Part shown: in pieces, positions 1 through 54,719 of the stretch | Layout of the letters: every line of letters starts with the position of its first letter | How positions within the stretch are numbered: position 1 is the stretch's first letter | Source: Sphingobacteriaceae bacterium | GTDB lineage: Bacteria; Bacteroidota; Bacteroidia; B-17B0; Aurantibacillaceae | Direction: 5' to 3' | DNA: 54,719 nt | Assembly (NCBI GenBank): GCA_023251775.1 | Contig: JAHEYC010000015.1 | Span: 1 to 54,719 of the forward strand | Position numbers and translations under genes: made by a program | The notes under the pieces: model-generated | Seen by the model: the letters and a program-made list of their open reading frames with translations, nothing else | Database searches by the model: none | What the model was told of the DNA's origin: nothing

Positions 1-1087
1 AATCGCCAAACAGAACTTTATTCGCATCATTTGGCGCCACCGCTAAACCAAATGCGCATTCGCCATATCCCCAATTACGATCTCCTCCTTGCCCGCTCCA
101 ACCTGTAACAATATTTGAATTGGAAGCTGTTGTAAATACATGAGTCCAATTTGTTCCGGCATTTGTTGTTTTTAAAACATCGGGATATCCGGTTGAATTA
201 CTTCCTGCTAAATACACTGTATTTATATCAGCATTTGCCATACCAACAAACATTGGAAAATCATTGGTGTAATTTATTCCTGTATTTTTTGGAACCCAAT
301 TTCCTGAACCATAATCGCACGAGAAAACATTTTTTGGAAAACTAGGATAATCAGATCCAACTACACCAACATAAACGTTAGCTGTTAATGATGTTAAACA
401 AAAGAAACGCGTTGTTGCACCATTTTTTGCACCCGCGAACGACCATAGACGTTCGGTAGCAGGAATGCCGGTAATTGTTGAAGTACTCCAAGTGGATCCG
501 GCGTTAGTTGAAACAAGCAAACCGTCATTTGTTCCGATGTAAATATTGTTGTTGTCCCAAAATACTCCTCCAACCACATTTCCAGCACCGGCATTTGTTG
601 CTGTGTGAATACTTGTAAATGTATTTCCTCCGTTACTCGAAAAATGAATTTCTCCATAATACGAAATGATCACACGACTTGGATTGTTGTAATCTGCATC
701 AATGGTAAATGTTTCTTCGGTATTATCAGGGTTACCTGACAAAGCTGTCCATGTTACACCATTATCGTTACTTTTCATTGGGACGATCATGTTATTAGCA
801 TAACTTACACTGTACAATAGTCCAACGCTCGATGTAAAACACACTTTCGAATTATGTCCGCCAATAAGTTGTTTAAAATGCACTTGATCGTAAGAGTTTC
901 CGTAATTGGTTGTGTGAAATAACTCGCCCATATCACACGAAATATAATATTCGCTGTTATTTGCCGGATTAATTGCACAGGCAAATAATGCTCCGCCTCC
1001 GCCAATTCCTCGCGATTGAAAAGAATTTATTTGCGCGCTTGCAAAAAAATAAAATAAACAGGTGACACTGAGTAATAATTTTTTCAT
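1..1087 (-). CDS. Secreted Asp-box (BNR-like) beta-propeller protein, C-terminus cut off by the window
   Basis: Reads from ATG at 1087 leftwards to the window edge without a stop, 362 residues visible. The N-terminus MKKLLLSVTCLFYFFASAQ is a good Sec signal peptide ending in the A-x-A-Q cleavage pattern usual in this phylum. Asp-box motifs (S/T-x-D/N-x-G-x-T-W/F) lie at residues 106-113, 150-157 and 193-200, with a further TTNAGTNW near the visible end, indicating a sialidase/sortilin/GH74-like propeller. Substrate and activity cannot be read from this; many such proteins are non-enzymatic T9SS cargo, and a C-terminal sorting domain would lie outside the window. It starts 5 bases after the stop of the endonuclease-like gene, so the two are probably one transcript. 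Confidence 0.85.
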   Translation of the reverse strand, partial: MKKLLLSVTCLFYFFASAQINSFQSRGIGGGGALFACAINPANNSEYYISCDMGELFHTTNYGNSYDQVHFKQLIGGHNSKVCFTSSVGLLYSVSYANNMIVPMKSNDNGVTWTALSGNPDNTEETFTIDADYNNPSRVIISYYGEIHFSSNGGNTFTSIHTATNAGAGNVVGGVFWDNNNIYIGTNDGLLVSTNAGSTWSTSTITGIPATERLWSFAGAKNGATTRFFCLTSLTANVYVGVVGSDYPSFPKNVFSCDYGSGNWVPKNTGINYTNDFPMFVGMANADINTVYLAGSNSTGYPDVLKTTNAGTNWTHVFTTASNSNIVTGWSGQGGDRNWGYGECAFGLAVAPNDANKVLFGD

Positions 1088-1092
1088 GATGT

Positions 1093-2151
1093 TTAATTAT
1101 TTGAATTGACCAATTTATAACTATGCTTGGCGTACTTTGTTCGGATGTTCACAATGTAAACACCATTGGGAAAAGAAGACAGATCAATATCCGAGATCTT
1201 TGTTTCGTTGGCTTCTCTATAAACTAATTCTCCTAAAATATTCATGATCTCTATTTTATTATTCACGCTCGATCCCGCAATATGAAACTTTCCATTATCT
1301 GTTGGATTGGGATAAATAGAATAATTTTCTTTTACATCGAGTTCGCTCTCATGTAAACCAACGTAAGCCGACCAAATGCTATCGGCATATTCGGGATGAT
1401 CGATAAATGGATTCCTATTGTGCTGGAACAAATAATAAATAGAATCGTTTCGGGCAATTTCTTTTGCGCTAACAGGATCACCGTGATGCCATGTCATTAA
1501 AACGGTAAGTTGCCAAGGTAAAATAGTGCTTTTATTTGTGGCCGGGGAATTTCCCCAACTTGCCGATTCCACATCATAGCGCGTTGACATGTAAAAATAA
1601 CTTCGAGCTATATCGCCTTTGATATCATTTATGGGTTCAAAAACAACTCCCATATAACCTGCATCACCGCAATTTCCCATTTTGCTCCAATTAAGACTGG
1701 TATATGTAGGCGTTAAAACTGTGCCAAAAGGATAATCACCACGTTTACTATTCACAAAACCATCACTTGGATAAATATGAAAAAGATCTGAATTGGGTCC
1801 GCTTACACTATTGAACCAATTTTGTGGCCAAGTGTATTCAATATCAAAGCAATCACTTTCGATCAATGGGTTGCCACATTGCATGGTAACAAATGTGTAT
1901 TCATAATTTTGTGGGCCGCTAGGAACATATCCATAAATATCCCACACTTTACCATTTGGTTTGGCGTCGGTTTTTTCAAAGGCCGACCATAAGCTGCTTA
2001 CAGGAATTACCGTATGATTATCGATGATAAAATGTAAGCCGTTAAATAATGGAATGCCCGTTAATCCACTTACTGAAGTATAATAGTTCGGTGGGATCTG
2101 ACCAAAAGTTAGAATTGGCAAAAGCATTATAAAAACGAATAAGTTCTTCAT
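1093..2151 (-). CDS. Endonuclease I-like (EndA/NucM family) secreted protein with T9SS type A sorting domain, catalytic His missing
   Basis: 352 residues. Signal peptide MKNLFVFIMLLPILTFGQ, an Endonuclease_I domain at about 30-255, and a C-terminal T9SS type A sorting domain (IYPNP near 282 to the end). The family signature, normally C-x-N-R-E-H-S/T-x-P, is here C101-F-D-I-E105-Y106-T-W-P, so the metal-binding Glu is kept but the general-base His is Tyr and the preceding Arg is Ile. The second half of the beta-beta-alpha-metal motif (D-L-F-H125-I-Y-P ... D-G-F-V-N134) is intact. The family cuts DNA or RNA without sequence preference; this member may be inactive or altered. It is followed by the propeller gene after 5 bases. 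Confidence 0.85.
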   Translation of the reverse strand: MKNLFVFIMLLPILTFGQIPPNYYTSVSGLTGIPLFNGLHFIIDNHTVIPVSSLWSAFEKTDAKPNGKVWDIYGYVPSGPQNYEYTFVTMQCGNPLIESDCFDIEYTWPQNWFNSVSGPNSDLFHIYPSDGFVNSKRGDYPFGTVLTPTYTSLNWSKMGNCGDAGYMGVVFEPINDIKGDIARSYFYMSTRYDVESASWGNSPATNKSTILPWQLTVLMTWHHGDPVSAKEIARNDSIYYLFQHNRNPFIDHPEYADSIWSAYVGLHESELDVKENYSIYPNPTDNGKFHIAGSSVNNKIEIMNILGELVYREANETKISDIDLSSFPNGVYIVNIRTKYAKHSYKLVNSNN

Positions 2152-2155
2152 TATT

Positions 2156-2179
2156 CAAATATACAAAAAGCTATATTTG
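2156..2179. promoter_or_regulatory. Divergent -7 boxes between the endonuclease-like and the di-iron protein genes
   Basis: Two TATATTTG matches to the Bacteroidota -7 consensus TAnnTTTG lie back to back: minus strand at 2163-2156 and plus strand at 2172-2179. Both gene starts follow within 4 to 10 bases, so the transcripts would be nearly leaderless. I see no well-spaced -33 TTTG for either one, which keeps confidence moderate. Confidence 0.4.
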
Positions 2180-2189
2180 TATTGCTGCT

Positions 2190-2759
2190 TTGCCAAAAAT
2201 TAAACATAAAGAACTTATCGACCTGCTACAGCAGGCTTATTCGGCCGAGAAAGCCGCAGCCTTTGCCTATATTGGACATGCGCGCTCTGTTAAAAATGTG
2301 GACGAAAAAAAAGCCATCAAACAAATTGAAGATGATGAATGGCATCACAGAGCAACTGTTTTAAAAATGATGCAACAATATGATATTCCTATCTCAAAAT
2401 ACTATGAAGTACGATTTTATATCATTGGAAAAATAATTTGGTACAGTTGTTACGTTATTGGATGGTTCATGCCTTTTTATTTTGCGGGACGTTTAGAAAG
2501 CGGGAATGTGTGCGAATATTTTAGGATGAAACAATTCTTTAATTCGCTTGGTATAACCGAACATGATGTAACGCTTTACGATATGGGCATCAAGGAAAAA
2601 GAACACGAAGTTTATTTTTTGGAAAAGATAAAGAACAAAAAAATGCTTCCCTTCTTCGAGAAATTATTTAGTTGGGGGAACAAGAGCAGTTTTAATAATG
2701 TGGATCTTGATAAAAAATATCCTGTAGAAAAGTCGGACGTTTACTGTAAGAAAGACTGA
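2190..2759 (+). CDS. Ferritin-like di-iron carboxylate protein, Coq7 (demethoxyubiquinone hydroxylase)-like
   Basis: 189 residues starting at TTG 2190. Liganding residues follow the Coq7/ferritin-like order: E20, E50-x-x-H53, E103 (or E109), E126-x-x-H129, two ExxH helices that each provide a metal pair. Between them residues 72-100 form a very hydrophobic aromatic stretch that could dip into the membrane, as in Coq7. In Coq7 the reaction is ring hydroxylation in ubiquinone synthesis, but Bacteroidota normally make menaquinone and no other Ubi gene is seen here, so the substrate is unknown. A rubrerythrin-like role is the alternative. It converges on the next gene with no gap. Confidence 0.65.
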   Translation: MPKIKHKELIDLLQQAYSAEKAAAFAYIGHARSVKNVDEKKAIKQIEDDEWHHRATVLKMMQQYDIPISKYYEVRFYIIGKIIWYSCYVIGWFMPFYFAGRLESGNVCEYFRMKQFFNSLGITEHDVTLYDMGIKEKEHEVYFLEKIKNKKMLPFFEKLFSWGNKSSFNNVDLDKKYPVEKSDVYCKKD

Positions 2760-3137
2760 TCACTTTAAACTCAACAACCATTTCACTGCTTCGTTGCGGT
2801 CGTTAAAAACCTTAACAGGATGATTGTAAATAGAAACAGTGCTTTTTAAATAAAAAGTGGCAATGATGCGTTGATGTAATTCTTTAACGACGATCGCCTC
2901 TGCTTTCTTTTCGGAAATATTTGCAATGAATGCTTTCGCCTCTTTTGTAAGTTCATGCATCGATTCGCGAGCATCCACCAAAACTTTCATCTCTTTACCA
3001 TTCACTAATTGTTTGGCAGCATTATAATGTGCTTTTGCCTCATCAAGATCGATCTTAAGATCATTATCAATGAATTTGATCTCTAGAAGTCCTTCAGGAG
3101 TAACCGAAATAAGTGAAGTATTAGTGCTGATTTGCAT
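2760..3137 (-). CDS. Small cytosolic protein, STAS/SpoIIAA-like fold suspected
   Basis: 125 residues with no signal peptide or membrane segment. The alternating strand/helix pattern (K-V-L-V-D-A-R at about 49-55, then I-Y-N-H-P-V-K-V-F-N-D near 103-113) resembles small bacteroidete proteins with a SpoIIAA/STAS-like alpha/beta fold and no known function. Its TGA stop lies on the other strand of the palindrome TGATCA, whose first half is the stop of the di-iron protein gene. The minus-strand upstream sequence holds a near-consensus -7 box (AATCTTTG). Function unknown. Confidence 0.6.
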   Translation of the reverse strand: MQISTNTSLISVTPEGLLEIKFIDNDLKIDLDEAKAHYNAAKQLVNGKEMKVLVDARESMHELTKEAKAFIANISEKKAEAIVVKELHQRIIATFYLKSTVSIYNHPVKVFNDRNEAVKWLLSLK

Positions 3138-3224
3138 CCAACCAAGTTAGCAAAGATTATTGTAAAATCCTAATTAGACGATAGTATGATCTATTTAAGC
3201 GGTAATTTTCGCCAAGTGGTCGGT

Positions 3225-3710
3225 TTACTTGGTCTCTAACAGCATGGCTTCCAGCTCGGTTTTTCCGATCTTCTTTTCGATGAAGGCCGTTTTACGTCGT
3301 TTGTTGAAGGTAAAATAGGTGGCAGGAATTGAGCCTGTCCAACGTTTATCTATCTTATCAATAAAATCATTTCCATTTATTTCATCTAACAGAACGCATT
3401 CGGCTTTGTAATTATTTTTTACAAGAAATGGGTTCACTTTTTTTTCGAGCTCCTCTTTAAAATCCAAACTTACCATGATGACTTTTACTTTTTCGTTCTT
3501 ATGACGCACGGCAAACGAATCGATCTCGGGTAATTCTTTTATGCAAGGCAAACACCAGGTGGCCCAAAAATTTAATACATACACTGTATCATTGGTTTGA
3601 TCAATGCGCTTTAGCAGATCGCCAATTTTGTAAACAGCACTCACGCGTTGTGAATGTGCAAAACAAACCGCCAACAAAATACTAAAGAGTATGTTTATCC
3701 TTGTACTCAT
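3225..3710 (-). CDS. TlpA-like thioredoxin-fold protein, exported
   Basis: 161 residues: signal peptide (about 1-21) then a thioredoxin fold with active site W-C-L-P-C at 52-56 and the cis-Pro region S-I-P-A-T near 135. The family keeps envelope cysteines reduced or delivers reductant to secreted or cofactor-loaded proteins. The gene overlaps the end of the SCO gene by 29 bases, so the two are translationally linked; a thiol reductase next to a copper chaperone fits maturation of a cytochrome oxidase CuA site, although no oxidase gene is in view. Confidence 0.85.
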   Translation of the reverse strand: MSTRINILFSILLAVCFAHSQRVSAVYKIGDLLKRIDQTNDTVYVLNFWATWCLPCIKELPEIDSFAVRHKNEKVKVIMVSLDFKEELEKKVNPFLVKNNYKAECVLLDEINGNDFIDKIDKRWTGSIPATYFTFNKRRKTAFIEKKIGKTELEAMLLETK

Positions 3711-4350
3711 ATTCTTTTATCAATGTTCTTATATCAGTTATCAAACGCGCCACCTCAACGCTATCGGTTCCATCGTAAAATCCACGAATGTGTTTTTCTT
3801 TATCAATCAAAGCAAAATTTTGCGTGTGAATAAAATCATCCACGCCTCCGTCACCCTCCTCTACGGTAAGCATAAAACTTCTTCGCGTAAGTTCGTAAAG
3901 ATCTTTTTTACTTCCTGTAGCAAACCACCATTTATCATCATTTACTCCGTAATTCTTAGCATGCTCAGCCAATTTCGGAACAGAATCCGTTTCAGGATCT
4001 ACAGTTAACGAAAGTATCATAAGATCGTTGCGATCTTTGAACGCTTTATACACGTGAGTAAGTTCGCGGTTCATAATAGGACAAATACTTTTACAGGTTG
4101 TAAAAAAACTATTGCTCACATATATTTTTCCCTTAAGATCTTCTTGTGTAAAGGTTTTTCCATACTGATTCACAAAAGAAAAATCGGCAATGGTATGATA
4201 GGTTGTATCATCGGTCTTTAAAGCGTGTTTTGGTCCAAAATAAGGAAGCGTTCTTAAAGGCTGATCCTCTTTTTTATTGTAAAAATACCATCCTGCAAAA
4301 ACACCCAACACAAGAACAATAAAAATAACGACCAAATTCTTTGAATTCAT
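3682..4350 (-). CDS. SCO1/SenC family copper chaperone, membrane anchored
   Basis: 222 residues from ATG 4350. A GTG at 4368 would add six residues but the ATG gives a clean N-terminal anchor (5-23: V-V-I-F-I-V-L-V-L-G-V-F-A-G). Thioredoxin-like domain with the SCO copper ligands C86-x-x-x-C90 (TTCKSICP) and H175 (DFIHTQ). SCO proteins insert copper into the CuA site of cytochrome c oxidase or act as thiol-disulfide exchangers in the envelope. First gene of a two-gene unit with the TlpA-like gene. Confidence 0.9.
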   Translation of the reverse strand: MNSKNLVVIFIVLVLGVFAGWYFYNKKEDQPLRTLPYFGPKHALKTDDTTYHTIADFSFVNQYGKTFTQEDLKGKIYVSNSFFTTCKSICPIMNRELTHVYKAFKDRNDLMILSLTVDPETDSVPKLAEHAKNYGVNDDKWWFATGSKKDLYELTRRSFMLTVEEGDGGVDDFIHTQNFALIDKEKHIRGFYDGTDSVEVARLITDIRTLIKEYEYKDKHTL

Positions 4351-4355
4351 AATTA

Positions 4356-4383
4356 CAAAGGTAATCACTAATTTTATACCAAA
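4356..4383 (-). promoter_or_regulatory. Promoter of the SCO-TlpA pair
   Basis: Minus strand: -33 TTTG at 4383-4380, 16-base spacer, -7 TACCTTTG at 4363-4356. The box ends 5 bases before ATG 4350, so the mRNA would be close to leaderless. The spacer is at the short end for this phylum. Confidence 0.45.
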
Positions 4384-4402
4384 TCTACATTTAGTATTAG
4401 AT

Positions 4403-5335
4403 ATGGCAATTTTTAACGGGAAGAAAAATAATGAGACCGAATTAGGTTTTGGAAGTAAGAACTATAAAGACTCGGTGAGGTTTTTGAACATCGATGGCAC
4501 TGTTAACGTGAAGCGAACCGGAATGGGGATGGCTAATCTTGATCCTTATCATTGGCTCACCACAATTCCATTCAAAAAATTCATTTTCATCACACTTGGA
4601 TTTTATACCATCGTCAATCTGTTCTTTGCGAGCATTTATTTTACGCTTTGTTATAATAGTTTTGGTGGCTTAGAATCAAGCAAAGGCTCTGAGCGATTTC
4701 TAGACCTTGTTTATTTCAGTTCTCAAACCATTACAACGGTGGGTTATGGACATGTATATCCCAAAGAACATTTGGCAAGTTTAATAGCTTCGTTTGAATC
4801 GTTATTTGGATTAATGTTATTTGCCATTGTTACAGGTGTTTTGTTCGGTCGTTTTTCTCGTCCAAAAAATTCCTTATTGTACAGCAAAAATATTTTATTG
4901 GCGCCGTATAAAGATATGACCGCACTTATGTTCAGAGTAGCAAACACCAAGCAATACGAACTTATTGAGAACGAAGCTAACGTGGTGATGACCATCAAAA
5001 ATCCAACAACAAACAAACGCGAGTTCTTTAGCTTGCCGCTTGAGTTGGATAAGATCAACTTTTTGGCATTAAGTTGGACCATTGTGCATCCAATTGATGA
5101 AAAAAGTCCGCTCTATGGTTTAAGTATTACTGATCTGCAAGAGCGCGATGCGGAGATAATTATTTTAATAAAAGGAATTACCGATACCTTTTCGCAAACT
5201 GTATTTTCGCGCCAATCGTATAAAGCTTCTCAATTTTTGGATAAACGAAAATTTGTGCCTGTTAAACAAGATGTTAACGAAAAGGGTCGAGTTATCATTT
5301 CTCTTGAGGATATACACGTTTTTGAGAATGTTTAA
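4403..5335 (+). CDS. KirBac-type inward-rectifier potassium channel
   Basis: 310 residues. An amphipathic N-terminus leads into outer helix (about 57-80), pore helix and selectivity filter T112-V-G-Y-G116, inner helix (about 127-150), then a long beta-rich cytoplasmic domain to the C-terminus. This is the KirBac layout: two membrane helices around one pore loop, forming tetramers that pass K+. Length matches KirBac proteins (about 300-330). It stands alone between the divergent SCO pair and the DUF4369-TlpA gene. No ligand can be inferred from sequence. Confidence 0.92.
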   Translation: MAIFNGKKNNETELGFGSKNYKDSVRFLNIDGTVNVKRTGMGMANLDPYHWLTTIPFKKFIFITLGFYTIVNLFFASIYFTLCYNSFGGLESSKGSERFLDLVYFSSQTITTVGYGHVYPKEHLASLIASFESLFGLMLFAIVTGVLFGRFSRPKNSLLYSKNILLAPYKDMTALMFRVANTKQYELIENEANVVMTIKNPTTNKREFFSLPLELDKINFLALSWTIVHPIDEKSPLYGLSITDLQERDAEIIILIKGITDTFSQTVFSRQSYKASQFLDKRKFVPVKQDVNEKGRVIISLEDIHVFENV

Positions 5336-5358
5336 TGTTAAAATTTCTTAATCATTTT

Positions 5359-5388
5359 TTTGGCATTCCATTTGTATTGCTAAATTTG
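5359..5388 (+). promoter_or_regulatory. Promoter of the DUF4369-TlpA gene
   Basis: -33 TTTG at 5359-5362, 18-base spacer, -7 TAAATTTG at 5381-5388; predicted transcription start around 5394, leaving a leader of about 14 bases before ATG 5408. Good match to the Bacteroidota primary sigma factor consensus. Confidence 0.6.
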
Positions 5389-5407
5389 TTAACCTAGTAA
5401 ATTAGCT

Positions 5408-6514
5408 ATGAAAAATATTGCTCTATCATTTTTAGTGCTGTGTTCGTTTACGATAAATGCACAAAAACCATTCTCCTTTACCATCAATGGAGAAGTAACA
5501 AAATACACCAAACCGTATATTTATCTTCATCACAAATGGGATAATGTAGATTTTACAGATTCCATAAAAGTAAAAGGCGGTAAATTTAGTTTTATCGGAA
5601 AAAGTGAGGAATCCAATATGTATTGGTTCACTACCGAAAATAATATTCAACACCAACCAAACATGATCTTCTTTGTTGACGAGGGAAAGATCAGTGCTAA
5701 ATTAAAAGGTGATTCAATATTTGCATCGAAGATCGTAGGTGGACAAACACAAAAAGATCAATTGGATTATCAAGCATTAATGGCTTCTTTCATAAAAAAG
5801 CAAATGGATCTTCAGGCAGAATTCAACAAGGCTCAAGCAGAGGGAAGAACGGATATTACTACGGCTGTAAGTGAAAAATATCAAAAGCTTAATCAAGAGT
5901 ATATCACTGCTTTAAAAGATTTTGTGAAAGCTCACCCTAAGTCTGCCATCAGCGGTTGGATCATTTATCGTGATCTTAATAATCCAAATATCCCCGTTGA
6001 GCATTCTGTGGAAGCTGCATCTTATCTCGACAAATCATTTATGGCAACAAAATTCGGAAAGCTTGCAACCGAGCGAATTGAATTATTAAAAGGTTCAACA
6101 ATTGGATATGTAGCAACCGATTTCACACAAAATGATATGAATGATAAACCGGTTAAATTATCGAGTCTTCGCGGTCAATATGTATTGGTTGATTTTTGGG
6201 CAAGCTGGTGTCGTCCTTGTCGCGCCGAAAACCCAAATGTTGTTGCATCGTACAATAAATTCAAAAGTAAAGGGTTTACTGTATTAGGTGTTTCGTACGA
6301 CCAGGATAAAGCTCGTTGGATGGATGCTGTTACACAAGATGGACTAACCTGGACACAAGTTAGCGATCTTAAAGGATGGGGTAACGAAACCGCTAGACTG
6401 TTTGGTATCACAGGAATTCCATCAAATTTACTATTAGATAAAGAAGGTAAAATAGTTGGTAAAAACCTTAGAGGACAAGCCCTCGATGAAAAATTGGAAG
6501 AACTTTTAAAATAA
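5408..6514 (+). CDS. DUF4369-TlpA family thiol-disulfide oxidoreductase
   Basis: 368 residues: signal peptide (MKNIALSFLVLCSFTINAQ), N-terminal DUF4369 beta domain (about 22-120), a helical charged linker (about 120-225), and a C-terminal AhpC/TSA-like thioredoxin domain with W267-C-R-P-C271 and cis-Pro G-I-P-S near 340. This two-domain design is typical of Bacteroidota periplasmic TlpA proteins, which reduce disulfides in the envelope. Only 40 bases separate its stop from the ATG of the PpiC foldase, so the two may be co-transcribed, which fits a shared role in folding secreted proteins. Confidence 0.9.
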   Translation: MKNIALSFLVLCSFTINAQKPFSFTINGEVTKYTKPYIYLHHKWDNVDFTDSIKVKGGKFSFIGKSEESNMYWFTTENNIQHQPNMIFFVDEGKISAKLKGDSIFASKIVGGQTQKDQLDYQALMASFIKKQMDLQAEFNKAQAEGRTDITTAVSEKYQKLNQEYITALKDFVKAHPKSAISGWIIYRDLNNPNIPVEHSVEAASYLDKSFMATKFGKLATERIELLKGSTIGYVATDFTQNDMNDKPVKLSSLRGQYVLVDFWASWCRPCRAENPNVVASYNKFKSKGFTVLGVSYDQDKARWMDAVTQDGLTWTQVSDLKGWGNETARLFGITGIPSNLLLDKEGKIVGKNLRGQALDEKLEELLK

Positions 6515-6554
6515 ATCCCCCCATCACTAAAAATTGAATAAATTTGTGCCCGTT

Positions 6555-8651
6555 ATGATAAAAAAAGATCTGTTAAGCCTGTGCTTTTTATGTATTGCTA
6601 GCCTTGCTGTTAAAGCCCAAGAACCGGTTGTGATGACCGTTAATGACAAGCCTGTTACAAAATCAGAGTTTGAAGCTGTTTTTAATAAAAATAATACCAA
6701 AGAAAAAACAGATGCAAAGTCGGTAAAAGAGTATGCCGACCTTTATTCATTATTTAAAATGAAAGTATTGGAAGCTGAAAGTATGGGGCTTGATACATTG
6801 GTGTCGTTCAAAAATGAGTTGAATGGTTACAGAAAACAATTAGCTGCGCCTTATTTAACCGATAAGAACACCAATGAGAATTTACTCACCGAAGCTTACG
6901 AGCGTTTAAAAGTAGAAATAAGAGCGAGTCATATTTTAATTCGTTGCGATGAATCCTCTTTGCCAAAAGATACTTTGGAAGCATGGACGCGTGCGAACCT
7001 CATCCGTAATGCGATCTTAGGTAAGATGCCAACTAATGCGCAAATTGCCGAATACGATAAACTATTAAAGAATACAACAGAGATCACTTCTCTTTTTAGG
7101 AGAAAAGACAGTACCACCTATAAAATAAAGATAGGTGCAATAAAAAATCTCGCAACTAATGTCACAAAAAACCCTGATAGATTTGTGGCTTTGGCGCCAT
7201 TTACAAGCGATGATGCTTCGGTAGTTGACAACAAAGGCGATCTTGGATATTTCACCTCCATGGATATGGTTTACCCTTTTGAGAATGCAGCCTATACTAC
7301 AAAAGTAGGAGAAGTAAGTAATATTGTAAGAAGTAAATTCGGATACCATATTTTAAAATCGTTTGAAAAACGCAATAGCAGAGGCGAGATCTTAGTGGCA
7401 CATATCATGGTAAAGATCCCAAAAGGAGCAACCGAACAAGATAAAACAAACGCGAAAGCCAAAGCAAAAGAATTATACGACAAAGTAAAAGCCGGCGAAA
7501 AATTTGAAGAGATAGCACGTCAATTTAGCGATGATAAACAAACAAGCGATCAAGGCGGACAATTACAACCTTTTAAAAGCGGACGTTTCCCAAAATCGTT
7601 TGAAGATGCGGCCTTTGCTTTAAAGAACAACAGTGATATAAGCGAACCGGTAGAAACACAATATGGTTGGCATATAATTAAACGCATTGATAAAAAAACA
7701 CTTCCTCCTTTTGCAGATATGAAAAATGATCTGAAAGCAAAAGTAAGCCGCGATTCACGTTCTCAAATGGGAAAGGTTGCTTTGGTAGCCCGTGTTAAAA
7801 AGAATAACGGATTTAAAGAGAATTTGAAAGCCCGCGATGAATTCAAAACAATTATTGACTCAACGTATCTTCAGGCAACTTGGCATACCAAGCGTGCACA
7901 ATCATTAGGAAATAAAGAAATGTTCAACCTTGGAGGCAGATCATATACACAAAACGAATTTGCAAAATATCTTGAAACTCAAATGACCATCAGAACACAA
8001 GATGATGCATGGGAAGTTGCAAAACCAATGTACAATAAATGGGTTGAAGAGTGTGTGGTTGCTTTTGAAGATTCGCAATTAGAAAAAAATTATGTGGAAT
8101 TCAGAAACCTTGTTCGCGAATATCGTGAAGGAATATTATTGTTCGATCTTACCGATCAAAAAGTGTGGAGCAAGGCTGTGAAAGATACAACCGGTTTGAA
8201 AAAATATTACGAAGAACATAAGAATTCGTATCAATGGGATGAGCGCGCTGATGTTACAAACTACAAATGCGTGAATGATGTTATTGCGAAAGACGTGAGA
8301 AAAATGTTGGCGGCTAAAAAATCTGATAAAGAGATCTTAGAGGTTGCAAATAAAACATCGCAATTGAATCTAAGCATTGAAAATATATTTTATCTTAAAA
8401 ATGAGAAGCCTATCATTAATGCAAATTGGAAAGCAGGAATTGTTGCCGAAAATTTTGAAGATCCAAATGAAAAAAAGGTTGTTGTAATTGTTGTGAACAA
8501 GATCTTACCTATGTCGCCAAAAACATTACCTGAGTGTAGAGGAATGGTTACAGCCGATTATCAAAATCATTTAGAAACAGAATGGTTGAATTACCTTAAA
8601 GGCAAATACAAGGTTAAGATCAATGAAGATGTTTTAAAGACCATCAAGTAA
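6555..8651 (+). CDS. Periplasmic parvulin-type peptidyl-prolyl isomerase (SurA/PrsA-like)
   Basis: 698 residues from ATG 6555, chosen over a TTG at 6534 because it begins a proper signal peptide (MIKKDLLSLCFLCIASLAVKAQ region). An N-terminal chaperone-like helical region is followed by two PpiC/rotamase domains (about 115-265 with S-H-I-L-I-R, and 270-375 with A-H-I-M-V-K and G-W-H-I-I-K-R), then a long C-terminal region (375-698) with no family I recognise. Such proteins help outer membrane proteins and T9SS cargo fold in the periplasm. A strong terminator follows 2 bases after the stop. Confidence 0.88.
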   Translation: MIKKDLLSLCFLCIASLAVKAQEPVVMTVNDKPVTKSEFEAVFNKNNTKEKTDAKSVKEYADLYSLFKMKVLEAESMGLDTLVSFKNELNGYRKQLAAPYLTDKNTNENLLTEAYERLKVEIRASHILIRCDESSLPKDTLEAWTRANLIRNAILGKMPTNAQIAEYDKLLKNTTEITSLFRRKDSTTYKIKIGAIKNLATNVTKNPDRFVALAPFTSDDASVVDNKGDLGYFTSMDMVYPFENAAYTTKVGEVSNIVRSKFGYHILKSFEKRNSRGEILVAHIMVKIPKGATEQDKTNAKAKAKELYDKVKAGEKFEEIARQFSDDKQTSDQGGQLQPFKSGRFPKSFEDAAFALKNNSDISEPVETQYGWHIIKRIDKKTLPPFADMKNDLKAKVSRDSRSQMGKVALVARVKKNNGFKENLKARDEFKTIIDSTYLQATWHTKRAQSLGNKEMFNLGGRSYTQNEFAKYLETQMTIRTQDDAWEVAKPMYNKWVEECVVAFEDSQLEKNYVEFRNLVREYREGILLFDLTDQKVWSKAVKDTTGLKKYYEEHKNSYQWDERADVTNYKCVNDVIAKDVRKMLAAKKSDKEILEVANKTSQLNLSIENIFYLKNEKPIINANWKAGIVAENFEDPNEKKVVVIVVNKILPMSPKTLPECRGMVTADYQNHLETEWLNYLKGKYKVKINEDVLKTIK

Positions 8652-8653
8652 TA

Positions 8654-8679
8654 AAAAAGGCCTCGAAAGGGGCCTTTTT
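8654..8679 (+). terminator. Rho-independent terminator after the PpiC foldase gene
   Basis: Arms 8654-8662 (AAAAAGGCC) and 8671-8679 (GGCCTTTTT) are perfectly complementary around an 8-base loop, with the T tract as part of the right arm. Confidence 0.85.
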
Positions 8680-8769
8680 GCTGGGCATTTGCACCATCTA
8701 TTGAAAAACCCTTACCACTTATTGTATTAACGCACTATTAGCTCTTTTTTTGCTATCTTTAAATCATTA

Positions 8770-11457
8770 ATGGTTAGATATTTAGGAATAATTCTTTGTT
8801 TCCTTTCGATCAATGTATTTGGTCAATGTCCGGGTATTCAATCTAACGTAACTATAGGACTCGATTGTGTTACCGGAAAAGCAACTATGACTGTGCAAGT
8901 AACTAATGGCCTTCCGCCCTACTCGTTCACTTGGGCACCATCGGTTAGCACTACATCAGTTGCCTTTAATTTAAATACCGGTGTTTATAATGTTACCATT
9001 AAAGATGCCAATAATTGCATTGGTTTTACACAAGGCATCATCAATCTCACATCGTTGATGGATATTAATTTTACAAGCAGTCCACTCACAAAAAGTGTTT
9101 CTTGTTTTGGAGGAAGCGATGGTGCAATAGTTGCAGCAATTGTTGGAAGCGCCATTACGCCGCCATTTACGTATACTTGGAACACAAGCAGCAATAGTAA
9201 TAGTATTACAGGTATACCGGCAGGAGTATACACACTTAGCGCATCCGATGCAGCAGGTTGTACAAAAACCTCAACCTATAATGTGATACAACCAAATCCT
9301 ATCACCACAAAATTCACGAACTCTATAAGTTGTTTTGGTGGAACTGTAAATGCAGTTCTTACAAGCACAGGCGGAGTTGGAAATCTAAGTTATACCGTAA
9401 ATGGAAGTCCTATAGCAAGTAATACTATCACTAATGCCTCTGCCGGAACTTATACCGTTATCACAAAGGATGTGAACAATTGCACTCAAATAAATATCAT
9501 CACGCTTAACCAACCTACACTTGCTCCCGTGTTTAATTTTAATATTACGCAGCCAACATGTCCAACATCGAGTAACGGCGGACTCAACGTGACCATTAAT
9601 AATATGCAGGGGCCATTTAATTATACATGGACAGCCCCAACCAATACAAATTCTTTTCTTACTAATATTCCTATGGGAATTTATACACTCACGGTAAAGG
9701 ATGCTGTGAATTGTAAATTCACAAATACAGTAAGTGTTGTTCCCATTGCAAATATTCAAACAACCTTTATCACAAAACCCGAAACGTGTAGTGCAGCTGA
9801 TGCAGCCGTAACAATAAATGTTACCGGTGGCGCATTACCCCTTACCTTTTCTGTAAGCCCTTTTCCTTCTCAAAGTTCAAATACATTCAGTAATCTCACA
9901 ACAGGAACTCATTCGGTTATTATAACCGACGCTAATACTTGTTCGTTGGTGAGTACATTTAGTATTGGGAATACGAGTCCTGTATTATTATCTATTGCTT
10001 CAAAAACAGATATTTTGTGTTACAATAATTGTGATGGTAAATTGATCATGAATGTTTCTAATGCCATTGCGCCTGTGACATTTAGCTTGACAAATCTTCC
10101 AACCTATACAACAAACAACATCACCAATATTTGTGCAGGAACTTATACCATACGAGTGATCGATAATATTGGATGTTATGCCACAACAACTGCAACATTT
10201 ACAAATCCTGCGCCGTATAGTTTTTCTGTAACAGGAAATTCTCCGATCTGCGTAAGCAAAAGTGCAACACTTATTGGACAAGCCAATGGAGGAACTGCGC
10301 CGTATACATTTAGTTGGATGCCGGGCGGAGCAACAGGTCCTAATGTTATTGTTTCTCCAAGCCTAACCACCACATTTAGTTTGAATGTATTTGATGCGAA
10401 TGGATGCACATTAAATGCCGAAACATTTACAGTAAATGTAAGAGCACCAATAACCGTTTCGGTAAGTCCGCAAAATACAGGTATTTGTCCGGGAACAACC
10501 GCACAAATTACACCTTCAGTAACAGGTGGCGATGGAAATTATACCTATTTGTGGTTGCCCGGAAATATCACCACACCAAGTATTTTTTTAGCGAGTCTTA
10601 CAAATCCAAGTTATACATATATTGTGAGTGATGCGTGTGGAAGTCCAACCGCAACAACCGTTATCAATCTGCAAATATTTCCTGTAACAGTTCCAACGTT
10701 CAGCACCGATACAGCCATTGGTTGCCAGCCTTTGTGTGTGAAGTTTAAAAATACAACACCAAACTCCATAAATCATTATTGGAATTTTGGTGATATGCCT
10801 TTTGAGCAAAATGTGCAAGATCCGTTTTATTGTTATACTCGCAGTGGTAAGTTCAATGTAAAACTTTCGTTGACCGATATCAATGGTTGTAAAGTAAGTG
10901 CAACTTATAGCAATTACATCAATGTGCTTCAACAACCAAAACCAAATTTCATTACAAAGCCCGAGGTACTTTTAGATGATATGGGCGAAGGAAATTTAGT
11001 GAACACAAGTTCCAATGCCACAACGTATAAATGGTACATTGATGGAGCTTACCAAGGAACTTCAACAAACATTAGCATTCATTTTAATGATACGGTGTGT
11101 TATATCATAAAGCTCATTGCTAATAATTCAAATGGATGTAAGGATTCAACCGCACGTTTAATTTGCATCAAACCCGGTTTCACATTCTATATGCCAAATA
11201 CCTTCACGCCAAATGGTGATGGACTGAATGATGTATTATTACCTTTCGGTCGTTCGTGGGTTTCGGATAATTATAAATTCAGAGTATTTAACCGCTGGGG
11301 GCAATTGATCTTCCAAACAAAGAATATTTCGGAGGGTTGGGACGCAAAACTCAGAGGCTCTCCTTGCCTAAATGATGTGTATGTTTGGATGGTTTCGGTA
11401 ACTGATTATTATGGTAATGAGCATAGTTATCAGGGCACGGTTGACTTGTTAAGATAA
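8770..11457 (+). CDS. Large secreted repeat protein with SprB-like and PKD domains and T9SS type B sorting domain
   Basis: 895 residues: signal peptide ending V-F-G-Q (about 19), then at least eight SprB/Ig-like repeats of 75-90 residues recognisable by repeated phrases such as G-x-Y-T-x-x-x-x-D-x-x-x-C (for example near 70-82, 150-165, 220-235, 300-315, 380-395, 455-470), a PKD-like domain (about 645-720: H-Y-W-N-F-G-D) and a C-terminal CHU_C/type B sorting domain starting F-T-P-N-G-D-G-L-N-D near 815. Type B cargo is exported by the T9SS and usually needs PorP/SprF-like partners; SprB-type adhesins carry gliding motility. Surface adhesin is the likely role. It has its own transcription unit between a terminator and a response regulator gene. 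Confidence 0.88.
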   Translation: MVRYLGIILCFLSINVFGQCPGIQSNVTIGLDCVTGKATMTVQVTNGLPPYSFTWAPSVSTTSVAFNLNTGVYNVTIKDANNCIGFTQGIINLTSLMDINFTSSPLTKSVSCFGGSDGAIVAAIVGSAITPPFTYTWNTSSNSNSITGIPAGVYTLSASDAAGCTKTSTYNVIQPNPITTKFTNSISCFGGTVNAVLTSTGGVGNLSYTVNGSPIASNTITNASAGTYTVITKDVNNCTQINIITLNQPTLAPVFNFNITQPTCPTSSNGGLNVTINNMQGPFNYTWTAPTNTNSFLTNIPMGIYTLTVKDAVNCKFTNTVSVVPIANIQTTFITKPETCSAADAAVTINVTGGALPLTFSVSPFPSQSSNTFSNLTTGTHSVIITDANTCSLVSTFSIGNTSPVLLSIASKTDILCYNNCDGKLIMNVSNAIAPVTFSLTNLPTYTTNNITNICAGTYTIRVIDNIGCYATTTATFTNPAPYSFSVTGNSPICVSKSATLIGQANGGTAPYTFSWMPGGATGPNVIVSPSLTTTFSLNVFDANGCTLNAETFTVNVRAPITVSVSPQNTGICPGTTAQITPSVTGGDGNYTYLWLPGNITTPSIFLASLTNPSYTYIVSDACGSPTATTVINLQIFPVTVPTFSTDTAIGCQPLCVKFKNTTPNSINHYWNFGDMPFEQNVQDPFYCYTRSGKFNVKLSLTDINGCKVSATYSNYINVLQQPKPNFITKPEVLLDDMGEGNLVNTSSNATTYKWYIDGAYQGTSTNISIHFNDTVCYIIKLIANNSNGCKDSTARLICIKPGFTFYMPNTFTPNGDGLNDVLLPFGRSWVSDNYKFRVFNRWGQLIFQTKNISEGWDAKLRGSPCLNDVYVWMVSVTDYYGNEHSYQGTVDLLR

Positions 11458-11471
11458 GGCCAAAAAGACCC

Positions 11472-11502
11472 TTGGAACATTCGATGGCAATTCGTACTTT
11501 TG
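11472..11502 (+). promoter_or_regulatory. Promoter of the response regulator gene
   Basis: -33 TTG at 11472-11474, 20-base spacer, -7 TACTTTTG at 11495-11502. Predicted start near 11508, about 14 bases before the GTG start codon. Confidence 0.55.
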
Positions 11503-11521
11503 TTTAAAATTATTCTAAATA

Positions 11522-12199
11522 GTGAGGTCCTCTTCATCCATACTCATAGCCGATAAAAATTTTCTCACCCGCGTAGGTTTGGAATTATTAGTGGGCGAGC
11601 TCAGGGGTTTTGAAGTAGTACCTTCTGTTTGCGGAGATAAAAAAGATCTTACAAGTCAAATTTCCCTTTCAAAACCTGATCTTGTTCTGGTTGATTTTTC
11701 ATCATTAGGAATTAGCATTGCCGAATTAAATCAGATCACAAGCACTCATAAAAAAACAAAGTTCATCGCCTTCAGTTCTATCATGAATAAGAACGAAATG
11801 AATTCTGTTTTGAATTGCCGTATCAATGGCTATTTGCTTAAAGAGTGCGAAAAGGCCGAGATCTTAGAAGCTATAAACGCGAGTTTGAAAGGCGAAAAAT
11901 TTGTTTGCGGAAAGATCGTTTCGCTTCTAACTACTGAAAAAGAAATAAACTCTAACAACTCTTATATCAAGACTTTAAAGTGCGATGGTTTAACTGTTAC
12001 TGAAAGAGAGATAGAGATCATTGTTGAAATATCGTTAGGACTTTCGAATAAACAAATTGCCGATAAACTGCATTTAAGTACACATACTGTGAATACACAT
12101 CGCAAGAACATCATGCTCAAATTAGGCGTAAATAATACCGCGGGCATTGTTATTTTTGCCGTTAAAAATCAATTGCTCGAGACGAATTTTTCCCTTTAA
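11522..12199 (+). CDS. NarL/LuxR-type response regulator
   Basis: 225 residues, GTG start. Receiver domain 1-125: acidic residue in I-A-D-K-N, likely phospho-acceptor Asp in L-V-L-V-D-F, Ser in I-A-F-S-S and Lys in Y-L-L-K-E. C-terminal LuxR-type helix-turn-helix 150-215 (L-T-V-T-E-R-E-I-E-I-I ... L-S-T-H-T-V-N-T-H-R-K-N-I). It binds DNA when phosphorylated by a histidine kinase. No kinase is adjacent, so it is an orphan here and its signal is unknown. The T9SS adhesin upstream is separated by only 64 bases and could be a target, but that is a guess. Confidence 0.9.
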   Translation: MRSSSSILIADKNFLTRVGLELLVGELRGFEVVPSVCGDKKDLTSQISLSKPDLVLVDFSSLGISIAELNQITSTHKKTKFIAFSSIMNKNEMNSVLNCRINGYLLKECEKAEILEAINASLKGEKFVCGKIVSLLTTEKEINSNNSYIKTLKCDGLTVTEREIEIIVEISLGLSNKQIADKLHLSTHTVNTHRKNIMLKLGVNNTAGIVIFAVKNQLLETNFSL

Positions 12200-12263
12200 T
12201 TTATTTAACTGATTTTCAATTAGTTAACTTCTAAAAGTTTCATTTTATCATTAGCTTGCCACG

Positions 12264-12460
12264 CATCCTCGCTTCGCCGAGGTAAGGTTTTTAGCCACGA
12301 ATTTCACTAATTAACACTAATCTGGGTTTATAAAAATTTCACCAATCTGTGTGTATGCTTAATTAAACACAGATTAGTGAAATCTAGGCATTTAGATTGG
12401 TGCTAATTCGTGAAATTCGTGGCTAAATGAGGTGAAGAGCAGCGTAGCTGCGAGGAATTC
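12264..12460. repeat. Nested palindromic intergenic repeat element
   Basis: The 301 bases between the response regulator and accA hold no gene but a nested inverted repeat. Outer flanks TCCTCGC (12266-12272) and GCGAGGA (12450-12456) are complementary. Main arms 12290-12323 and 12394-12427 are 34 bases long with 3 mismatches (both begin TTTAGCCACGAATTTCAC when read inward). Inner arms 12337-12352 and 12367-12382 are 16 bases with one mismatch. Two small hairpins sit in the flanks (CCTCG/CGAGG and GCAGC/GCTGC). It looks like a non-coding, REP/MITE-like element; it ends just before the accA -7 box at 12476. Confidence 0.8.
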
Positions 12461-12475
12461 TTACGATTAAATCCT

Positions 12476-12483
12476 TATCTTTG
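12476..12483 (+). promoter_or_regulatory. -7 box of the accA-efp transcript
   Basis: TATCTTTG, the most typical Bacteroidota -7 sequence, 17 bases before ATG 12501. No TTG is found at the right distance upstream, where the repeat element ends; the -33 contact may be weak. Confidence 0.5.
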
Positions 12484-12500
12484 GCCCTTTAAAATTAAAC

Positions 12501-13463
12501 ATGACCTATTTAGATTTTGAGAAGCCCATCCAGGATTTGGAGACCGAATTAAGTAAGCTGAAAGAGGTGGCTGCCAAAAGCAAAGTTGATCTTAGCGAAA
12601 AGATCAAGGAGATGGAAGCTAACATCCAGATAAAGATCAAAGAAGTTTACAGCAACTTAACGGCATGGCAAAAAGTTCAGGTGAGCCGTCACCCCGAACG
12701 ACCATACACCTTAGAATATATTGAGACCATAACCAACAAAACGTTTATTGAATTACATGGCGACCGCACTGTTGGTGATGATAAAGCTATGATAGGAGGT
12801 TTTGGTACTATTGATGGTGAAGCGATAATGTTCATAGGGCAGCAAAAAGGTATCAATACTAAGATGCGTCAGATCCGCCGTTTTGGAATGGCAAATCCTG
12901 AAGGCTATCGCAAAGCATTACGGTTAATGAAGCTCGCCGAAAAATTCAACAAACCCATTGTAACATTTATTGATACACCGGGTGCTTATCCCGGATTAGA
13001 GGCCGAAGAGCGCGGACAAGGCGAAGCAATTGCACGAAATCTTTTGGAGATGGTTCAATTAAAAGTGCCTGTTATTTGTATCATTATTGGCGAAGGCGCA
13101 AGTGGCGGTGCTTTAGGAATTGGTATTGGTGATAAAGTTTTGATGTTAGAAAATACATGGTACTCTGTAATTTCTCCTGAATCATGTTCATCCATTTTAT
13201 GGAGAAGTTGGAATTTTAAAGAAGTTGCTGCAGAAGCATTGAAATTAACGGCGCAAGATATGAGTAAGAATGGTTTGGTGGATGGAATAATAAACGAACC
13301 TGTAGGAGGAGCACATCGTAACCACGAACAAATGTTTGAAACTGTAAAAGAAGAAATAAAAAAACATTTAGTCGCATTAAAAAAATTAAAACCCGAAGAG
13401 CGCATCGATCAGCGTATTGCTAAATTTTCGGCAATGGGTGTTGTTCACGAATTAGAAGATTAA
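12501..13463 (+). CDS. accA: Acetyl-CoA carboxylase carboxyltransferase subunit alpha
   Basis: 320 residues, the usual length. N-terminal coiled region (about 5-50) then the crotonase-like carboxyltransferase fold with [12 protein letters not shown] near 130, the oxyanion-hole region G-E-G-A-S-G-G-A-L near 197-205, and V-I-S-P-E-S-C near 222. With AccD it moves the carboxyl group from carboxybiotin to acetyl-CoA, the first step of fatty acid synthesis in the cytosol. accD, accB and accC are not in the window. efp follows after 21 bases, so they are probably co-transcribed. Confidence 0.97.
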
Positions 13464-13484
13464 AAAAATTAAAAATTAATAAAA

Positions 13485-14051
13485 ATGGCAGATACAGGCG
13501 ATATTAACGTAGGCTCCGTGATAAGATTCAATGGAGAATTAGTTCAGATAACTGATTGGCAACACAGAACTCCCGGAAATTTACGCGCGTTCTATCAAGC
13601 AAAGATGCGCGTGCTTTTAACCGGAAAACAAACCGAGAACCGTTTTAGAAGTGGCGAATTGGTAGATGTTGTACGTGTAGAGTACCGACAAATGCAATAC
13701 ATTTATGCCGAAAATGATTTTGCGGTAGTGATGGATCCGGAAACATTCGAACAAATACATTTGAACATGAGTATGTTTGGCGACTCGGCTAAATTTTTGA
13801 AAGAGAATATGGAAGTAAAAGTTGTCTTTGAAGAAGGAGATACGCCAATTTTAGCAGAGGTTCCTAATTTTGTAGAAGCGCAAGTAACCTACGCAGAGCC
13901 CGGTGTAAAAGGAGATACAGCAACTAACACATTAAAGCCTGCAAAAATTGATACAGGAACTGAAGTTATGGTTCCGCTTTTTGTAAATGAAGGTGATTGG
14001 ATTAAAGTTGATACGCGCATTGGCGGATATGTTGAACGAATAAAAAAGTAA
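13485..14051 (+). CDS. efp: Elongation factor P, bacteroidete subtype with Asn at the loop tip
   Basis: 188 residues, full length, with KOW-like domain I, an OB domain II and an OB C-terminal domain ending G-G-Y-V-E-R-I-K-K. EF-P binds between the P and E sites of the ribosome and rescues stalling at consecutive prolines. The loop that reaches the peptidyl-transferase centre reads T29-P-G-N32-L-R-A-F, where other EF-Ps have Lys (E. coli K34) or Arg (Pseudomonas) at the N32 position. From memory, this loop (R-T-P-G-N-L-R-A-F) recurs in a bacteroidete subfamily, so it is a subtype feature, not a defect. A bidirectional terminator follows. Confidence 0.96.
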   Translation: MADTGDINVGSVIRFNGELVQITDWQHRTPGNLRAFYQAKMRVLLTGKQTENRFRSGELVDVVRVEYRQMQYIYAENDFAVVMDPETFEQIHLNMSMFGDSAKFLKENMEVKVVFEEGDTPILAEVPNFVEAQVTYAEPGVKGDTATNTLKPAKIDTGTEVMVPLFVNEGDWIKVDTRIGGYVERIKK

Positions 14052-14064
14052 TTGTGATCAAAAC

Positions 14065-14097
14065 AAAAAAAGCCTCAGAAATTTCTGAGGCTTTTTT
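14065..14097. terminator. Bidirectional terminator between efp and the T9SS cargo gene
   Basis: A near-perfect palindrome centred at 14081/14082 (GCCTCAGAAATTTCTGAGGC) flanked by A runs on the left and T runs on the right, so it can end transcripts from both strands. It lies between two convergent genes. Confidence 0.9.
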
Positions 14098-14113
14098 GTT
14101 TGACGAGCAGTTC

Positions 14114-15814
14114 TTACTCAACAATAAGTTTTTGAGTTACTCTGGTTTTACCTTTTGTAAGTGATACAAAATAAACGCCACGCTTCATTCCTGAGATATT
14201 TATTTCATTTTGCTCTTCAATGTTTTGTTTTTCAATTACTAATTGTCCAAGCATATTTCGGATCTCCAATCTCATATTCTTATCTACATTATTCACGCGT
14301 ATAATTACTTTATCTTTTGCAGGATTTGGTTGCAAGATCAAATTTGCAATACCTTCATTATTTATTTCATTAATACCTACTCCATTACATGGCGATACAA
14401 ATCGTGGTTCAATTCCAAAAAAACCTAAGTTGTTGTTCAAAGGACTAAGTGCGCCTCCTGCCAAACTTTGCGTTACATAAAGCGTACTCGCGTTTGGTGC
14501 CGGTGTTGCTCCTAGAGGAAAATATCCCGGTGATCCGGGCATTTGTGCTAAGCCAACATAATATAAACTTCCACCTGTAAAATTAACAGGGGTAAAATTA
14601 AATGTAAAAAATTGATCAAGATCTGCATTAGAAATTACTAATGTGTTTGAAGTGGCTTGAACAATACCAGTGCTATTACATACTACCGCATAAACAGATC
14701 TTCCGACATTGGAAACACCACTGCTAATAGCAATATACGCTGATGTAAGCACTTCGTTTGCGGCCGTGGTGAATTTACTGTAAATAACTCCCGAGCCTGT
14801 ATTGAATCCAACACCGGAGCTATACGAAGTTGGTGCAAAACTTGCGGGACCGGTTGCAATTACATCACACGTTACACTTTGCGTAAAATTAACAAGGTTA
14901 TTCGCGTTATTTTGATCATTAGCGATCGACACTGCAATTTGACTTATACCCAAAACTGTTGGATTATACGAAGGAAATAATACAGTTGTACTTGCTCCGG
15001 CCGCTAGCGATGGCACATTAACTGCAGCAGTAAATGCATTGCTTCCAACAATGTTAAGATCAACATTAATATTATTTTTGGTGATATTACTTCCGTTAAA
15101 AACATTCGCACTAATAGTATGCGTTAAACCGGTTTGTTGCGAAACTTTACCCGGGGCATTTACAATAAGTACTGCTGCTTCGTTGGTAAAAGAATTTGGA
15201 GTTCCAAATCTGAATAAGGGCCGAAAGGTTGTCAATGATAAAGTATTTGCTCCAGGTAATGTTGGCGAAGTATTTGTAGCGCCGCAATTAGTTGGCGAAC
15301 TTGTGAATGCTGTATAAATAGCTGGACCTGCCGAAAACTGAGTTCCCTCATATTCGTAAGCCACATTCAATCCACCACCTGTATAAGCAAAGTTTGAAGG
15401 GAATTGAAAGTCAACAGTAGCCGGTCCGCTTCCGGTAGGTAAATTAAATACACCCGCAAATACCTGGGTCATCCCAACAGTATTTGTTGACCAACTTGTT
15501 CCCCCGGTGAAAGATGTTGCACTTGTATTTTGAAGATAAACAGTAAAATTTCCATTTGCCACTGCGCTACACACTGTGTTTGAATATACAAAACCAAAAG
15601 ATGAAACCGTTCCATTCAACGTAGATGCGATCTCAGTAGAAGGAACAAAATAACAAGCGCGTAAACTTGTATGACTAGACGTTCCATTTGGCGCTCGTAA
15701 GCCTGTTGTTCCATTCGATAAACTTGTGGAAGGTGCTGTAGTGATATTATTTATTTGCGCATTATATACTACGACGCTTAATAATAAAATACTTAAAAGG
15801 TAAATTCTTTTCAT
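14114..15814 (-). CDS. Secreted protein with CARDB-like domain and T9SS type A sorting domain
   Basis: 566 residues from ATG 15814. In-frame Met codons further upstream (to 15865) are rejected because 15814 begins the signal peptide (MKRIYLLSILLLSVVVYNAQ). Middle part is Ser/Thr/Asn/Gly-rich beta structure; residues about 215-310 (A-A-V-L-I-V-N-A-P-G-K-V ... S-I-A-N-D-Q-N-N-A-N-N) resemble a CARDB-type adhesion domain. The C-terminus (L-Q-P-N-P-A-K-D-K-V to the end) is a type A T9SS sorting domain, so it is predicted to be anchored on or released from the cell surface. No catalytic motif was recognised. Its -7 box TAAATTTG is at 15842-15835 on the minus strand. Confidence 0.85.
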   Translation of the reverse strand: MKRIYLLSILLLSVVVYNAQINNITTAPSTSLSNGTTGLRAPNGTSSHTSLRACYFVPSTEIASTLNGTVSSFGFVYSNTVCSAVANGNFTVYLQNTSATSFTGGTSWSTNTVGMTQVFAGVFNLPTGSGPATVDFQFPSNFAYTGGGLNVAYEYEGTQFSAGPAIYTAFTSSPTNCGATNTSPTLPGANTLSLTTFRPLFRFGTPNSFTNEAAVLIVNAPGKVSQQTGLTHTISANVFNGSNITKNNINVDLNIVGSNAFTAAVNVPSLAAGASTTVLFPSYNPTVLGISQIAVSIANDQNNANNLVNFTQSVTCDVIATGPASFAPTSYSSGVGFNTGSGVIYSKFTTAANEVLTSAYIAISSGVSNVGRSVYAVVCNSTGIVQATSNTLVISNADLDQFFTFNFTPVNFTGGSLYYVGLAQMPGSPGYFPLGATPAPNASTLYVTQSLAGGALSPLNNNLGFFGIEPRFVSPCNGVGINEINNEGIANLILQPNPAKDKVIIRVNNVDKNMRLEIRNMLGQLVIEKQNIEEQNEINISGMKRGVYFVSLTKGKTRVTQKLIVE

Positions 15815-15834
15815 GGTAATTGTTTTTTGTATAT

Positions 15835-15842
15835 CAAATTTA
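15835..15842 (-). promoter_or_regulatory. -7 box of the 566-residue T9SS cargo gene
   Basis: TAAATTTG on the minus strand, 20 bases before the start codon. The nearest upstream TTGACA is 25 bases away, longer than normal, so only the -7 half is claimed. Confidence 0.4.
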
Positions 15843-15887
15843 TTAAATAAAAACATATGTCTCATGTCAATTTGATATACGGTAAAT

Positions 15888-15917
15888 AAAAAAGCCTTCT
15901 CTTTTCACAGAGAAGGC
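15888..15917 (-). terminator. Terminator of the 473-residue T9SS cargo gene
   Basis: On the minus strand GCCTTCTC (15917-15910) pairs with GAGAAGGC (15901-15894) around an 8-base loop, followed by six T. It separates two T9SS cargo genes in the same orientation. Confidence 0.85.
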
Positions 15918-15941
15918 CTTTCAAAACTATATTCTAAAGTA

Positions 15942-17363
15942 TTACTTACTTATAACAAGTTTAGTTGTGGTGAAACTCTTACCACTTCCAACTCTTACAA
16001 AATAAATACCTTTTGTTAAAGACTCAGTATTTAACTCATTCTTCTCTGTTAAGTTGTTACGTGTGATCACAACTTGACCTAAAGCGTTCAATACTTGAAT
16101 TTGAGTATCGTTAGTTGCATTGTTAACATAAACAGTTACTTTATCAGTTGCAGGGTTTGGATAAACACCAACTTGAGTAGTTAAACTGTTCTCAGTTAAA
16201 CCAACGTTACAAATTGTAACAGTTACTGTCCAAGCTTTGTTATCCAATACAGTATTACCTGATGAATAATCGCTCATTTTTTGAAGTTTGATGATCAATT
16301 GATCATTAACTGCAGTTGGTCCCGGAGGCGCGATGTTATAGAAGTGTGTTGGAGAATCGTTATAATCAGTAACGGCAGGACTACCACCAAAATTCCAAGT
16401 TACAGCCGAATCTTGAACTGAAGCAGCTAAAGCAGCAGCATTTGAGAATGGTTTCCATAATTTAAAGAATCTGTTCAAGTTCCATTGACGACTCAAAGCA
16501 TTTGGTGAAGTTGTATTGATATAAACAACACCGGCAGTATTACAAGTTGTCATTGTAGTTGAAGCATGATTAGCAGTATACGTATAAGTTACACGAGGAG
16601 CAACACAGAATTCAAAATCTGAACCCGTATTAGGAGCTGTAAGTGTGAACACATCTGTAGTGTTATCCCAAGTTCCAGGGAAAACAGCACCGTAACAGAA
16701 GATACCATAACCTTCACCATATTTTTGTTCTGGAGCAGAAGGAGAGATATTAGCTGTAGCAGTTCTTGCATTGTTCATGAATAAACGAATTGTGTCATTA
16801 GGATTTGCAGAAACGTTCTTCATTACAATAGCAAAATCGCCTGTTACAAGAACTGTAGAAGCAAAATTACAACCTACATAATTACCAATAGTTGTACTGG
16901 CAATTGCAGTTGTACATGAAGCTAAAGCAGCACCTGAAGGGAAACCTGCAGTTACATTGAATACATATAAACGAACAGGTACAGCAGTACTTGGAGCAGT
17001 AGCCTGACGAATAACAATACCTTCAGCACCAGAAACGATCATGTTTCCACCGTTAATAAAAACAGCTCCACCTGAATTGATAGAGTTACCTGTGTAAGTA
17101 GCAGCTACTTTATAAGTATAGAAAGAACCTGCGTTAGCAGCTGTATTACGATACGTATGCTTGTCAACTACATACCAGTTTGTATCTTGTACAATAACGT
17201 TAGCAGCAGTTGATTTTGCAGCCACAAACTCAGGACCATTATCGAATACTAGTTTGCGTTCGAAAGCAGTTTTTTCGCCCGGAACGGCAATGATGTTTGA
17301 ATTTTGAGCAAAAGCCGAAGAAAATGCAGCGGCAGCGATCAAAGAAAAGTAGATTTTTTTCAT
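15942..17363 (-). CDS. Secreted protein with T9SS type A sorting domain, function unknown
   Basis: 473 residues. Signal peptide MKKIYFSLIAAAAFSSAFAQ. The body is rich in Ala, Thr, Asn and Val with no catalytic motif I recognise. The C-terminal type A sorting domain starts near V-Y-P-N-P-A-T-D-K-V (about 404) and ends T-T-K-L-V-I-S-K. The region before it (about 270-390) has short beta strands typical of surface Ig-like folds. The gene has its own terminator and a -7 box TATTTTTG at 17397-17390 on the minus strand, 26 bases from the start, so it is monocistronic. Codon choice appears more uniform than in its neighbours (GCA and ACA favoured), which may mean high expression; this is an impression, not a count. 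Confidence 0.85.
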   Translation of the reverse strand: MKKIYFSLIAAAAFSSAFAQNSNIIAVPGEKTAFERKLVFDNGPEFVAAKSTAANVIVQDTNWYVVDKHTYRNTAANAGSFYTYKVAATYTGNSINSGGAVFINGGNMIVSGAEGIVIRQATAPSTAVPVRLYVFNVTAGFPSGAALASCTTAIASTTIGNYVGCNFASTVLVTGDFAIVMKNVSANPNDTIRLFMNNARTATANISPSAPEQKYGEGYGIFCYGAVFPGTWDNTTDVFTLTAPNTGSDFEFCVAPRVTYTYTANHASTTMTTCNTAGVVYINTTSPNALSRQWNLNRFFKLWKPFSNAAALAASVQDSAVTWNFGGSPAVTDYNDSPTHFYNIAPPGPTAVNDQLIIKLQKMSDYSSGNTVLDNKAWTVTVTICNVGLTENSLTTQVGVYPNPATDKVTVYVNNATNDTQIQVLNALGQVVITRNNLTEKNELNTESLTKGIYFVRVGSGKSFTTTKLVISK

Positions 17364-17543
17364 TTTTAGTAATTTATAGGTTTGAATTTCAAAAATAGTA
17401 AATTAAACAATCACTTTAAATTTATTTTAAGGATTGTGAAAAAAAACTCTCCTTTTTGTTAAAGGAAAGTTAAAACAATTTAGTTTGTTAAATGATATTT
17501 GGTCTAAGATCCAAATGCGCTTACTTCTTGAAGATACTAAGAA

Positions 17544-18800
17544 CTAAAGGTCTACTCTCACTTGAGCAAGCTTATCGCTCATATATTCCCCGTTTTTTAA
17601 CTTATTTACGATCTTGCTAAAGCATTCGATGGTATAATTAACATCTTCAGGCGTGTGCATAGCTGTAGGGATCAAGCGTAAAATGATCATTCCTTTAGGA
17701 ATTACGGGATAAGTAACCATAGAACAGAATACACCAAAATTCTCGCGAAGATCCTTCACCATATTTGTCGCCTCAGGAATTGATCCGTTCAAATACACAG
17801 GAGTTACCGGGGAATTTGTATCGCCAATATTAAAGCCTGCTTTTTGCAAGCCATTTTGTAGCAATCGTGTAAGCTCCCATAATTTCTCGCGATATTCAGG
17901 ATGATTACGCATTAATTCAATTCGCTTTAAAGCACCAACTACTAAAGGCATAGGTAAACTTTTAGCGAATATTTGACTGCGCATATTATAACGTAAAAAT
18001 GTAATGATGTCTTTTGTTGAACTAATAAATCCACCTATCAACGCAAATGATTTTGCAAATGTTCCAAAATAAATATCAATACCATCTTGGCAACCTTGTT
18101 CCTCGCCTGTTCCACCGCCTGTTTTACCCATTGTTCCAATGCCATGTGCATCATCTACAAACAAACGGAACATATATTTTTTCTTTAAGTCAACTATCTC
18201 TTTTAATTTTCCTTGATCTCCACGCATTCCAAAAACACCTTCGGTGATCAGTAAAATTCCACCACCGGTTGTTTCTGCAATTTTAGTTGCGCGTTGCAAT
18301 TGTTTTTCGCAATCAGCAATATCATTATGTTTGAATACAAAACGTTTTCCCATGTGCAAACGCATTCCATCTAATATACAAGCATGACTTTCTCCGTCGT
18401 AAACGATCACATCATGACGATCGACCAACGAATCAATAGCACTTACCATGGCTTGATATCCAAAATTGCAAAGTATAGTATCTTCCTTTTTTACAAAGGC
18501 AGAAAGTTCTTTTTCTAAACGTTCGTGAAGATCAGAATTTCCACTCATCATACGAGCGCCCATTGGGGCAGCTAAACCGTATTGCGCAGCCGCTTCAGCA
18601 TCTGCTTTACGAACTTCGGGATGATTGGCCAAACCTAAATAATTATTCAAGCTCCAATTCAATAATTTTTTTCCTCTAAAGGTCATGTGTGGACCAATAT
18701 CGCCTTCCAGCTTTGGAAATGTGAAATAACCATGAGATTCTTTTGCATGTTCGCCAATTGGCCCCATGTTATCCATTACTTTTTTGAAAATATCCTTCAT
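17544..18800 (-). CDS. Alpha-oxoamine synthase, probable serine palmitoyltransferase
   Basis: 418 residues of PLP fold type I. Key residues: H139 (ring stacking), D-D-A-H-G at 216-220, and the PLP lysine K250 in F-G-T-F-A-K-S-F. The family contains serine palmitoyltransferase, 2-amino-3-ketobutyrate CoA ligase (Kbl) and BioF. Length and the N-terminal segment with M-D-N-M-G-P-I-G fit the SPT of sphingolipid-making Bacteroidota, which joins serine and an acyl-CoA (or acyl-ACP) to 3-ketosphinganine. No biotin or threonine catabolism gene is near, and no other sphingolipid gene either, so the substrate assignment rests on overall resemblance. It is transcribed divergently from the class IV aminotransferase. 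Confidence 0.8.
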   Translation of the reverse strand: MKDIFKKVMDNMGPIGEHAKESHGYFTFPKLEGDIGPHMTFRGKKLLNWSLNNYLGLANHPEVRKADAEAAAQYGLAAPMGARMMSGNSDLHERLEKELSAFVKKEDTILCNFGYQAMVSAIDSLVDRHDVIVYDGESHACILDGMRLHMGKRFVFKHNDIADCEKQLQRATKIAETTGGGILLITEGVFGMRGDQGKLKEIVDLKKKYMFRLFVDDAHGIGTMGKTGGGTGEEQGCQDGIDIYFGTFAKSFALIGGFISSTKDIITFLRYNMRSQIFAKSLPMPLVVGALKRIELMRNHPEYREKLWELTRLLQNGLQKAGFNIGDTNSPVTPVYLNGSIPEATNMVKDLRENFGVFCSMVTYPVIPKGMIILRLIPTAMHTPEDVNYTIECFSKIVNKLKNGEYMSDKLAQVRVDL

Positions 18801-18826
18801 GTGATCTTGTTGTGTATTTTGAATGA

Positions 18827-18857
18827 CAAAAGTACGGTTTTTAAGCGTAAATTCAAA
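18827..18857 (-). promoter_or_regulatory. Promoter of the probable serine palmitoyltransferase gene
   Basis: Minus strand: -33 TTTG at 18857-18854, 19-base spacer, -7 TACTTTTG at 18834-18827, and a start codon 26 bases further on. One of the best consensus promoters in the window. Confidence 0.65.
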
Positions 18858-18948
18858 GAAACAAAGGCTGCGAATGGCCCAATTTTGTTATTAATTCGGG
18901 ATAATTACAAACATTTAATACAATGTTTTTGCGAACTTTATATACCAG

Positions 18949-19797
18949 ATGGAGGATAGTTACTGCATATATAACGGACATTTAATTAGTATTTACGAGC
19001 CCTCAATTCCATTTACGAATCGCGCATTCAGGTATGGTGATGCATTATTTGAGACGATCAGATTTGCTAAGGGAAAAGTGATGTTCTTGAGCGATCACGT
19101 TACGCGTTTGAAATTAGGAATGACCGTTTTAAGAATGAATGTTCCGGCGGAATTTAAAACAGATACTATTCACGCCTTGATCTCCGAACTTTTAACGCAA
19201 AATAATATTAAGACCGATGCTCGCATTAGGTTAACTGTGATAAGAAATGAAGGAGGATTTTACGCACCCGAAACAAATGATATTTCTTTTTTACTAGAGA
19301 CCGAGCCTTTAAAACAAAGTGGTTACGAACTTAATCAAAAAGGTTTGTGGGTTGATATTTATGCCGATATGCGAAAGCAAATAAACAAACTTTCGAATAT
19401 AAAAAGCACAAATGCATTGCATTATGTAATGGCGGGCTTAGCAAAACAAAGTATGAATTTGGATGAATGTTTATTGGTGAACGAGAATAGTAATATTTGT
19501 GAATCGATAAGTTCGAATGTGTTTGTTGTGAAAAACGGAACATTATTTACGCCACCACTAAATGAAGGTTGCGTTGCGGGCATTATGCGAAAACATATTT
19601 TGAACATCGCACATCAACACAAGATCCTTTATTTTGAGAATCAGGTGACCATGAATACCATTATGAATGGCGACGAAATGTTTCTTACAAATTGCATAAA
19701 AGGAGTTCAATGGGTTGGGCAATTTAAACACAAGTATTATACCAATAAAACAGCCTTGTTCTTCACCGAAAAACTCAATGCTTTAATTGATACTTGA
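18949..19797 (+). CDS. Class IV PLP aminotransferase (BCAT / aminodeoxychorismate lyase-like)
   Basis: 282 residues of PLP fold type IV: R-Y-G-D-A-L-F-E-T-I-R at 28-38, PLP lysine K152 in L-S-N-I-K-S-T-N, and the phosphate-binding E-S-I-S-S-N-V-F near 186. The family includes branched-chain aminotransferase, D-alanine aminotransferase and PabC. The short length and R-Y-G-D-A-L-F-E start are closest to the PabC-like/IlvE-like group, but the substrate cannot be decided from sequence alone. It stands between a divergent SPT gene and the ribosomal protein operon. Confidence 0.85.
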   Translation: MEDSYCIYNGHLISIYEPSIPFTNRAFRYGDALFETIRFAKGKVMFLSDHVTRLKLGMTVLRMNVPAEFKTDTIHALISELLTQNNIKTDARIRLTVIRNEGGFYAPETNDISFLLETEPLKQSGYELNQKGLWVDIYADMRKQINKLSNIKSTNALHYVMAGLAKQSMNLDECLLVNENSNICESISSNVFVVKNGTLFTPPLNEGCVAGIMRKHILNIAHQHKILYFENQVTMNTIMNGDEMFLTNCIKGVQWVGQFKHKYYTNKTALFFTEKLNALIDT

Positions 19798-19892
19798 TTA
19801 ATTTATTGATAATCAATATTTTATACCTCCAGTTTTTCTACTCTTCTTCCTCTCGAACCCCTTAATTATCAAGGCTTCAGGCTATTTTTTCT

Positions 19893-19922
19893 TTTGAAGT
19901 ACCAAAAAACTTACTATCTTTG
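19893..19922 (+). promoter_or_regulatory. Promoter of the rpsF-rpsR-rplI operon
   Basis: -33 TTTG at 19893-19896, 18-base spacer, -7 TATCTTTG at 19915-19922. Predicted transcription start near 19928 gives a leader of only about 18 bases, too short to hold the structured S6:S18-binding leader found in some other bacteria. Confidence 0.7.
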
Positions 19923-19945
19923 CGTCCCTTATACAAAAAATAAAA

Positions 19946-20317
19946 ATGGATAAACATTATGAGACGGTCTTCATTTTAACTCCCGTTTTGTCTGATGAAC
20001 AGGCAAAGGAGGCCGCGAAAAAATTCAAGAAAACCATTACCGACCTAGGTGGTAAGGTGATCAATGAGGAGAATTGGGGGCTAAAGAAACTAGCCTATCC
20101 GATACAAAAGAAAACAACAGGATTTTATCATTTGATGGAATTTAACTCTAGCAGTATTGATATTGTTGGTCAGTTAGAGATTGCCTACAAACGTGATGAG
20201 CGTGTTCTACGTTTCTTAACTGTGGTATTAGACAAACATGCAATTGCTTACAGCGAAAAGCGCCGTGGAAGAATTGCTGATGGTAAAACTAAAAAGAAGG
20301 AGAACGCTAGCGCGTAA
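19946..20317 (+). CDS. rpsF: 30S ribosomal protein bS6
   Basis: 123 residues. Typical bS6 start [10 protein letters not shown] and core [12 protein letters not shown] with G-F-Y-H-L-M-E-F; the C-terminal tail past about 100 is basic. It pairs with bS18 on the 30S platform. In Flavobacterium ribosomes bS6, bS18 and bS21 are reported to enclose the 3' end of 16S rRNA. First gene of rpsF-rpsR-rplI; there is no priB (ssb-like) gene between rpsF and rpsR, unlike in proteobacteria. rpsR follows after 6 bases. Confidence 0.97.
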
Positions 20318-20323
20318 TTAATC

Positions 20324-20590
20324 ATGGCAACATCAAAAGAAATAAGATATCTAAACCCTCCATCAGTTGAGGCAAAGAAGAAAAAATACTGCCGTTTCAA
20401 AAAGAGCGGTATCAAATACATTGATTACAAGGACCCTGATTTTTTATTGAAGTTCGTTAACGAGCAAGGTAAATTATTACCACGCCGTTTAACCGGTACT
20501 TCATTAAAATATCAACGTAAGGTGGCGCAAGCTGTAAAGCGTGCTCGTCATTTATCGTTAATGCCTTACGTAGCGGATCTATTAAAATAA
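20324..20590 (+). CDS. rpsR: 30S ribosomal protein bS18
   Basis: 88 residues. Conserved bS18 signature: K-K-K-Y-C-R-F at 19-25, Y-I-D-Y-K-D-P at 32-38, and L-P-R-R-L-T-G-T ... [13 protein letters not shown] near 53-75. It binds the 16S rRNA platform together with bS6. rplI starts 12 bases after its stop and is preceded by a strong Shine-Dalgarno sequence. Confidence 0.97.
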
Positions 20591-20597
20591 AAGGAGG
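20591..20597 (+). promoter_or_regulatory. Full Shine-Dalgarno sequence before rplI
   Basis: AAGGAGG, 5 bases before ATG 20603. Starts in this phylum usually lack Shine-Dalgarno motifs; apart from AAGGAG before the 21159-22766 gene I noticed none as strong in this window. Confidence 0.8.
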
Positions 20598-20602
20598 ATA
20601 CA

Positions 20603-21049
20603 ATGGAAGTCATATTAAAACAAGATATTAAAGGTTTAGGTTACAAGCATGATCTTGTAGCCGTAAAAAATGGTTACGGTCGTAACTTCCTTATACCGCA
20701 AGGGCTTGCTAGTTTAGCAACCGACAGTGCTAAGAAACAGCATGCAGAAACTATGAAGCAACGCTCTTTTAAAGAAGAGAAACTTCGTAAAGAAGCTGCT
20801 GCAAGTGCAGAAAAGCTTGCAGGCGTTAGCATAAAAGTTGGTGCTAAAGCAGGTGAGAACGGAAAGATCTTTGGTTCGGTTACAAACATTCAGTTAGCTG
20901 ATGCTTTAACAAAAGCAGGTTACACAATTGAACGTAAAAATATCGAGATCGCCGGTGATGGTATCAAACAATTAGGAAATTACACCGCTAAAGTTCGTTT
21001 ATACAAAGAAGTTGCTGCAACCATCAACTTCGAAGTAGTAGCAGAATAA
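20603..21049 (+). CDS. rplI: 50S ribosomal protein bL9
   Basis: 148 residues. The N-terminal rRNA-binding domain is clear (M-E-V-I-L-K-Q-D-I-K-G-L-G, then N-G-Y-G-R-N-F-L-I-P-Q-G-L-A), followed by the long connecting helix (about 40-75) and the C-terminal domain (G-K-I-F-G-S-V-T near 87-94). It binds 23S rRNA domain V near the L1 stalk. Last gene of the operon; a terminator follows. Confidence 0.97.
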   Translation: MEVILKQDIKGLGYKHDLVAVKNGYGRNFLIPQGLASLATDSAKKQHAETMKQRSFKEEKLRKEAAASAEKLAGVSIKVGAKAGENGKIFGSVTNIQLADALTKAGYTIERKNIEIAGDGIKQLGNYTAKVRLYKEVAATINFEVVAE

Positions 21050-21067
21050 TAGCAAATACATTCAATA

Positions 21068-21100
21068 AAAAAACCCGATCAGTATCTGATCGGGTTTTTT
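21068..21100 (+). terminator. Terminator of the rpsF-rpsR-rplI operon
   Basis: Perfect 14-base arms 21068-21081 and 21087-21100 (core CCCGATCA / TGATCGGG) with A and T runs and a 5-base loop. The A run on the left makes it usable from the other strand too. Confidence 0.9.
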
Positions 21101-21106
21101 GTTTGT

Positions 21107-21150
21107 AATCCTCCGTCACTCCGTGACACCTCCTTTTTCAAAGGAGGATA
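21107..21150. repeat. Double-hairpin intergenic repeat with CCTCC/GGAGG arms
   Basis: Hairpin one: GTCAC 21115-21119 with GTGAC 21123-21127. Hairpin two: CCTCCTTT 21129-21136 with AAAGGAGG 21140-21147. An outer stem ATCCTCC 21108-21114 / GGAGGAT 21143-21149 can form instead of hairpin two. Lies between convergent rplI and the TPR/PD40 gene. From memory, elements of this style recur between genes in Bacteroidota; the number of copies in this genome cannot be seen. Confidence 0.65.
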
Positions 21151-21158
21151 ATCCACCG

Positions 21159-22766
21159 CTACTTTTTGAAAAGCAAATAATTCTTGTTCTTCTCTATTTC
21201 TATCTTTCCGAAATCAGAGATCTGTAATTCTTCCTTTAGATCTTTATAGCCATTACTATTCACCAAAATACTATACTTACCTGCCGGCAAACTCATTACA
21301 AACTTTCCTGTTTTGTGATGAGGCACAAAGGTAAATTCTTCGTTGGTGGTTTTATTTGTTGCAATAATTGACGAGATGACCTCTTTTGGTTGATGCGCAT
21401 GAATAGTATCGCTAAGGAATAATTGTCCAATAAAAATACGTGTGATCTGTTCGTTCTCATTGAATTTAATTCGATAAAGATCCAGATCGCCAAATCCTCC
21501 CGGCCTAAAAGCACTAATGTATCCTACCCTATTATCCGGGGTTACACAAATACTTCTGTCATCATCGGTGGAGTTAATGGGAAATCCAAGATTCTCTGGT
21601 TTGCTAAAACTATTGTCTTCCGGATTCCAAAATGTTCTAAAAAGATCGTAACCGCCCATGCTATTATGTCCCTCACTTGCAAAATACAAGGTTTGACAAT
21701 CTTCTGCTAAAAAAGGAAAATCCTCATTGTATTGGGTATTTATGCTTGGCGGTAACTTTTGTGGAACAGCCCATTTGCCGTTAGGCAATTTTTTGCACAT
21801 AAAAAGATCATTTGCGCCCTCTTGGAATTTATCTCTACGCGTAAAAAAGAAAACGCTTCCATCTTCGCTAAATGAACCGGACGTTTCTATTTTTTCGTTG
21901 ATCACAGGATCAATAACTTTCATCTTTTGATAATCGAAGGTATTATCAGGGCCACCTTTTCCGTCTGTTCTGCGGTCAGTAATATACAGATCACCATATT
22001 TATCCACGTGATCAATATATATGATCAATTCAGAAGCATCTTTTTTTAAGCCAACTATCTGTTCATCGAAAGCAGTATTGATCAATTTTCCGGCGTTAAC
22101 CGGTTTTGACCATTTACCGTTTCCGTTCTCGATCTTACAAAAATAAACATCACTACTTCTGTATCCATCCATTTCCACTTTTTTACCACCAATATTTTCT
22201 GCTCTACGCGAGGTAAATCCTAAAAAAGTTTCGGTATTATTTACGAAAGGGTAATAGTCGGGCTCGGCGCTATTTATTTCGGGACCTAAATTTTGAAACG
22301 TAACATTCACAGGATTGTTCATGTAAACACGAGCATTCGCAATTTGCTGCAAATAATATCTTATGTCTTCTTCCTTCTTTGGTTTTAATTCGACGTATTT
22401 TTTATACGCCTCTTCAGCTTTTTCTAATTGATTGGTTAAGTGATATGCCTTTCCTAATTCCTTCCAAGCTTCATCATACTTATCATTCTTGTTCACTAAT
22501 TTTTCAAGATGTTGTACAGCTTCTTGTCTGTTAACCCTTGTATACAATAAACACTGCGCTAATTTGAAACGCATCTGATCGTTATCAGGATCTTTTTTTA
22601 ATTCTTTACGGTAAATAGGGATGGCCATCAAATAATTCTTGTGATTAAAATGCTCGTTCGCATCATCTTCACCCATCTTCGATAAATTCTTGACTTGAGA
22701 ATGACCTAAGCTGATAATAAAAGAAAATATTACCACTAGTATAGATCTCATACGCATTTGGCCCAT
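21159..22766 (-). CDS. TPR-PD40-CRD envelope protein, PorE-like but without OmpA domain
   Basis: 535 residues from ATG 22766, chosen because AAGGAG lies 7 bases before it and because the signal peptide (M-R-S-I-L-V-V-I-F-S-F-I-I-S-L-G-H-S-Q) follows at once; the longer TTG/ATG versions add an unlikely N-terminus. TPR repeats about 25-145, PD40/WD40-like propeller blades about 160-430 (S-G-S-F-S-E-D-G-S-V-F-F-F, T-L-Y-F-A-S-E-G-H-N-S-M-G-G-Y-D-L-F), then a carboxypeptidase regulatory-like beta domain to the end. PorE of the T9SS has this order plus a peptidoglycan-binding OmpA domain, which is absent here. The upstream neighbour on the same strand does carry OmpA. Confidence 0.82.
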   Translation of the reverse strand: MGQMRMRSILVVIFSFIISLGHSQVKNLSKMGEDDANEHFNHKNYLMAIPIYRKELKKDPDNDQMRFKLAQCLLYTRVNRQEAVQHLEKLVNKNDKYDEAWKELGKAYHLTNQLEKAEEAYKKYVELKPKKEEDIRYYLQQIANARVYMNNPVNVTFQNLGPEINSAEPDYYPFVNNTETFLGFTSRRAENIGGKKVEMDGYRSSDVYFCKIENGNGKWSKPVNAGKLINTAFDEQIVGLKKDASELIIYIDHVDKYGDLYITDRRTDGKGGPDNTFDYQKMKVIDPVINEKIETSGSFSEDGSVFFFTRRDKFQEGANDLFMCKKLPNGKWAVPQKLPPSINTQYNEDFPFLAEDCQTLYFASEGHNSMGGYDLFRTFWNPEDNSFSKPENLGFPINSTDDDRSICVTPDNRVGYISAFRPGGFGDLDLYRIKFNENEQITRIFIGQLFLSDTIHAHQPKEVISSIIATNKTTNEEFTFVPHHKTGKFVMSLPAGKYSILVNSNGYKDLKEELQISDFGKIEIEKNKNYLLFKK

Positions 22767-22883
22767 AATCAACTCCTTAAATATAACAACAAAATTGAAT
22801 TTTGGGAAGTTATTTAAGCGAAAAAAATACAAATTGTTTATAATTCTTATAGCTCCAGAACTCGCTATTATCTAGGCCTTTAA

Positions 22884-22922
22884 ATGAAAGAGGCCCGTTA
22901 CAACATAGTGCAACAGGCCCCT
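22884..22922 (-). terminator. Probable terminator of the DUF5723-TSP3-OmpA gene
   Basis: Minus strand: an 11-pair stem (arms 22919-22909 and 22902-22892) with G-U wobbles, then TCTTTC. The T tract is imperfect, so termination may be leaky into the downstream TPR/PD40 gene. Confidence 0.55.
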
Positions 22923-22938
22923 TATATTAGTTAGATGT

Positions 22939-25389
22939 TTACTTTTCTTTGAAGATCACCTTCATCTCTACCCTACGATTCTTCTGTCTACCCTCAGGTG
23001 TATTATTATCTCCGATAGGAACAGTTTGACCGAACCATTCAACATTGATATTATCGGCAGGCACTCCTTTTTTAACGAGGTACGCTTTCACAGCTTTACT
23101 ACGTTTTTCTGATAAGGTCATATTCTTATCAGCATCACCTTGGTTATCGGTGTGACCGCTCAATGTCAATTTCCAATCAGCATTATGTTCTTTAACAAGC
23201 TTCGCCAGATCATTCAACGATGGGAACGACTTAGGTTTGATGATATCCTTAGCTGTTGCAAACTCTAAACTTGAGAATGCTTTTTCAAGGATCTTCTTCT
23301 CACGCTCTTTCATTGGAGGCGGAGGAGGACAACCTTTTAATTCCTTTAAGCCAGGAGTTGTAGGACAAGCATCATCCTTATCGTACACACCATCACCATC
23401 AGTATCAGGCCAAGGACAACCTTTATTAGCGCGTGGACCAAATACATCCGGACAAGAATCTTCCTTATCCAAGATACTATCGCCATCACGATCAGGACAT
23501 CCTTTGTATTCTTTAGGACCAAATACATCAATACAATTATCGTATTTATCAGGAGTTCCGTCACCATCACGATCAGGACAACCCATGAATTCTTTTATAC
23601 CTGCTTCATCAGGACATTCATCTTCCTTATCAATGATCTTATCACCATCGCGATCAGGACAACCTTTGAATTCAATTGGTCCTTTATCATCCGGACAAGC
23701 ATCTTCAGCATCGGTAATTCCATCACCATCGCGATCAGGACAACCTTGTAATTCTTTTATACCCGGAACATCAGGACATTTATCATCTTTATCTTGGATA
23801 TGATCACCATCTTTATCCGGGCAACCCATAAATTCCCAAATACCGGGAACATCAACGCAAACATCTTTCTTATCTGAGATACCATCTTTATCTCTGTCTC
23901 TAGGATGACCCGCAGGAACAGGGAATTTAAGTGCAGCGTAAATATTAACTCCGTAAACATCTTTAAAGAACAATGCAGGCATATTAGTTGTACCAACAAC
24001 AAGAGGTCCAAGCCTTACCATTGTTCCTAAAGCAACCGGCTGTCCTCTTTTTGCGCCAAACGCGCTGTAACTAATAGGCAAGGTTAAACCAAACCATGTA
24101 TAATCAATACGTGGTGCAAGTGCAATAGTTGTGTAATCGTGAACTCTTGCGGTGCGATTTGGCTGCAAATTACAAAGGTTGGCTGTAAGGTTAACATAAA
24201 TTCCTTTCCAAATTTTTTGATCCACTCCCATATTAATAGAAGTTGGTAATGCCATTTTAAAAGTTGTTTGTGTTGGTTGAGAAACAAACATATTACTCAT
24301 GAGTGAATCAAAACCATCTACACTATTTACATTAACTGCTTTAAGATTCCACAAATTCACATCGGCTGTAAAATCATTTGCTATTAATCCTTTTTTGAAA
24401 CGGATACCGCCAACATCATTCAATGCAAAACTTACTTTTGTATTGTATTTATTTTGATCTCTTCTCCACAAACCTTTTTCGCCATCCATATCGAATTTGT
24501 ATTTTTCAAACTCCGGTCGGAATTCGTAAACCGCACCAAAATCAAAACCAAAACCCGGATAAGATTCATATTTGTATTTTGATTTTACTTCGTCCCAATA
24601 ACTGGAAGAATTTGGATCGGCTGTAACAAAAGGATCGAGGTTATTACTGTGACCGTAATCAACTTGTGATTTAAAAAGACTTAATGTATCAGAAGTAAGA
24701 AAATTATAATCTAAATTTTGTATGCGCATATAAACAGCATCAATACCTTGTAATAATTTAACTGTAGCGCCGGCTTTAAAGAAATGTACCCCGTCCTCTT
24801 TTAAAACATGCGCAAAGGTTAATCCGTACTCGGCCCAAGCCATTTGATTTACACTTAGATTTTTATTATTTAAATTGGTTACCCATAAACTTGGATAAAC
24901 AAATTCCTCATAAGCTAATTTTGCAAGTTTAGGAGAGATACCATCGACGTTGGCATAATTTCTAACGCTCCAATTAAATGCTATTGAATTTTTATGGCTT
25001 AGAGAAACCATAAAAGACGGTAACATCACTCTTAAACCGGTGTAAACGGCTTTATCTTTAGAGTTGTTATCTTTTGTAATGAAATTATTTTTATAATAGG
25101 TTGGAGAATTCTTATCAGTATCGCTCCACTCGGTGAAAACCATATTTCCATTCGCATCTCTTTCATGTTTCAATGCACTTCTTTTAACACCTACATAATT
25201 ATTCTCGGCGCCAAAATTCAGTCCTAATAAGGTCATATCAAAGGTCATTCGATTATCGGCAATGTTAGCTGGATTGCTGTACACACCTAAAATACCTGCA
25301 TAATTACTACTTTGAATTCCTTGAAAATCTTGTGATCTTACACCAATAAAAGCGGTTATAAAACCCAATGAGATAAAAATCCTGTTCAT
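22939..25389 (-). CDS. DUF5723 - thrombospondin type 3 repeat - OmpA outer membrane protein
   Basis: 816 residues from ATG 25389 (a TTG at 25410 is less likely since it would delay the signal peptide M-N-R-I-F-I-S-L-G-F). N-terminal beta-barrel-like DUF5723 region (about 20-485), seven thrombospondin type 3 calcium-binding repeats (about 497-686) of the form C-P-D-R-D-G-D-x-I-x-D-x-x-D-x-C-P-D, a Pro-rich hinge, and a C-terminal OmpA peptidoglycan-binding domain (about 705-816, with S-G-H-T-D-N-Q-G-D-A-D and R-R-V-E-M-K-V). It likely links the outer membrane to peptidoglycan, with a calcium-stiffened stalk. A -7 box TATATTTG is at 25415-25408 on the minus strand. Confidence 0.9.
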   Translation of the reverse strand: MNRIFISLGFITAFIGVRSQDFQGIQSSNYAGILGVYSNPANIADNRMTFDMTLLGLNFGAENNYVGVKRSALKHERDANGNMVFTEWSDTDKNSPTYYKNNFITKDNNSKDKAVYTGLRVMLPSFMVSLSHKNSIAFNWSVRNYANVDGISPKLAKLAYEEFVYPSLWVTNLNNKNLSVNQMAWAEYGLTFAHVLKEDGVHFFKAGATVKLLQGIDAVYMRIQNLDYNFLTSDTLSLFKSQVDYGHSNNLDPFVTADPNSSSYWDEVKSKYKYESYPGFGFDFGAVYEFRPEFEKYKFDMDGEKGLWRRDQNKYNTKVSFALNDVGGIRFKKGLIANDFTADVNLWNLKAVNVNSVDGFDSLMSNMFVSQPTQTTFKMALPTSINMGVDQKIWKGIYVNLTANLCNLQPNRTARVHDYTTIALAPRIDYTWFGLTLPISYSAFGAKRGQPVALGTMVRLGPLVVGTTNMPALFFKDVYGVNIYAALKFPVPAGHPRDRDKDGISDKKDVCVDVPGIWEFMGCPDKDGDHIQDKDDKCPDVPGIKELQGCPDRDGDGITDAEDACPDDKGPIEFKGCPDRDGDKIIDKEDECPDEAGIKEFMGCPDRDGDGTPDKYDNCIDVFGPKEYKGCPDRDGDSILDKEDSCPDVFGPRANKGCPWPDTDGDGVYDKDDACPTTPGLKELKGCPPPPPMKEREKKILEKAFSSLEFATAKDIIKPKSFPSLNDLAKLVKEHNADWKLTLSGHTDNQGDADKNMTLSEKRSKAVKAYLVKKGVPADNINVEWFGQTVPIGDNNTPEGRQKNRRVEMKVIFKEK
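23331..23900 (-). repeat. Seven tandem thrombospondin type 3 repeats (about 26 codons each)
   Basis: Within the OmpA gene the phrase C-P-D-R-D-G-D recurs about every 78 bases with close DNA similarity (on the plus strand the words CCATCACGATCAGGAC and CCATCGCGATCAGGAC recur). Repeat number could change by recombination between near-identical units. Confidence 0.85.
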
Positions 25390-25448
25390 GCGATAGAGTT
25401 TGGATAACAAATATAAACTATTTTACCCAAACTTTCCCTTTATTTTTC

Positions 25449-25456
25449 TAAATTTG
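25449..25456 (+). promoter_or_regulatory. -7 box of prfA
   Basis: TAAATTTG, 20 bases before ATG 25477; no matching TTG found at -33. Confidence 0.4.
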
Positions 25457-25476
25457 CAGCCTATTTTGATAAGCAA

Positions 25477-26547
25477 ATGATTGACAAACTGGAAGATATA
25501 AAACGTAGGTATGAGGACATAGAACTTAAGCTTTCTGACCCTAAAATTATTACTGATATGAAGCAGTTCAAGAAGCTTAATATTGAGTTCAGAGAATTGG
25601 GAAAAATTGTTGATGCTTATAAAATTTACAAAAAAGTTTTGGATGATATTGATAGCGCAAAACAATTATTAGTTACTGAAAAGGATAAAGATTTTTTGGA
25701 TATGGCCAAGGCAGAATTGGAAGAGAACCGAACCAAACAAGAACAACTTGAAGAGCAAATTCGTTTATTACTTATTCCAAATGATCCTGAGGATGCTAAG
25801 AATTGTGTGATGGAATTACGTGCAGGAACCGGCGGTGATGAAGCCAGCATTTTTGCAGGCGATCTTTTTGAAATGTATATGCGCTACTGCGCCAACAAAA
25901 AATTTAAAACAGAAATTGTAGATAGCAATCCCGGTACCATGGGTGGTTTTAAAGAAATTGTTTTTAAAGTGATAGGGCCCGGAGCTTATGGCACTTTAAA
26001 ATTTGAAAGCGGAGTTCATCGCGTACAACGTGTGCCTGCTACTGAAACACAAGGGCGAGTGCATACTAGTGCTGCAACGGTTGTTGTTTTACCGGAAGCC
26101 GAAGAATTGGATGTTGACCTTAAAGAATCGGATATTGATATGGCAACGGCGCGAAGCGGTGGCGCGGGTGGACAAAATGTAAATAAAGTAGAGAGTAAAG
26201 TTATTTTAACTCACAAACCAACGGGCATTGTTGTTACTTGCCAAACACAGCGCAATCAATTGGGTAATCGCGAAAAGGCCATGGAAATGTTGCGTTCAAA
26301 ACTTTATGATCTGGAATATCAAAAGCGTTTAGTAGAAACTACCAAGCGAAGAAAAACTATGGTGAGTACCGGGGATAGAAGCGCGAAAATTAGAACGTAT
26401 AATTATCCTCAAAACAGAATTACCGATCACCGAATAAATCTAACACTATATAATTTGGATGATTTTACCAATGGTGATATCCAAGAGATGATAGATAAAC
26501 TTCAATTTGCAGAGAATGCAGAGCGGTTGAAGGAAGGTGGGGTTTAA
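25477..26547 (+). CDS. prfA: Peptide chain release factor 1
   Basis: 356 residues, the normal RF1 length. N-terminal helical domain with a long coiled region (about 5-100), codon-recognition domain, and the catalytic G231-G-Q233 in [11 protein letters not shown], which triggers peptide release at UAG and UAA. The Gln is the site methylated by PrmC, whose gene is in this window at 37641-38501. The tripeptide region [14 protein letters not shown] supports RF1 rather than RF2. Monocistronic, followed by an intergenic repeat. Confidence 0.97.
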
Positions 26548-26579
26548 AGCATAACTAATTTCATTTTAGAGGCAGAAAC

Positions 26580-26684
26580 CACAGAGAGCGCTCCACGCTT
26601 CACAGAGGTTTGCACAGAGTTACACGGAGATAGTTTGGAAAGTTGGGATGCCTAATTGAGTGTACAGAGTGGACCTTCGGTCCA
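26580..26684. repeat. Intergenic CACAGAG repeats and TGGACC hairpin
   Basis: The 172 bases between prfA and purL contain CACAGAG at 26580-26586, 26601-26607 and 26613-26619 and CACGGAG at 26623-26629, plus a palindrome GAGCGCTC at 26586-26593 and a hairpin TGGACC-TTC-GGTCCA at 26670-26684. No open reading frame of interest. It resembles degraded intergenic repeats common in Bacteroidota. Confidence 0.6.
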
Positions 26685-26719
26685 GTAGAAGTTTATCCTT
26701 ATTGAAGGTCAGTCAAAAA

Positions 26720-28951
26720 TCAATTCAACTTACTTTCCAAACTAGTTTGATATAAATTCGTGAATTCAGAAAGAGAACCATAATTAGTTCCATCAATGAA
26801 GAATGAATTTCCTTTTACCATTCCAATTTGTGCGAAAGGAGTTTTAGTTTCTAATAAAGCTTTTTCTAAGGCCACATGATCTTTTGGATCTACGCTTACC
26901 ACTATTCTACCCTGTGCTTCGCCAAATAAAAATGCGTCAATGCGAATATCCTTTGAAGAGTTGATATGAACTCCCAATCCATTTGCAATTCCGCTTTCTA
27001 ATAAATTCAGGAACAAACCACCATCGCTTATATCATTTGCGCTTTGGATCAATTTGGCTCGAATTATTTTTTGAATTGTATTTTGAACTTCAAATTCTTC
27101 GTCCAAATTAAAATAAGGTGCAGGTGTGTTCTTTATTTTACAATAAGATGCTGTATATTCTGAAGCTGCAATATTATTTTTTTGATGACCTAATACATAG
27201 ATAAAATCTCCTTCTTTTTTGAAATTAATTCCTGTTTGGAACGTTTTATCTTCTACAATTCCTATCATTCCAATAGTTGGCGTTGGAAATACCGGTCCTT
27301 CGTAACTTGATTGATTATAAAAACTCACATTACCACCTGTAACAGGAGTTTGGAATTTTAAACAGGCTTTGCTCATACCTTTAATAGCACTTACAAATTG
27401 CCAATATACTTCGGGGTTGTAGGGATTTCCAAAATTCAAACAATTAGTTACTGCACTTGGTATTCCTCCACTGCATGAAATATTTCGTGCTGCTTCACAT
27501 ACTGCAATAGCACAACCCGTTTCAGGATCTGCATTTACATAACGACTATTGCAATCCACACTCATCGCCAATGCTTTTTTTGTTCCTTTTACATTTACAA
27601 TAGCAGCGGCACTCGCATTATTTGTATTTCTGTTCACTGTACCAACCATACTATCATATTGATTGTACACCCAACGTTTGCTGGCAAGATTCGGATGTCC
27701 TGCCAAATGAAGCATTATTGGTTTAAGATCCGTTGGAACTTTTATATCTTCTGTTTTAAATTTCTTTGATTCTGCAAACCAAGCAGGCTCTTTGAATTCG
27801 CGTTTGTAAACCGGCGCATCTCCGCCCAAAACTAAAGATACGGCGGGAAGATCTGCTACTTGTTCGCCATTAAAAAAATATTTTAAACGATCGCCCTTTG
27901 TTACAACACCAATTTGTACGCAGTTAAGATCCCATTTATCAAAAATATCTAGAATTTCTTTTTCTCTTCCTTTTTTCACAACAACAAGCATACGTTCTTG
28001 CGATTCGCTCAACAAAAATTCGAACGGATGCATTCCTGCCTGACGAGCGGGAACTTTATCTAACCAAATTTCCATGCCATGTTCACCTTTTGCACTCATT
28101 TCGCTGGTGCTGCAAGCAATTCCTGCTGCGCCCATATCTTGCATGCCAATTACAGCACCTGTTTTTATAATTTCTAAGGTTGCTTCTAATAATAATTTCT
28201 CTTGGAAAGGATCACCAACTTGAACTGCGGGAAGATCTTTTGCAGAATCTTCAGTAAGATCTTTGCTGGCAAATGCAGCTCCACCCATTCCGTCTCTTCC
28301 GGTTGAAGAACCAACAATGAACACAGGATTTCCTTCACCGTAAGAAATGGCGCTTACCATTTCTCCTTTTTTCATAATGCCAACACTCATCGCATTTACC
28401 AAAGGATTTACGTTAAAGCTATCATCAAAAAAAACTTCTCCTCCAACTGTAGGAATACCAAATGCATTTCCGTAATCACCAATTCCTTTTACAACACCTT
28501 TGATCAACCATTTTGTTTTTTCACTATTAATATCGCCAAAACGTAATGAATTCAATTGGGCAATGGGACGAGCGCCCATGGTAAAAATATCGCGGTTAAT
28601 TCCACCTACACCGGTTGCTGCTCCTTGATAAGGTTCTAAAGCGCTTGGATGATTATGACTTTCAATTTTAAATGCGCAAGCTAAGCCATCACCAATATCA
28701 ACGAGTCCTGCATTTTCTTCTCCCGCTTTTGCTAACATATGCGGACCATCCTTTGGTAATGTTTTTAACCAAGTGATGCTATTTTTGTAAGAGCAATGTT
28801 CGCTCCACATTACTGAGTAAACGGAAAGTTCTGTAAAATTAGGTGTTCGTCCTAACGTACTTTTTATCTTCTCGAATTCTTCGGGTAATAATCCTAATTG
28901 TTTGGCTTGCTCAAGAGTAGCAATTTGATCGGCGTATTTTATGGCGCTCAT
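26720..28951 (-). CDS. purL: Phosphoribosylformylglycinamidine synthase subunit PurL
   Basis: 743 residues from ATG 28951 (a longer frame to 29014 adds a segment unlike PurL). Small-type PurL: N-terminal F-T-E-L-S-V-Y-S-V-M-W-S-E-H-C-S-Y-K with the catalytic His, two AIR-synthase-like halves with G-D-G-L-A-C-A-F-K and G-R-D-G-M-G-G-A-A-F. It makes FGAM from FGAR, ATP and ammonia in purine synthesis. The small type needs PurQ (glutaminase) and PurS, which are not in the window. A -7 box TAACTTTG lies at 28976-28969 on the minus strand. Alone in its transcript. Confidence 0.96.
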   Translation of the reverse strand: MSAIKYADQIATLEQAKQLGLLPEEFEKIKSTLGRTPNFTELSVYSVMWSEHCSYKNSITWLKTLPKDGPHMLAKAGEENAGLVDIGDGLACAFKIESHNHPSALEPYQGAATGVGGINRDIFTMGARPIAQLNSLRFGDINSEKTKWLIKGVVKGIGDYGNAFGIPTVGGEVFFDDSFNVNPLVNAMSVGIMKKGEMVSAISYGEGNPVFIVGSSTGRDGMGGAAFASKDLTEDSAKDLPAVQVGDPFQEKLLLEATLEIIKTGAVIGMQDMGAAGIACSTSEMSAKGEHGMEIWLDKVPARQAGMHPFEFLLSESQERMLVVVKKGREKEILDIFDKWDLNCVQIGVVTKGDRLKYFFNGEQVADLPAVSLVLGGDAPVYKREFKEPAWFAESKKFKTEDIKVPTDLKPIMLHLAGHPNLASKRWVYNQYDSMVGTVNRNTNNASAAAIVNVKGTKKALAMSVDCNSRYVNADPETGCAIAVCEAARNISCSGGIPSAVTNCLNFGNPYNPEVYWQFVSAIKGMSKACLKFQTPVTGGNVSFYNQSSYEGPVFPTPTIGMIGIVEDKTFQTGINFKKEGDFIYVLGHQKNNIAASEYTASYCKIKNTPAPYFNLDEEFEVQNTIQKIIRAKLIQSANDISDGGLFLNLLESGIANGLGVHINSSKDIRIDAFLFGEAQGRIVVSVDPKDHVALEKALLETKTPFAQIGMVKGNSFFIDGTNYGSLSEFTNLYQTSLESKLN

Positions 28952-29056
28952 AGTAAAAAAATTGAGTACAAAGTTAGCGATGTTGCTGTTTTTACATAGG
29001 TAAGTAATGAACAAAATAGGAACAAAATGTTAGGATTTTTTTTGTATTTTTAGGCT

Positions 29057-29800
29057 ATGTTATCGCGTCTCTTCATAACTCTATTACTTTTTACAAGTAT
29101 TCTTAAAGCTCAAGTAGTACCAACTCATGATAGTTTAAGACTTCTACAGAAAAGAATTTTATCCATAGAACTGTTGAATGTTGGCGCTTCGATGCCCTAT
29201 TTTGGTTTTGGGAGTCACGAGAGATCAGCGGATGCAGGCTATGCTTTGCCCGGTATAAAAATAGATGCCGGTCTTATTATTCAATTGTATAAACATATTG
29301 GTATAAAATCCCAACTGATGTATCAAAACAACCAAATTGACGAGTATAAATACAAAAAAGAACTCACAGCACAAGATCCGGCAAATTCTTATACTATGTC
29401 GTCGGGCGGATGGAATAATACAAGTATTTTAATAGGCGCCTTTGGGAATTTTAATTTGGGAGAAACATGTCATTTGCAGCCTTATGTTTTAGGCGGATTT
29501 AATTACGGCATCTCTCCGAACATTGATCTTACAGTTTCTGATTCTTTAAAAATGTTATCGGACATCAAACAAAAGCGTGGTCATGCATTTGCGTTTTGTT
29601 ATAGTGTAGGAATGGATATAAAAGCCGATCTTGAAAAGGACTTTCAGTTGATCGTTGGGGTGAACTTTTTTTATAGCGCTTTAAAATTCAATAAAATCCG
29701 TTTGGAGAATTCGTACAAAAATTCAGTTTACGACTTTCAGGTTTATCAACCTGTTCAAACCTTTGGTTTAAAGGTGGGTATAGCCAAGATCCTTCGATGA
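29057..29800 (+). CDS. Putative outer membrane beta-barrel protein
   Basis: 247 residues. Signal peptide (MLSRLFITLLLFTSILKAQ), then alternating hydrophobic/polar strands rich in Tyr and Gly (I-G-I-K-S-Q-L-M-Y-Q-N-N, H-L-Q-P-Y-V-L-G-G-F-N-Y-G, Q-L-I-V-G-V-N-F-F-Y-S) ending in a strand F-G-L-K-V-G-I-A-K-I-L-R. This is the pattern of small bacteroidete porin-like barrels of unknown function. Followed after 63 bases by the helicase gene; no functional link. Confidence 0.65.
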   Translation: MLSRLFITLLLFTSILKAQVVPTHDSLRLLQKRILSIELLNVGASMPYFGFGSHERSADAGYALPGIKIDAGLIIQLYKHIGIKSQLMYQNNQIDEYKYKKELTAQDPANSYTMSSGGWNNTSILIGAFGNFNLGETCHLQPYVLGGFNYGISPNIDLTVSDSLKMLSDIKQKRGHAFAFCYSVGMDIKADLEKDFQLIVGVNFFYSALKFNKIRLENSYKNSVYDFQVYQPVQTFGLKVGIAKILR

Positions 29801-29863
29801 TTTTTGTTTAAATCTTATTAAAACACGCTTTTTTCTCATCCAAAAATTTCTGAACTTTATATC

Positions 29864-32275
29864 GTGAAGCATTTTTTAGATGAATTGAATCCGGTGCAGA
29901 GAGCGGCAGCACAAGCAACAGAAGGACCGGTAATGATCATTGCGGGAGCAGGTTCAGGAAAAACAAGGGTTTTGACATATCGTATTGCGCACATCATGGA
30001 GCGCGGTACCGATGCCTTTAATATTTTAGCATTAACCTTTACCAACAAAGCAGCGCGCGAAATGAAAGATCGTATTGCAAAAATTGTTGGCACTAATGAG
30101 TCAAAGAATCTTTGGATGGGAACTTTCCATTCGGTGTTCGCAAAAATTTTACGTTTTGAAGCGGCTAAATTAGGTTACCCAAGTAATTTCACCATTTACG
30201 ATACCGATGATAGCAAAAGTGTTATCAAAGAAATATTGAAGCAATTCAATTTAGATGAAAAAGTTTATAAGCCTTCGTTGGTATTGAGTCGAATTTCTGA
30301 TGCGAAGAACAAACTGATCTCGGCCCAACAATATATTGGCAATAGTGTATTTCAAACAGAAGACAGGCAAAGTCAGAAACCCATGATGGGACAAATATTT
30401 GAAGCCTATCAAAAAAGGAATTTTAAAGCGGGCGCAATGGATTTTGATGATCTTCTTTTTAATACAAATGTGTTATTGCGTGATTTTCCGGACATGCTTT
30501 TAAAATATCAAAATAAATTCAAATATATTTTGGTGGATGAGTATCAGGATACGAATTTCTCACAATACGTTATCATTAAACAATTGGCGGCACGTTTTCA
30601 AAATATTTGTGTGGTTGGTGATGATGCACAAAGCATTTACGCGTTTCGCGGGGCTAATATTCAAAACATCTTGAATTTTGAGAGAGATTATCCCGATCTT
30701 AAAACATACAAGCTCGAACAAAATTATCGCAGCACTAAAACCATTGTAGAGGCAGCGAATTTGATCATTGCCAATAATAAAGATCAATTCAAAAAAGTAG
30801 TATTCACTGAGAATGATGAAGGCAATAAGATCAAAGTGATGAATGCGAATACGGATAGCGAAGAAGGACAAAAAGTAGCCAACAGCATTTTTGCGGCAAA
30901 ACATGATCACCGGTATTTTAATAGGGATTTTGCAATTTTGTATCGCACTAATGCGCAATCGCGTTCTATGGAAGAAGCTTTGCGTAGATTGAATATTCCT
31001 TATCGCATTTATGGAGGCATAAGTTTTTATCAACGTAAAGAAATAAAAGACATATTAGCGTATTATAGATTAACTATTAATCAAAATGATGATACGAGTT
31101 TAGTGCGTATCATTAATTATCCATTGCGTGGTATTGGTCAGTCTACTGTGGATAAAATAAGTGTTGCGGCATCGGAGCACGGGATTAGTATGTTCACGGT
31201 GTGCGAGAATTTAAAAGATTTTCAATTGGGAATTAATGCGGGAATTGCGGCAAAGATCGGCGAATTTGTTACTAAAATAAAGTCGTACAGTTTACAATTA
31301 GGTTCAAAAGACGCTTACGATCTTGGAAATCATATTGCGGTAAATTGCGGGTTGGTTAAGGAATTATATGCGGACAAAACACCTGAAGGTGTAAGCAGGT
31401 ATGATAACATTCAGGAATTACTGAATGGCTTAAAAGATTTTGTGGAACAAGAACGCACGCCTCAAGAAAGTGAATTGAATGATCTCATCAAACAAAGTTT
31501 GGCAGTTGAGGGCGATACTTTGATAGAACAGAATAAAGAATTACGTACGCTTGATGAATTCATGCAAGAAATTACTTTGCTTACAGACAGAGATACAGAA
31601 GATGACGATGAGCGAGAAGCTGATAAAGTAACGATGATGACCATTCACGCTGCAAAAGGATTAGAATTTAAGAACGTTTATATTGTAGGATTGGAAGAAA
31701 ATCTATTCCCTTCGCAGTTAGCATTGAATAGTCGAACAGAATTGGAAGAAGAACGTCGTTTATTTTATGTGGCTGTAACTCGCACCGAAATTCAATGCAC
31801 TTTGAGTTATGCTAATACTCGTTATCGGTATGGAAATTTAATTTATTGTGAAGCCTCTAGATTTATTGAAGAGATAGACGAGAAGTTCTTGGAGTTTGAA
31901 GTGATATCGGGTGCCAAGGCATTTAATGATAATGTATTTGAAAAAATGCGTAATTCTTTTTTTGATACACCATCCAAAGAACTTCCAACAAAAGGTTCGT
32001 CGTTTAAAGAAATTAAAAAAGGTATTGACTTTACGCCTCCAAAAAAACTTATTAGTGTGAATGCGCGTTTGGGGAATGTGAATACAGGCAAACCCATTGA
32101 TCTTGCTTTGAATAAAGACCTGAAATTAGGAGATGTGATCTTACACGAAAAGTTCGGAAGAGGCTCTGTGCAAGGCATAGAGGGCAATTGGCCCGAAACA
32201 AAGGCTATTATTCAGTTCGAAAAATTTGGACAAAAGAGTTTGTTATTGAAATATGCGAGGCTGCAAAAAGAGTAA
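29864..32275 (+). CDS. UvrD/PcrA-type superfamily 1 DNA helicase
   Basis: 803 residues with a GTG start. Motif I G-A-G-S-G-K-T at 28-34, motif II V-D-E-Y-Q-D-T-N near 223-230, motif III G-D-D-A-Q-S-I-Y-A-F-R-G, motif IV N-Y-R-S-T, motif V T-I-H-A-A-K-G-L-E-F near 592, motif VI V-A-V-T-R-T. 3'-5' ATP-dependent unwinding in repair and in clearing replication blocks. The C-terminus ends in a PcrA-like domain (L-G-D-V-I-L-H-E-K-F-G-R-G-S-V), the RNA polymerase-interacting Tudor-like region of PcrA. Rep or UvrD are the alternatives; PcrA-like fits best. Confidence 0.93.
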   Translation: MKHFLDELNPVQRAAAQATEGPVMIIAGAGSGKTRVLTYRIAHIMERGTDAFNILALTFTNKAAREMKDRIAKIVGTNESKNLWMGTFHSVFAKILRFEAAKLGYPSNFTIYDTDDSKSVIKEILKQFNLDEKVYKPSLVLSRISDAKNKLISAQQYIGNSVFQTEDRQSQKPMMGQIFEAYQKRNFKAGAMDFDDLLFNTNVLLRDFPDMLLKYQNKFKYILVDEYQDTNFSQYVIIKQLAARFQNICVVGDDAQSIYAFRGANIQNILNFERDYPDLKTYKLEQNYRSTKTIVEAANLIIANNKDQFKKVVFTENDEGNKIKVMNANTDSEEGQKVANSIFAAKHDHRYFNRDFAILYRTNAQSRSMEEALRRLNIPYRIYGGISFYQRKEIKDILAYYRLTINQNDDTSLVRIINYPLRGIGQSTVDKISVAASEHGISMFTVCENLKDFQLGINAGIAAKIGEFVTKIKSYSLQLGSKDAYDLGNHIAVNCGLVKELYADKTPEGVSRYDNIQELLNGLKDFVEQERTPQESELNDLIKQSLAVEGDTLIEQNKELRTLDEFMQEITLLTDRDTEDDDEREADKVTMMTIHAAKGLEFKNVYIVGLEENLFPSQLALNSRTELEEERRLFYVAVTRTEIQCTLSYANTRYRYGNLIYCEASRFIEEIDEKFLEFEVISGAKAFNDNVFEKMRNSFFDTPSKELPTKGSSFKEIKKGIDFTPPKKLISVNARLGNVNTGKPIDLALNKDLKLGDVILHEKFGRGSVQGIEGNWPETKAIIQFEKFGQKSLLLKYARLQKE

Positions 32276-32328
32276 TAATAATTGCTATTTTTACACAATA
32301 CCAAGCCTAAATTCACGTTATTTAAACA

Positions 32329-33387
32329 TTGAAAAAACTCAGCCTATATTTTGTTCTCTTTTTAAGCTTTCTTTCTATAAAAGCACAGGTAGGCGGTAAT
32401 ACCAATTTTGCTTTCCTTGATCTTCCAATGACAGGACGTGCTGCGGGCGTTGGAGGTACTAACATGAGTGTTTGGGGAAATGATATCAATCTTGTTCAGT
32501 CAAATCCTGCGCTTCTTAATAAGAACATGCACAAGCAGATCGCGCTGAATTATTATAATAATTCAAGCAGATTTAATTGCGGTTACCTTGCTTACGCGCA
32601 TCATTTTGAAAAAGCAGGGATGTTTGGGGCCTCTTTTAATTTTTTGAATTACGGTAAATTCAATGGTTACGATGAATTTGGGAATGAAACAAACACCTTT
32701 AGAGCTAATGATTATTCGCTCAATTTAAATTATTCCATTCATTTACCGGAGGACACGTGTTTTAATCTTGGTGTAAGTGTAAAGACCATTCTTTCACAAT
32801 ATGAATCTTACAAAGCCTTTGCAAATGCTATTGATCTTGGTGCAACCTATCATACCAAAAAGAATTTTGTGATATCGTTGGTTGCAAAAAATGTTGGCAA
32901 GGTTTGGAAAGAGTTCACTCCTACTGTACCCATGAGTTTACCAACTACCGTGCAATTAGGAATAAGTAAAAAATTGAGTAAGGCTCCTATTCGTTTAATT
33001 GTTGTATACGACAATTTATTGAAATGGAACATGAAATATGTGAGTCCTATTGATACTGCAGGACAAAGCAATCCGTTCGACAGCAGCAAAGAACCTGTGG
33101 ATAGTACAAAATTCCAAAAATTCTACAAGCGCTTTGGAAGTAATACCGATAATTTTTTCCGTCACATGAGTTTTGGAACAGAAATATTATTGTCTAAAAA
33201 TTTTATGATCATGTTAGGATATAATTACCGTCGTCAGCGCGAATATAGTTTACCGGAGCGTCGCGGTGCCAATGGTTTATGTTTTGGATTCCAGGTAAAG
33301 ATCAAAAAATTCCAGTTCGTTTACGCTTATCGCCAAATGGCATTTGCGGGAGGTAGTAGTGTTTTAGGACTTACCTATAAGCTGTAA
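32329..33387 (+). CDS. porQ: Type IX secretion system protein PorQ
   Basis: 352 residues from a TTG start that begins the signal peptide (K-K-L-S-L-Y-F-V-L-F-L-S-F-L-S-I-K-A-Q). The mature N-terminus V-G-G-N-T-N-F-A-F-L-D-L-P-M-T-G-R-A-A-G-V-G is characteristic of PorQ/UPF0164-type FadL-like barrels, with N-P-A-L-L-N and a C-terminal strand G-L-T-Y-K-L. PorQ works with PorU, PorV and PorZ in the attachment complex that removes sorting domains from T9SS cargo and anchors it. Several cargo proteins are in this window; the other attachment genes are not. Confidence 0.85.
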   Translation: MKKLSLYFVLFLSFLSIKAQVGGNTNFAFLDLPMTGRAAGVGGTNMSVWGNDINLVQSNPALLNKNMHKQIALNYYNNSSRFNCGYLAYAHHFEKAGMFGASFNFLNYGKFNGYDEFGNETNTFRANDYSLNLNYSIHLPEDTCFNLGVSVKTILSQYESYKAFANAIDLGATYHTKKNFVISLVAKNVGKVWKEFTPTVPMSLPTTVQLGISKKLSKAPIRLIVVYDNLLKWNMKYVSPIDTAGQSNPFDSSKEPVDSTKFQKFYKRFGSNTDNFFRHMSFGTEILLSKNFMIMLGYNYRRQREYSLPERRGANGLCFGFQVKIKKFQFVYAYRQMAFAGGSSVLGLTYKL

Positions 33388-33423
33388 TTTTCCATTCCAA
33401 TTATTTTTCGTAAATTAGATACA

Positions 33424-34185
33424 ATGAAAAGATGTATTCTGCATATTTTCTTTTTTGTAGTTTGTACGGGCGTTTTTTCTGCGCAAAGCAAACGCTCTGT
33501 TAGTTTTGAATCGGGTGCTGTTATTTCAAAACCCTTTATAAAGCAAGAACATTTCGGTCAAGAAAATTGGACTTCTGATTACTATTATAATTATACATAT
33601 TATACCGCAATAGGTTCTTTTGCAAAATTATCTCTAGACCTTAGGTCTAAACCAAAAAATAATTGGGCTTTTACCTATCCGATCTCGATTTCATACATGA
33701 AACAAATTACCAGCTTGTATAGAAAGGGGTGGTATAGTGGTTGCTTTGTTTCCGAAATGATAGACGAAAAAAACACTTTTTCGAATAGTAACCTCATAAG
33801 CAGTTTTGGTTTAGGAGTTCAATATCAAAATCTGAAAGTACGTCAATCTATCAATTTAAGTATTAATAATACTTTCACATTTAGATCTACACTTGCCACA
33901 GATAAGTTCAACGGCGGTACGATCTCAGAAACCAAAAATAATTCCAAAGCTTTTACAATGAATCTTGGCGGGCAGTATTTCGCTCTATTCAATATCAGGA
34001 AAAACATTTGGCTGGGCCCAAGCTGTGAGGTTTATTATTATCGTGCCGGCGCTCTTATTAGCGAGGTTTCTCAAAAAATTCATCACTCAGAATACCTATA
34101 CAAAAGATGGTGGGCTAACACCGGCCTTAACGGAAATTACATCTGGATCAACACGGGGCTCAAACTTCAGATCGATCTGAAGTAA
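33424..34185 (+). CDS. Putative outer membrane beta-barrel protein
   Basis: 253 residues. Signal peptide (MKRCILHIFFFVVCTGVFSAQ), then Tyr-rich alternating strands (S-D-Y-Y-Y-N-Y-T-Y-Y-T, W-A-F-T-Y-P-I-S-I-S-Y, I-W-I-N-T-G-L-K-L-Q-I-D-L-K at the end). No family recognised beyond outer membrane barrel. It starts 36 bases after porQ and may share its transcript; a T9SS link is only inferred from position. Confidence 0.6.
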   Translation: MKRCILHIFFFVVCTGVFSAQSKRSVSFESGAVISKPFIKQEHFGQENWTSDYYYNYTYYTAIGSFAKLSLDLRSKPKNNWAFTYPISISYMKQITSLYRKGWYSGCFVSEMIDEKNTFSNSNLISSFGLGVQYQNLKVRQSINLSINNTFTFRSTLATDKFNGGTISETKNNSKAFTMNLGGQYFALFNIRKNIWLGPSCEVYYYRAGALISEVSQKIHHSEYLYKRWWANTGLNGNYIWINTGLKLQIDLK

Positions 34186-34251
34186 ATGGTAAGCTTATTT
34201 TTACAATTAATTGCAACTACTTGTTTAGCAGTAATTTAAAATTGTGCAAAA

Positions 34252-34278
34252 TGTATAATACAAATTGTATAATACAAA
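34252..34278. repeat. Tandem operator-like repeat upstream of the STAND ATPase gene
   Basis: Direct repeat TGTATAATACAAA at 34252-34264 and 34266-34278, 14 bases apart. The second unit with its preceding T is the perfect odd palindrome TTGTAT-A-ATACAA (34265-34277), and it contains the -33 element. This is the layout of a repressor or autoregulator site. Confidence 0.55.
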
Positions 34279-34295
34279 ATGTTGTAGTACTTTTG
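34265..34295 (+). promoter_or_regulatory. Promoter of the STAND ATPase gene, predicted leaderless
   Basis: -33 TTG at 34265-34267, 20-base spacer, -7 TACTTTTG at 34288-34295. Only four bases separate the box from the GTG start at 34300, so transcription should begin at or next to the start codon. Confidence 0.6.
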
Positions 34296-34299
34296 GGGG

Positions 34300-35418
34300 G
34301 TGAACCCGTTCTTAATAAATACATATATAGCGCCGGAGTATTTTTGTGATAGAGAAATTGAAACAAAAACGCTGATCTCTACCATTCACAACCAAGGCAA
34401 CACCGCCTTCTTTGCACAACGCAGGCTTGGTAAAACCGCGCTCATACAGCATACCTTTTATCTACTTCGTAAAAAAAAAGCGATCTGCATTTATCTGGAT
34501 ATTTACGCAACACTAAGCTTAAAAGATCTTACCAATCAATTGGCCAATGCCATTTACAAAGAGTTTCCTATCACAAAAACTATCGGTAAACGATTCATGG
34601 AAGCCATCAAAGTTCTTCGTCCCGTTATAAGCATCGATGAATTATCAGGTTCGCCTGAGCTAACCCTGGATATCACACAAACAAAACAATTCGAAAAAAC
34701 AATACCCCAACTTCTACAATTCCTAGATGAGCAAAACGTAAAAGTGGTAATAGCCATTGATGAGTTCCAACAAATACTTAATTATCCCGAAAAGAATATC
34801 GAAGCCATTCTAAGAACCGCCATACAACAATTAAAGAACGTGAACTTTATTTTTTGTGGTAGCAATCAACATCTAATGCATCAAATATTCCGAAGCGGTA
34901 AAAGTCCGTTCTATGCCAGCACCAAAAATATCAATCTTCAAAAAATAGATCGTACCCTTTATAGCAACTTCATTAAAAAACATTTCGAACATCATAAATT
35001 CAAGGTCACTCAAGAGTCCATCGATCTTATCCTTGATCTTACGCACGGGCACACCTATTACACTCAACTTCTTTGTCACGAAATTTTTGCAAACGGCATA
35101 AAAACCATTAGATCTCAAACTATTTTATTAGCTCTTGGCATTATCCTATTAGATAACCAAGGCACTTACTTCCAATACCGCAATCTTTTAACAGCAGCGC
35201 AATGGAATTTATTAAAGGCAATAGCCAAAGAAGAAAAAATAAGTCAGCCTTACGCTCAGGATTTCATTTATAAATACCGTTTAGGCAACGCTGCCAGCGT
35301 AAAACGTTCCATCGAATCATTACTCGAAAAAGAAATGATCTATCATAATATCTCTGAAGCTATGCCTTACTACGAAGTTTATGATAAATTTTTAATGCGA
35401 TGGCTACAAAGAACCTGA
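34300..35418 (+). CDS. STAND/AAA-type ATPase with C-terminal winged helix (PF01637-like)
   Basis: 372 residues, GTG start; the opening M-N-P-F-L-I-N-T-Y-I-A-P-E-Y-F-C-D-R-E fits the family's N-terminal N-P-F...F-x-D-R-E signature, so the start is secure. Walker A R-R-L-G-K-T at about 42-47 (first Gly of the P-loop replaced by Ala), Walker B V-V-I-A-I-D-E-F near 150-157, sensor I-F-C-G-S-N-Q near 185, then helical lid and winged helix (about 280-372). Relatives are ATPases of unknown role, often in mobile or defence settings. Here it stands alone with no partner gene and no mobile marker. Its promoter overlaps tandem palindromes. Confidence 0.82.
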   Translation: MNPFLINTYIAPEYFCDREIETKTLISTIHNQGNTAFFAQRRLGKTALIQHTFYLLRKKKAICIYLDIYATLSLKDLTNQLANAIYKEFPITKTIGKRFMEAIKVLRPVISIDELSGSPELTLDITQTKQFEKTIPQLLQFLDEQNVKVVIAIDEFQQILNYPEKNIEAILRTAIQQLKNVNFIFCGSNQHLMHQIFRSGKSPFYASTKNINLQKIDRTLYSNFIKKHFEHHKFKVTQESIDLILDLTHGHTYYTQLLCHEIFANGIKTIRSQTILLALGIILLDNQGTYFQYRNLLTAAQWNLLKAIAKEEKISQPYAQDFIYKYRLGNAASVKRSIESLLEKEMIYHNISEAMPYYEVYDKFLMRWLQRT

Positions 35419-35527
35419 TAGGCCAGCCCTCTCGATAGCCCTAATTTACCCTTTATCATTTTTTACTATTTAAGACTAAAATTCTGCACTCTAATTGCTA
35501 TCTTAGCACACTCAATTTCTCATAAAC

Positions 35528-37630
35528 ATGTTCACAAAAAAACTTCTTTTCGCCATTCCTGTCATTGCTTTATTAAGCGCTTGTGGCGGTAATTCATCAA
35601 GCAACGATGCCGATAAAACAAAGAATGATTCTCTTACAAAAACGGAACCGTTCCAATATCAAACCGAACAAGTTGCCGATCTTAGGATACTTCGTTATGA
35701 AGTTCCGGGCTTTGATCAATTAAGTCTTCAACAAAAAACATTGTTATACTATCTATCCGAAGCAGCTTTGTGCGGACGTGACATGATGTACGATCAAAAT
35801 TATAAATACAATTTAACTGTTCGCAAAACACTTGAAAATATAGTAAGCACATATAGCGGTGATAAAAAAGCAGCCGAGTACGATACATTTATGGAATACG
35901 CCAAACGCGTTTGGTTCTCTAACGGAATTCATCATCATTATAGTTCCGATAAGATCATTCCCGAGATCACTATAGATTATTTCAATTCGCTTGTAAAAGC
36001 GAGTGATGCAAAAGGTTTTCCGGTAATGGAAGGCGAAACCACCGATCAATTCCTTGCACGCATCACTCCTATCATGTTCGATCCCAAAATAGCTTCTAAA
36101 AAAGTAAGTCTTGATTCGAAAGCTGATCTTGTAAAGTCATCGGCCGTAAATTTTTACGAAGGCGTAAGTCAAAAAGAAGCAACGGATTTTTATAAAGATG
36201 TGAATAAGGACAATAAAAAAACTCCGGTAATGACCGGTCTTAATTCCAAACTCATAAAAGTAGATGGGAAAATAGAAGAACATATATGGAAACTTGGCGG
36301 AATGTATTCGGGTGCGATCGAAAAAATAATTTATTGGTTAGAGAAAGCCTCAAGCGTTGCCGAAAATGCAGCGCAAAAAGATGCCATCGATAAACTCATT
36401 GTTTTTTACAAGTCGGGCAGTTTAAAGGATTTTGATACTTACAGTATTGCTTGGGCAAAAGATACCGAATCGGCCATTGATGCAGTGGTTGGCTTTATAG
36501 AAGTTTATAATGATCCATTAGGATTCAAAGGAAGTTACGAAGCGGTTATATCGGTAAAAGATATGGAAGCCAGTAAACGTATTAAATTAATTGGCGATAA
36601 CGCCCAATGGTTCGAAGATAATTCGCCAATAGCTTCTCAACATAAAAAGAAAAATGTAAAAGGCATTGCAGCTAAAGTAATAAATGTAGTAATGGAAGCC
36701 GGGGATGCTGCTCCAAGCACTCCAATTGGAATAAATTTACCGAACAACGAATGGATCCGCGAGAATCACGGATCAAAATCGGTTAACCTTGGTAATATTG
36801 TGGAGGCATACGACATGGCCGCAGGTGCCGGTGTTACAAAAGAATTTTACATCAACGAAGAGATACAAAATCGAATGGCTAAATGTGGTGGTTTAGCAGA
36901 TAAGTTGCACACAGACATGCATGAGGTAATTGGACATGCTTCGGGACAAATTGAAGAAGGTATTGAACAACCCGCAAATACCTTAAAGAATTATGCGTCG
37001 TGTTTGGAAGAAGCACGCGCTGATCTTGTTGCACTCTATTACTTGTACGATAAAAAACTGGTTGACCTTGGAGTGATGTCATCTTTAGATTATGGAAAAG
37101 CAGCGTATGATGATTATATCACCAGTGGATTGATCATTCAACTATCGCGTTTAAAATTAGGAGATAATTTGGAAGAGGCTCATATGCGCAACCGTCAGTT
37201 AGTGGCGGCATGGGTATTTGAAAAAGGAGCAAAAGAAAATGTGATCAGCAAAACAGTGAAAGACGGTAAAACTTATTTTGTTGTGAATGATTATGAAAAA
37301 CTTAGAAAATTATTCGGAGATCTTTTAAAAGAGATCCAACGCATTAAATCGCAAGGTGATTACAAAGCTGGACACGACCTTGTAGAGAATTACGGAGTGA
37401 AAGTGGATAAAGCATTACATAAGGAGATATTAGACCGTTATGCTAAACTTAACTTTGCACCTTACGCAGGATTCATTCAGCCAAAACTTGTTCCTGTAAA
37501 AGACGGTGACAAGATCACAGATGTGAAGATCGAATACCCAAAAGATTTTACGGAGCAAATGTTATACTTTGGTAAAAACTATTCTTTCTTGCCTATCATG
37601 AATTCTCCTATAGAAATAAAGAGCAAATAA
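35528..37630 (+). CDS. Dipeptidyl peptidase III family (M49) lipoprotein
   Basis: 700 residues. Lipoprotein signal with lipobox L-S-A-C near 17-20, then a Ser/Asn linker. Zinc site H465-E-V-I-G-H470 (the M49 H-E-x-x-x-H) and E494-E-A-R-A-D499, the second M49 motif that provides the third ligand. Length fits DPP III, which removes N-terminal dipeptides from short peptides. A lipid-anchored form would act in the periplasm or outer membrane, suiting peptide feeding. It ends 10 bases before the convergent prmC. Confidence 0.9.
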   Translation: MFTKKLLFAIPVIALLSACGGNSSSNDADKTKNDSLTKTEPFQYQTEQVADLRILRYEVPGFDQLSLQQKTLLYYLSEAALCGRDMMYDQNYKYNLTVRKTLENIVSTYSGDKKAAEYDTFMEYAKRVWFSNGIHHHYSSDKIIPEITIDYFNSLVKASDAKGFPVMEGETTDQFLARITPIMFDPKIASKKVSLDSKADLVKSSAVNFYEGVSQKEATDFYKDVNKDNKKTPVMTGLNSKLIKVDGKIEEHIWKLGGMYSGAIEKIIYWLEKASSVAENAAQKDAIDKLIVFYKSGSLKDFDTYSIAWAKDTESAIDAVVGFIEVYNDPLGFKGSYEAVISVKDMEASKRIKLIGDNAQWFEDNSPIASQHKKKNVKGIAAKVINVVMEAGDAAPSTPIGINLPNNEWIRENHGSKSVNLGNIVEAYDMAAGAGVTKEFYINEEIQNRMAKCGGLADKLHTDMHEVIGHASGQIEEGIEQPANTLKNYASCLEEARADLVALYYLYDKKLVDLGVMSSLDYGKAAYDDYITSGLIIQLSRLKLGDNLEEAHMRNRQLVAAWVFEKGAKENVISKTVKDGKTYFVVNDYEKLRKLFGDLLKEIQRIKSQGDYKAGHDLVENYGVKVDKALHKEILDRYAKLNFAPYAGFIQPKLVPVKDGDKITDVKIEYPKDFTEQMLYFGKNYSFLPIMNSPIEIKSK

Positions 37631-37640
37631 GATAACTCTA

Positions 37641-38501
37641 TCATCTTGTCGCTTTAAGAAATCTAATATTGCCTGAAAGATCCTTTTTTAAATTAATTTC
37701 TGAAAAGATCTTTTTAGCCATGGCATAAGCTTTTACTTCTTGTGCCGTGAGCGGATTCAATTCAAAATACAATTTTCCTTTAGTATTTAAATGTTCCTCA
37801 CACATATCAATGATCTTTTTATAAAAAATTATTGCATCATTTCCTTCTACAAATAAAGCTAAGTGTGGTTCATATTTTTTTACATTATCGTGGATCTGAT
37901 CGGATTCGCTATGTTTTATATAGGGAGGATTGCTAACTATAATGTCGTTGTGTATAATGGAAGATGGAAGATGTAAAATGTTAGCGTTGAAAAATCTTAC
38001 AGCAACATTATTTCTTTCAGCATTTTTTTTTGCGAGGGTTAATGCTTCATCACTTATATCGCATGCTTCTACTCTTGCTTTCGAGAATGCACATTTTAAA
38101 GATATAGGAATACACCCACTTCCAGTTCCTAGATCAAGAATATTTCCCAAAAACTCTTTATTCTCATTAATTATCATCTCTACTAACTCCTCGGTCTCAG
38201 GCCTTGGGATCAATACGTGTTCATTCACAAAAAAGTTGTGCTTATAAAAATACGTTTCTCCCAAAACATACTGTAAAGGTTTTGCGGTTGTAAGATCCTT
38301 TATTGCATCATAAATTAAAAGTAATTCACTTTGATTGAGTCCCTCTTCTGCACGAGAGTTCATTTCCTCTTTTTTAAAACTTAAGAAATGCTCAAATACT
38401 CTGAACGCCAATTCATCGATCTCGCTATTAGAATATAGCTTATCTAATTCGGAATGAAAAAAAGACACAAGATGTTTTACCTTATTGCCGGCTACGCGCA
38501 T
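37641..38501 (-). CDS. prmC: Release factor glutamine methyltransferase
   Basis: 286 residues. N-terminal helical domain, SAM-binding L-D-L-G-T-G-S-G-C-I at 122-131, and the substrate motif N-P-P-Y at 191-194. PrmC methylates the Gln of the GGQ motif in RF1/RF2, enhancing termination; its substrate prfA is in this window. The gene lies 3 bases after the subtilase gene stop on the same strand, so it is probably read from the same transcript. Confidence 0.95.
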   Translation of the reverse strand: MRVAGNKVKHLVSFFHSELDKLYSNSEIDELAFRVFEHFLSFKKEEMNSRAEEGLNQSELLLIYDAIKDLTTAKPLQYVLGETYFYKHNFFVNEHVLIPRPETEELVEMIINENKEFLGNILDLGTGSGCIPISLKCAFSKARVEACDISDEALTLAKKNAERNNVAVRFFNANILHLPSSIIHNDIIVSNPPYIKHSESDQIHDNVKKYEPHLALFVEGNDAIIFYKKIIDMCEEHLNTKGKLYFELNPLTAQEVKAYAMAKKIFSEINLKKDLSGNIRFLKATR

Positions 38502-38504
38502 GAA

Positions 38505-40613
38505 TTAGTAACTGATAAGTTTGGCTGAATAAGTTTGTGTTTGGGTTTGAACACGAATAAGAAGTAATCCCTTATACCCATTAATTAGATCTGTATCCAA
38601 TACATATTTAGTATCGATAGTTTGTTTCAATAAACATTTACCGTTCACATCGTACACATATAATATCCCTTTGTCTTTTAAATTTATCTCTACTTTGTTA
38701 TGAAAAGGATTTGGAATGGTTTTTAACCCCTCATATAAATTCAACTTATCTATTCCTGTAAATATTGTACACAACATTGCTGCCATTCCATCCAGTTTTC
38801 CATATCCGTAAACGTTATTTGGTAAAGCACCGGTAAATCCATCACTGTAGGTGCAATTCATAATAGCTTGTTTTACTTGTTGGTTGCTTGCATTTGGAAA
38901 TTTTTGTAAATAAAGCGCTGCCAACCCGGCCACAACCGGCGAAGAAGCCGATGTTCCGCCACCTTGTATATGCATACTGCCTTGTGCAACCGCTGTTGGT
39001 GCATTGGTTAACATGAAATTCAAAAGAGCCGCCGGCATAGAACTGAACACATTTGCTCCTGTGGCAACAACATCAGGTTTTATCATATTCCAACGTGTTG
39101 GTCCTCCACTACTCGTTTCTTTTATTTTTCCGGGAACTTCAAGCGTTGATGTTTGCGCTGTATTGCTTGCATCGGTCCATTTATTTAAATTTATATAATT
39201 CCCTACAGTGATCACTTCATTGCTGCACTGAAAACTTGTGACAATAGTAGAAATTGTATCAGGCATCGCGTAATTGATCATTTTGGGATATACAGTTGTT
39301 GTTGGTAAAGCACTGCTCTTAAAATTAAAATCCCACGAATCATGTTTACCCATTCCTTTACTTTCAATGCGCCAATTATAATTCAACGAATCGGCGATAA
39401 CATGATAGATCAATTCGTAAACACCAAACGAATTGATGGCTGCATCGGTTTTGATGATACCAATACGATTATTATTGAACTTTAATGTATCAACTTGCTG
39501 TGATGCGAGCGCATAATTATAATTATGAAAAGGAATTCGCCCAAGATCAGTACTACTTGTGCGGTTAACGCCAATACTTGTTTGAACATTTTTAATATCA
39601 TTTGTATCTGCATACAAAACATAATACATGTTTGGAACAACATCAGTGAACCATGTGAATAGTGTATCCGAATTTGTAAGCGTTGTTTTTGTGTGGAATC
39701 TTATATTGCCGGCATTACCCGCTGCAGCCACTAATACTCGACCATTTTGCGCGGTGATCAAATTATTCATCAATTGCGCCTGAAGATCGGTGGCATCATG
39801 ACTTCCGTAATAATCACCCACACTTGCATTTACTACGCAAGGTTTACCGGCAGCAGTTGCCTTTGCAAAAATATAACTCAAGGCATCGGCGTAAACCGGA
39901 TTTGTATTGTTATTAAAATTCAAAGCAACAACAACAAGTTCGGCCTTTGGTGCCATGCCCTCAAATTTACCGTTGGCTAAACCATTTCCTGCTGCTGTTC
40001 CACTTACGTGTGTTCCGTGACCATAATTTGCATTGTCGTTATGTGTACAAACACTCGCGTTTATTTGCGCAGCTGTCCATTCGATACCATAGTTATAAGG
40101 CATTGGTACAGTTGAACCCGAAGATTGATTTTGATCCCAAATAAATTGAATTCGCGTATTTCCACTTCCATCTTTAAAATCGGGGTGATTAAAATCAATA
40201 CCAGAATCAATAATTCCCATAATTATCCCCGTACCATCGTAAGCTTGAGTTAAAGGAGCCATCCCTTGCTTTACCGGTTTGATACGATTTCTAACAACAG
40301 CTGTATCATTCATCAATTGTGGTTTTGAGGGCCTATACTCAACAAACTTTACATAGTTATTCGAAATTAAATTTGAAATAGAATTAAGAGATGTTCGAAC
40401 AGAAGCAATATTTCCTGCGTAATAATTAATTTTTACACCTAATTGATCCTGGTCCTTAATTAATTGTGAGATATTTCCATCCACCAATACATCAAACTGC
40501 TCGGGAAGCGCTTTATCAGCAAATTGTGCTTTTAGAAATGCATTACAATTAGTTTGCGAAAACATCGTAACTTGCATCAAAAATAACAGAATTATATAAA
40601 TTCCTTTTTTCAT
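38505..40613 (-). CDS. Secreted subtilisin-like (S8) protease with C-terminal sorting-like domain
   Basis: 702 residues. Signal peptide (MKKGIYIILLFLMQVTMFSQ), short propeptide-like segment (about 20-110), S8 domain with catalytic triad D136 (I-I-D-S-G-I-D), H199 (G-H-G-T-H-V) and S555 (G-G-T-S-A-S-S-P). Between His and Ser is an insertion of about 200 residues (roughly 290-470), larger than in basic subtilases. The last 75 residues (T-I-P-N-P-F-H-N-K-V ...) look like a type A T9SS sorting domain, though the end S-A-K-L-I-S-Y is weaker than usual. An exported protease is expected. Monocistronic or leading into prmC. Confidence 0.88.
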   Translation of the reverse strand: MKKGIYIILLFLMQVTMFSQTNCNAFLKAQFADKALPEQFDVLVDGNISQLIKDQDQLGVKINYYAGNIASVRTSLNSISNLISNNYVKFVEYRPSKPQLMNDTAVVRNRIKPVKQGMAPLTQAYDGTGIIMGIIDSGIDFNHPDFKDGSGNTRIQFIWDQNQSSGSTVPMPYNYGIEWTAAQINASVCTHNDNANYGHGTHVSGTAAGNGLANGKFEGMAPKAELVVVALNFNNNTNPVYADALSYIFAKATAAGKPCVVNASVGDYYGSHDATDLQAQLMNNLITAQNGRVLVAAAGNAGNIRFHTKTTLTNSDTLFTWFTDVVPNMYYVLYADTNDIKNVQTSIGVNRTSSTDLGRIPFHNYNYALASQQVDTLKFNNNRIGIIKTDAAINSFGVYELIYHVIADSLNYNWRIESKGMGKHDSWDFNFKSSALPTTTVYPKMINYAMPDTISTIVTSFQCSNEVITVGNYINLNKWTDASNTAQTSTLEVPGKIKETSSGGPTRWNMIKPDVVATGANVFSSMPAALLNFMLTNAPTAVAQGSMHIQGGGTSASSPVVAGLAALYLQKFPNASNQQVKQAIMNCTYSDGFTGALPNNVYGYGKLDGMAAMLCTIFTGIDKLNLYEGLKTIPNPFHNKVEINLKDKGILYVYDVNGKCLLKQTIDTKYVLDTDLINGYKGLLLIRVQTQTQTYSAKLISY

Positions 40614-40652
40614 TCTATCTACTAAAATACAAAAAATAAATCAATCTTTAAA

Positions 40653-41297
40653 CTGAAGCCCATCTTTATCATATTTACTCTTTTCCTCAGTAATTTTGCT
40701 ATCTCGCAAAGTGATAGTGTAAAGATAACCGAGCTTGAGCCGTTTAAAGATGGTCTTTATATTACCAACACTGATCATAGAAAGAACAAGGCTATTTCAA
40801 AGGAGAATATCATAACAAATATCAACAAAGATCAAATTGATTTTTATAATAAAATAACTTCCACTTCAAAAATTGAATACGTTATTGGAAGCACAACTTA
40901 TACCATTGAACCGGGCGCTATTTGGGGATTTGTACAAAACGGAACATTATTTATTAATTACAAGAATGTTTTTTATAGGGTCCCGGTTTTTGGTGCCATA
41001 AGTTATTTTGCAGGGATTGTTGAAGTGACCGGATATTATACCGGGGTTTATGATCCCATGTTTGGCGTTGGCGGAACAAGAGCAGCAGTTAAGACCAACG
41101 AAGTAAATGAATTTATTGTTAGTTATTTCGATGGCAAAGTAGTGAAGTTTGATATGGACTACTTGGAATTACTTTTAAGTACCGACGAAACTGTTTATAA
41201 AGAATATAAAAGTTTAAGTCGACGTAAACGTCGCAAACAAGTAACGCGATTTGTAAGAATGTATAATGAACGACATCCGGTTCATTATCTTAAATAG
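40653..41297 (+). CDS. Secreted protein of unknown function with apparent CTG start
   Basis: 214 codons. An open frame with conserved-looking protein sequence extends well upstream of the first standard start (GTG 41025), back to 40653. Read from CTG 40653 it starts M-K-P-I-F-I-I-F-T-L-F-L-S-N-F-A-I-S-Q, a convincing signal peptide, and continues S-D-S-V-K-I-T-E-L-E-P-F-K-D-G-L-Y. No ATG, GTG or TTG lies in frame between 40653 and 41025. A GTG start would remove the signal peptide and half the protein. No family recognised; the C-terminus is basic (S-R-R-K-R-R-K-Q-V-T-R-F). It ends one base before the convergent TIGR02757 stop. Confidence 0.7.
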   Translation: MKPIFIIFTLFLSNFAISQSDSVKITELEPFKDGLYITNTDHRKNKAISKENIITNINKDQIDFYNKITSTSKIEYVIGSTTYTIEPGAIWGFVQNGTLFINYKNVFYRVPVFGAISYFAGIVEVTGYYTGVYDPMFGVGGTRAAVKTNEVNEFIVSYFDGKVVKFDMDYLELLLSTDETVYKEYKSLSRRKRRKQVTRFVRMYNERHPVHYLK

Positions 41298-41298
41298 A

Positions 41299-42072
41299 TC
41301 ACAGTTCTCTACTAACGCCCAATCCAAACAATGCAAGATCATACTTCACAGGGTCTTTTGGATCAAGTTGCCTTAATACACCTGTTATCTCTTCAACCGC
41401 TTTCCAATCGTCTTGTTTACGTTTTAGTAAACCTAATTTGCGACTCACATTTCCGGTATGAACATCCAAAGGCAAACACAATAATGATGGATCAATGCTT
41501 TTCCAAATACCAAGATCAACTCCTTTCATATCTTTTCGAACCATCCAACGCAAATACATGCACAAACGTTTGGAACTAGAATTCTTTGCGGGGTCAGAAA
41601 TATGTTTCTCACTTCTCTTTTGATGTGATTGTCTTAAAAATTGTTCTCTAAAATGTATGATCGCATTTTTCACATCAACATCATTCGGCTTTATTCCCTT
41701 TGAAAATGCTAATTCAAGTCCATTATGTTTAGTGTATATATTTTTAAGTGAACGAATAAAAAAAGTACAATCGATCCCATTGAATGTGCGATGAACAAAA
41801 TCATCAAACTTTTTTAGATCCTTCGTTGTATGCTGCGTTACAAATTCAAATGGGGCGTTATCCATTAAATTCATTAAACTCGTCGCATTAGTAATAATTG
41901 ATCTTCGGTTTCCCCAGGCAATTGTGGCCGCCAAAAATCCGGCGATCTCAATATCTTCCTTCCGAGAAAATAAATGTGGGATCTGTATAGGATCATTTTC
42001 AATAAATCCTTTTGTATTGTATTGCAGGAATTTTTCGTCCAATAATTCCTTTATCCCTTCTTTTATCTTCAC
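41299..42072 (-). CDS. TIGR02757 family protein
   Basis: 257 residues, matching the Bacteroidota/epsilon family TIGR02757 (DUF2400): A-A-T-I-A-W-G-N-R-R-S-I-I near 49-61, and the C-terminal P-L-D-V-H-T-G-N-V-S-R-K-L-G-L. The family has a helical DNA glycosylase-like core (the L-D-V-H-x-G motif recalls HhH-GPD proteins), but its function is unknown. It overlaps the MFS transporter gene stop by 4 bases, so the two are translationally coupled. Confidence 0.85.
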   Translation of the reverse strand: MKIKEGIKELLDEKFLQYNTKGFIENDPIQIPHLFSRKEDIEIAGFLAATIAWGNRRSIITNATSLMNLMDNAPFEFVTQHTTKDLKKFDDFVHRTFNGIDCTFFIRSLKNIYTKHNGLELAFSKGIKPNDVDVKNAIIHFREQFLRQSHQKRSEKHISDPAKNSSSKRLCMYLRWMVRKDMKGVDLGIWKSIDPSLLCLPLDVHTGNVSRKLGLLKRKQDDWKAVEEITGVLRQLDPKDPVKYDLALFGLGVSREL

Positions 42073-43334
42073 GCGTCTTTAGTTAGATCAAGTTCCTTTA
42101 GTTTAGGATTTGCTTTATGAATTCCAAGAACAACTAAAATGGTCATTACTCCTCCAAACGCAATTGAGGGAACAAGTCCAAAGAATTTTGCAGCAACACC
42201 ACTTTCAAACGCACCGATCTCGTTACTCGATCCAATAAAAATACTATTTACAGCAGTTACCCTTCCTCGCATATTATCCGGAGTCATTAATTGTAAAATA
42301 CTATGACGAACCACTACACTAATATTATCAAAGGCACCGGTTAACGCAAGCATGCTAAATGCTAACCAATAATTGGTACAGTAAGCAAATGCAATTGTAA
42401 ATGCACCAAATGCTGCAACCGACCATAACAAAGCAACCCCTGCGTTTTTTCCCGGTGGTTTTACCGCCATGATCAAGGCCATCAAAACAGCGCCGATAGC
42501 CGGTGAAGTGCGCAACAGACCATATGCTTCAGGACCCAAATGCAAAATTTTATCTGTGAATGCAGGGATCAACACTACGGCACCCCCAAATAGAACCGCA
42601 AAAAGATCCAACGACAAAGCACTAAGCACCATTTTATTTTTAAAAACAAATTTCAAACCCACTTTCATGCTTTGCACAATGGATTCGGTATTTTCGGGAA
42701 TAAATGTTTGTTTGTAAGATGTTAGTGCAATAAATGTGAAAGCCAAAACATAAAATGCAATATTTAAAAGGTAACACCAATCGGCGTGTAGTTGTCCTCT
42801 AAAAGCATATATCAACCCTGCGATAACAGGACCAAGAATTGCGCCGACATGCCAAACTGTGCTATTCCATGTAGTTGACTGCGTATATAAATGACGAGGA
42901 ATAAAGGATGTCATGAAAGGCTGCACACTTGCCGCTAAAAATGAACGAATGACCCCAAATACAATAACAATAATAAATAAGGCCGATAATCCGAACGAAC
43001 GCATTACTGTTATAAATGGTGCACTATTAAAATATAAAGCAATTGCTCCAAGCAGTAACATAAAAATTCCTCCAAGAATGATCTTCTTTCTATTCAAAAG
43101 ATCGGCATAATGTCCGCTAAAAAAAGAGGTGATGATAAAAGGTACAGCCTCCGCTAAACCGATCATCCCTAGAACAAACTCTTCTTTGGTAAATTCGTAG
43201 TACACTTGCAGGTTAATGGTACTCATCTGCAACTGAATCCCTATAGTAAGGAAAAAACGGGCCAAAATAAAGTAGCGGTATTGCTTTATTTTAAAGATCT
43301 CGAGCGAAGAGCTATCAAAAATACCCATAACCAT
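42069..43334 (-). CDS. MFS transporter, EntS-like exporter group
   Basis: 421 residues with about 12 membrane segments and no signal peptide. The loop between segments 2 and 3 reads G-H-Y-A-D-L-L-N-R-K-K, a form of the MFS motif A. The sequence V-N-S-I-F-I-G-S-S-N-E-I-G near 370 is typical of the EntS-like exporter group (MFS_3). A substrate cannot be assigned. First gene of a pair with TIGR02757. Confidence 0.88.
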   Translation of the reverse strand: MVMGIFDSSSLEIFKIKQYRYFILARFFLTIGIQLQMSTINLQVYYEFTKEEFVLGMIGLAEAVPFIITSFFSGHYADLLNRKKIILGGIFMLLLGAIALYFNSAPFITVMRSFGLSALFIIVIVFGVIRSFLAASVQPFMTSFIPRHLYTQSTTWNSTVWHVGAILGPVIAGLIYAFRGQLHADWCYLLNIAFYVLAFTFIALTSYKQTFIPENTESIVQSMKVGLKFVFKNKMVLSALSLDLFAVLFGGAVVLIPAFTDKILHLGPEAYGLLRTSPAIGAVLMALIMAVKPPGKNAGVALLWSVAAFGAFTIAFAYCTNYWLAFSMLALTGAFDNISVVVRHSILQLMTPDNMRGRVTAVNSIFIGSSNEIGAFESGVAAKFFGLVPSIAFGGVMTILVVLGIHKANPKLKELDLTKDA

Positions 43335-43374
43335 TACAAATTTATTTTAATTATTTTTATATTTATCGTCTCGT

Positions 43375-44073
43375 TTGGAAAACAACTTAAAACATATCAA
43401 CCTAAAATCCTTATCCGAAGATGACCGTCCTCGCGAAAAACTAATGCAATTAGGTAGCCGGCATTTAAGTGATGCCGAATTATTGGCCATCATTATTGGA
43501 TCGGGAAATAATGAGGAAACTGCTATTCAACTTGCTCAGCGAATACTACATGAGAGCAAAAATGATATAAATACTTTAGCTAAATTATCTCTTAACGAGC
43601 TCCAGAAATTTAAAGGCGTTGGTCCGGCCAAAGCCATTAATATAGCAGCTGCGTTTGAATTAGGCAGAAGACGAAAAGACGCAGATGTTGGAGAAGAACA
43701 AAAGATATCGTCGAGCAGAGATGCATTTAATATTCTCCATCATAAATTGGCCGATCTTCCGCACGAAGAGTTCTGGATAGTTCTTCTCAATAGAGGAAAT
43801 AAAGTGATCAAAATAGAAAGTATAAGCAAAGGCGGAATAAGCGGAACTGTTGTGGATGTTCGATTAGTTTCAAAAGCAGCTATCGAAAATAATACCAGCA
43901 GTGTGATCTTGGCACATAATCACCCCAGCGGAAATCTAAAACCCAGCCAAAATGATATTGATATCACCAAAAAAATAAAAGAGGCCCTAAAATTATTTGA
44001 TATTACGCTGTTCGATCATTTGATCATTGGAGATCAAGCGTATTACAGTTTTACCGATGAGGGAATTTTATAA
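43375..44073 (+). CDS. radC: RadC family JAB/MPN domain protein
   Basis: 232 residues, TTG start (no ATG in frame until 43444 would remove the conserved N-terminus). Helix-hairpin-helix region (about 20-80: F-K-G-V-G-P-A-K-A) and C-terminal JAB1/MPN metalloprotease-like domain with the zinc motif H181-N-H-P-S-G ... D194. Named DNA repair protein but the biochemical role is unproven. Stops one base before the convergent glycosyltransferase stop. Confidence 0.92.
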   Translation: MENNLKHINLKSLSEDDRPREKLMQLGSRHLSDAELLAIIIGSGNNEETAIQLAQRILHESKNDINTLAKLSLNELQKFKGVGPAKAINIAAAFELGRRRKDADVGEEQKISSSRDAFNILHHKLADLPHEEFWIVLLNRGNKVIKIESISKGGISGTVVDVRLVSKAAIENNTSSVILAHNHPSGNLKPSQNDIDITKKIKEALKLFDITLFDHLIIGDQAYYSFTDEGIL

Positions 44074-44074
44074 A

Positions 44075-44953
44075 TTAATCCTTTAGCAGAAAATAATTCT
44101 TGTTCTCTCCCACTCTCCAACCAAATGTTCGTTCGATAAAATGAAGAAGTTTGTTTTTGAAACTGATCTTTACTTTTGAATTATCGTAAGTGAATTTCCA
44201 ATTGGCTTTTGCAATACGCTCTTTATATAAAGCAGGATGAGTTCCCTTGTAATTTTCCAGAAGATCAATATTACTGTAATCAAATTCTTCAACAACAGGA
44301 ATATTTTCTTTCATCCAATTATCATCGTGCCACATTTTATGGAAATTTTCCTGTTTAGCTTGCTGAGCTTTTGGTGGTTTTACCCAACCATAATGATAAA
44401 TAGATGCATTTATTTGCTTTACGTTTAATTTTTCATCATTTCCTGTTCTAAAGCCTTGCGCATCTTTGTACGAGCGAATGCTTTTGTCATTTTTAATAAT
44501 ACGGATCTCTTTACTATACCATCTTCTTCCTGTTCCAATATAATTATACTGTCCATAAAAATGTTTGTAATTAAAAAGCAAGCCTTGCACTGCTTTATCC
44601 TCCTTGTATTTTTCCATCGCTGCTTTGATCGCCGGCAGATCTTCTTCGTGAACACATTCATCCGACTGAATATAAAAACACCAATCGCTATCCATCCCAA
44701 TAGCATCAAATACTTTATTGGTCTCGATAGAAAGCACCAAACCTCCTTCTCGCTTTGTATCATCCCAAACCGATTCTAGTATTTTTATTTTATCTGATTT
44801 GATCGAACTTATCAATTCCAAAGTTCCATCATCGCTATTACCAACGCCAACAATAAATTCGTCGCATATTGGTAATATACTTTGAATAGCTTCCAATACG
44901 GGATAATCGTACTTGATCGCATTTCGTATTATAGTGAAACCTGTTACTTTCAT
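44075..44953 (-). CDS. Family 2 glycosyltransferase
   Basis: 292 residues from ATG 44953; an in-frame TTG at 44980 is rejected because it would overlap the TamL stop. GT-A fold: N-terminal I-R-N-A-I-K-Y-D-Y-P-V-L, D-E-F-I-V-G-V-G-N-S-D-D-G-T (nucleotide-binding), and a D-W-C-F-Y-I-Q-S-D-E near 90-99 replacing the usual DxD with Q-S-D-E. The acceptor is unknown. It follows the TamL gene by 4 bases and is likely in the same transcript, hinting at an envelope glycan. Confidence 0.85.
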   Translation of the reverse strand: MKVTGFTIIRNAIKYDYPVLEAIQSILPICDEFIVGVGNSDDGTLELISSIKSDKIKILESVWDDTKREGGLVLSIETNKVFDAIGMDSDWCFYIQSDECVHEEDLPAIKAAMEKYKEDKAVQGLLFNYKHFYGQYNYIGTGRRWYSKEIRIIKNDKSIRSYKDAQGFRTGNDEKLNVKQINASIYHYGWVKPPKAQQAKQENFHKMWHDDNWMKENIPVVEEFDYSNIDLLENYKGTHPALYKERIAKANWKFTYDNSKVKISFKNKLLHFIERTFGWRVGENKNYFLLKD

Positions 44954-44957
44954 TTTC

Positions 44958-47489
44958 TTAAAACGGATATCCAATTCCAAAATTAACTACCATCGAACGC
45001 CAAGGTTGCTTATCGAATGTAAATCTATTTCCTTCGGCGTATTTAGGATCTCTAATTGGAACAGCAAAATCAAAGCGTAAAATTAAAAAATCCAGATCCC
45101 AACGCAAACCAACACCACCACCTAAAGCAATTTGTTTATAAAATTCGTCCACCCTAAATTCACCATTTGGTTTATCCTGCACTTTTTGCAAGCGCCAAAT
45201 GTTTCCCCCATCGGCAAATACTGCTCCGTAAAACGATTTTATAATAGGGAAACGATATTCAATATTTCCTTCCAGCAAAAGATCTCCAATTTTATCAAAA
45301 CGCGTTGAGCTGTTGGTTGGGTCATATCCTCCCGGACCTAATGTACGCGCGCGCCATGCTCTTATCGTATTTGGTCCACCAGTAAAAAAACTTTGTTCGT
45401 ATGGTAATGTATTTAAATTCGCTAATGTTTTTCCAATACCGCCTGCAATGCGATAAACAAGTTTACGTTTTTTGCTCAAAGGAATATAAATTCGGTATTC
45501 TAATTCGGCTTTTAAGAAATTAGCAAATGGCACACCAAATATTGTGTAGCGCCCTAACGAATCCTTTTGTGCACCTTTAGCATTATAATAGGCCCGCAAA
45601 ATATTTCCCGATGATGAAGCAAGTAACCTAACATAATGCACGGTCGTATTACTTGTAAGCATATTTTCTTTTGAAGAGAAAACCACTCCAACTTTCGAAA
45701 GCGTTGTAATGTGATCAACAAATGAATTCAAAAGAAATGCATCATGTAATTCGCCTAGATCCTTTTTAAAAGCCGTTGATAATTTTGCTTTTACACTATA
45801 GATCTCAAATGGTGCGATCTCGTATTTGAATAAGCGATTCTTTGAGCGAAAACTTAAACCATACTCAAAACTTACAATATTACGCACAAAGGTTGCGCGC
45901 GCTTGGTAATTTACTCCGGTTTTAAAATACGTTCGCGGCAACATCTCATTTTTAAATGGGAAAAGCGAGAACGGAAAAAATGCACGTGGTACCGAGAATG
46001 TGAACTCGGGTCCTATTTGAAACGTATTGAATAATTGCTGAACTCTGGTAAGCGATAATAGATCAGGATCATCTTTCGAATCTCCAATTTGATTTTGAGC
46101 CGTGAGTGCGCCCTGCAATTTAAGTTGGATCACTTCTCCACCTTTAAAAACATTTTTATTCCTATAAATTAAACTTCCATCGATACCTCTATTACCCGAA
46201 GTATTGATCAACTCTGTTTCTAAAGTAATGGATTGTTTTATTAAAGGCGTACAAATAATATAGCAGTCGAGTTTTGCAGGAAATTCATCGCTCTTAAAGA
46301 ACTGTATGGTAACTCCTTTAAAAATTCCCAAACCAAGTAAACTCTTAAATGTAGCTTCGGCCGTATCGCGAATAAAGAGTGCGCCCTTTTGTAGTTTAAT
46401 AAAATCGGCGAGCAAAGTTGCTTTATATCGTAAGGGCTCATTATGAAGAAATTTTACATCTTTATTCTTCGGAACTGTAGTGTCTTTGAATTGTATCTCA
46501 CGTATATTCCCAAAAATTGGTTCTGTTATCACATAGATCTGATTGATCCGAAATTTAGTGTGATTTACAAAGATGATCGAGTCATCACTATTGCTATACG
46601 TTCGTGAGAATTTACGCAAGATCAATTCAACCGAAACAAAATTACCTGTGTAATTACTATCCACATTATAATTCAAATAAGCTGTTTCAAAAAAGTAATA
46701 TCCGTTATTAAGCAAAAATTTAGTGATCCTTGCACGTTCATCATTTAAAACACCGGCGTCGTATCGGTCGCCACGCTTAATTAAACTATGAATGGTATCT
46801 GAATAAAAAAGATCGGCGATCCTCTTATCCTCCAATGTGTATGTAAAATGATTGATGTAATAAGCATTTCCCGGACTTACTTCATAAGTAAGTTCAGCTT
46901 TTTGTTTCTTGATCTTGCCAAGCTTATTACGGGGATTCCAATCCACGCACCAATCTACTTTATTATTAAAATATCCTTTACTAAATAAGAACATTCGCAA
47001 TTGCCTTGCTGTTTGATTTGCCAATAACGAATCAAAAACAATTGGCGCTTCACCAATGTTGCGAATATTTTCGCGAGTGGTTGGTTCCTCTTTATTTAAT
47101 AATTCAGGTACTTTGAGTTTTTTGCCTTCTTTTTCTCGTTTGATATTCTTTTTATTTGCTTTTTGTATCCGTTTTGCATTCTTTATATCGTATCTATCAT
47201 TTCTTTTTTCTCTTTTTGCTTGTGTTATAGAATCATTGAACATATTATACCATCCCACAAAGAAGGGCAATTTTCCGAAAAATTTACGATTTGGTTTTTG
47301 TTTCAAAAAGCCCTCAAATTCCTCTGTGGGTATCTTGGTTGACTTATATCCTTCGATCTTTACCTTTTCGAGTAAATATTGATCTTTTTTCAGTCTGCGA
47401 GACGTATTACAAGAAGTAAAGAGAATGAGAAATGAAGCAAAAACTATAAAGTATTGCCCACAAACATTTATTTTCTTAGAAAAAAACAA
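44958..47489 (-). CDS. tamL: TamL-like lipoprotein outer membrane assembly protein (BamA/TamA family)
   Basis: 843 residues, TTG start; no ATG gives the N-terminus. A lipoprotein signal with L-F-T-S-C near 23-27 is followed by POTRA-like repeats (about 30-330) and a 16-stranded Omp85 barrel to the C-terminus (M-V-V-N-F-G-I-G-Y-P-F). A lipidated TamA-like protein is the bacteroidete TamL form, which works with a TamB partner to place proteins or lipids in the outer membrane. No tamB in view. Leads into the glycosyltransferase gene. Confidence 0.85.
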   Translation of the reverse strand: MFFSKKINVCGQYFIVFASFLILFTSCNTSRRLKKDQYLLEKVKIEGYKSTKIPTEEFEGFLKQKPNRKFFGKLPFFVGWYNMFNDSITQAKREKRNDRYDIKNAKRIQKANKKNIKREKEGKKLKVPELLNKEEPTTRENIRNIGEAPIVFDSLLANQTARQLRMFLFSKGYFNNKVDWCVDWNPRNKLGKIKKQKAELTYEVSPGNAYYINHFTYTLEDKRIADLFYSDTIHSLIKRGDRYDAGVLNDERARITKFLLNNGYYFFETAYLNYNVDSNYTGNFVSVELILRKFSRTYSNSDDSIIFVNHTKFRINQIYVITEPIFGNIREIQFKDTTVPKNKDVKFLHNEPLRYKATLLADFIKLQKGALFIRDTAEATFKSLLGLGIFKGVTIQFFKSDEFPAKLDCYIICTPLIKQSITLETELINTSGNRGIDGSLIYRNKNVFKGGEVIQLKLQGALTAQNQIGDSKDDPDLLSLTRVQQLFNTFQIGPEFTFSVPRAFFPFSLFPFKNEMLPRTYFKTGVNYQARATFVRNIVSFEYGLSFRSKNRLFKYEIAPFEIYSVKAKLSTAFKKDLGELHDAFLLNSFVDHITTLSKVGVVFSSKENMLTSNTTVHYVRLLASSSGNILRAYYNAKGAQKDSLGRYTIFGVPFANFLKAELEYRIYIPLSKKRKLVYRIAGGIGKTLANLNTLPYEQSFFTGGPNTIRAWRARTLGPGGYDPTNSSTRFDKIGDLLLEGNIEYRFPIIKSFYGAVFADGGNIWRLQKVQDKPNGEFRVDEFYKQIALGGGVGLRWDLDFLILRFDFAVPIRDPKYAEGNRFTFDKQPWRSMVVNFGIGYPF

Positions 47490-47527
47490 TAATTAACTTT
47501 ACAATGTAGCGAATTTAATGCTAAAAT

Positions 47528-48283
47528 ATGATTAGTAAAAGCCAAATAAAATATATTACTTCCTTGCATACCAAAAAGCAACGCTTACTCGAGAATTGTT
47601 TCGTTGCCGAAGGTATCAAAACGGTTATCGAGATACTCAACGAACAACCAAGTATCATTAAGGATCTATTTTGTACCGGCGACTTTTATGAAACGAATAA
47701 AAAACTTATTTCCTCAAAAAATATAAATACAATACGCGTCAATTCCAAAGAACTTTCGCAGATAAGTCAACTTGCTACGCCTAATGAGGTACTTGTTGTT
47801 TGTGGTAATTTACCCACTAAAAATATCGCAACGGATCTTACCAAAAACTTTTCTTTTTATTTGGATGATATTCGCGATCCGGGGAATTTGGGAACTATCA
47901 TTCGCATTTGCAGTTGGTTTGGGATAAAAGATCTTTTTTGCTCCGAAGAAACGGTAGAATTATATAATCCAAAATGCATACAAGCTTGTATGGGCGCATT
48001 TTTGAGAGTGAATGTACATTACATTGGACTAAAAGAATTGATAGCCGGCGAAAAGATAAAACATGTATTTGCCACCGAACTTAAAGGAAAGAATATCTAT
48101 ACCCAAACATTAAAAAGTGGTTTAATACTAATCGGAAATGAAGCCAACGGTATTAGAAAAGAAACACATCAATTAGCTAATGAAAGTCTTACCATTCCTT
48201 CGGCCGTTGGAAATACCGAATCCTTGAATGCAGCCATTGCTACCTCTATCATTGCATCTGAATTTTTTAGAAGGAGTTTATAG
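47528..48283 (+). CDS. SpoU/TrmH family RNA 2'-O-methyltransferase
   Basis: 251 residues. N-terminal substrate-binding domain (S-L-H-T-K-K-Q-R-L-L-E-N-C-F-V-A-E-G near 12-29) and SPOUT domain with motif 1 D-D-I-R-D-P-G-N-L-G-T-I-I-R, motif 2 G-N-E-A-N-G-I and motif 3 I-P-S-A-V-G-N-T-E-S-L-N-A-A-I-A. It methylates ribose 2'-OH in rRNA or tRNA; the target is not clear, RlmB-like being likely. Divergent from the TamL gene; converges on the DUF1573 cluster 11 bases away. Confidence 0.9.
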   Translation: MISKSQIKYITSLHTKKQRLLENCFVAEGIKTVIEILNEQPSIIKDLFCTGDFYETNKKLISSKNINTIRVNSKELSQISQLATPNEVLVVCGNLPTKNIATDLTKNFSFYLDDIRDPGNLGTIIRICSWFGIKDLFCSEETVELYNPKCIQACMGAFLRVNVHYIGLKELIAGEKIKHVFATELKGKNIYTQTLKSGLILIGNEANGIRKETHQLANESLTIPSAVGNTESLNAAIATSIIASEFFRRSL

Positions 48284-48294
48284 AAGTATTTATA

Positions 48295-48669
48295 TTACTT
48301 CTTTTTTACATTGCCTTTGAATCGCAATTTAATGAACCCATCTTTGGTGTTACAATTAATGTACACCACTCTATCCTGACGTTCGTAAGCACTCTTAGTA
48401 TCAAATTTTACAACAATAGTGGTGCTTTTCCCCGGTAAAACGGGCATATCGTCATATTCAGCACTTGTGCACGAACACTCTACTTCATAATCTTTTATGA
48501 GGAAAGGAACAGTACCAACATTAGTTACAACATACTTCAATCTCACTACCGCGCCTTGCGTAACTGTTGTAAAACTTTGTTTGGCATCATCTATTTTTAC
48601 CTCAGCAAACTGCGCAACGGAAGTATTGCATAAAAAAAAGAAAAGCACCAAAGGTACTATCCTCTTCAA
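48295..48669 (-). CDS. DUF1573 protein, third of three tandem paralogues, TTG start
   Basis: 124 residues from TTG 48669. A longer frame to ATG 48744 exists, but its first 25 residues run through the stop of the previous gene and a terminator, and the TTG begins an excellent signal peptide (M-K-R-I-V-P-L-V-L-F-F-F-L-C-N-T-S-V-A-Q). One DUF1573 immunoglobulin-like domain with E-C-S-C-T-S and L-P-G-K-S. DUF1573 proteins are exported; their function in Bacteroidota is unknown. Less similar to the other two, which have C-G-C-T. Confidence 0.8.
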   Translation of the reverse strand: MKRIVPLVLFFFLCNTSVAQFAEVKIDDAKQSFTTVTQGAVVRLKYVVTNVGTVPFLIKDYEVECSCTSAEYDDMPVLPGKSTTIVVKFDTKSAYERQDRVVYINCNTKDGFIKLRFKGNVKKK

Positions 48670-48671
48670 AT

Positions 48672-48701
48672 AAAAAATCCCCCCGATAATACCGAGAGGA
48701 T
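48672..48701 (-). terminator. Terminator or attenuator before the third DUF1573 gene
   Basis: On the minus strand a 9-pair stem (arms 48701-48693 and 48685-48677, two G-U wobbles) with a run of T at 48677-48672 that ends two bases before the TTG start. It lies 20 bases after the stop of the second paralogue. Confidence 0.7.
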
Positions 48702-48721
48702 CTTTTAGTTTAAATTCTTTT

Positions 48722-49168
48722 TTATCCACCTGCTTCTTCTCCACCCGGTTTAGCTTTTATTTCGCCTTTTATCTTTACTTTTTTAGAAGCAAATTTGGCA
48801 TTTGAACTGATCGTGATATTTTTCTCAAAACGACCAACACGTTTTGTATCATATTTTATCTTGATCACTCCACTTTTGCCCGGTAAAATAGGCTCTGCCG
48901 GCCAACCTTGCTTACCATCGATGGTAGTTGTAGTACAACCACACTCAGCAGTAACCGCAGTAATAGTTAAGGGCGATTTACCAACATTAGTGAATTTAAA
49001 TTCCCTGATACCATTCGCATCCCATTCAACCGTACCAAAATCAATGGTCTCCGATTCAAATTTCATATCGGGAGCATTGGGATCGGGATTTGGGATCACC
49101 GAATCTTGCGCATTTGAAGTAAGCGCCAAACCGGCAACAAGGAACAAACTATATAATAAGTGTTTCAT
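48722..49168 (-). CDS. DUF1573 protein, second of three tandem paralogues
   Basis: 148 residues. Signal peptide (MKHLLYSLFLVAGLALTSNAQ), short acidic Pro-rich linker (about 22-37), then a DUF1573 domain with F-G-T-V, E-F-K-F-T-N-V-G-K-S-P-L, A-E-C-G-C-T-T and I-L-P-G-K-S-G. Ends Gly/Glu-rich. It follows the first paralogue by 22 bases and is probably co-transcribed with it. Confidence 0.9.
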   Translation of the reverse strand: MKHLLYSLFLVAGLALTSNAQDSVIPNPDPNAPDMKFESETIDFGTVEWDANGIREFKFTNVGKSPLTITAVTAECGCTTTTIDGKQGWPAEPILPGKSGVIKIKYDTKRVGRFEKNITISSNAKFASKKVKIKGEIKAKPGGEEAGG

Positions 49169-49190
49169 ATTCTAATTAAAATTAAAAGAA

Positions 49191-49700
49191 TTAACCTTTC
49201 TTCTCAACCGGAGCTCCTGTTGGAGTTTTGTTCTCTGGGAAAGTTTCTTCTACCGGTTTTGCTTCAACGTTACCTTTTATGGTAAGAACTACGTTACCGC
49301 TTTTTGCGTTCGAGTTAACAGTAACTGTTTTATAGATACCACCAACACGGTTTGTATCATATTTTACTTTTATAACACTGCTTTTACCCGGTAAAATTGG
49401 TTCTTTAGGACATTGTGGAACTGTACATCCACAGCTTCCCATGCAATTAGTAATAACCAATGGTTCTTTACCGTTATTAGTGAATTTGAACTCACATTCA
49501 CCATTACCACCTTGCATTACGTTACCGTAATCGTGGACCATTTTTTCCATTTTAATATCGGCTGTGCTTACCGGAGCTGTAGTAGGTTGAGTTGCAGCAG
49601 CAGCGTGGTTATGACCATCTCCTGCAGTGTGACCTTCTTGTGCGAAACTAAATGCAGTCAAACCTGCAAATAATCCTAGAGTTAATACAATTTTTTTCAT
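49191..49700 (-). CDS. DUF1573 protein, first of three tandem paralogues
   Basis: 169 residues. Signal peptide (MKKIVLTLGLFAGLTAFSFAQ), a His/Ala/Thr-rich linker (22-46: H-T-A-G-D-G-H-N-H-A-A-A-A) that could bind metal, then DUF1573 (D-Y-G-N-V, C-E-F-K-F-T-N-N-G-K-E-P-L, S-C-G-C-T-V, I-L-P-G-K-S). Charged C-terminal tail. Transcribed towards the other paralogues. Export to the envelope is clear; activity is not known. Confidence 0.9.
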   Translation of the reverse strand: MKKIVLTLGLFAGLTAFSFAQEGHTAGDGHNHAAAATQPTTAPVSTADIKMEKMVHDYGNVMQGGNGECEFKFTNNGKEPLVITNCMGSCGCTVPQCPKEPILPGKSSVIKVKYDTNRVGGIYKTVTVNSNAKSGNVVLTIKGNVEAKPVEETFPENKTPTGAPVEKKG

Positions 49701-49780
49701 GTTACGTGTTTTTTGTTGGTTAAAGATTTTACTTGGATAAAGATACTAAAAATCGTGCCATAAAGATATGCGATACTGGC

Positions 49781-49788
49781 TAACTTTG
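49781..49788 (+). promoter_or_regulatory. -7 box of valS
   Basis: TAACTTTG, 40 bases before ATG 49829. No well-placed -33 seen. Confidence 0.4.
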
Positions 49789-49828
49789 CTTAATTTTACG
49801 ATTTTTAACAGAAATTGGTAATTCCTAA

Positions 49829-52471
49829 ATGGAGATCGGCAAGACATATAATCCGCACGACGCTGAAGCAAAATGGTATCCATATTGGATGAAGAATAAT
49901 TTCTTTGCATCAAAGCCCGATAAAACAAAGAAACCCTACACCATTGTAATTCCCCCGCCAAATGTTACCGGTGTTTTGCACATGGGTCACATGCTTAATA
50001 ATACCATTCAAGATGTATTGATAAGAAGAGCGCGCATGCTAGGATTTAATGCATGTTGGGTTCCCGGAACAGATCACGCCAGCATTGCTACCGAAGCAAA
50101 AGTGGTTGCCTTATTAAAAGAAAAGGGAATTAAAAAAACAGATATTTCACGCGAGGAATTTTTAAAACATGCCTGGGATTGGAAAGAAAAATATGGCGGT
50201 ATAATTTTAGAACAATTAAAACATTTAGGCGCATCGTGCGATTGGGATAGAACAAAATTCACCATGCAGGATGATATGAGTGATGCTGTTTTGGATGTGT
50301 TTGTGGATCTTCACAAAAAAGGACATATCTATCGCGGTGTTCGGATGGTGAATTGGGATCCGCAAGGTTTAACTGCGGTAAGCGACGAAGAAGTTATTCA
50401 TAAGGAAAAAGATAGTCAATTAGTTTTTATCAACTACAAAATAAAAGGCAGTTCAGAACATGTAACCGTTGCTACTACTCGTCCGGAAACTATCATGGCC
50501 GATACTGCTGTGTGTGTTCATCCTGAAGATGAGCGTTACAAACATTTGAAAGGAAAATTTGCTGTAATTCCCCTCATTAATAAAGAAGTTCCCATAATTT
50601 TTGATGAGTATATTGATAAAGAATTCGGAACCGGCGTTTTAAAAGTAACACCCGCGCATGATATCAACGATTATAATCTTGGCATCAAACATAAATTACC
50701 TGTTATTGATGGACTCACTGCAGAAGGAAAAATTAGTGAGGCCGCGCAAATTTATATTGGAATGGATCGCTTTGCGTGCCGTAAACAAATTATTAAAGAT
50801 CTACAAGAACAAGGTTTCGTTTCAAAAATTGAGACGATAAAAAATAAAGTTGGTTACAGCGAAAGAACAGATGCTGTAATTGAACCTCGCTTAAGTATGC
50901 AATGGTTCTTAAAAATGGATAAGATCTCGAAACCCGCACTGGACGCAGTAATTGGCGGAGATGTAAAACTGATCCCCGAAAAATTCATCAATACCTATAA
51001 ACATTGGATGGAAAATGTTCACGATTGGTGTATCAGTCGTCAACTTTGGTGGGGACAAAGAATTCCGGCATGGTATGATGGGCAAGGAAATACAGTTGTT
51101 TGCAAAACAAAAGAGGAAGCTTTTGAAAAATTACGAAGTACGAATGCCGAAGTACGAATCGAGAACGTTAAACAAGATGAAGATGTTTTAGACACATGGT
51201 TCTCATCATGGCTTTGGCCCTTAACTGTTTTTGATGCAGATATTATTAAGAAAGGTTGGGATAATGCCAATGAGGATCTTAAATATTATTATCCAACAAA
51301 TGATCTTGTAACTGCTCCTGAAATTTTATTTTTCTGGGTTGCTCGTATGATCATTGCCGGAAAAGAATACACTGGACAAAAACCTTTTAATAATGTTTAT
51401 CTAACAGGAATTGTTCGCGATAAACAAGGACGAAAAATGAGTAAGAGTTTGGGCAATAGTCCCGACCCTTTAGAACTTATAAGAAAATATGGTGCCGATG
51501 GTGTTCGTGTGGGAATGTTATTGAGTTCACCTGCAGGAAATGATCTTTTATTTGATGAAAGTTATTGCGAGCAAGGACGAAATTTTGCAAATAAAGTTTG
51601 GAATGCATTCCGATTGATAAAGGGGTTTGAAGTTGGTGATGTGAAGCAAACCAAAGCGCAAAAGGAAGCAATTAATTGGTTCGAACATAAACTAAGCGAA
51701 CAAATTGCTTTGATCGATGATCATTATTCGAAATACAGAATGAGTGATGCCTTAATGGCAACTTATAAATTAGTATGGGATGATTTTTGTGCCTGGTATT
51801 TAGAAGCCATAAAACCTGATTTTGTTGATGGTAAAGCACAGCCGCTTGATAAAGCAACATTTGATGCTACCATCAATTATCTTGAAAAATTATTGATCAT
51901 CATGCATCCATGGATGCCATTTATTACCGAAGAGATCTGGCATTTGATCAAAGAAAGAGATGCAAAAGATTGCTGCATTCTTGCTAAATGGCCTCAAAGA
52001 ATTAACTTGGATATTAAGCAATTAGAAGAGTTTGAGATAAGTAAAGAATTAATTGCCACAATTCGCAATGTTCGAGCGCAAAAACAAATTTCTCCAAAAG
52101 AAAAACTAAGCCTTATAACAAAAGGCAATTCTGAGAGTTCGTTGTTTAATGACGTAACTATAAAACTTGCCAATCTTACCGAAATAAAACATACTTCTGA
52201 TAAACTAGATAATGCGTTCAGTTTCGTTATCAAGAATAAAGAATTCTTTATCCCGCTTTCGGCAAGTTTAAATATAGACGAAGAACGCGGCCGAATTTTA
52301 AAAGAGATCGACTACAACAAAGGCTTCCTAAAAAGTGTTCAAATAAAACTGGCCAACGAAAAATTTATGAATAACGCCAAGCCCGAATTGGTGGAATTAG
52401 AACGCAAAAAAGAGGCTGATGCAATCGGCAAAATAAAGACCTTAGAGGACCAACTTTCGTCCCTAAAATAG
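49829..52471 (+). CDS. valS: Valyl-tRNA synthetase
   Basis: 880 residues. Class I synthetase: HIGH motif variant H51-M-G-H54, editing (CP1) domain about 150-350 with T-T-R-P-E-T-I-M-A-D-T-A, K536-M-S-K-S540, anticodon-binding domain, and a C-terminal coiled coil (about 810-880) that binds tRNA. Charges tRNA-Val with valine and removes misactivated threonine. Length is normal. The gene is alone in its unit. Confidence 0.97.
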   Translation: MEIGKTYNPHDAEAKWYPYWMKNNFFASKPDKTKKPYTIVIPPPNVTGVLHMGHMLNNTIQDVLIRRARMLGFNACWVPGTDHASIATEAKVVALLKEKGIKKTDISREEFLKHAWDWKEKYGGIILEQLKHLGASCDWDRTKFTMQDDMSDAVLDVFVDLHKKGHIYRGVRMVNWDPQGLTAVSDEEVIHKEKDSQLVFINYKIKGSSEHVTVATTRPETIMADTAVCVHPEDERYKHLKGKFAVIPLINKEVPIIFDEYIDKEFGTGVLKVTPAHDINDYNLGIKHKLPVIDGLTAEGKISEAAQIYIGMDRFACRKQIIKDLQEQGFVSKIETIKNKVGYSERTDAVIEPRLSMQWFLKMDKISKPALDAVIGGDVKLIPEKFINTYKHWMENVHDWCISRQLWWGQRIPAWYDGQGNTVVCKTKEEAFEKLRSTNAEVRIENVKQDEDVLDTWFSSWLWPLTVFDADIIKKGWDNANEDLKYYYPTNDLVTAPEILFFWVARMIIAGKEYTGQKPFNNVYLTGIVRDKQGRKMSKSLGNSPDPLELIRKYGADGVRVGMLLSSPAGNDLLFDESYCEQGRNFANKVWNAFRLIKGFEVGDVKQTKAQKEAINWFEHKLSEQIALIDDHYSKYRMSDALMATYKLVWDDFCAWYLEAIKPDFVDGKAQPLDKATFDATINYLEKLLIIMHPWMPFITEEIWHLIKERDAKDCCILAKWPQRINLDIKQLEEFEISKELIATIRNVRAQKQISPKEKLSLITKGNSESSLFNDVTIKLANLTEIKHTSDKLDNAFSFVIKNKEFFIPLSASLNIDEERGRILKEIDYNKGFLKSVQIKLANEKFMNNAKPELVELERKKEADAIGKIKTLEDQLSSLK

Positions 52472-52516
52472 CCTCCAATCCTTCACTCAATCAGCAAAAT
52501 AGCTGTTTTAACACTT

Positions 52517-52531
52517 CTAAAACGGTTTTAG
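52517..52531. repeat. 15-base palindrome downstream of valS
   Basis: CTAAAAC-G-GTTTTAG, perfect arms around one base, in the 139-base gap between valS and the small secreted protein gene. It lacks a T tract, so it is more like a protein-binding site than a terminator. Just downstream ACAG-CCA-CTGT forms another short palindrome. Confidence 0.4.
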
Positions 52532-52610
52532 CACAGCCACTGTGTAAAAGTCCCCAAAAACATGACGAAATTTGGATTATCTTCGCCGAGTATAAAAAAA
52601 ACCACTATCA

Positions 52611-52952
52611 ATGAAAAAAACGGGAATCTTTGTATGTTTAAGCATACTTGCCTCAAGTTTAAGTTTTGGTCAAGCCGGTAAAGCAAAAACAAATCAGGCA
52701 AAAAGAACTTTGTATAATACTGACCAACAACAAATAACTGAATCAACAAAACCTGCAGTTGAAAGCCCTTATTTTGGTTACGACCACAAGATCATTGAGA
52801 TCTCTATTGGCAATAGCATTCCTGCCGGCTTTCCAACTAAAGAAGGCTACCCAACCAAAGAACAGTATTTAAGCGTAATAAATAAGTGGATAAAAGACAA
52901 CCCTGCATTCATTAAACCCGAACATAAAGAAACTGTAATAACCGATAAATAA
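52611..52952 (+). CDS. Small secreted protein of unknown function
   Basis: 113 residues. Signal peptide (MKKTGIFVCLSILASSLSFGQ), then a basic segment with A-G-K-A-K-T-N-Q-A-K-R, and near the middle a doubled phrase F-P-T-K-E-G-Y-P-T-K-E-Q-Y. No cysteines after the signal peptide. I do not recognise the family. It ends 8 bases before the large secreted repeat protein and is probably transcribed with it, so a partner role (for example chaperone or surface linker) is a guess from position. Confidence 0.7.
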   Translation: MKKTGIFVCLSILASSLSFGQAGKAKTNQAKRTLYNTDQQQITESTKPAVESPYFGYDHKIIEISIGNSIPAGFPTKEGYPTKEQYLSVINKWIKDNPAFIKPEHKETVITDK

Positions 52953-52960
52953 TTTTTTAC

Positions 52961-54719
52961 ATGAAAAAAATAATCTACATTTTTTTGATCTTTTGCGGAC
53001 TAAAGGCTAATGCACAAACACTCACGTGTGCAACGCCAACGTTGGTATTTACCGATCCAACATTAGCCGGAAACCCTGTTATATCACCAACGATCGACTG
53101 TAATTACGCAGGATTCATAATGGTGAGAACAACACCTAATTTGGTGCCCGCAGGATCAGCAACCGCAGGTAACGCGCCATGTTTAAGATTCTATACGAGC
53201 TTAACAAACGCAAATTCATTAACCAATAATACTATTTGTGCAGCACAAGGAACAAATATTGCAGGATGTTTGAGTCCAAGTAATAGTGTTCTGTACACGT
53301 TGTATTACTCAGGCCTTAATCCTCAGTTCTCTCACAGCTACACACTTTGTAACGCAGCTATTGCCCCTAATTTTCAATATTCAGTTTCAAGTTGTTTTGA
53401 TAATGTTGTTATCACTTCAGGAACATGGAATAACTCTGTAGCAAATGCATGTAATACAATTACAATTCCTGCAAATACTGCTATCGGAGCGGGATCTTTT
53501 GTGATCTCTCCTACGGTTACAGCATTAGCGGTAGTTCAAAACAGTGCTAACGGAAGTATCATTTACGATCCATACGAAATGGCTGCAGGTATTTATACCG
53601 TAACTTATACTTTTAGTACGCCAAACTGTACTACAAGTTCAAGCAGAACCTTCCAGATCAATAATCCTTTTGTTGGAGCAGGTACAAATTTTAATATTCC
53701 CCCTCCACTATGTCCTAATGGACCATGCATCGATCTTTACTCTCTGCAAACTGCAGGAAGTTATAGTCCGGGTGTATGGAGTGGAATTGGTGTAAGTTCA
53801 AATTCATTCTGTCCTTCAACTTCAGGCGCAGGTACATTCGCAGTTACGTATTCTACAGGTGTAACAGCAGTATGTAGTGCAACAAACACAAAAGTATTTT
53901 ATGTGGCGCCACAACCAACTGCAAATGCAGGTCCAACAAAATCATTAACGTGTATTGCTAACCCGACTATACTTAGTGGTAGCGGTGGTGGAGCATATTC
54001 ATGGTCGAACACAACTTTAGGAAATAATTTCTCTACAGTGGCAAGTCCAACCGTTGCTTTTGCAGGAACCTATACCTTAGTTGTAAATAACGGAACATGT
54101 TCTTCTTCACCTGCAACTATGCAAGTAATTACAAACACTACTCCTCCTACTTTACCATTAACCAGCGTGAGCAATATCATAAATTGTATAAATCCAACAG
54201 CTGTAATTTCGGGAACAGGAGCAGGTATTACATATACATGGTCAGGCCCAGGTGTAATTTTAGGTGGTGGAACATCATCGCCAACAGTTAATATTGGCGG
54301 AACATTTAATTATACGGTTACAAGTACAGTAAATGGATGTACAGCAACTTCAAATCAAGCTGTAGTTCAAAATACAACTACAAGTATGGTGCTTACTACA
54401 ACGGGTGCCGCTATTAATTGTACAAATAATGCTACAAGTATTTCGGGAAATCAACCAACGTATACTTACACATGGACCGCGCCTGCTTCAGGAACAATTG
54501 TTTCGGGACAAGCAACACCAACATTAAATATTTTGGGAACGGGTGTTTATACCTTAGTGGCAACAAATCCTGCCAATGGTTGTAATATCACAAGTACTAT
54601 AACTCCAAATACACAAACCGCAGTTATTACACCAACCATTTCTAACAATCCAACTATTACCTGTACAAATGCTACCGTAACTTTAAATGGATTACCAGGT
54701 GCCGGTGTGACCTATACAT
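52961..54719 (+). CDS. Large secreted Ig-like repeat protein, C-terminus cut off by the window
   Basis: 586 codons visible from ATG 52961 with no stop to the window edge. Signal peptide M-K-K-I-I-Y-I-F-L-I-F-C-G-L-K-A-N-A-Q. The first 320 residues are Cys-containing and Thr/Ser/Asn-rich; from about residue 330 repeats of roughly 75-85 residues follow, each with a form of P-x-x-x-L-x-C-x-x-P and Y-x-W-S/T then G-T/V-Y-T-L/V (for example A-G-T-Y-T-L-V-V and T-G-V-Y-T-L-V-A). This is the pattern of bacteroidete adhesin repeats. A T9SS type B domain is expected beyond the window but not seen. Codon usage is like the other adhesin gene. Confidence 0.85.
   Translation, partial: MKKIIYIFLIFCGLKANAQTLTCATPTLVFTDPTLAGNPVISPTIDCNYAGFIMVRTTPNLVPAGSATAGNAPCLRFYTSLTNANSLTNNTICAAQGTNIAGCLSPSNSVLYTLYYSGLNPQFSHSYTLCNAAIAPNFQYSVSSCFDNVVITSGTWNNSVANACNTITIPANTAIGAGSFVISPTVTALAVVQNSANGSIIYDPYEMAAGIYTVTYTFSTPNCTTSSSRTFQINNPFVGAGTNFNIPPPLCPNGPCIDLYSLQTAGSYSPGVWSGIGVSSNSFCPSTSGAGTFAVTYSTGVTAVCSATNTKVFYVAPQPTANAGPTKSLTCIANPTILSGSGGGAYSWSNTTLGNNFSTVASPTVAFAGTYTLVVNNGTCSSSPATMQVITNTTPPTLPLTSVSNIINCINPTAVISGTGAGITYTWSGPGVILGGGTSSPTVNIGGTFNYTVTSTVNGCTATSNQAVVQNTTTSMVLTTTGAAINCTNNATSISGNQPTYTYTWTAPASGTIVSGQATPTLNILGTGVYTLVATNPANGCNITSTITPNTQTAVITPTISNNPTITCTNATVTLNGLPGAGVTYT

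Follow-up and report, generated by a model that had tools for sequence, protein, structure and literature searches.

Phage CI-type repressors and the repressors of the LacI and TetR families have an operator over their own promoter, and the specificity residues of their recognition helices change with that operator. Orc1/Cdc6 initiators bind repeated sites. ATPase_2 proteins, to which the protein described here belongs, are widespread and have no stated function in the records examined; the PDB names of the archaeal members PABY2304 (2qen) and SSO1545 (2fna) give none. IniR of mycobacteria, like our protein, combines an AAA+ domain resembling that of SSO1545 with a DNA-binding end, but unlike it has 818 amino acids and a MalT-like sensor domain, and words beginning with palindrom- or autoregulat- are absent from the main text of its description (PMC5760070).

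Here we analyzed a stretch of 54,719 nt from Sphingobacteriaceae bacterium (GCA_023251775.1, contig JAHEYC010000015.1), hereafter the window, in which an ATPase_2-type gene follows a tandem array of palindromes (Table 1). We consider it quite probable that this gene is a solitary self-addressed regulator, whose product is predicted from comparative sequence analysis to bind its own tandem palindromes and thereby to shut off its own transcription. Our searches of the open-licence PMC literature found no description of self-matched operators of ATPase_2 proteins.

Table 1 Features of the ATPase locus and their coordinates in the window.
Feature	Position	Strand	Basis
Operator array: three 13-bp palindromes, period 14, half-site ATACA / TGTAT	34244–34284		Sequence; architecture common to relatives
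−33 TTG, inside the array	34265–34267	+	Sequence
−7 box TACTTTTG, fitting the Bacteroidetes consensus TAnnTTTG	34288–34295	+	Sequence; consensus as given in PMC7366714
372-aa AAA+ ATPase of the ATPase_2 type, winged helix at the C terminus; GTG start, probably leaderless	34300–35418	+	Pfam, AlphaFold2 model, folds
Walker A stretch AQRRLGKT, residues 39–46	34414–34437	+	No variation at R41, G44 or K45 among 70 sequences
Walker B stretch VVIAIDEFQ, residues 149–157	34744–34770	+	D154 and E155 invariant
Residues 330–336 (NAASVKR), start of the recognition helix, top co-variation with the half-site	35287–35307	+	AlphaFold2 model, co-variation

The coding sequence ends with a TGA (35416–35418), and the GTG at 34300 is its likely translation start, because the N-P-F just downstream is conserved in the relatives and the frame is closed four codons upstream. 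The protein matches Pfam PF01637 (ATPase_2) with an E-value of 1.4e-15 and 58.2 bits against a gathering cut-off of 33.2, and 69 of the 70 members of our alignment match the same entry at E 0.001. The Pfam scan found no other domain in the window protein, and no nuclease or transposase domain in it or in the relatives. The stretches AQRRLGKT and VVIAIDEFQ, which we take to be the Walker A and Walker B motifs, contain K45, D154 and E155, all invariant in the alignments of 24 and of 70 sequences. The AlphaFold2 model, computed from the 70-sequence alignment of the window protein and its relatives, has a mean pLDDT of 92.9 and runs from an ATPase domain through a helical region to a winged helix, with nothing else; in this model the recognition helix, assigned from the secondary structure, is residues 331–343. 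The best structure matches are the two archaeal ATPase_2 proteins, PABY2304 (Z 24.5, rmsd 4.0, 334 residues aligned) and SSO1545 (Z 23.8, rmsd 4.4, 337 residues aligned), which are alike in fold over the whole length and match weakly in sequence (E 3.7e-6 and 3.8e-4, 17–18% identical). Orc1/Cdc6, TnsC and NLR proteins come next. The AAA/STAND ATPase with a winged helix that a preliminary description had read from the sequence is thus borne out by the PF01637 match, the ORC/STAND-like fold and the C-terminal winged helix of the model.

Three more specific identities were considered for this protein and rejected. As an Orc1/Cdc6 protein it reaches 18.3 bits, against an NCBIfam equivalog cut-off of 311. 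As a STAND receptor of the Avs/NLR kind, it has neither sensor repeats nor an effector domain in its 372 residues, by Pfam and the AlphaFold2 model. A known anti-phage system was rejected on the weakness of the PADLOC matches, which for the window protein consist of PDC-S27 only (E 1.8e-4, 18.5 bits) and for the relatives are mostly weak as well (best 4.2e-10). We file the protein as an ATPase_2 member.

Upstream of the gene, direct reading and a pattern search find a 13-mer, ATGTATAATACAA / TTGTATAATACAA, at 34251–34263 and 34265–34277, a step of 14, the second copy being a perfect dyad with arms of six bases on either side of one central base. These are the two 13-base repeats and the palindrome over the −33 box of the preliminary description, and both are present; the count is what changes, for the array consists of three palindromic units in register, GTGCAAAATGTAT (34244–34256), ATACAAATTGTAT (34258–34270) and ATACAAAATGTTG (34272–34284). 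Two kinds of dyad, offset by 7 bp, coexist in the array, and the half-sites analyzed below (ATACA-NNN-TGTAT) belong to the kind other than the one first described. The array spans the −33 box and nearly reaches the −7 box, the gap between the two boxes being 20 bp. The −33/−7 consensus is TTTG and TAnnTTTG (PMC7366714), and the −7 box, which ends four bases before the GTG, fits it as originally read. The array is beyond chance: its score was reached by none of 3000 dinucleotide shuffles and by none of the 2716 further stretches of 110 nt taken from the window. Because the 13-mer pattern is palindromic, its count in the window is inflated (16, with 5.4 expected). The source genome holds one gene of this ATPase type at the thresholds used, and the two-unit pattern, allowing up to three mismatches, occurs in the 3.6-Mb draft at the window gene and at one poor three-mismatch site.

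Relatives were gathered with a 24-row alignment from the best 80 of 552 named loci and from class-level genomes, 98 of 395 of which had a match at E 0.001. Removal of 17 partial or duplicate entries from 201 profile matches left 184 family genes, and 183 of them (one with a short or masked upstream region was omitted) were scored for a two-copy tandem palindrome, with a score of at least 22 in the 110 bp upstream counted as an array. Such arrays stand upstream of 140 of the 183 family genes, which come from across Bacteroidota, compared with 21 of 699 other ORFs in the same loci, whose start was taken as the first ATG, and with 24 of 549 shuffles. Of the 122 family arrays scoring at least 23, 118 have a period of 14 (76 arrays) or 15 (42 arrays). 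The half-site letters are diverse, with 35 types among 138 confident genes, including ATACA, ACGCA, TTACA, ATACC, ACACA, TAACA and ACGTA. Absence of the repeats from orthologues had been named in advance as evidence against regulation; they are present in the relatives, at the same place and with different letters, and the regulation idea is not refuted. The period tracks the protein, since a residue at position 316 is present in all 92 period-14 proteins and replaced by a gap in 40 of 46 period-15 proteins, with a one-residue gap adjoining in five of the six exceptions; this relationship may go back to few events on the tree.

A box of the form TAnnTT(T/C)G was found within 115 bp in 112 of the 138 confident genes, against 453 of 3680 shuffled upstream regions. 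The box lies 0–30 nt past the array in 74 of these 112 genes and overlaps it in 29; the array is wholly downstream in six, and the two are further apart in three. A strict TAnnTTTG ending at most 8 nt before the start occurs in 52 of the 184 family genes and in 18 of the 699 other ORFs, for which the first ATG again served as the start. For comparison, about 3.7% of the 5' UTRs of Bacteroides thetaiotaomicron are shorter than 10 nt (PMC7366714). The short distance from box to start is frequent in the family, so the leaderless layout of the window gene recurs among its relatives, and the proposed leaderless or near-leaderless start is predicted to be a common family trait.

We searched 18 draft genomes for the two-unit array with up to three mismatches, five for the ACGCA type, nine for the ATACC type and four for the ATACA type. 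The sites lie at the ATPase gene, except for one three-mismatch site in each of three genomes (G000, G002 and G013). Further array sites are a second copy in G013, where the gene is duplicated, and, in G103 and G201, one site each immediately past the gene; in the ATACC search, three genomes each gave a single match to a reversed control pattern. In a scan of all 138 loci allowing up to four mismatches in 20 letters, an array with the same half-site was found directly past the stop codon in 19 (L035 is one of them), against one other match in 738 kb. In 19 of the 138 loci the stop codon is likewise followed by a single copy of the gene's own palindrome with at most one mismatch, compared with 13 of 7358 background stretches. 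By the same scan 119 of the 138 loci, the window copy among them, have no downstream array. The gene that follows may point either way, and the downstream arrays are therefore not simply its promoters; some of them could end transcription. Judged by eye, some, such as those of L005 and L019, are hairpin-like and followed by a T run.

Any family member at all was found in 20 of the 60 genomes searched, the source genome included; of the 36 other genomes in its genus, seven have a copy at least 53% identical. The window copy sits between an unassigned gene following porQ and an M49 peptidase gene. The neighbors of the close copies differ, with rsmD in G002, cas1-like genes in G014, G023 and G013, and others again in G035, G028 and G012 (gene names assigned by eye). 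In L004, L006 and L008, close relatives of the window gene, a cas1-like gene (by eye) comes immediately after the ATPase gene, with a further array separating them in L004 and L006. Patchy presence and changing neighbors agree with the accessory gene proposed in the preliminary description. Distant subfamilies keep stable places within this genus, before purB, mpl or a DEAD-box helicase gene (names by eye). No partner gene recurs: 485 neighbor proteins, from ORFs of at least 90 aa, fell into 444 clusters, the largest of which is represented in 3 of 78 loci. Among these ORFs in the 78 loci there is accordingly no conserved partner of the toxin–antitoxin kind, nor does a regulator gene recur beside the ATPase. 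Clustering of homologues in defense islands, which the preliminary description proposed to check, found no recurrent neighbor in these loci to rest on.

The statement that relatives often occur in mobile contexts did not hold. Relatives turned up in 20 plasmid records among 72,556, in 2 phage records among 50,697 and in 6 IMG/VR loci, and two further plasmid searches added few new ones; phage or plasmid cargo was rejected, the gene being rare on both. Of six plasmid-borne relatives inspected by eye, one from Parabacteroides and five from other phyla, only that on the Vibrio plasmid L293 shows clear 14-bp direct repeats, the others being doubtful. That relative, 28% identical, has CTAAATACTAA direct repeats at 14-bp steps upstream of position 3986. 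Three 'plasmids' of Bacteroides sp. CACC 737 (NZ_CP059406, NZ_CP059411 and NZ_CP059410) carry like segments of SusCD and ATPase genes, which look like assembly variants of chromosomal DNA and were excluded from use. One more inspected copy adjoins integrases, and in L027 (G043) the ATPase gene lies about 50 bp past a tRNA-like gene (by eye), a possible insertion site.

These distributions bear on a different reading of the locus, as a minimal mobile element whose ends are the arrays. The ATPase would bind these ends as in TnsC or initiator–iteron systems, and their role at the promoter would be secondary. The arrays past the stop codon, with a single match elsewhere in 738 kb, the patchy presence at differing sites in the nearest relatives and the fold likeness to TnsC and Orc1/Cdc6 would fit such an element. 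We nevertheless regard it as unlikely, given that no nuclease or transposase domain was found, that most loci, the window copy included, have no downstream array, and that three groups keep their stable places before purB, mpl and the helicase gene. Precise empty sites were not found at the M49 peptidase loci, at the rsmD loci or at the G013 duplicate. In 28 other loci with the M49 peptidase gene of the window site, a search of the flanks (up to ~1.5 kb) with the ORFs of the window found no such ATPase and no common neighbor order, so that no clean empty site can be drawn; at the rsmD site of the nearest relative, G002, the ATPase is present in G002 alone among 30 loci. The sole recent duplication seen, that of G013 (L008 and L028), has 95% identity over the array and the beginning of the ATPase gene, up to a contig end, and on into the upstream gene. 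Its identity runs well beyond the array, and we therefore read it as a segmental duplication and rejected it as an element border.

The half-site letters were compared with the protein sequences. For this analysis, four genes (two loci with two copies each) were omitted, and 42 of the remaining 180 were dropped for a weak array, leaving 138; the confidence thresholds were chosen by us, and some of the 42 may truly be array-free. When the 366 protein columns are ranked by their entropy-corrected mutual information with the half-site, 336 and 332 come out on top; both are on the recognition helix, at a distance of four residues. Of 83 genes with R336, 81 have A at half-site position 5, and of 31 with K336, 29 have C or T there. 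Position 4 is C in 106 of 114 genes with R or K at 336 and another letter in 22 of 24 genes with other residues at 336. At position 2, A332 is accompanied by T or A (54/55), S332 by C (49/61), R332 by T (8/8) and P332 by A (4/4). The window protein, which was itself in the set, fits this code with R336, A332 and the half-site ATACA.

To control for kinship, we took four approaches. One was a tree from residues 1–296 only, leaving the winged helix out. The ten columns that co-change most with the half-site on its branches are 336, 330, 331, 332, 333 and 334, together with 109, 357, 285 and 170. Six of the ten fall within 330–336 (P 4.5e-10, for a stretch chosen after seeing the list) and five within the whole helix 331–343 as fixed by the model (P 5.5e-6), while the four columns outside 330–336 count against the self-addressed reading. 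Independent pairs, in sign tests with small numbers, ran for and against at about 5:0 for 336 and position 5 (median p 0.06), about 6:0 for 332 and position 2 (0.03) and about 4:1 for 336 and position 4 (0.38). Between distant relatives, the nearest neighbor by residues 330–336 predicts 3.40, 3.34 and 3.19 of the five half-site letters at below 40, 35 and 30% identity, respectively, which ranks this stretch first of 366 seven-residue stretches; the corresponding figures are 2.42, 2.35 and 2.32 for random pairs, and 2.82, 2.30 and 2.37 when the neighbor is chosen as nearest by the whole ATPase domain. A held-out draw across the phylum comprised 36 unused genes, 25 of them with a confident array by the same thresholds; some are kin of clades already used, so the draw is not wholly independent. 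In these genes the position-5 code held in 10 of 10 (R or K), the position-4 rule in 24 of 25 (counted by eye) and the position-2 code in 15 of 20 (S or A), with four of the five failures in the genus with TIR fusions described below. Taken together, the operator letters shift along with the recognition helix of the ATPase across the phylum, suggesting that each copy recognizes and controls its own gene by way of a partly readable protein–DNA code.

The same data weigh on the possibility that another host transcription factor or a nucleoid protein binds the palindromes and the ATPase gene is only its target. Palindromes at a promoter usually signal some repressor, which speaks for this possibility, but among the 13 genomes with at least two confident copies none of the 19 same-genome pairs shares a half-site, and one common host factor therefore does not read all copies. 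Sharing among all pairs is 5.9%, so that about one of the 19 would be expected to match, and the figure alone is no proof of cross-talk avoidance. Since the half-sites moreover track the ATPase's own helix, and no regulator gene recurs in the 78 loci, we judge a host factor to be quite unlikely. We consider it very unlikely that an ORC-like ATPase nucleates on the array as on an origin or partition site, to act on the chromosome, with autoregulation as a by-product. The tandem spacing and the likeness in fold to Orc1/Cdc6 and DNA filament ATPases are in keeping with such a site. Not in keeping with it are that a genome can have several copies with different addresses, that most of the genomes searched have none, and that the array is tied to the −7 box. 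That the palindromes are RNA hairpins of an attenuator or terminator, as the hairpin and T run of some downstream arrays (L019, L005) might suggest, is scarcely credible, for the upstream array ends before the −7 box in the 74 genes counted above, so that its transcription from that box is unexpected, and RNA structure would not follow a recognition helix.

We return to the self-addressed regulator as the preferred reading. The simplest account of the co-variation of helix and operator, of the differing letters of copies within a genome and of targets close to a single locus is that the ATPase recognizes its own array directly; the co-variation argues strongly for this putative binding. The ATPase very probably represses its own gene, as the array overlaps the −33 box and lies close to the −7 box, although by position alone it may act in activation instead, and the six genes with the array wholly downstream of the −7 box count against the preferred reading. 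Computation establishes the array, the promoter, the fold and the helix–operator co-variation, and the gene combines what marks an autorepressor, an operator over its own promoter and co-varying recognition residues. The autoregulation first proposed from this one locus has gained strong comparative evidence, with promoter arrays in most of the family and paired change of helix and half-site pointing to it. In the mechanism that we propose, subunits would bind the ATACA half-sites of the three palindromes through residues 330–336. Steps of 14 bp would set the sites about 1.3 turns apart, and with 14 or 15 bp per palindrome the row of subunits would wind round the DNA. The bound row would cover the −33 box, come near the −7 box and shut off its own leaderless message. 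ATP binding or hydrolysis, or a signal, might alter the occupancy; the conserved Walker residues hint at control by ATP.

In another class, in the genus g215, the module heads an open frame of 1319–1876 residues in 8 of 10 cases. TIR_2 is above the Pfam cut-off in all three fusion copies scanned (L346, L347 and L348), WD40 or pentapeptide repeats follow the module, and L346 has a NACHT-like stretch at 25.8 bits, just below the cut-off of 26.7; a sequence search of the PDB with the middle part of the fusion protein gave no match. Five of seven rows of this genus pass the array thresholds, with AT-rich half-sites that make them less sure. Palindromes were also observed upstream of the fusion genes L346–L349. 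The defense-type role raised in the preliminary description draws some support from this TIR/NACHT-like/WD40 fusion, in one genus only, and finds no confirmation in the PADLOC results or the neighbors. That the ATPase is a stress or defense sensor that keeps itself low, as the fusion and the patchy spread would favor, is a reading that we put forward tentatively and at somewhat less than even chances. More doubtful still is a wider view, in which single-gene self-addressed elements would occur across the phylum, each would read only its own palindromes, ahead of the gene and at times behind it as well, paired changes in residues 330–336 and the half-site would make new addresses, and the fusion would be an autoregulatory immune-type switch or a selfish unit, of a sort absent from the papers searched. 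If true, several differently addressed copies could share a genome without cross-talk, and a self-locked module would have been placed ahead of a TIR/NACHT-like/WD40 receptor.

For ATPase_2 proteins, the code offers a candidate molecular activity for part of the group. It predicts binding sites from sequence by residue-to-base rules and supplies matched protein–operator pairs that are mutually distinct. The fusion with TIR and WD40 hints at how such proteins may tie to immune-type signaling, and arrays at both ends of some genes prompt the question of whether such a gene is retained, or moved, as one unit.

Among known systems, Orc1/Cdc6 matches the window protein in fold over the whole length (Z ~18); unlike Orc1/Cdc6, the window family is patchy and has several differently addressed copies in some genomes. 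STAND/NLR proteins are also alike in fold (Z 17.2 for NRC4, 15.9 for RPP1 and 15.3 for CED-4), and it is the distant fusion proteins, with the module joined to TIR, a NACHT-like stretch and WD40, that resemble them. With the CI, LacI and TetR repressors, the family has in common the operator over its own promoter and the recognition-helix residues that co-vary with it. It differs from them in that the putative binder is an ORC/STAND-like ATPase, and in that the operators are tandem arrays of 14- or 15-bp period, sometimes present at both ends of the gene.
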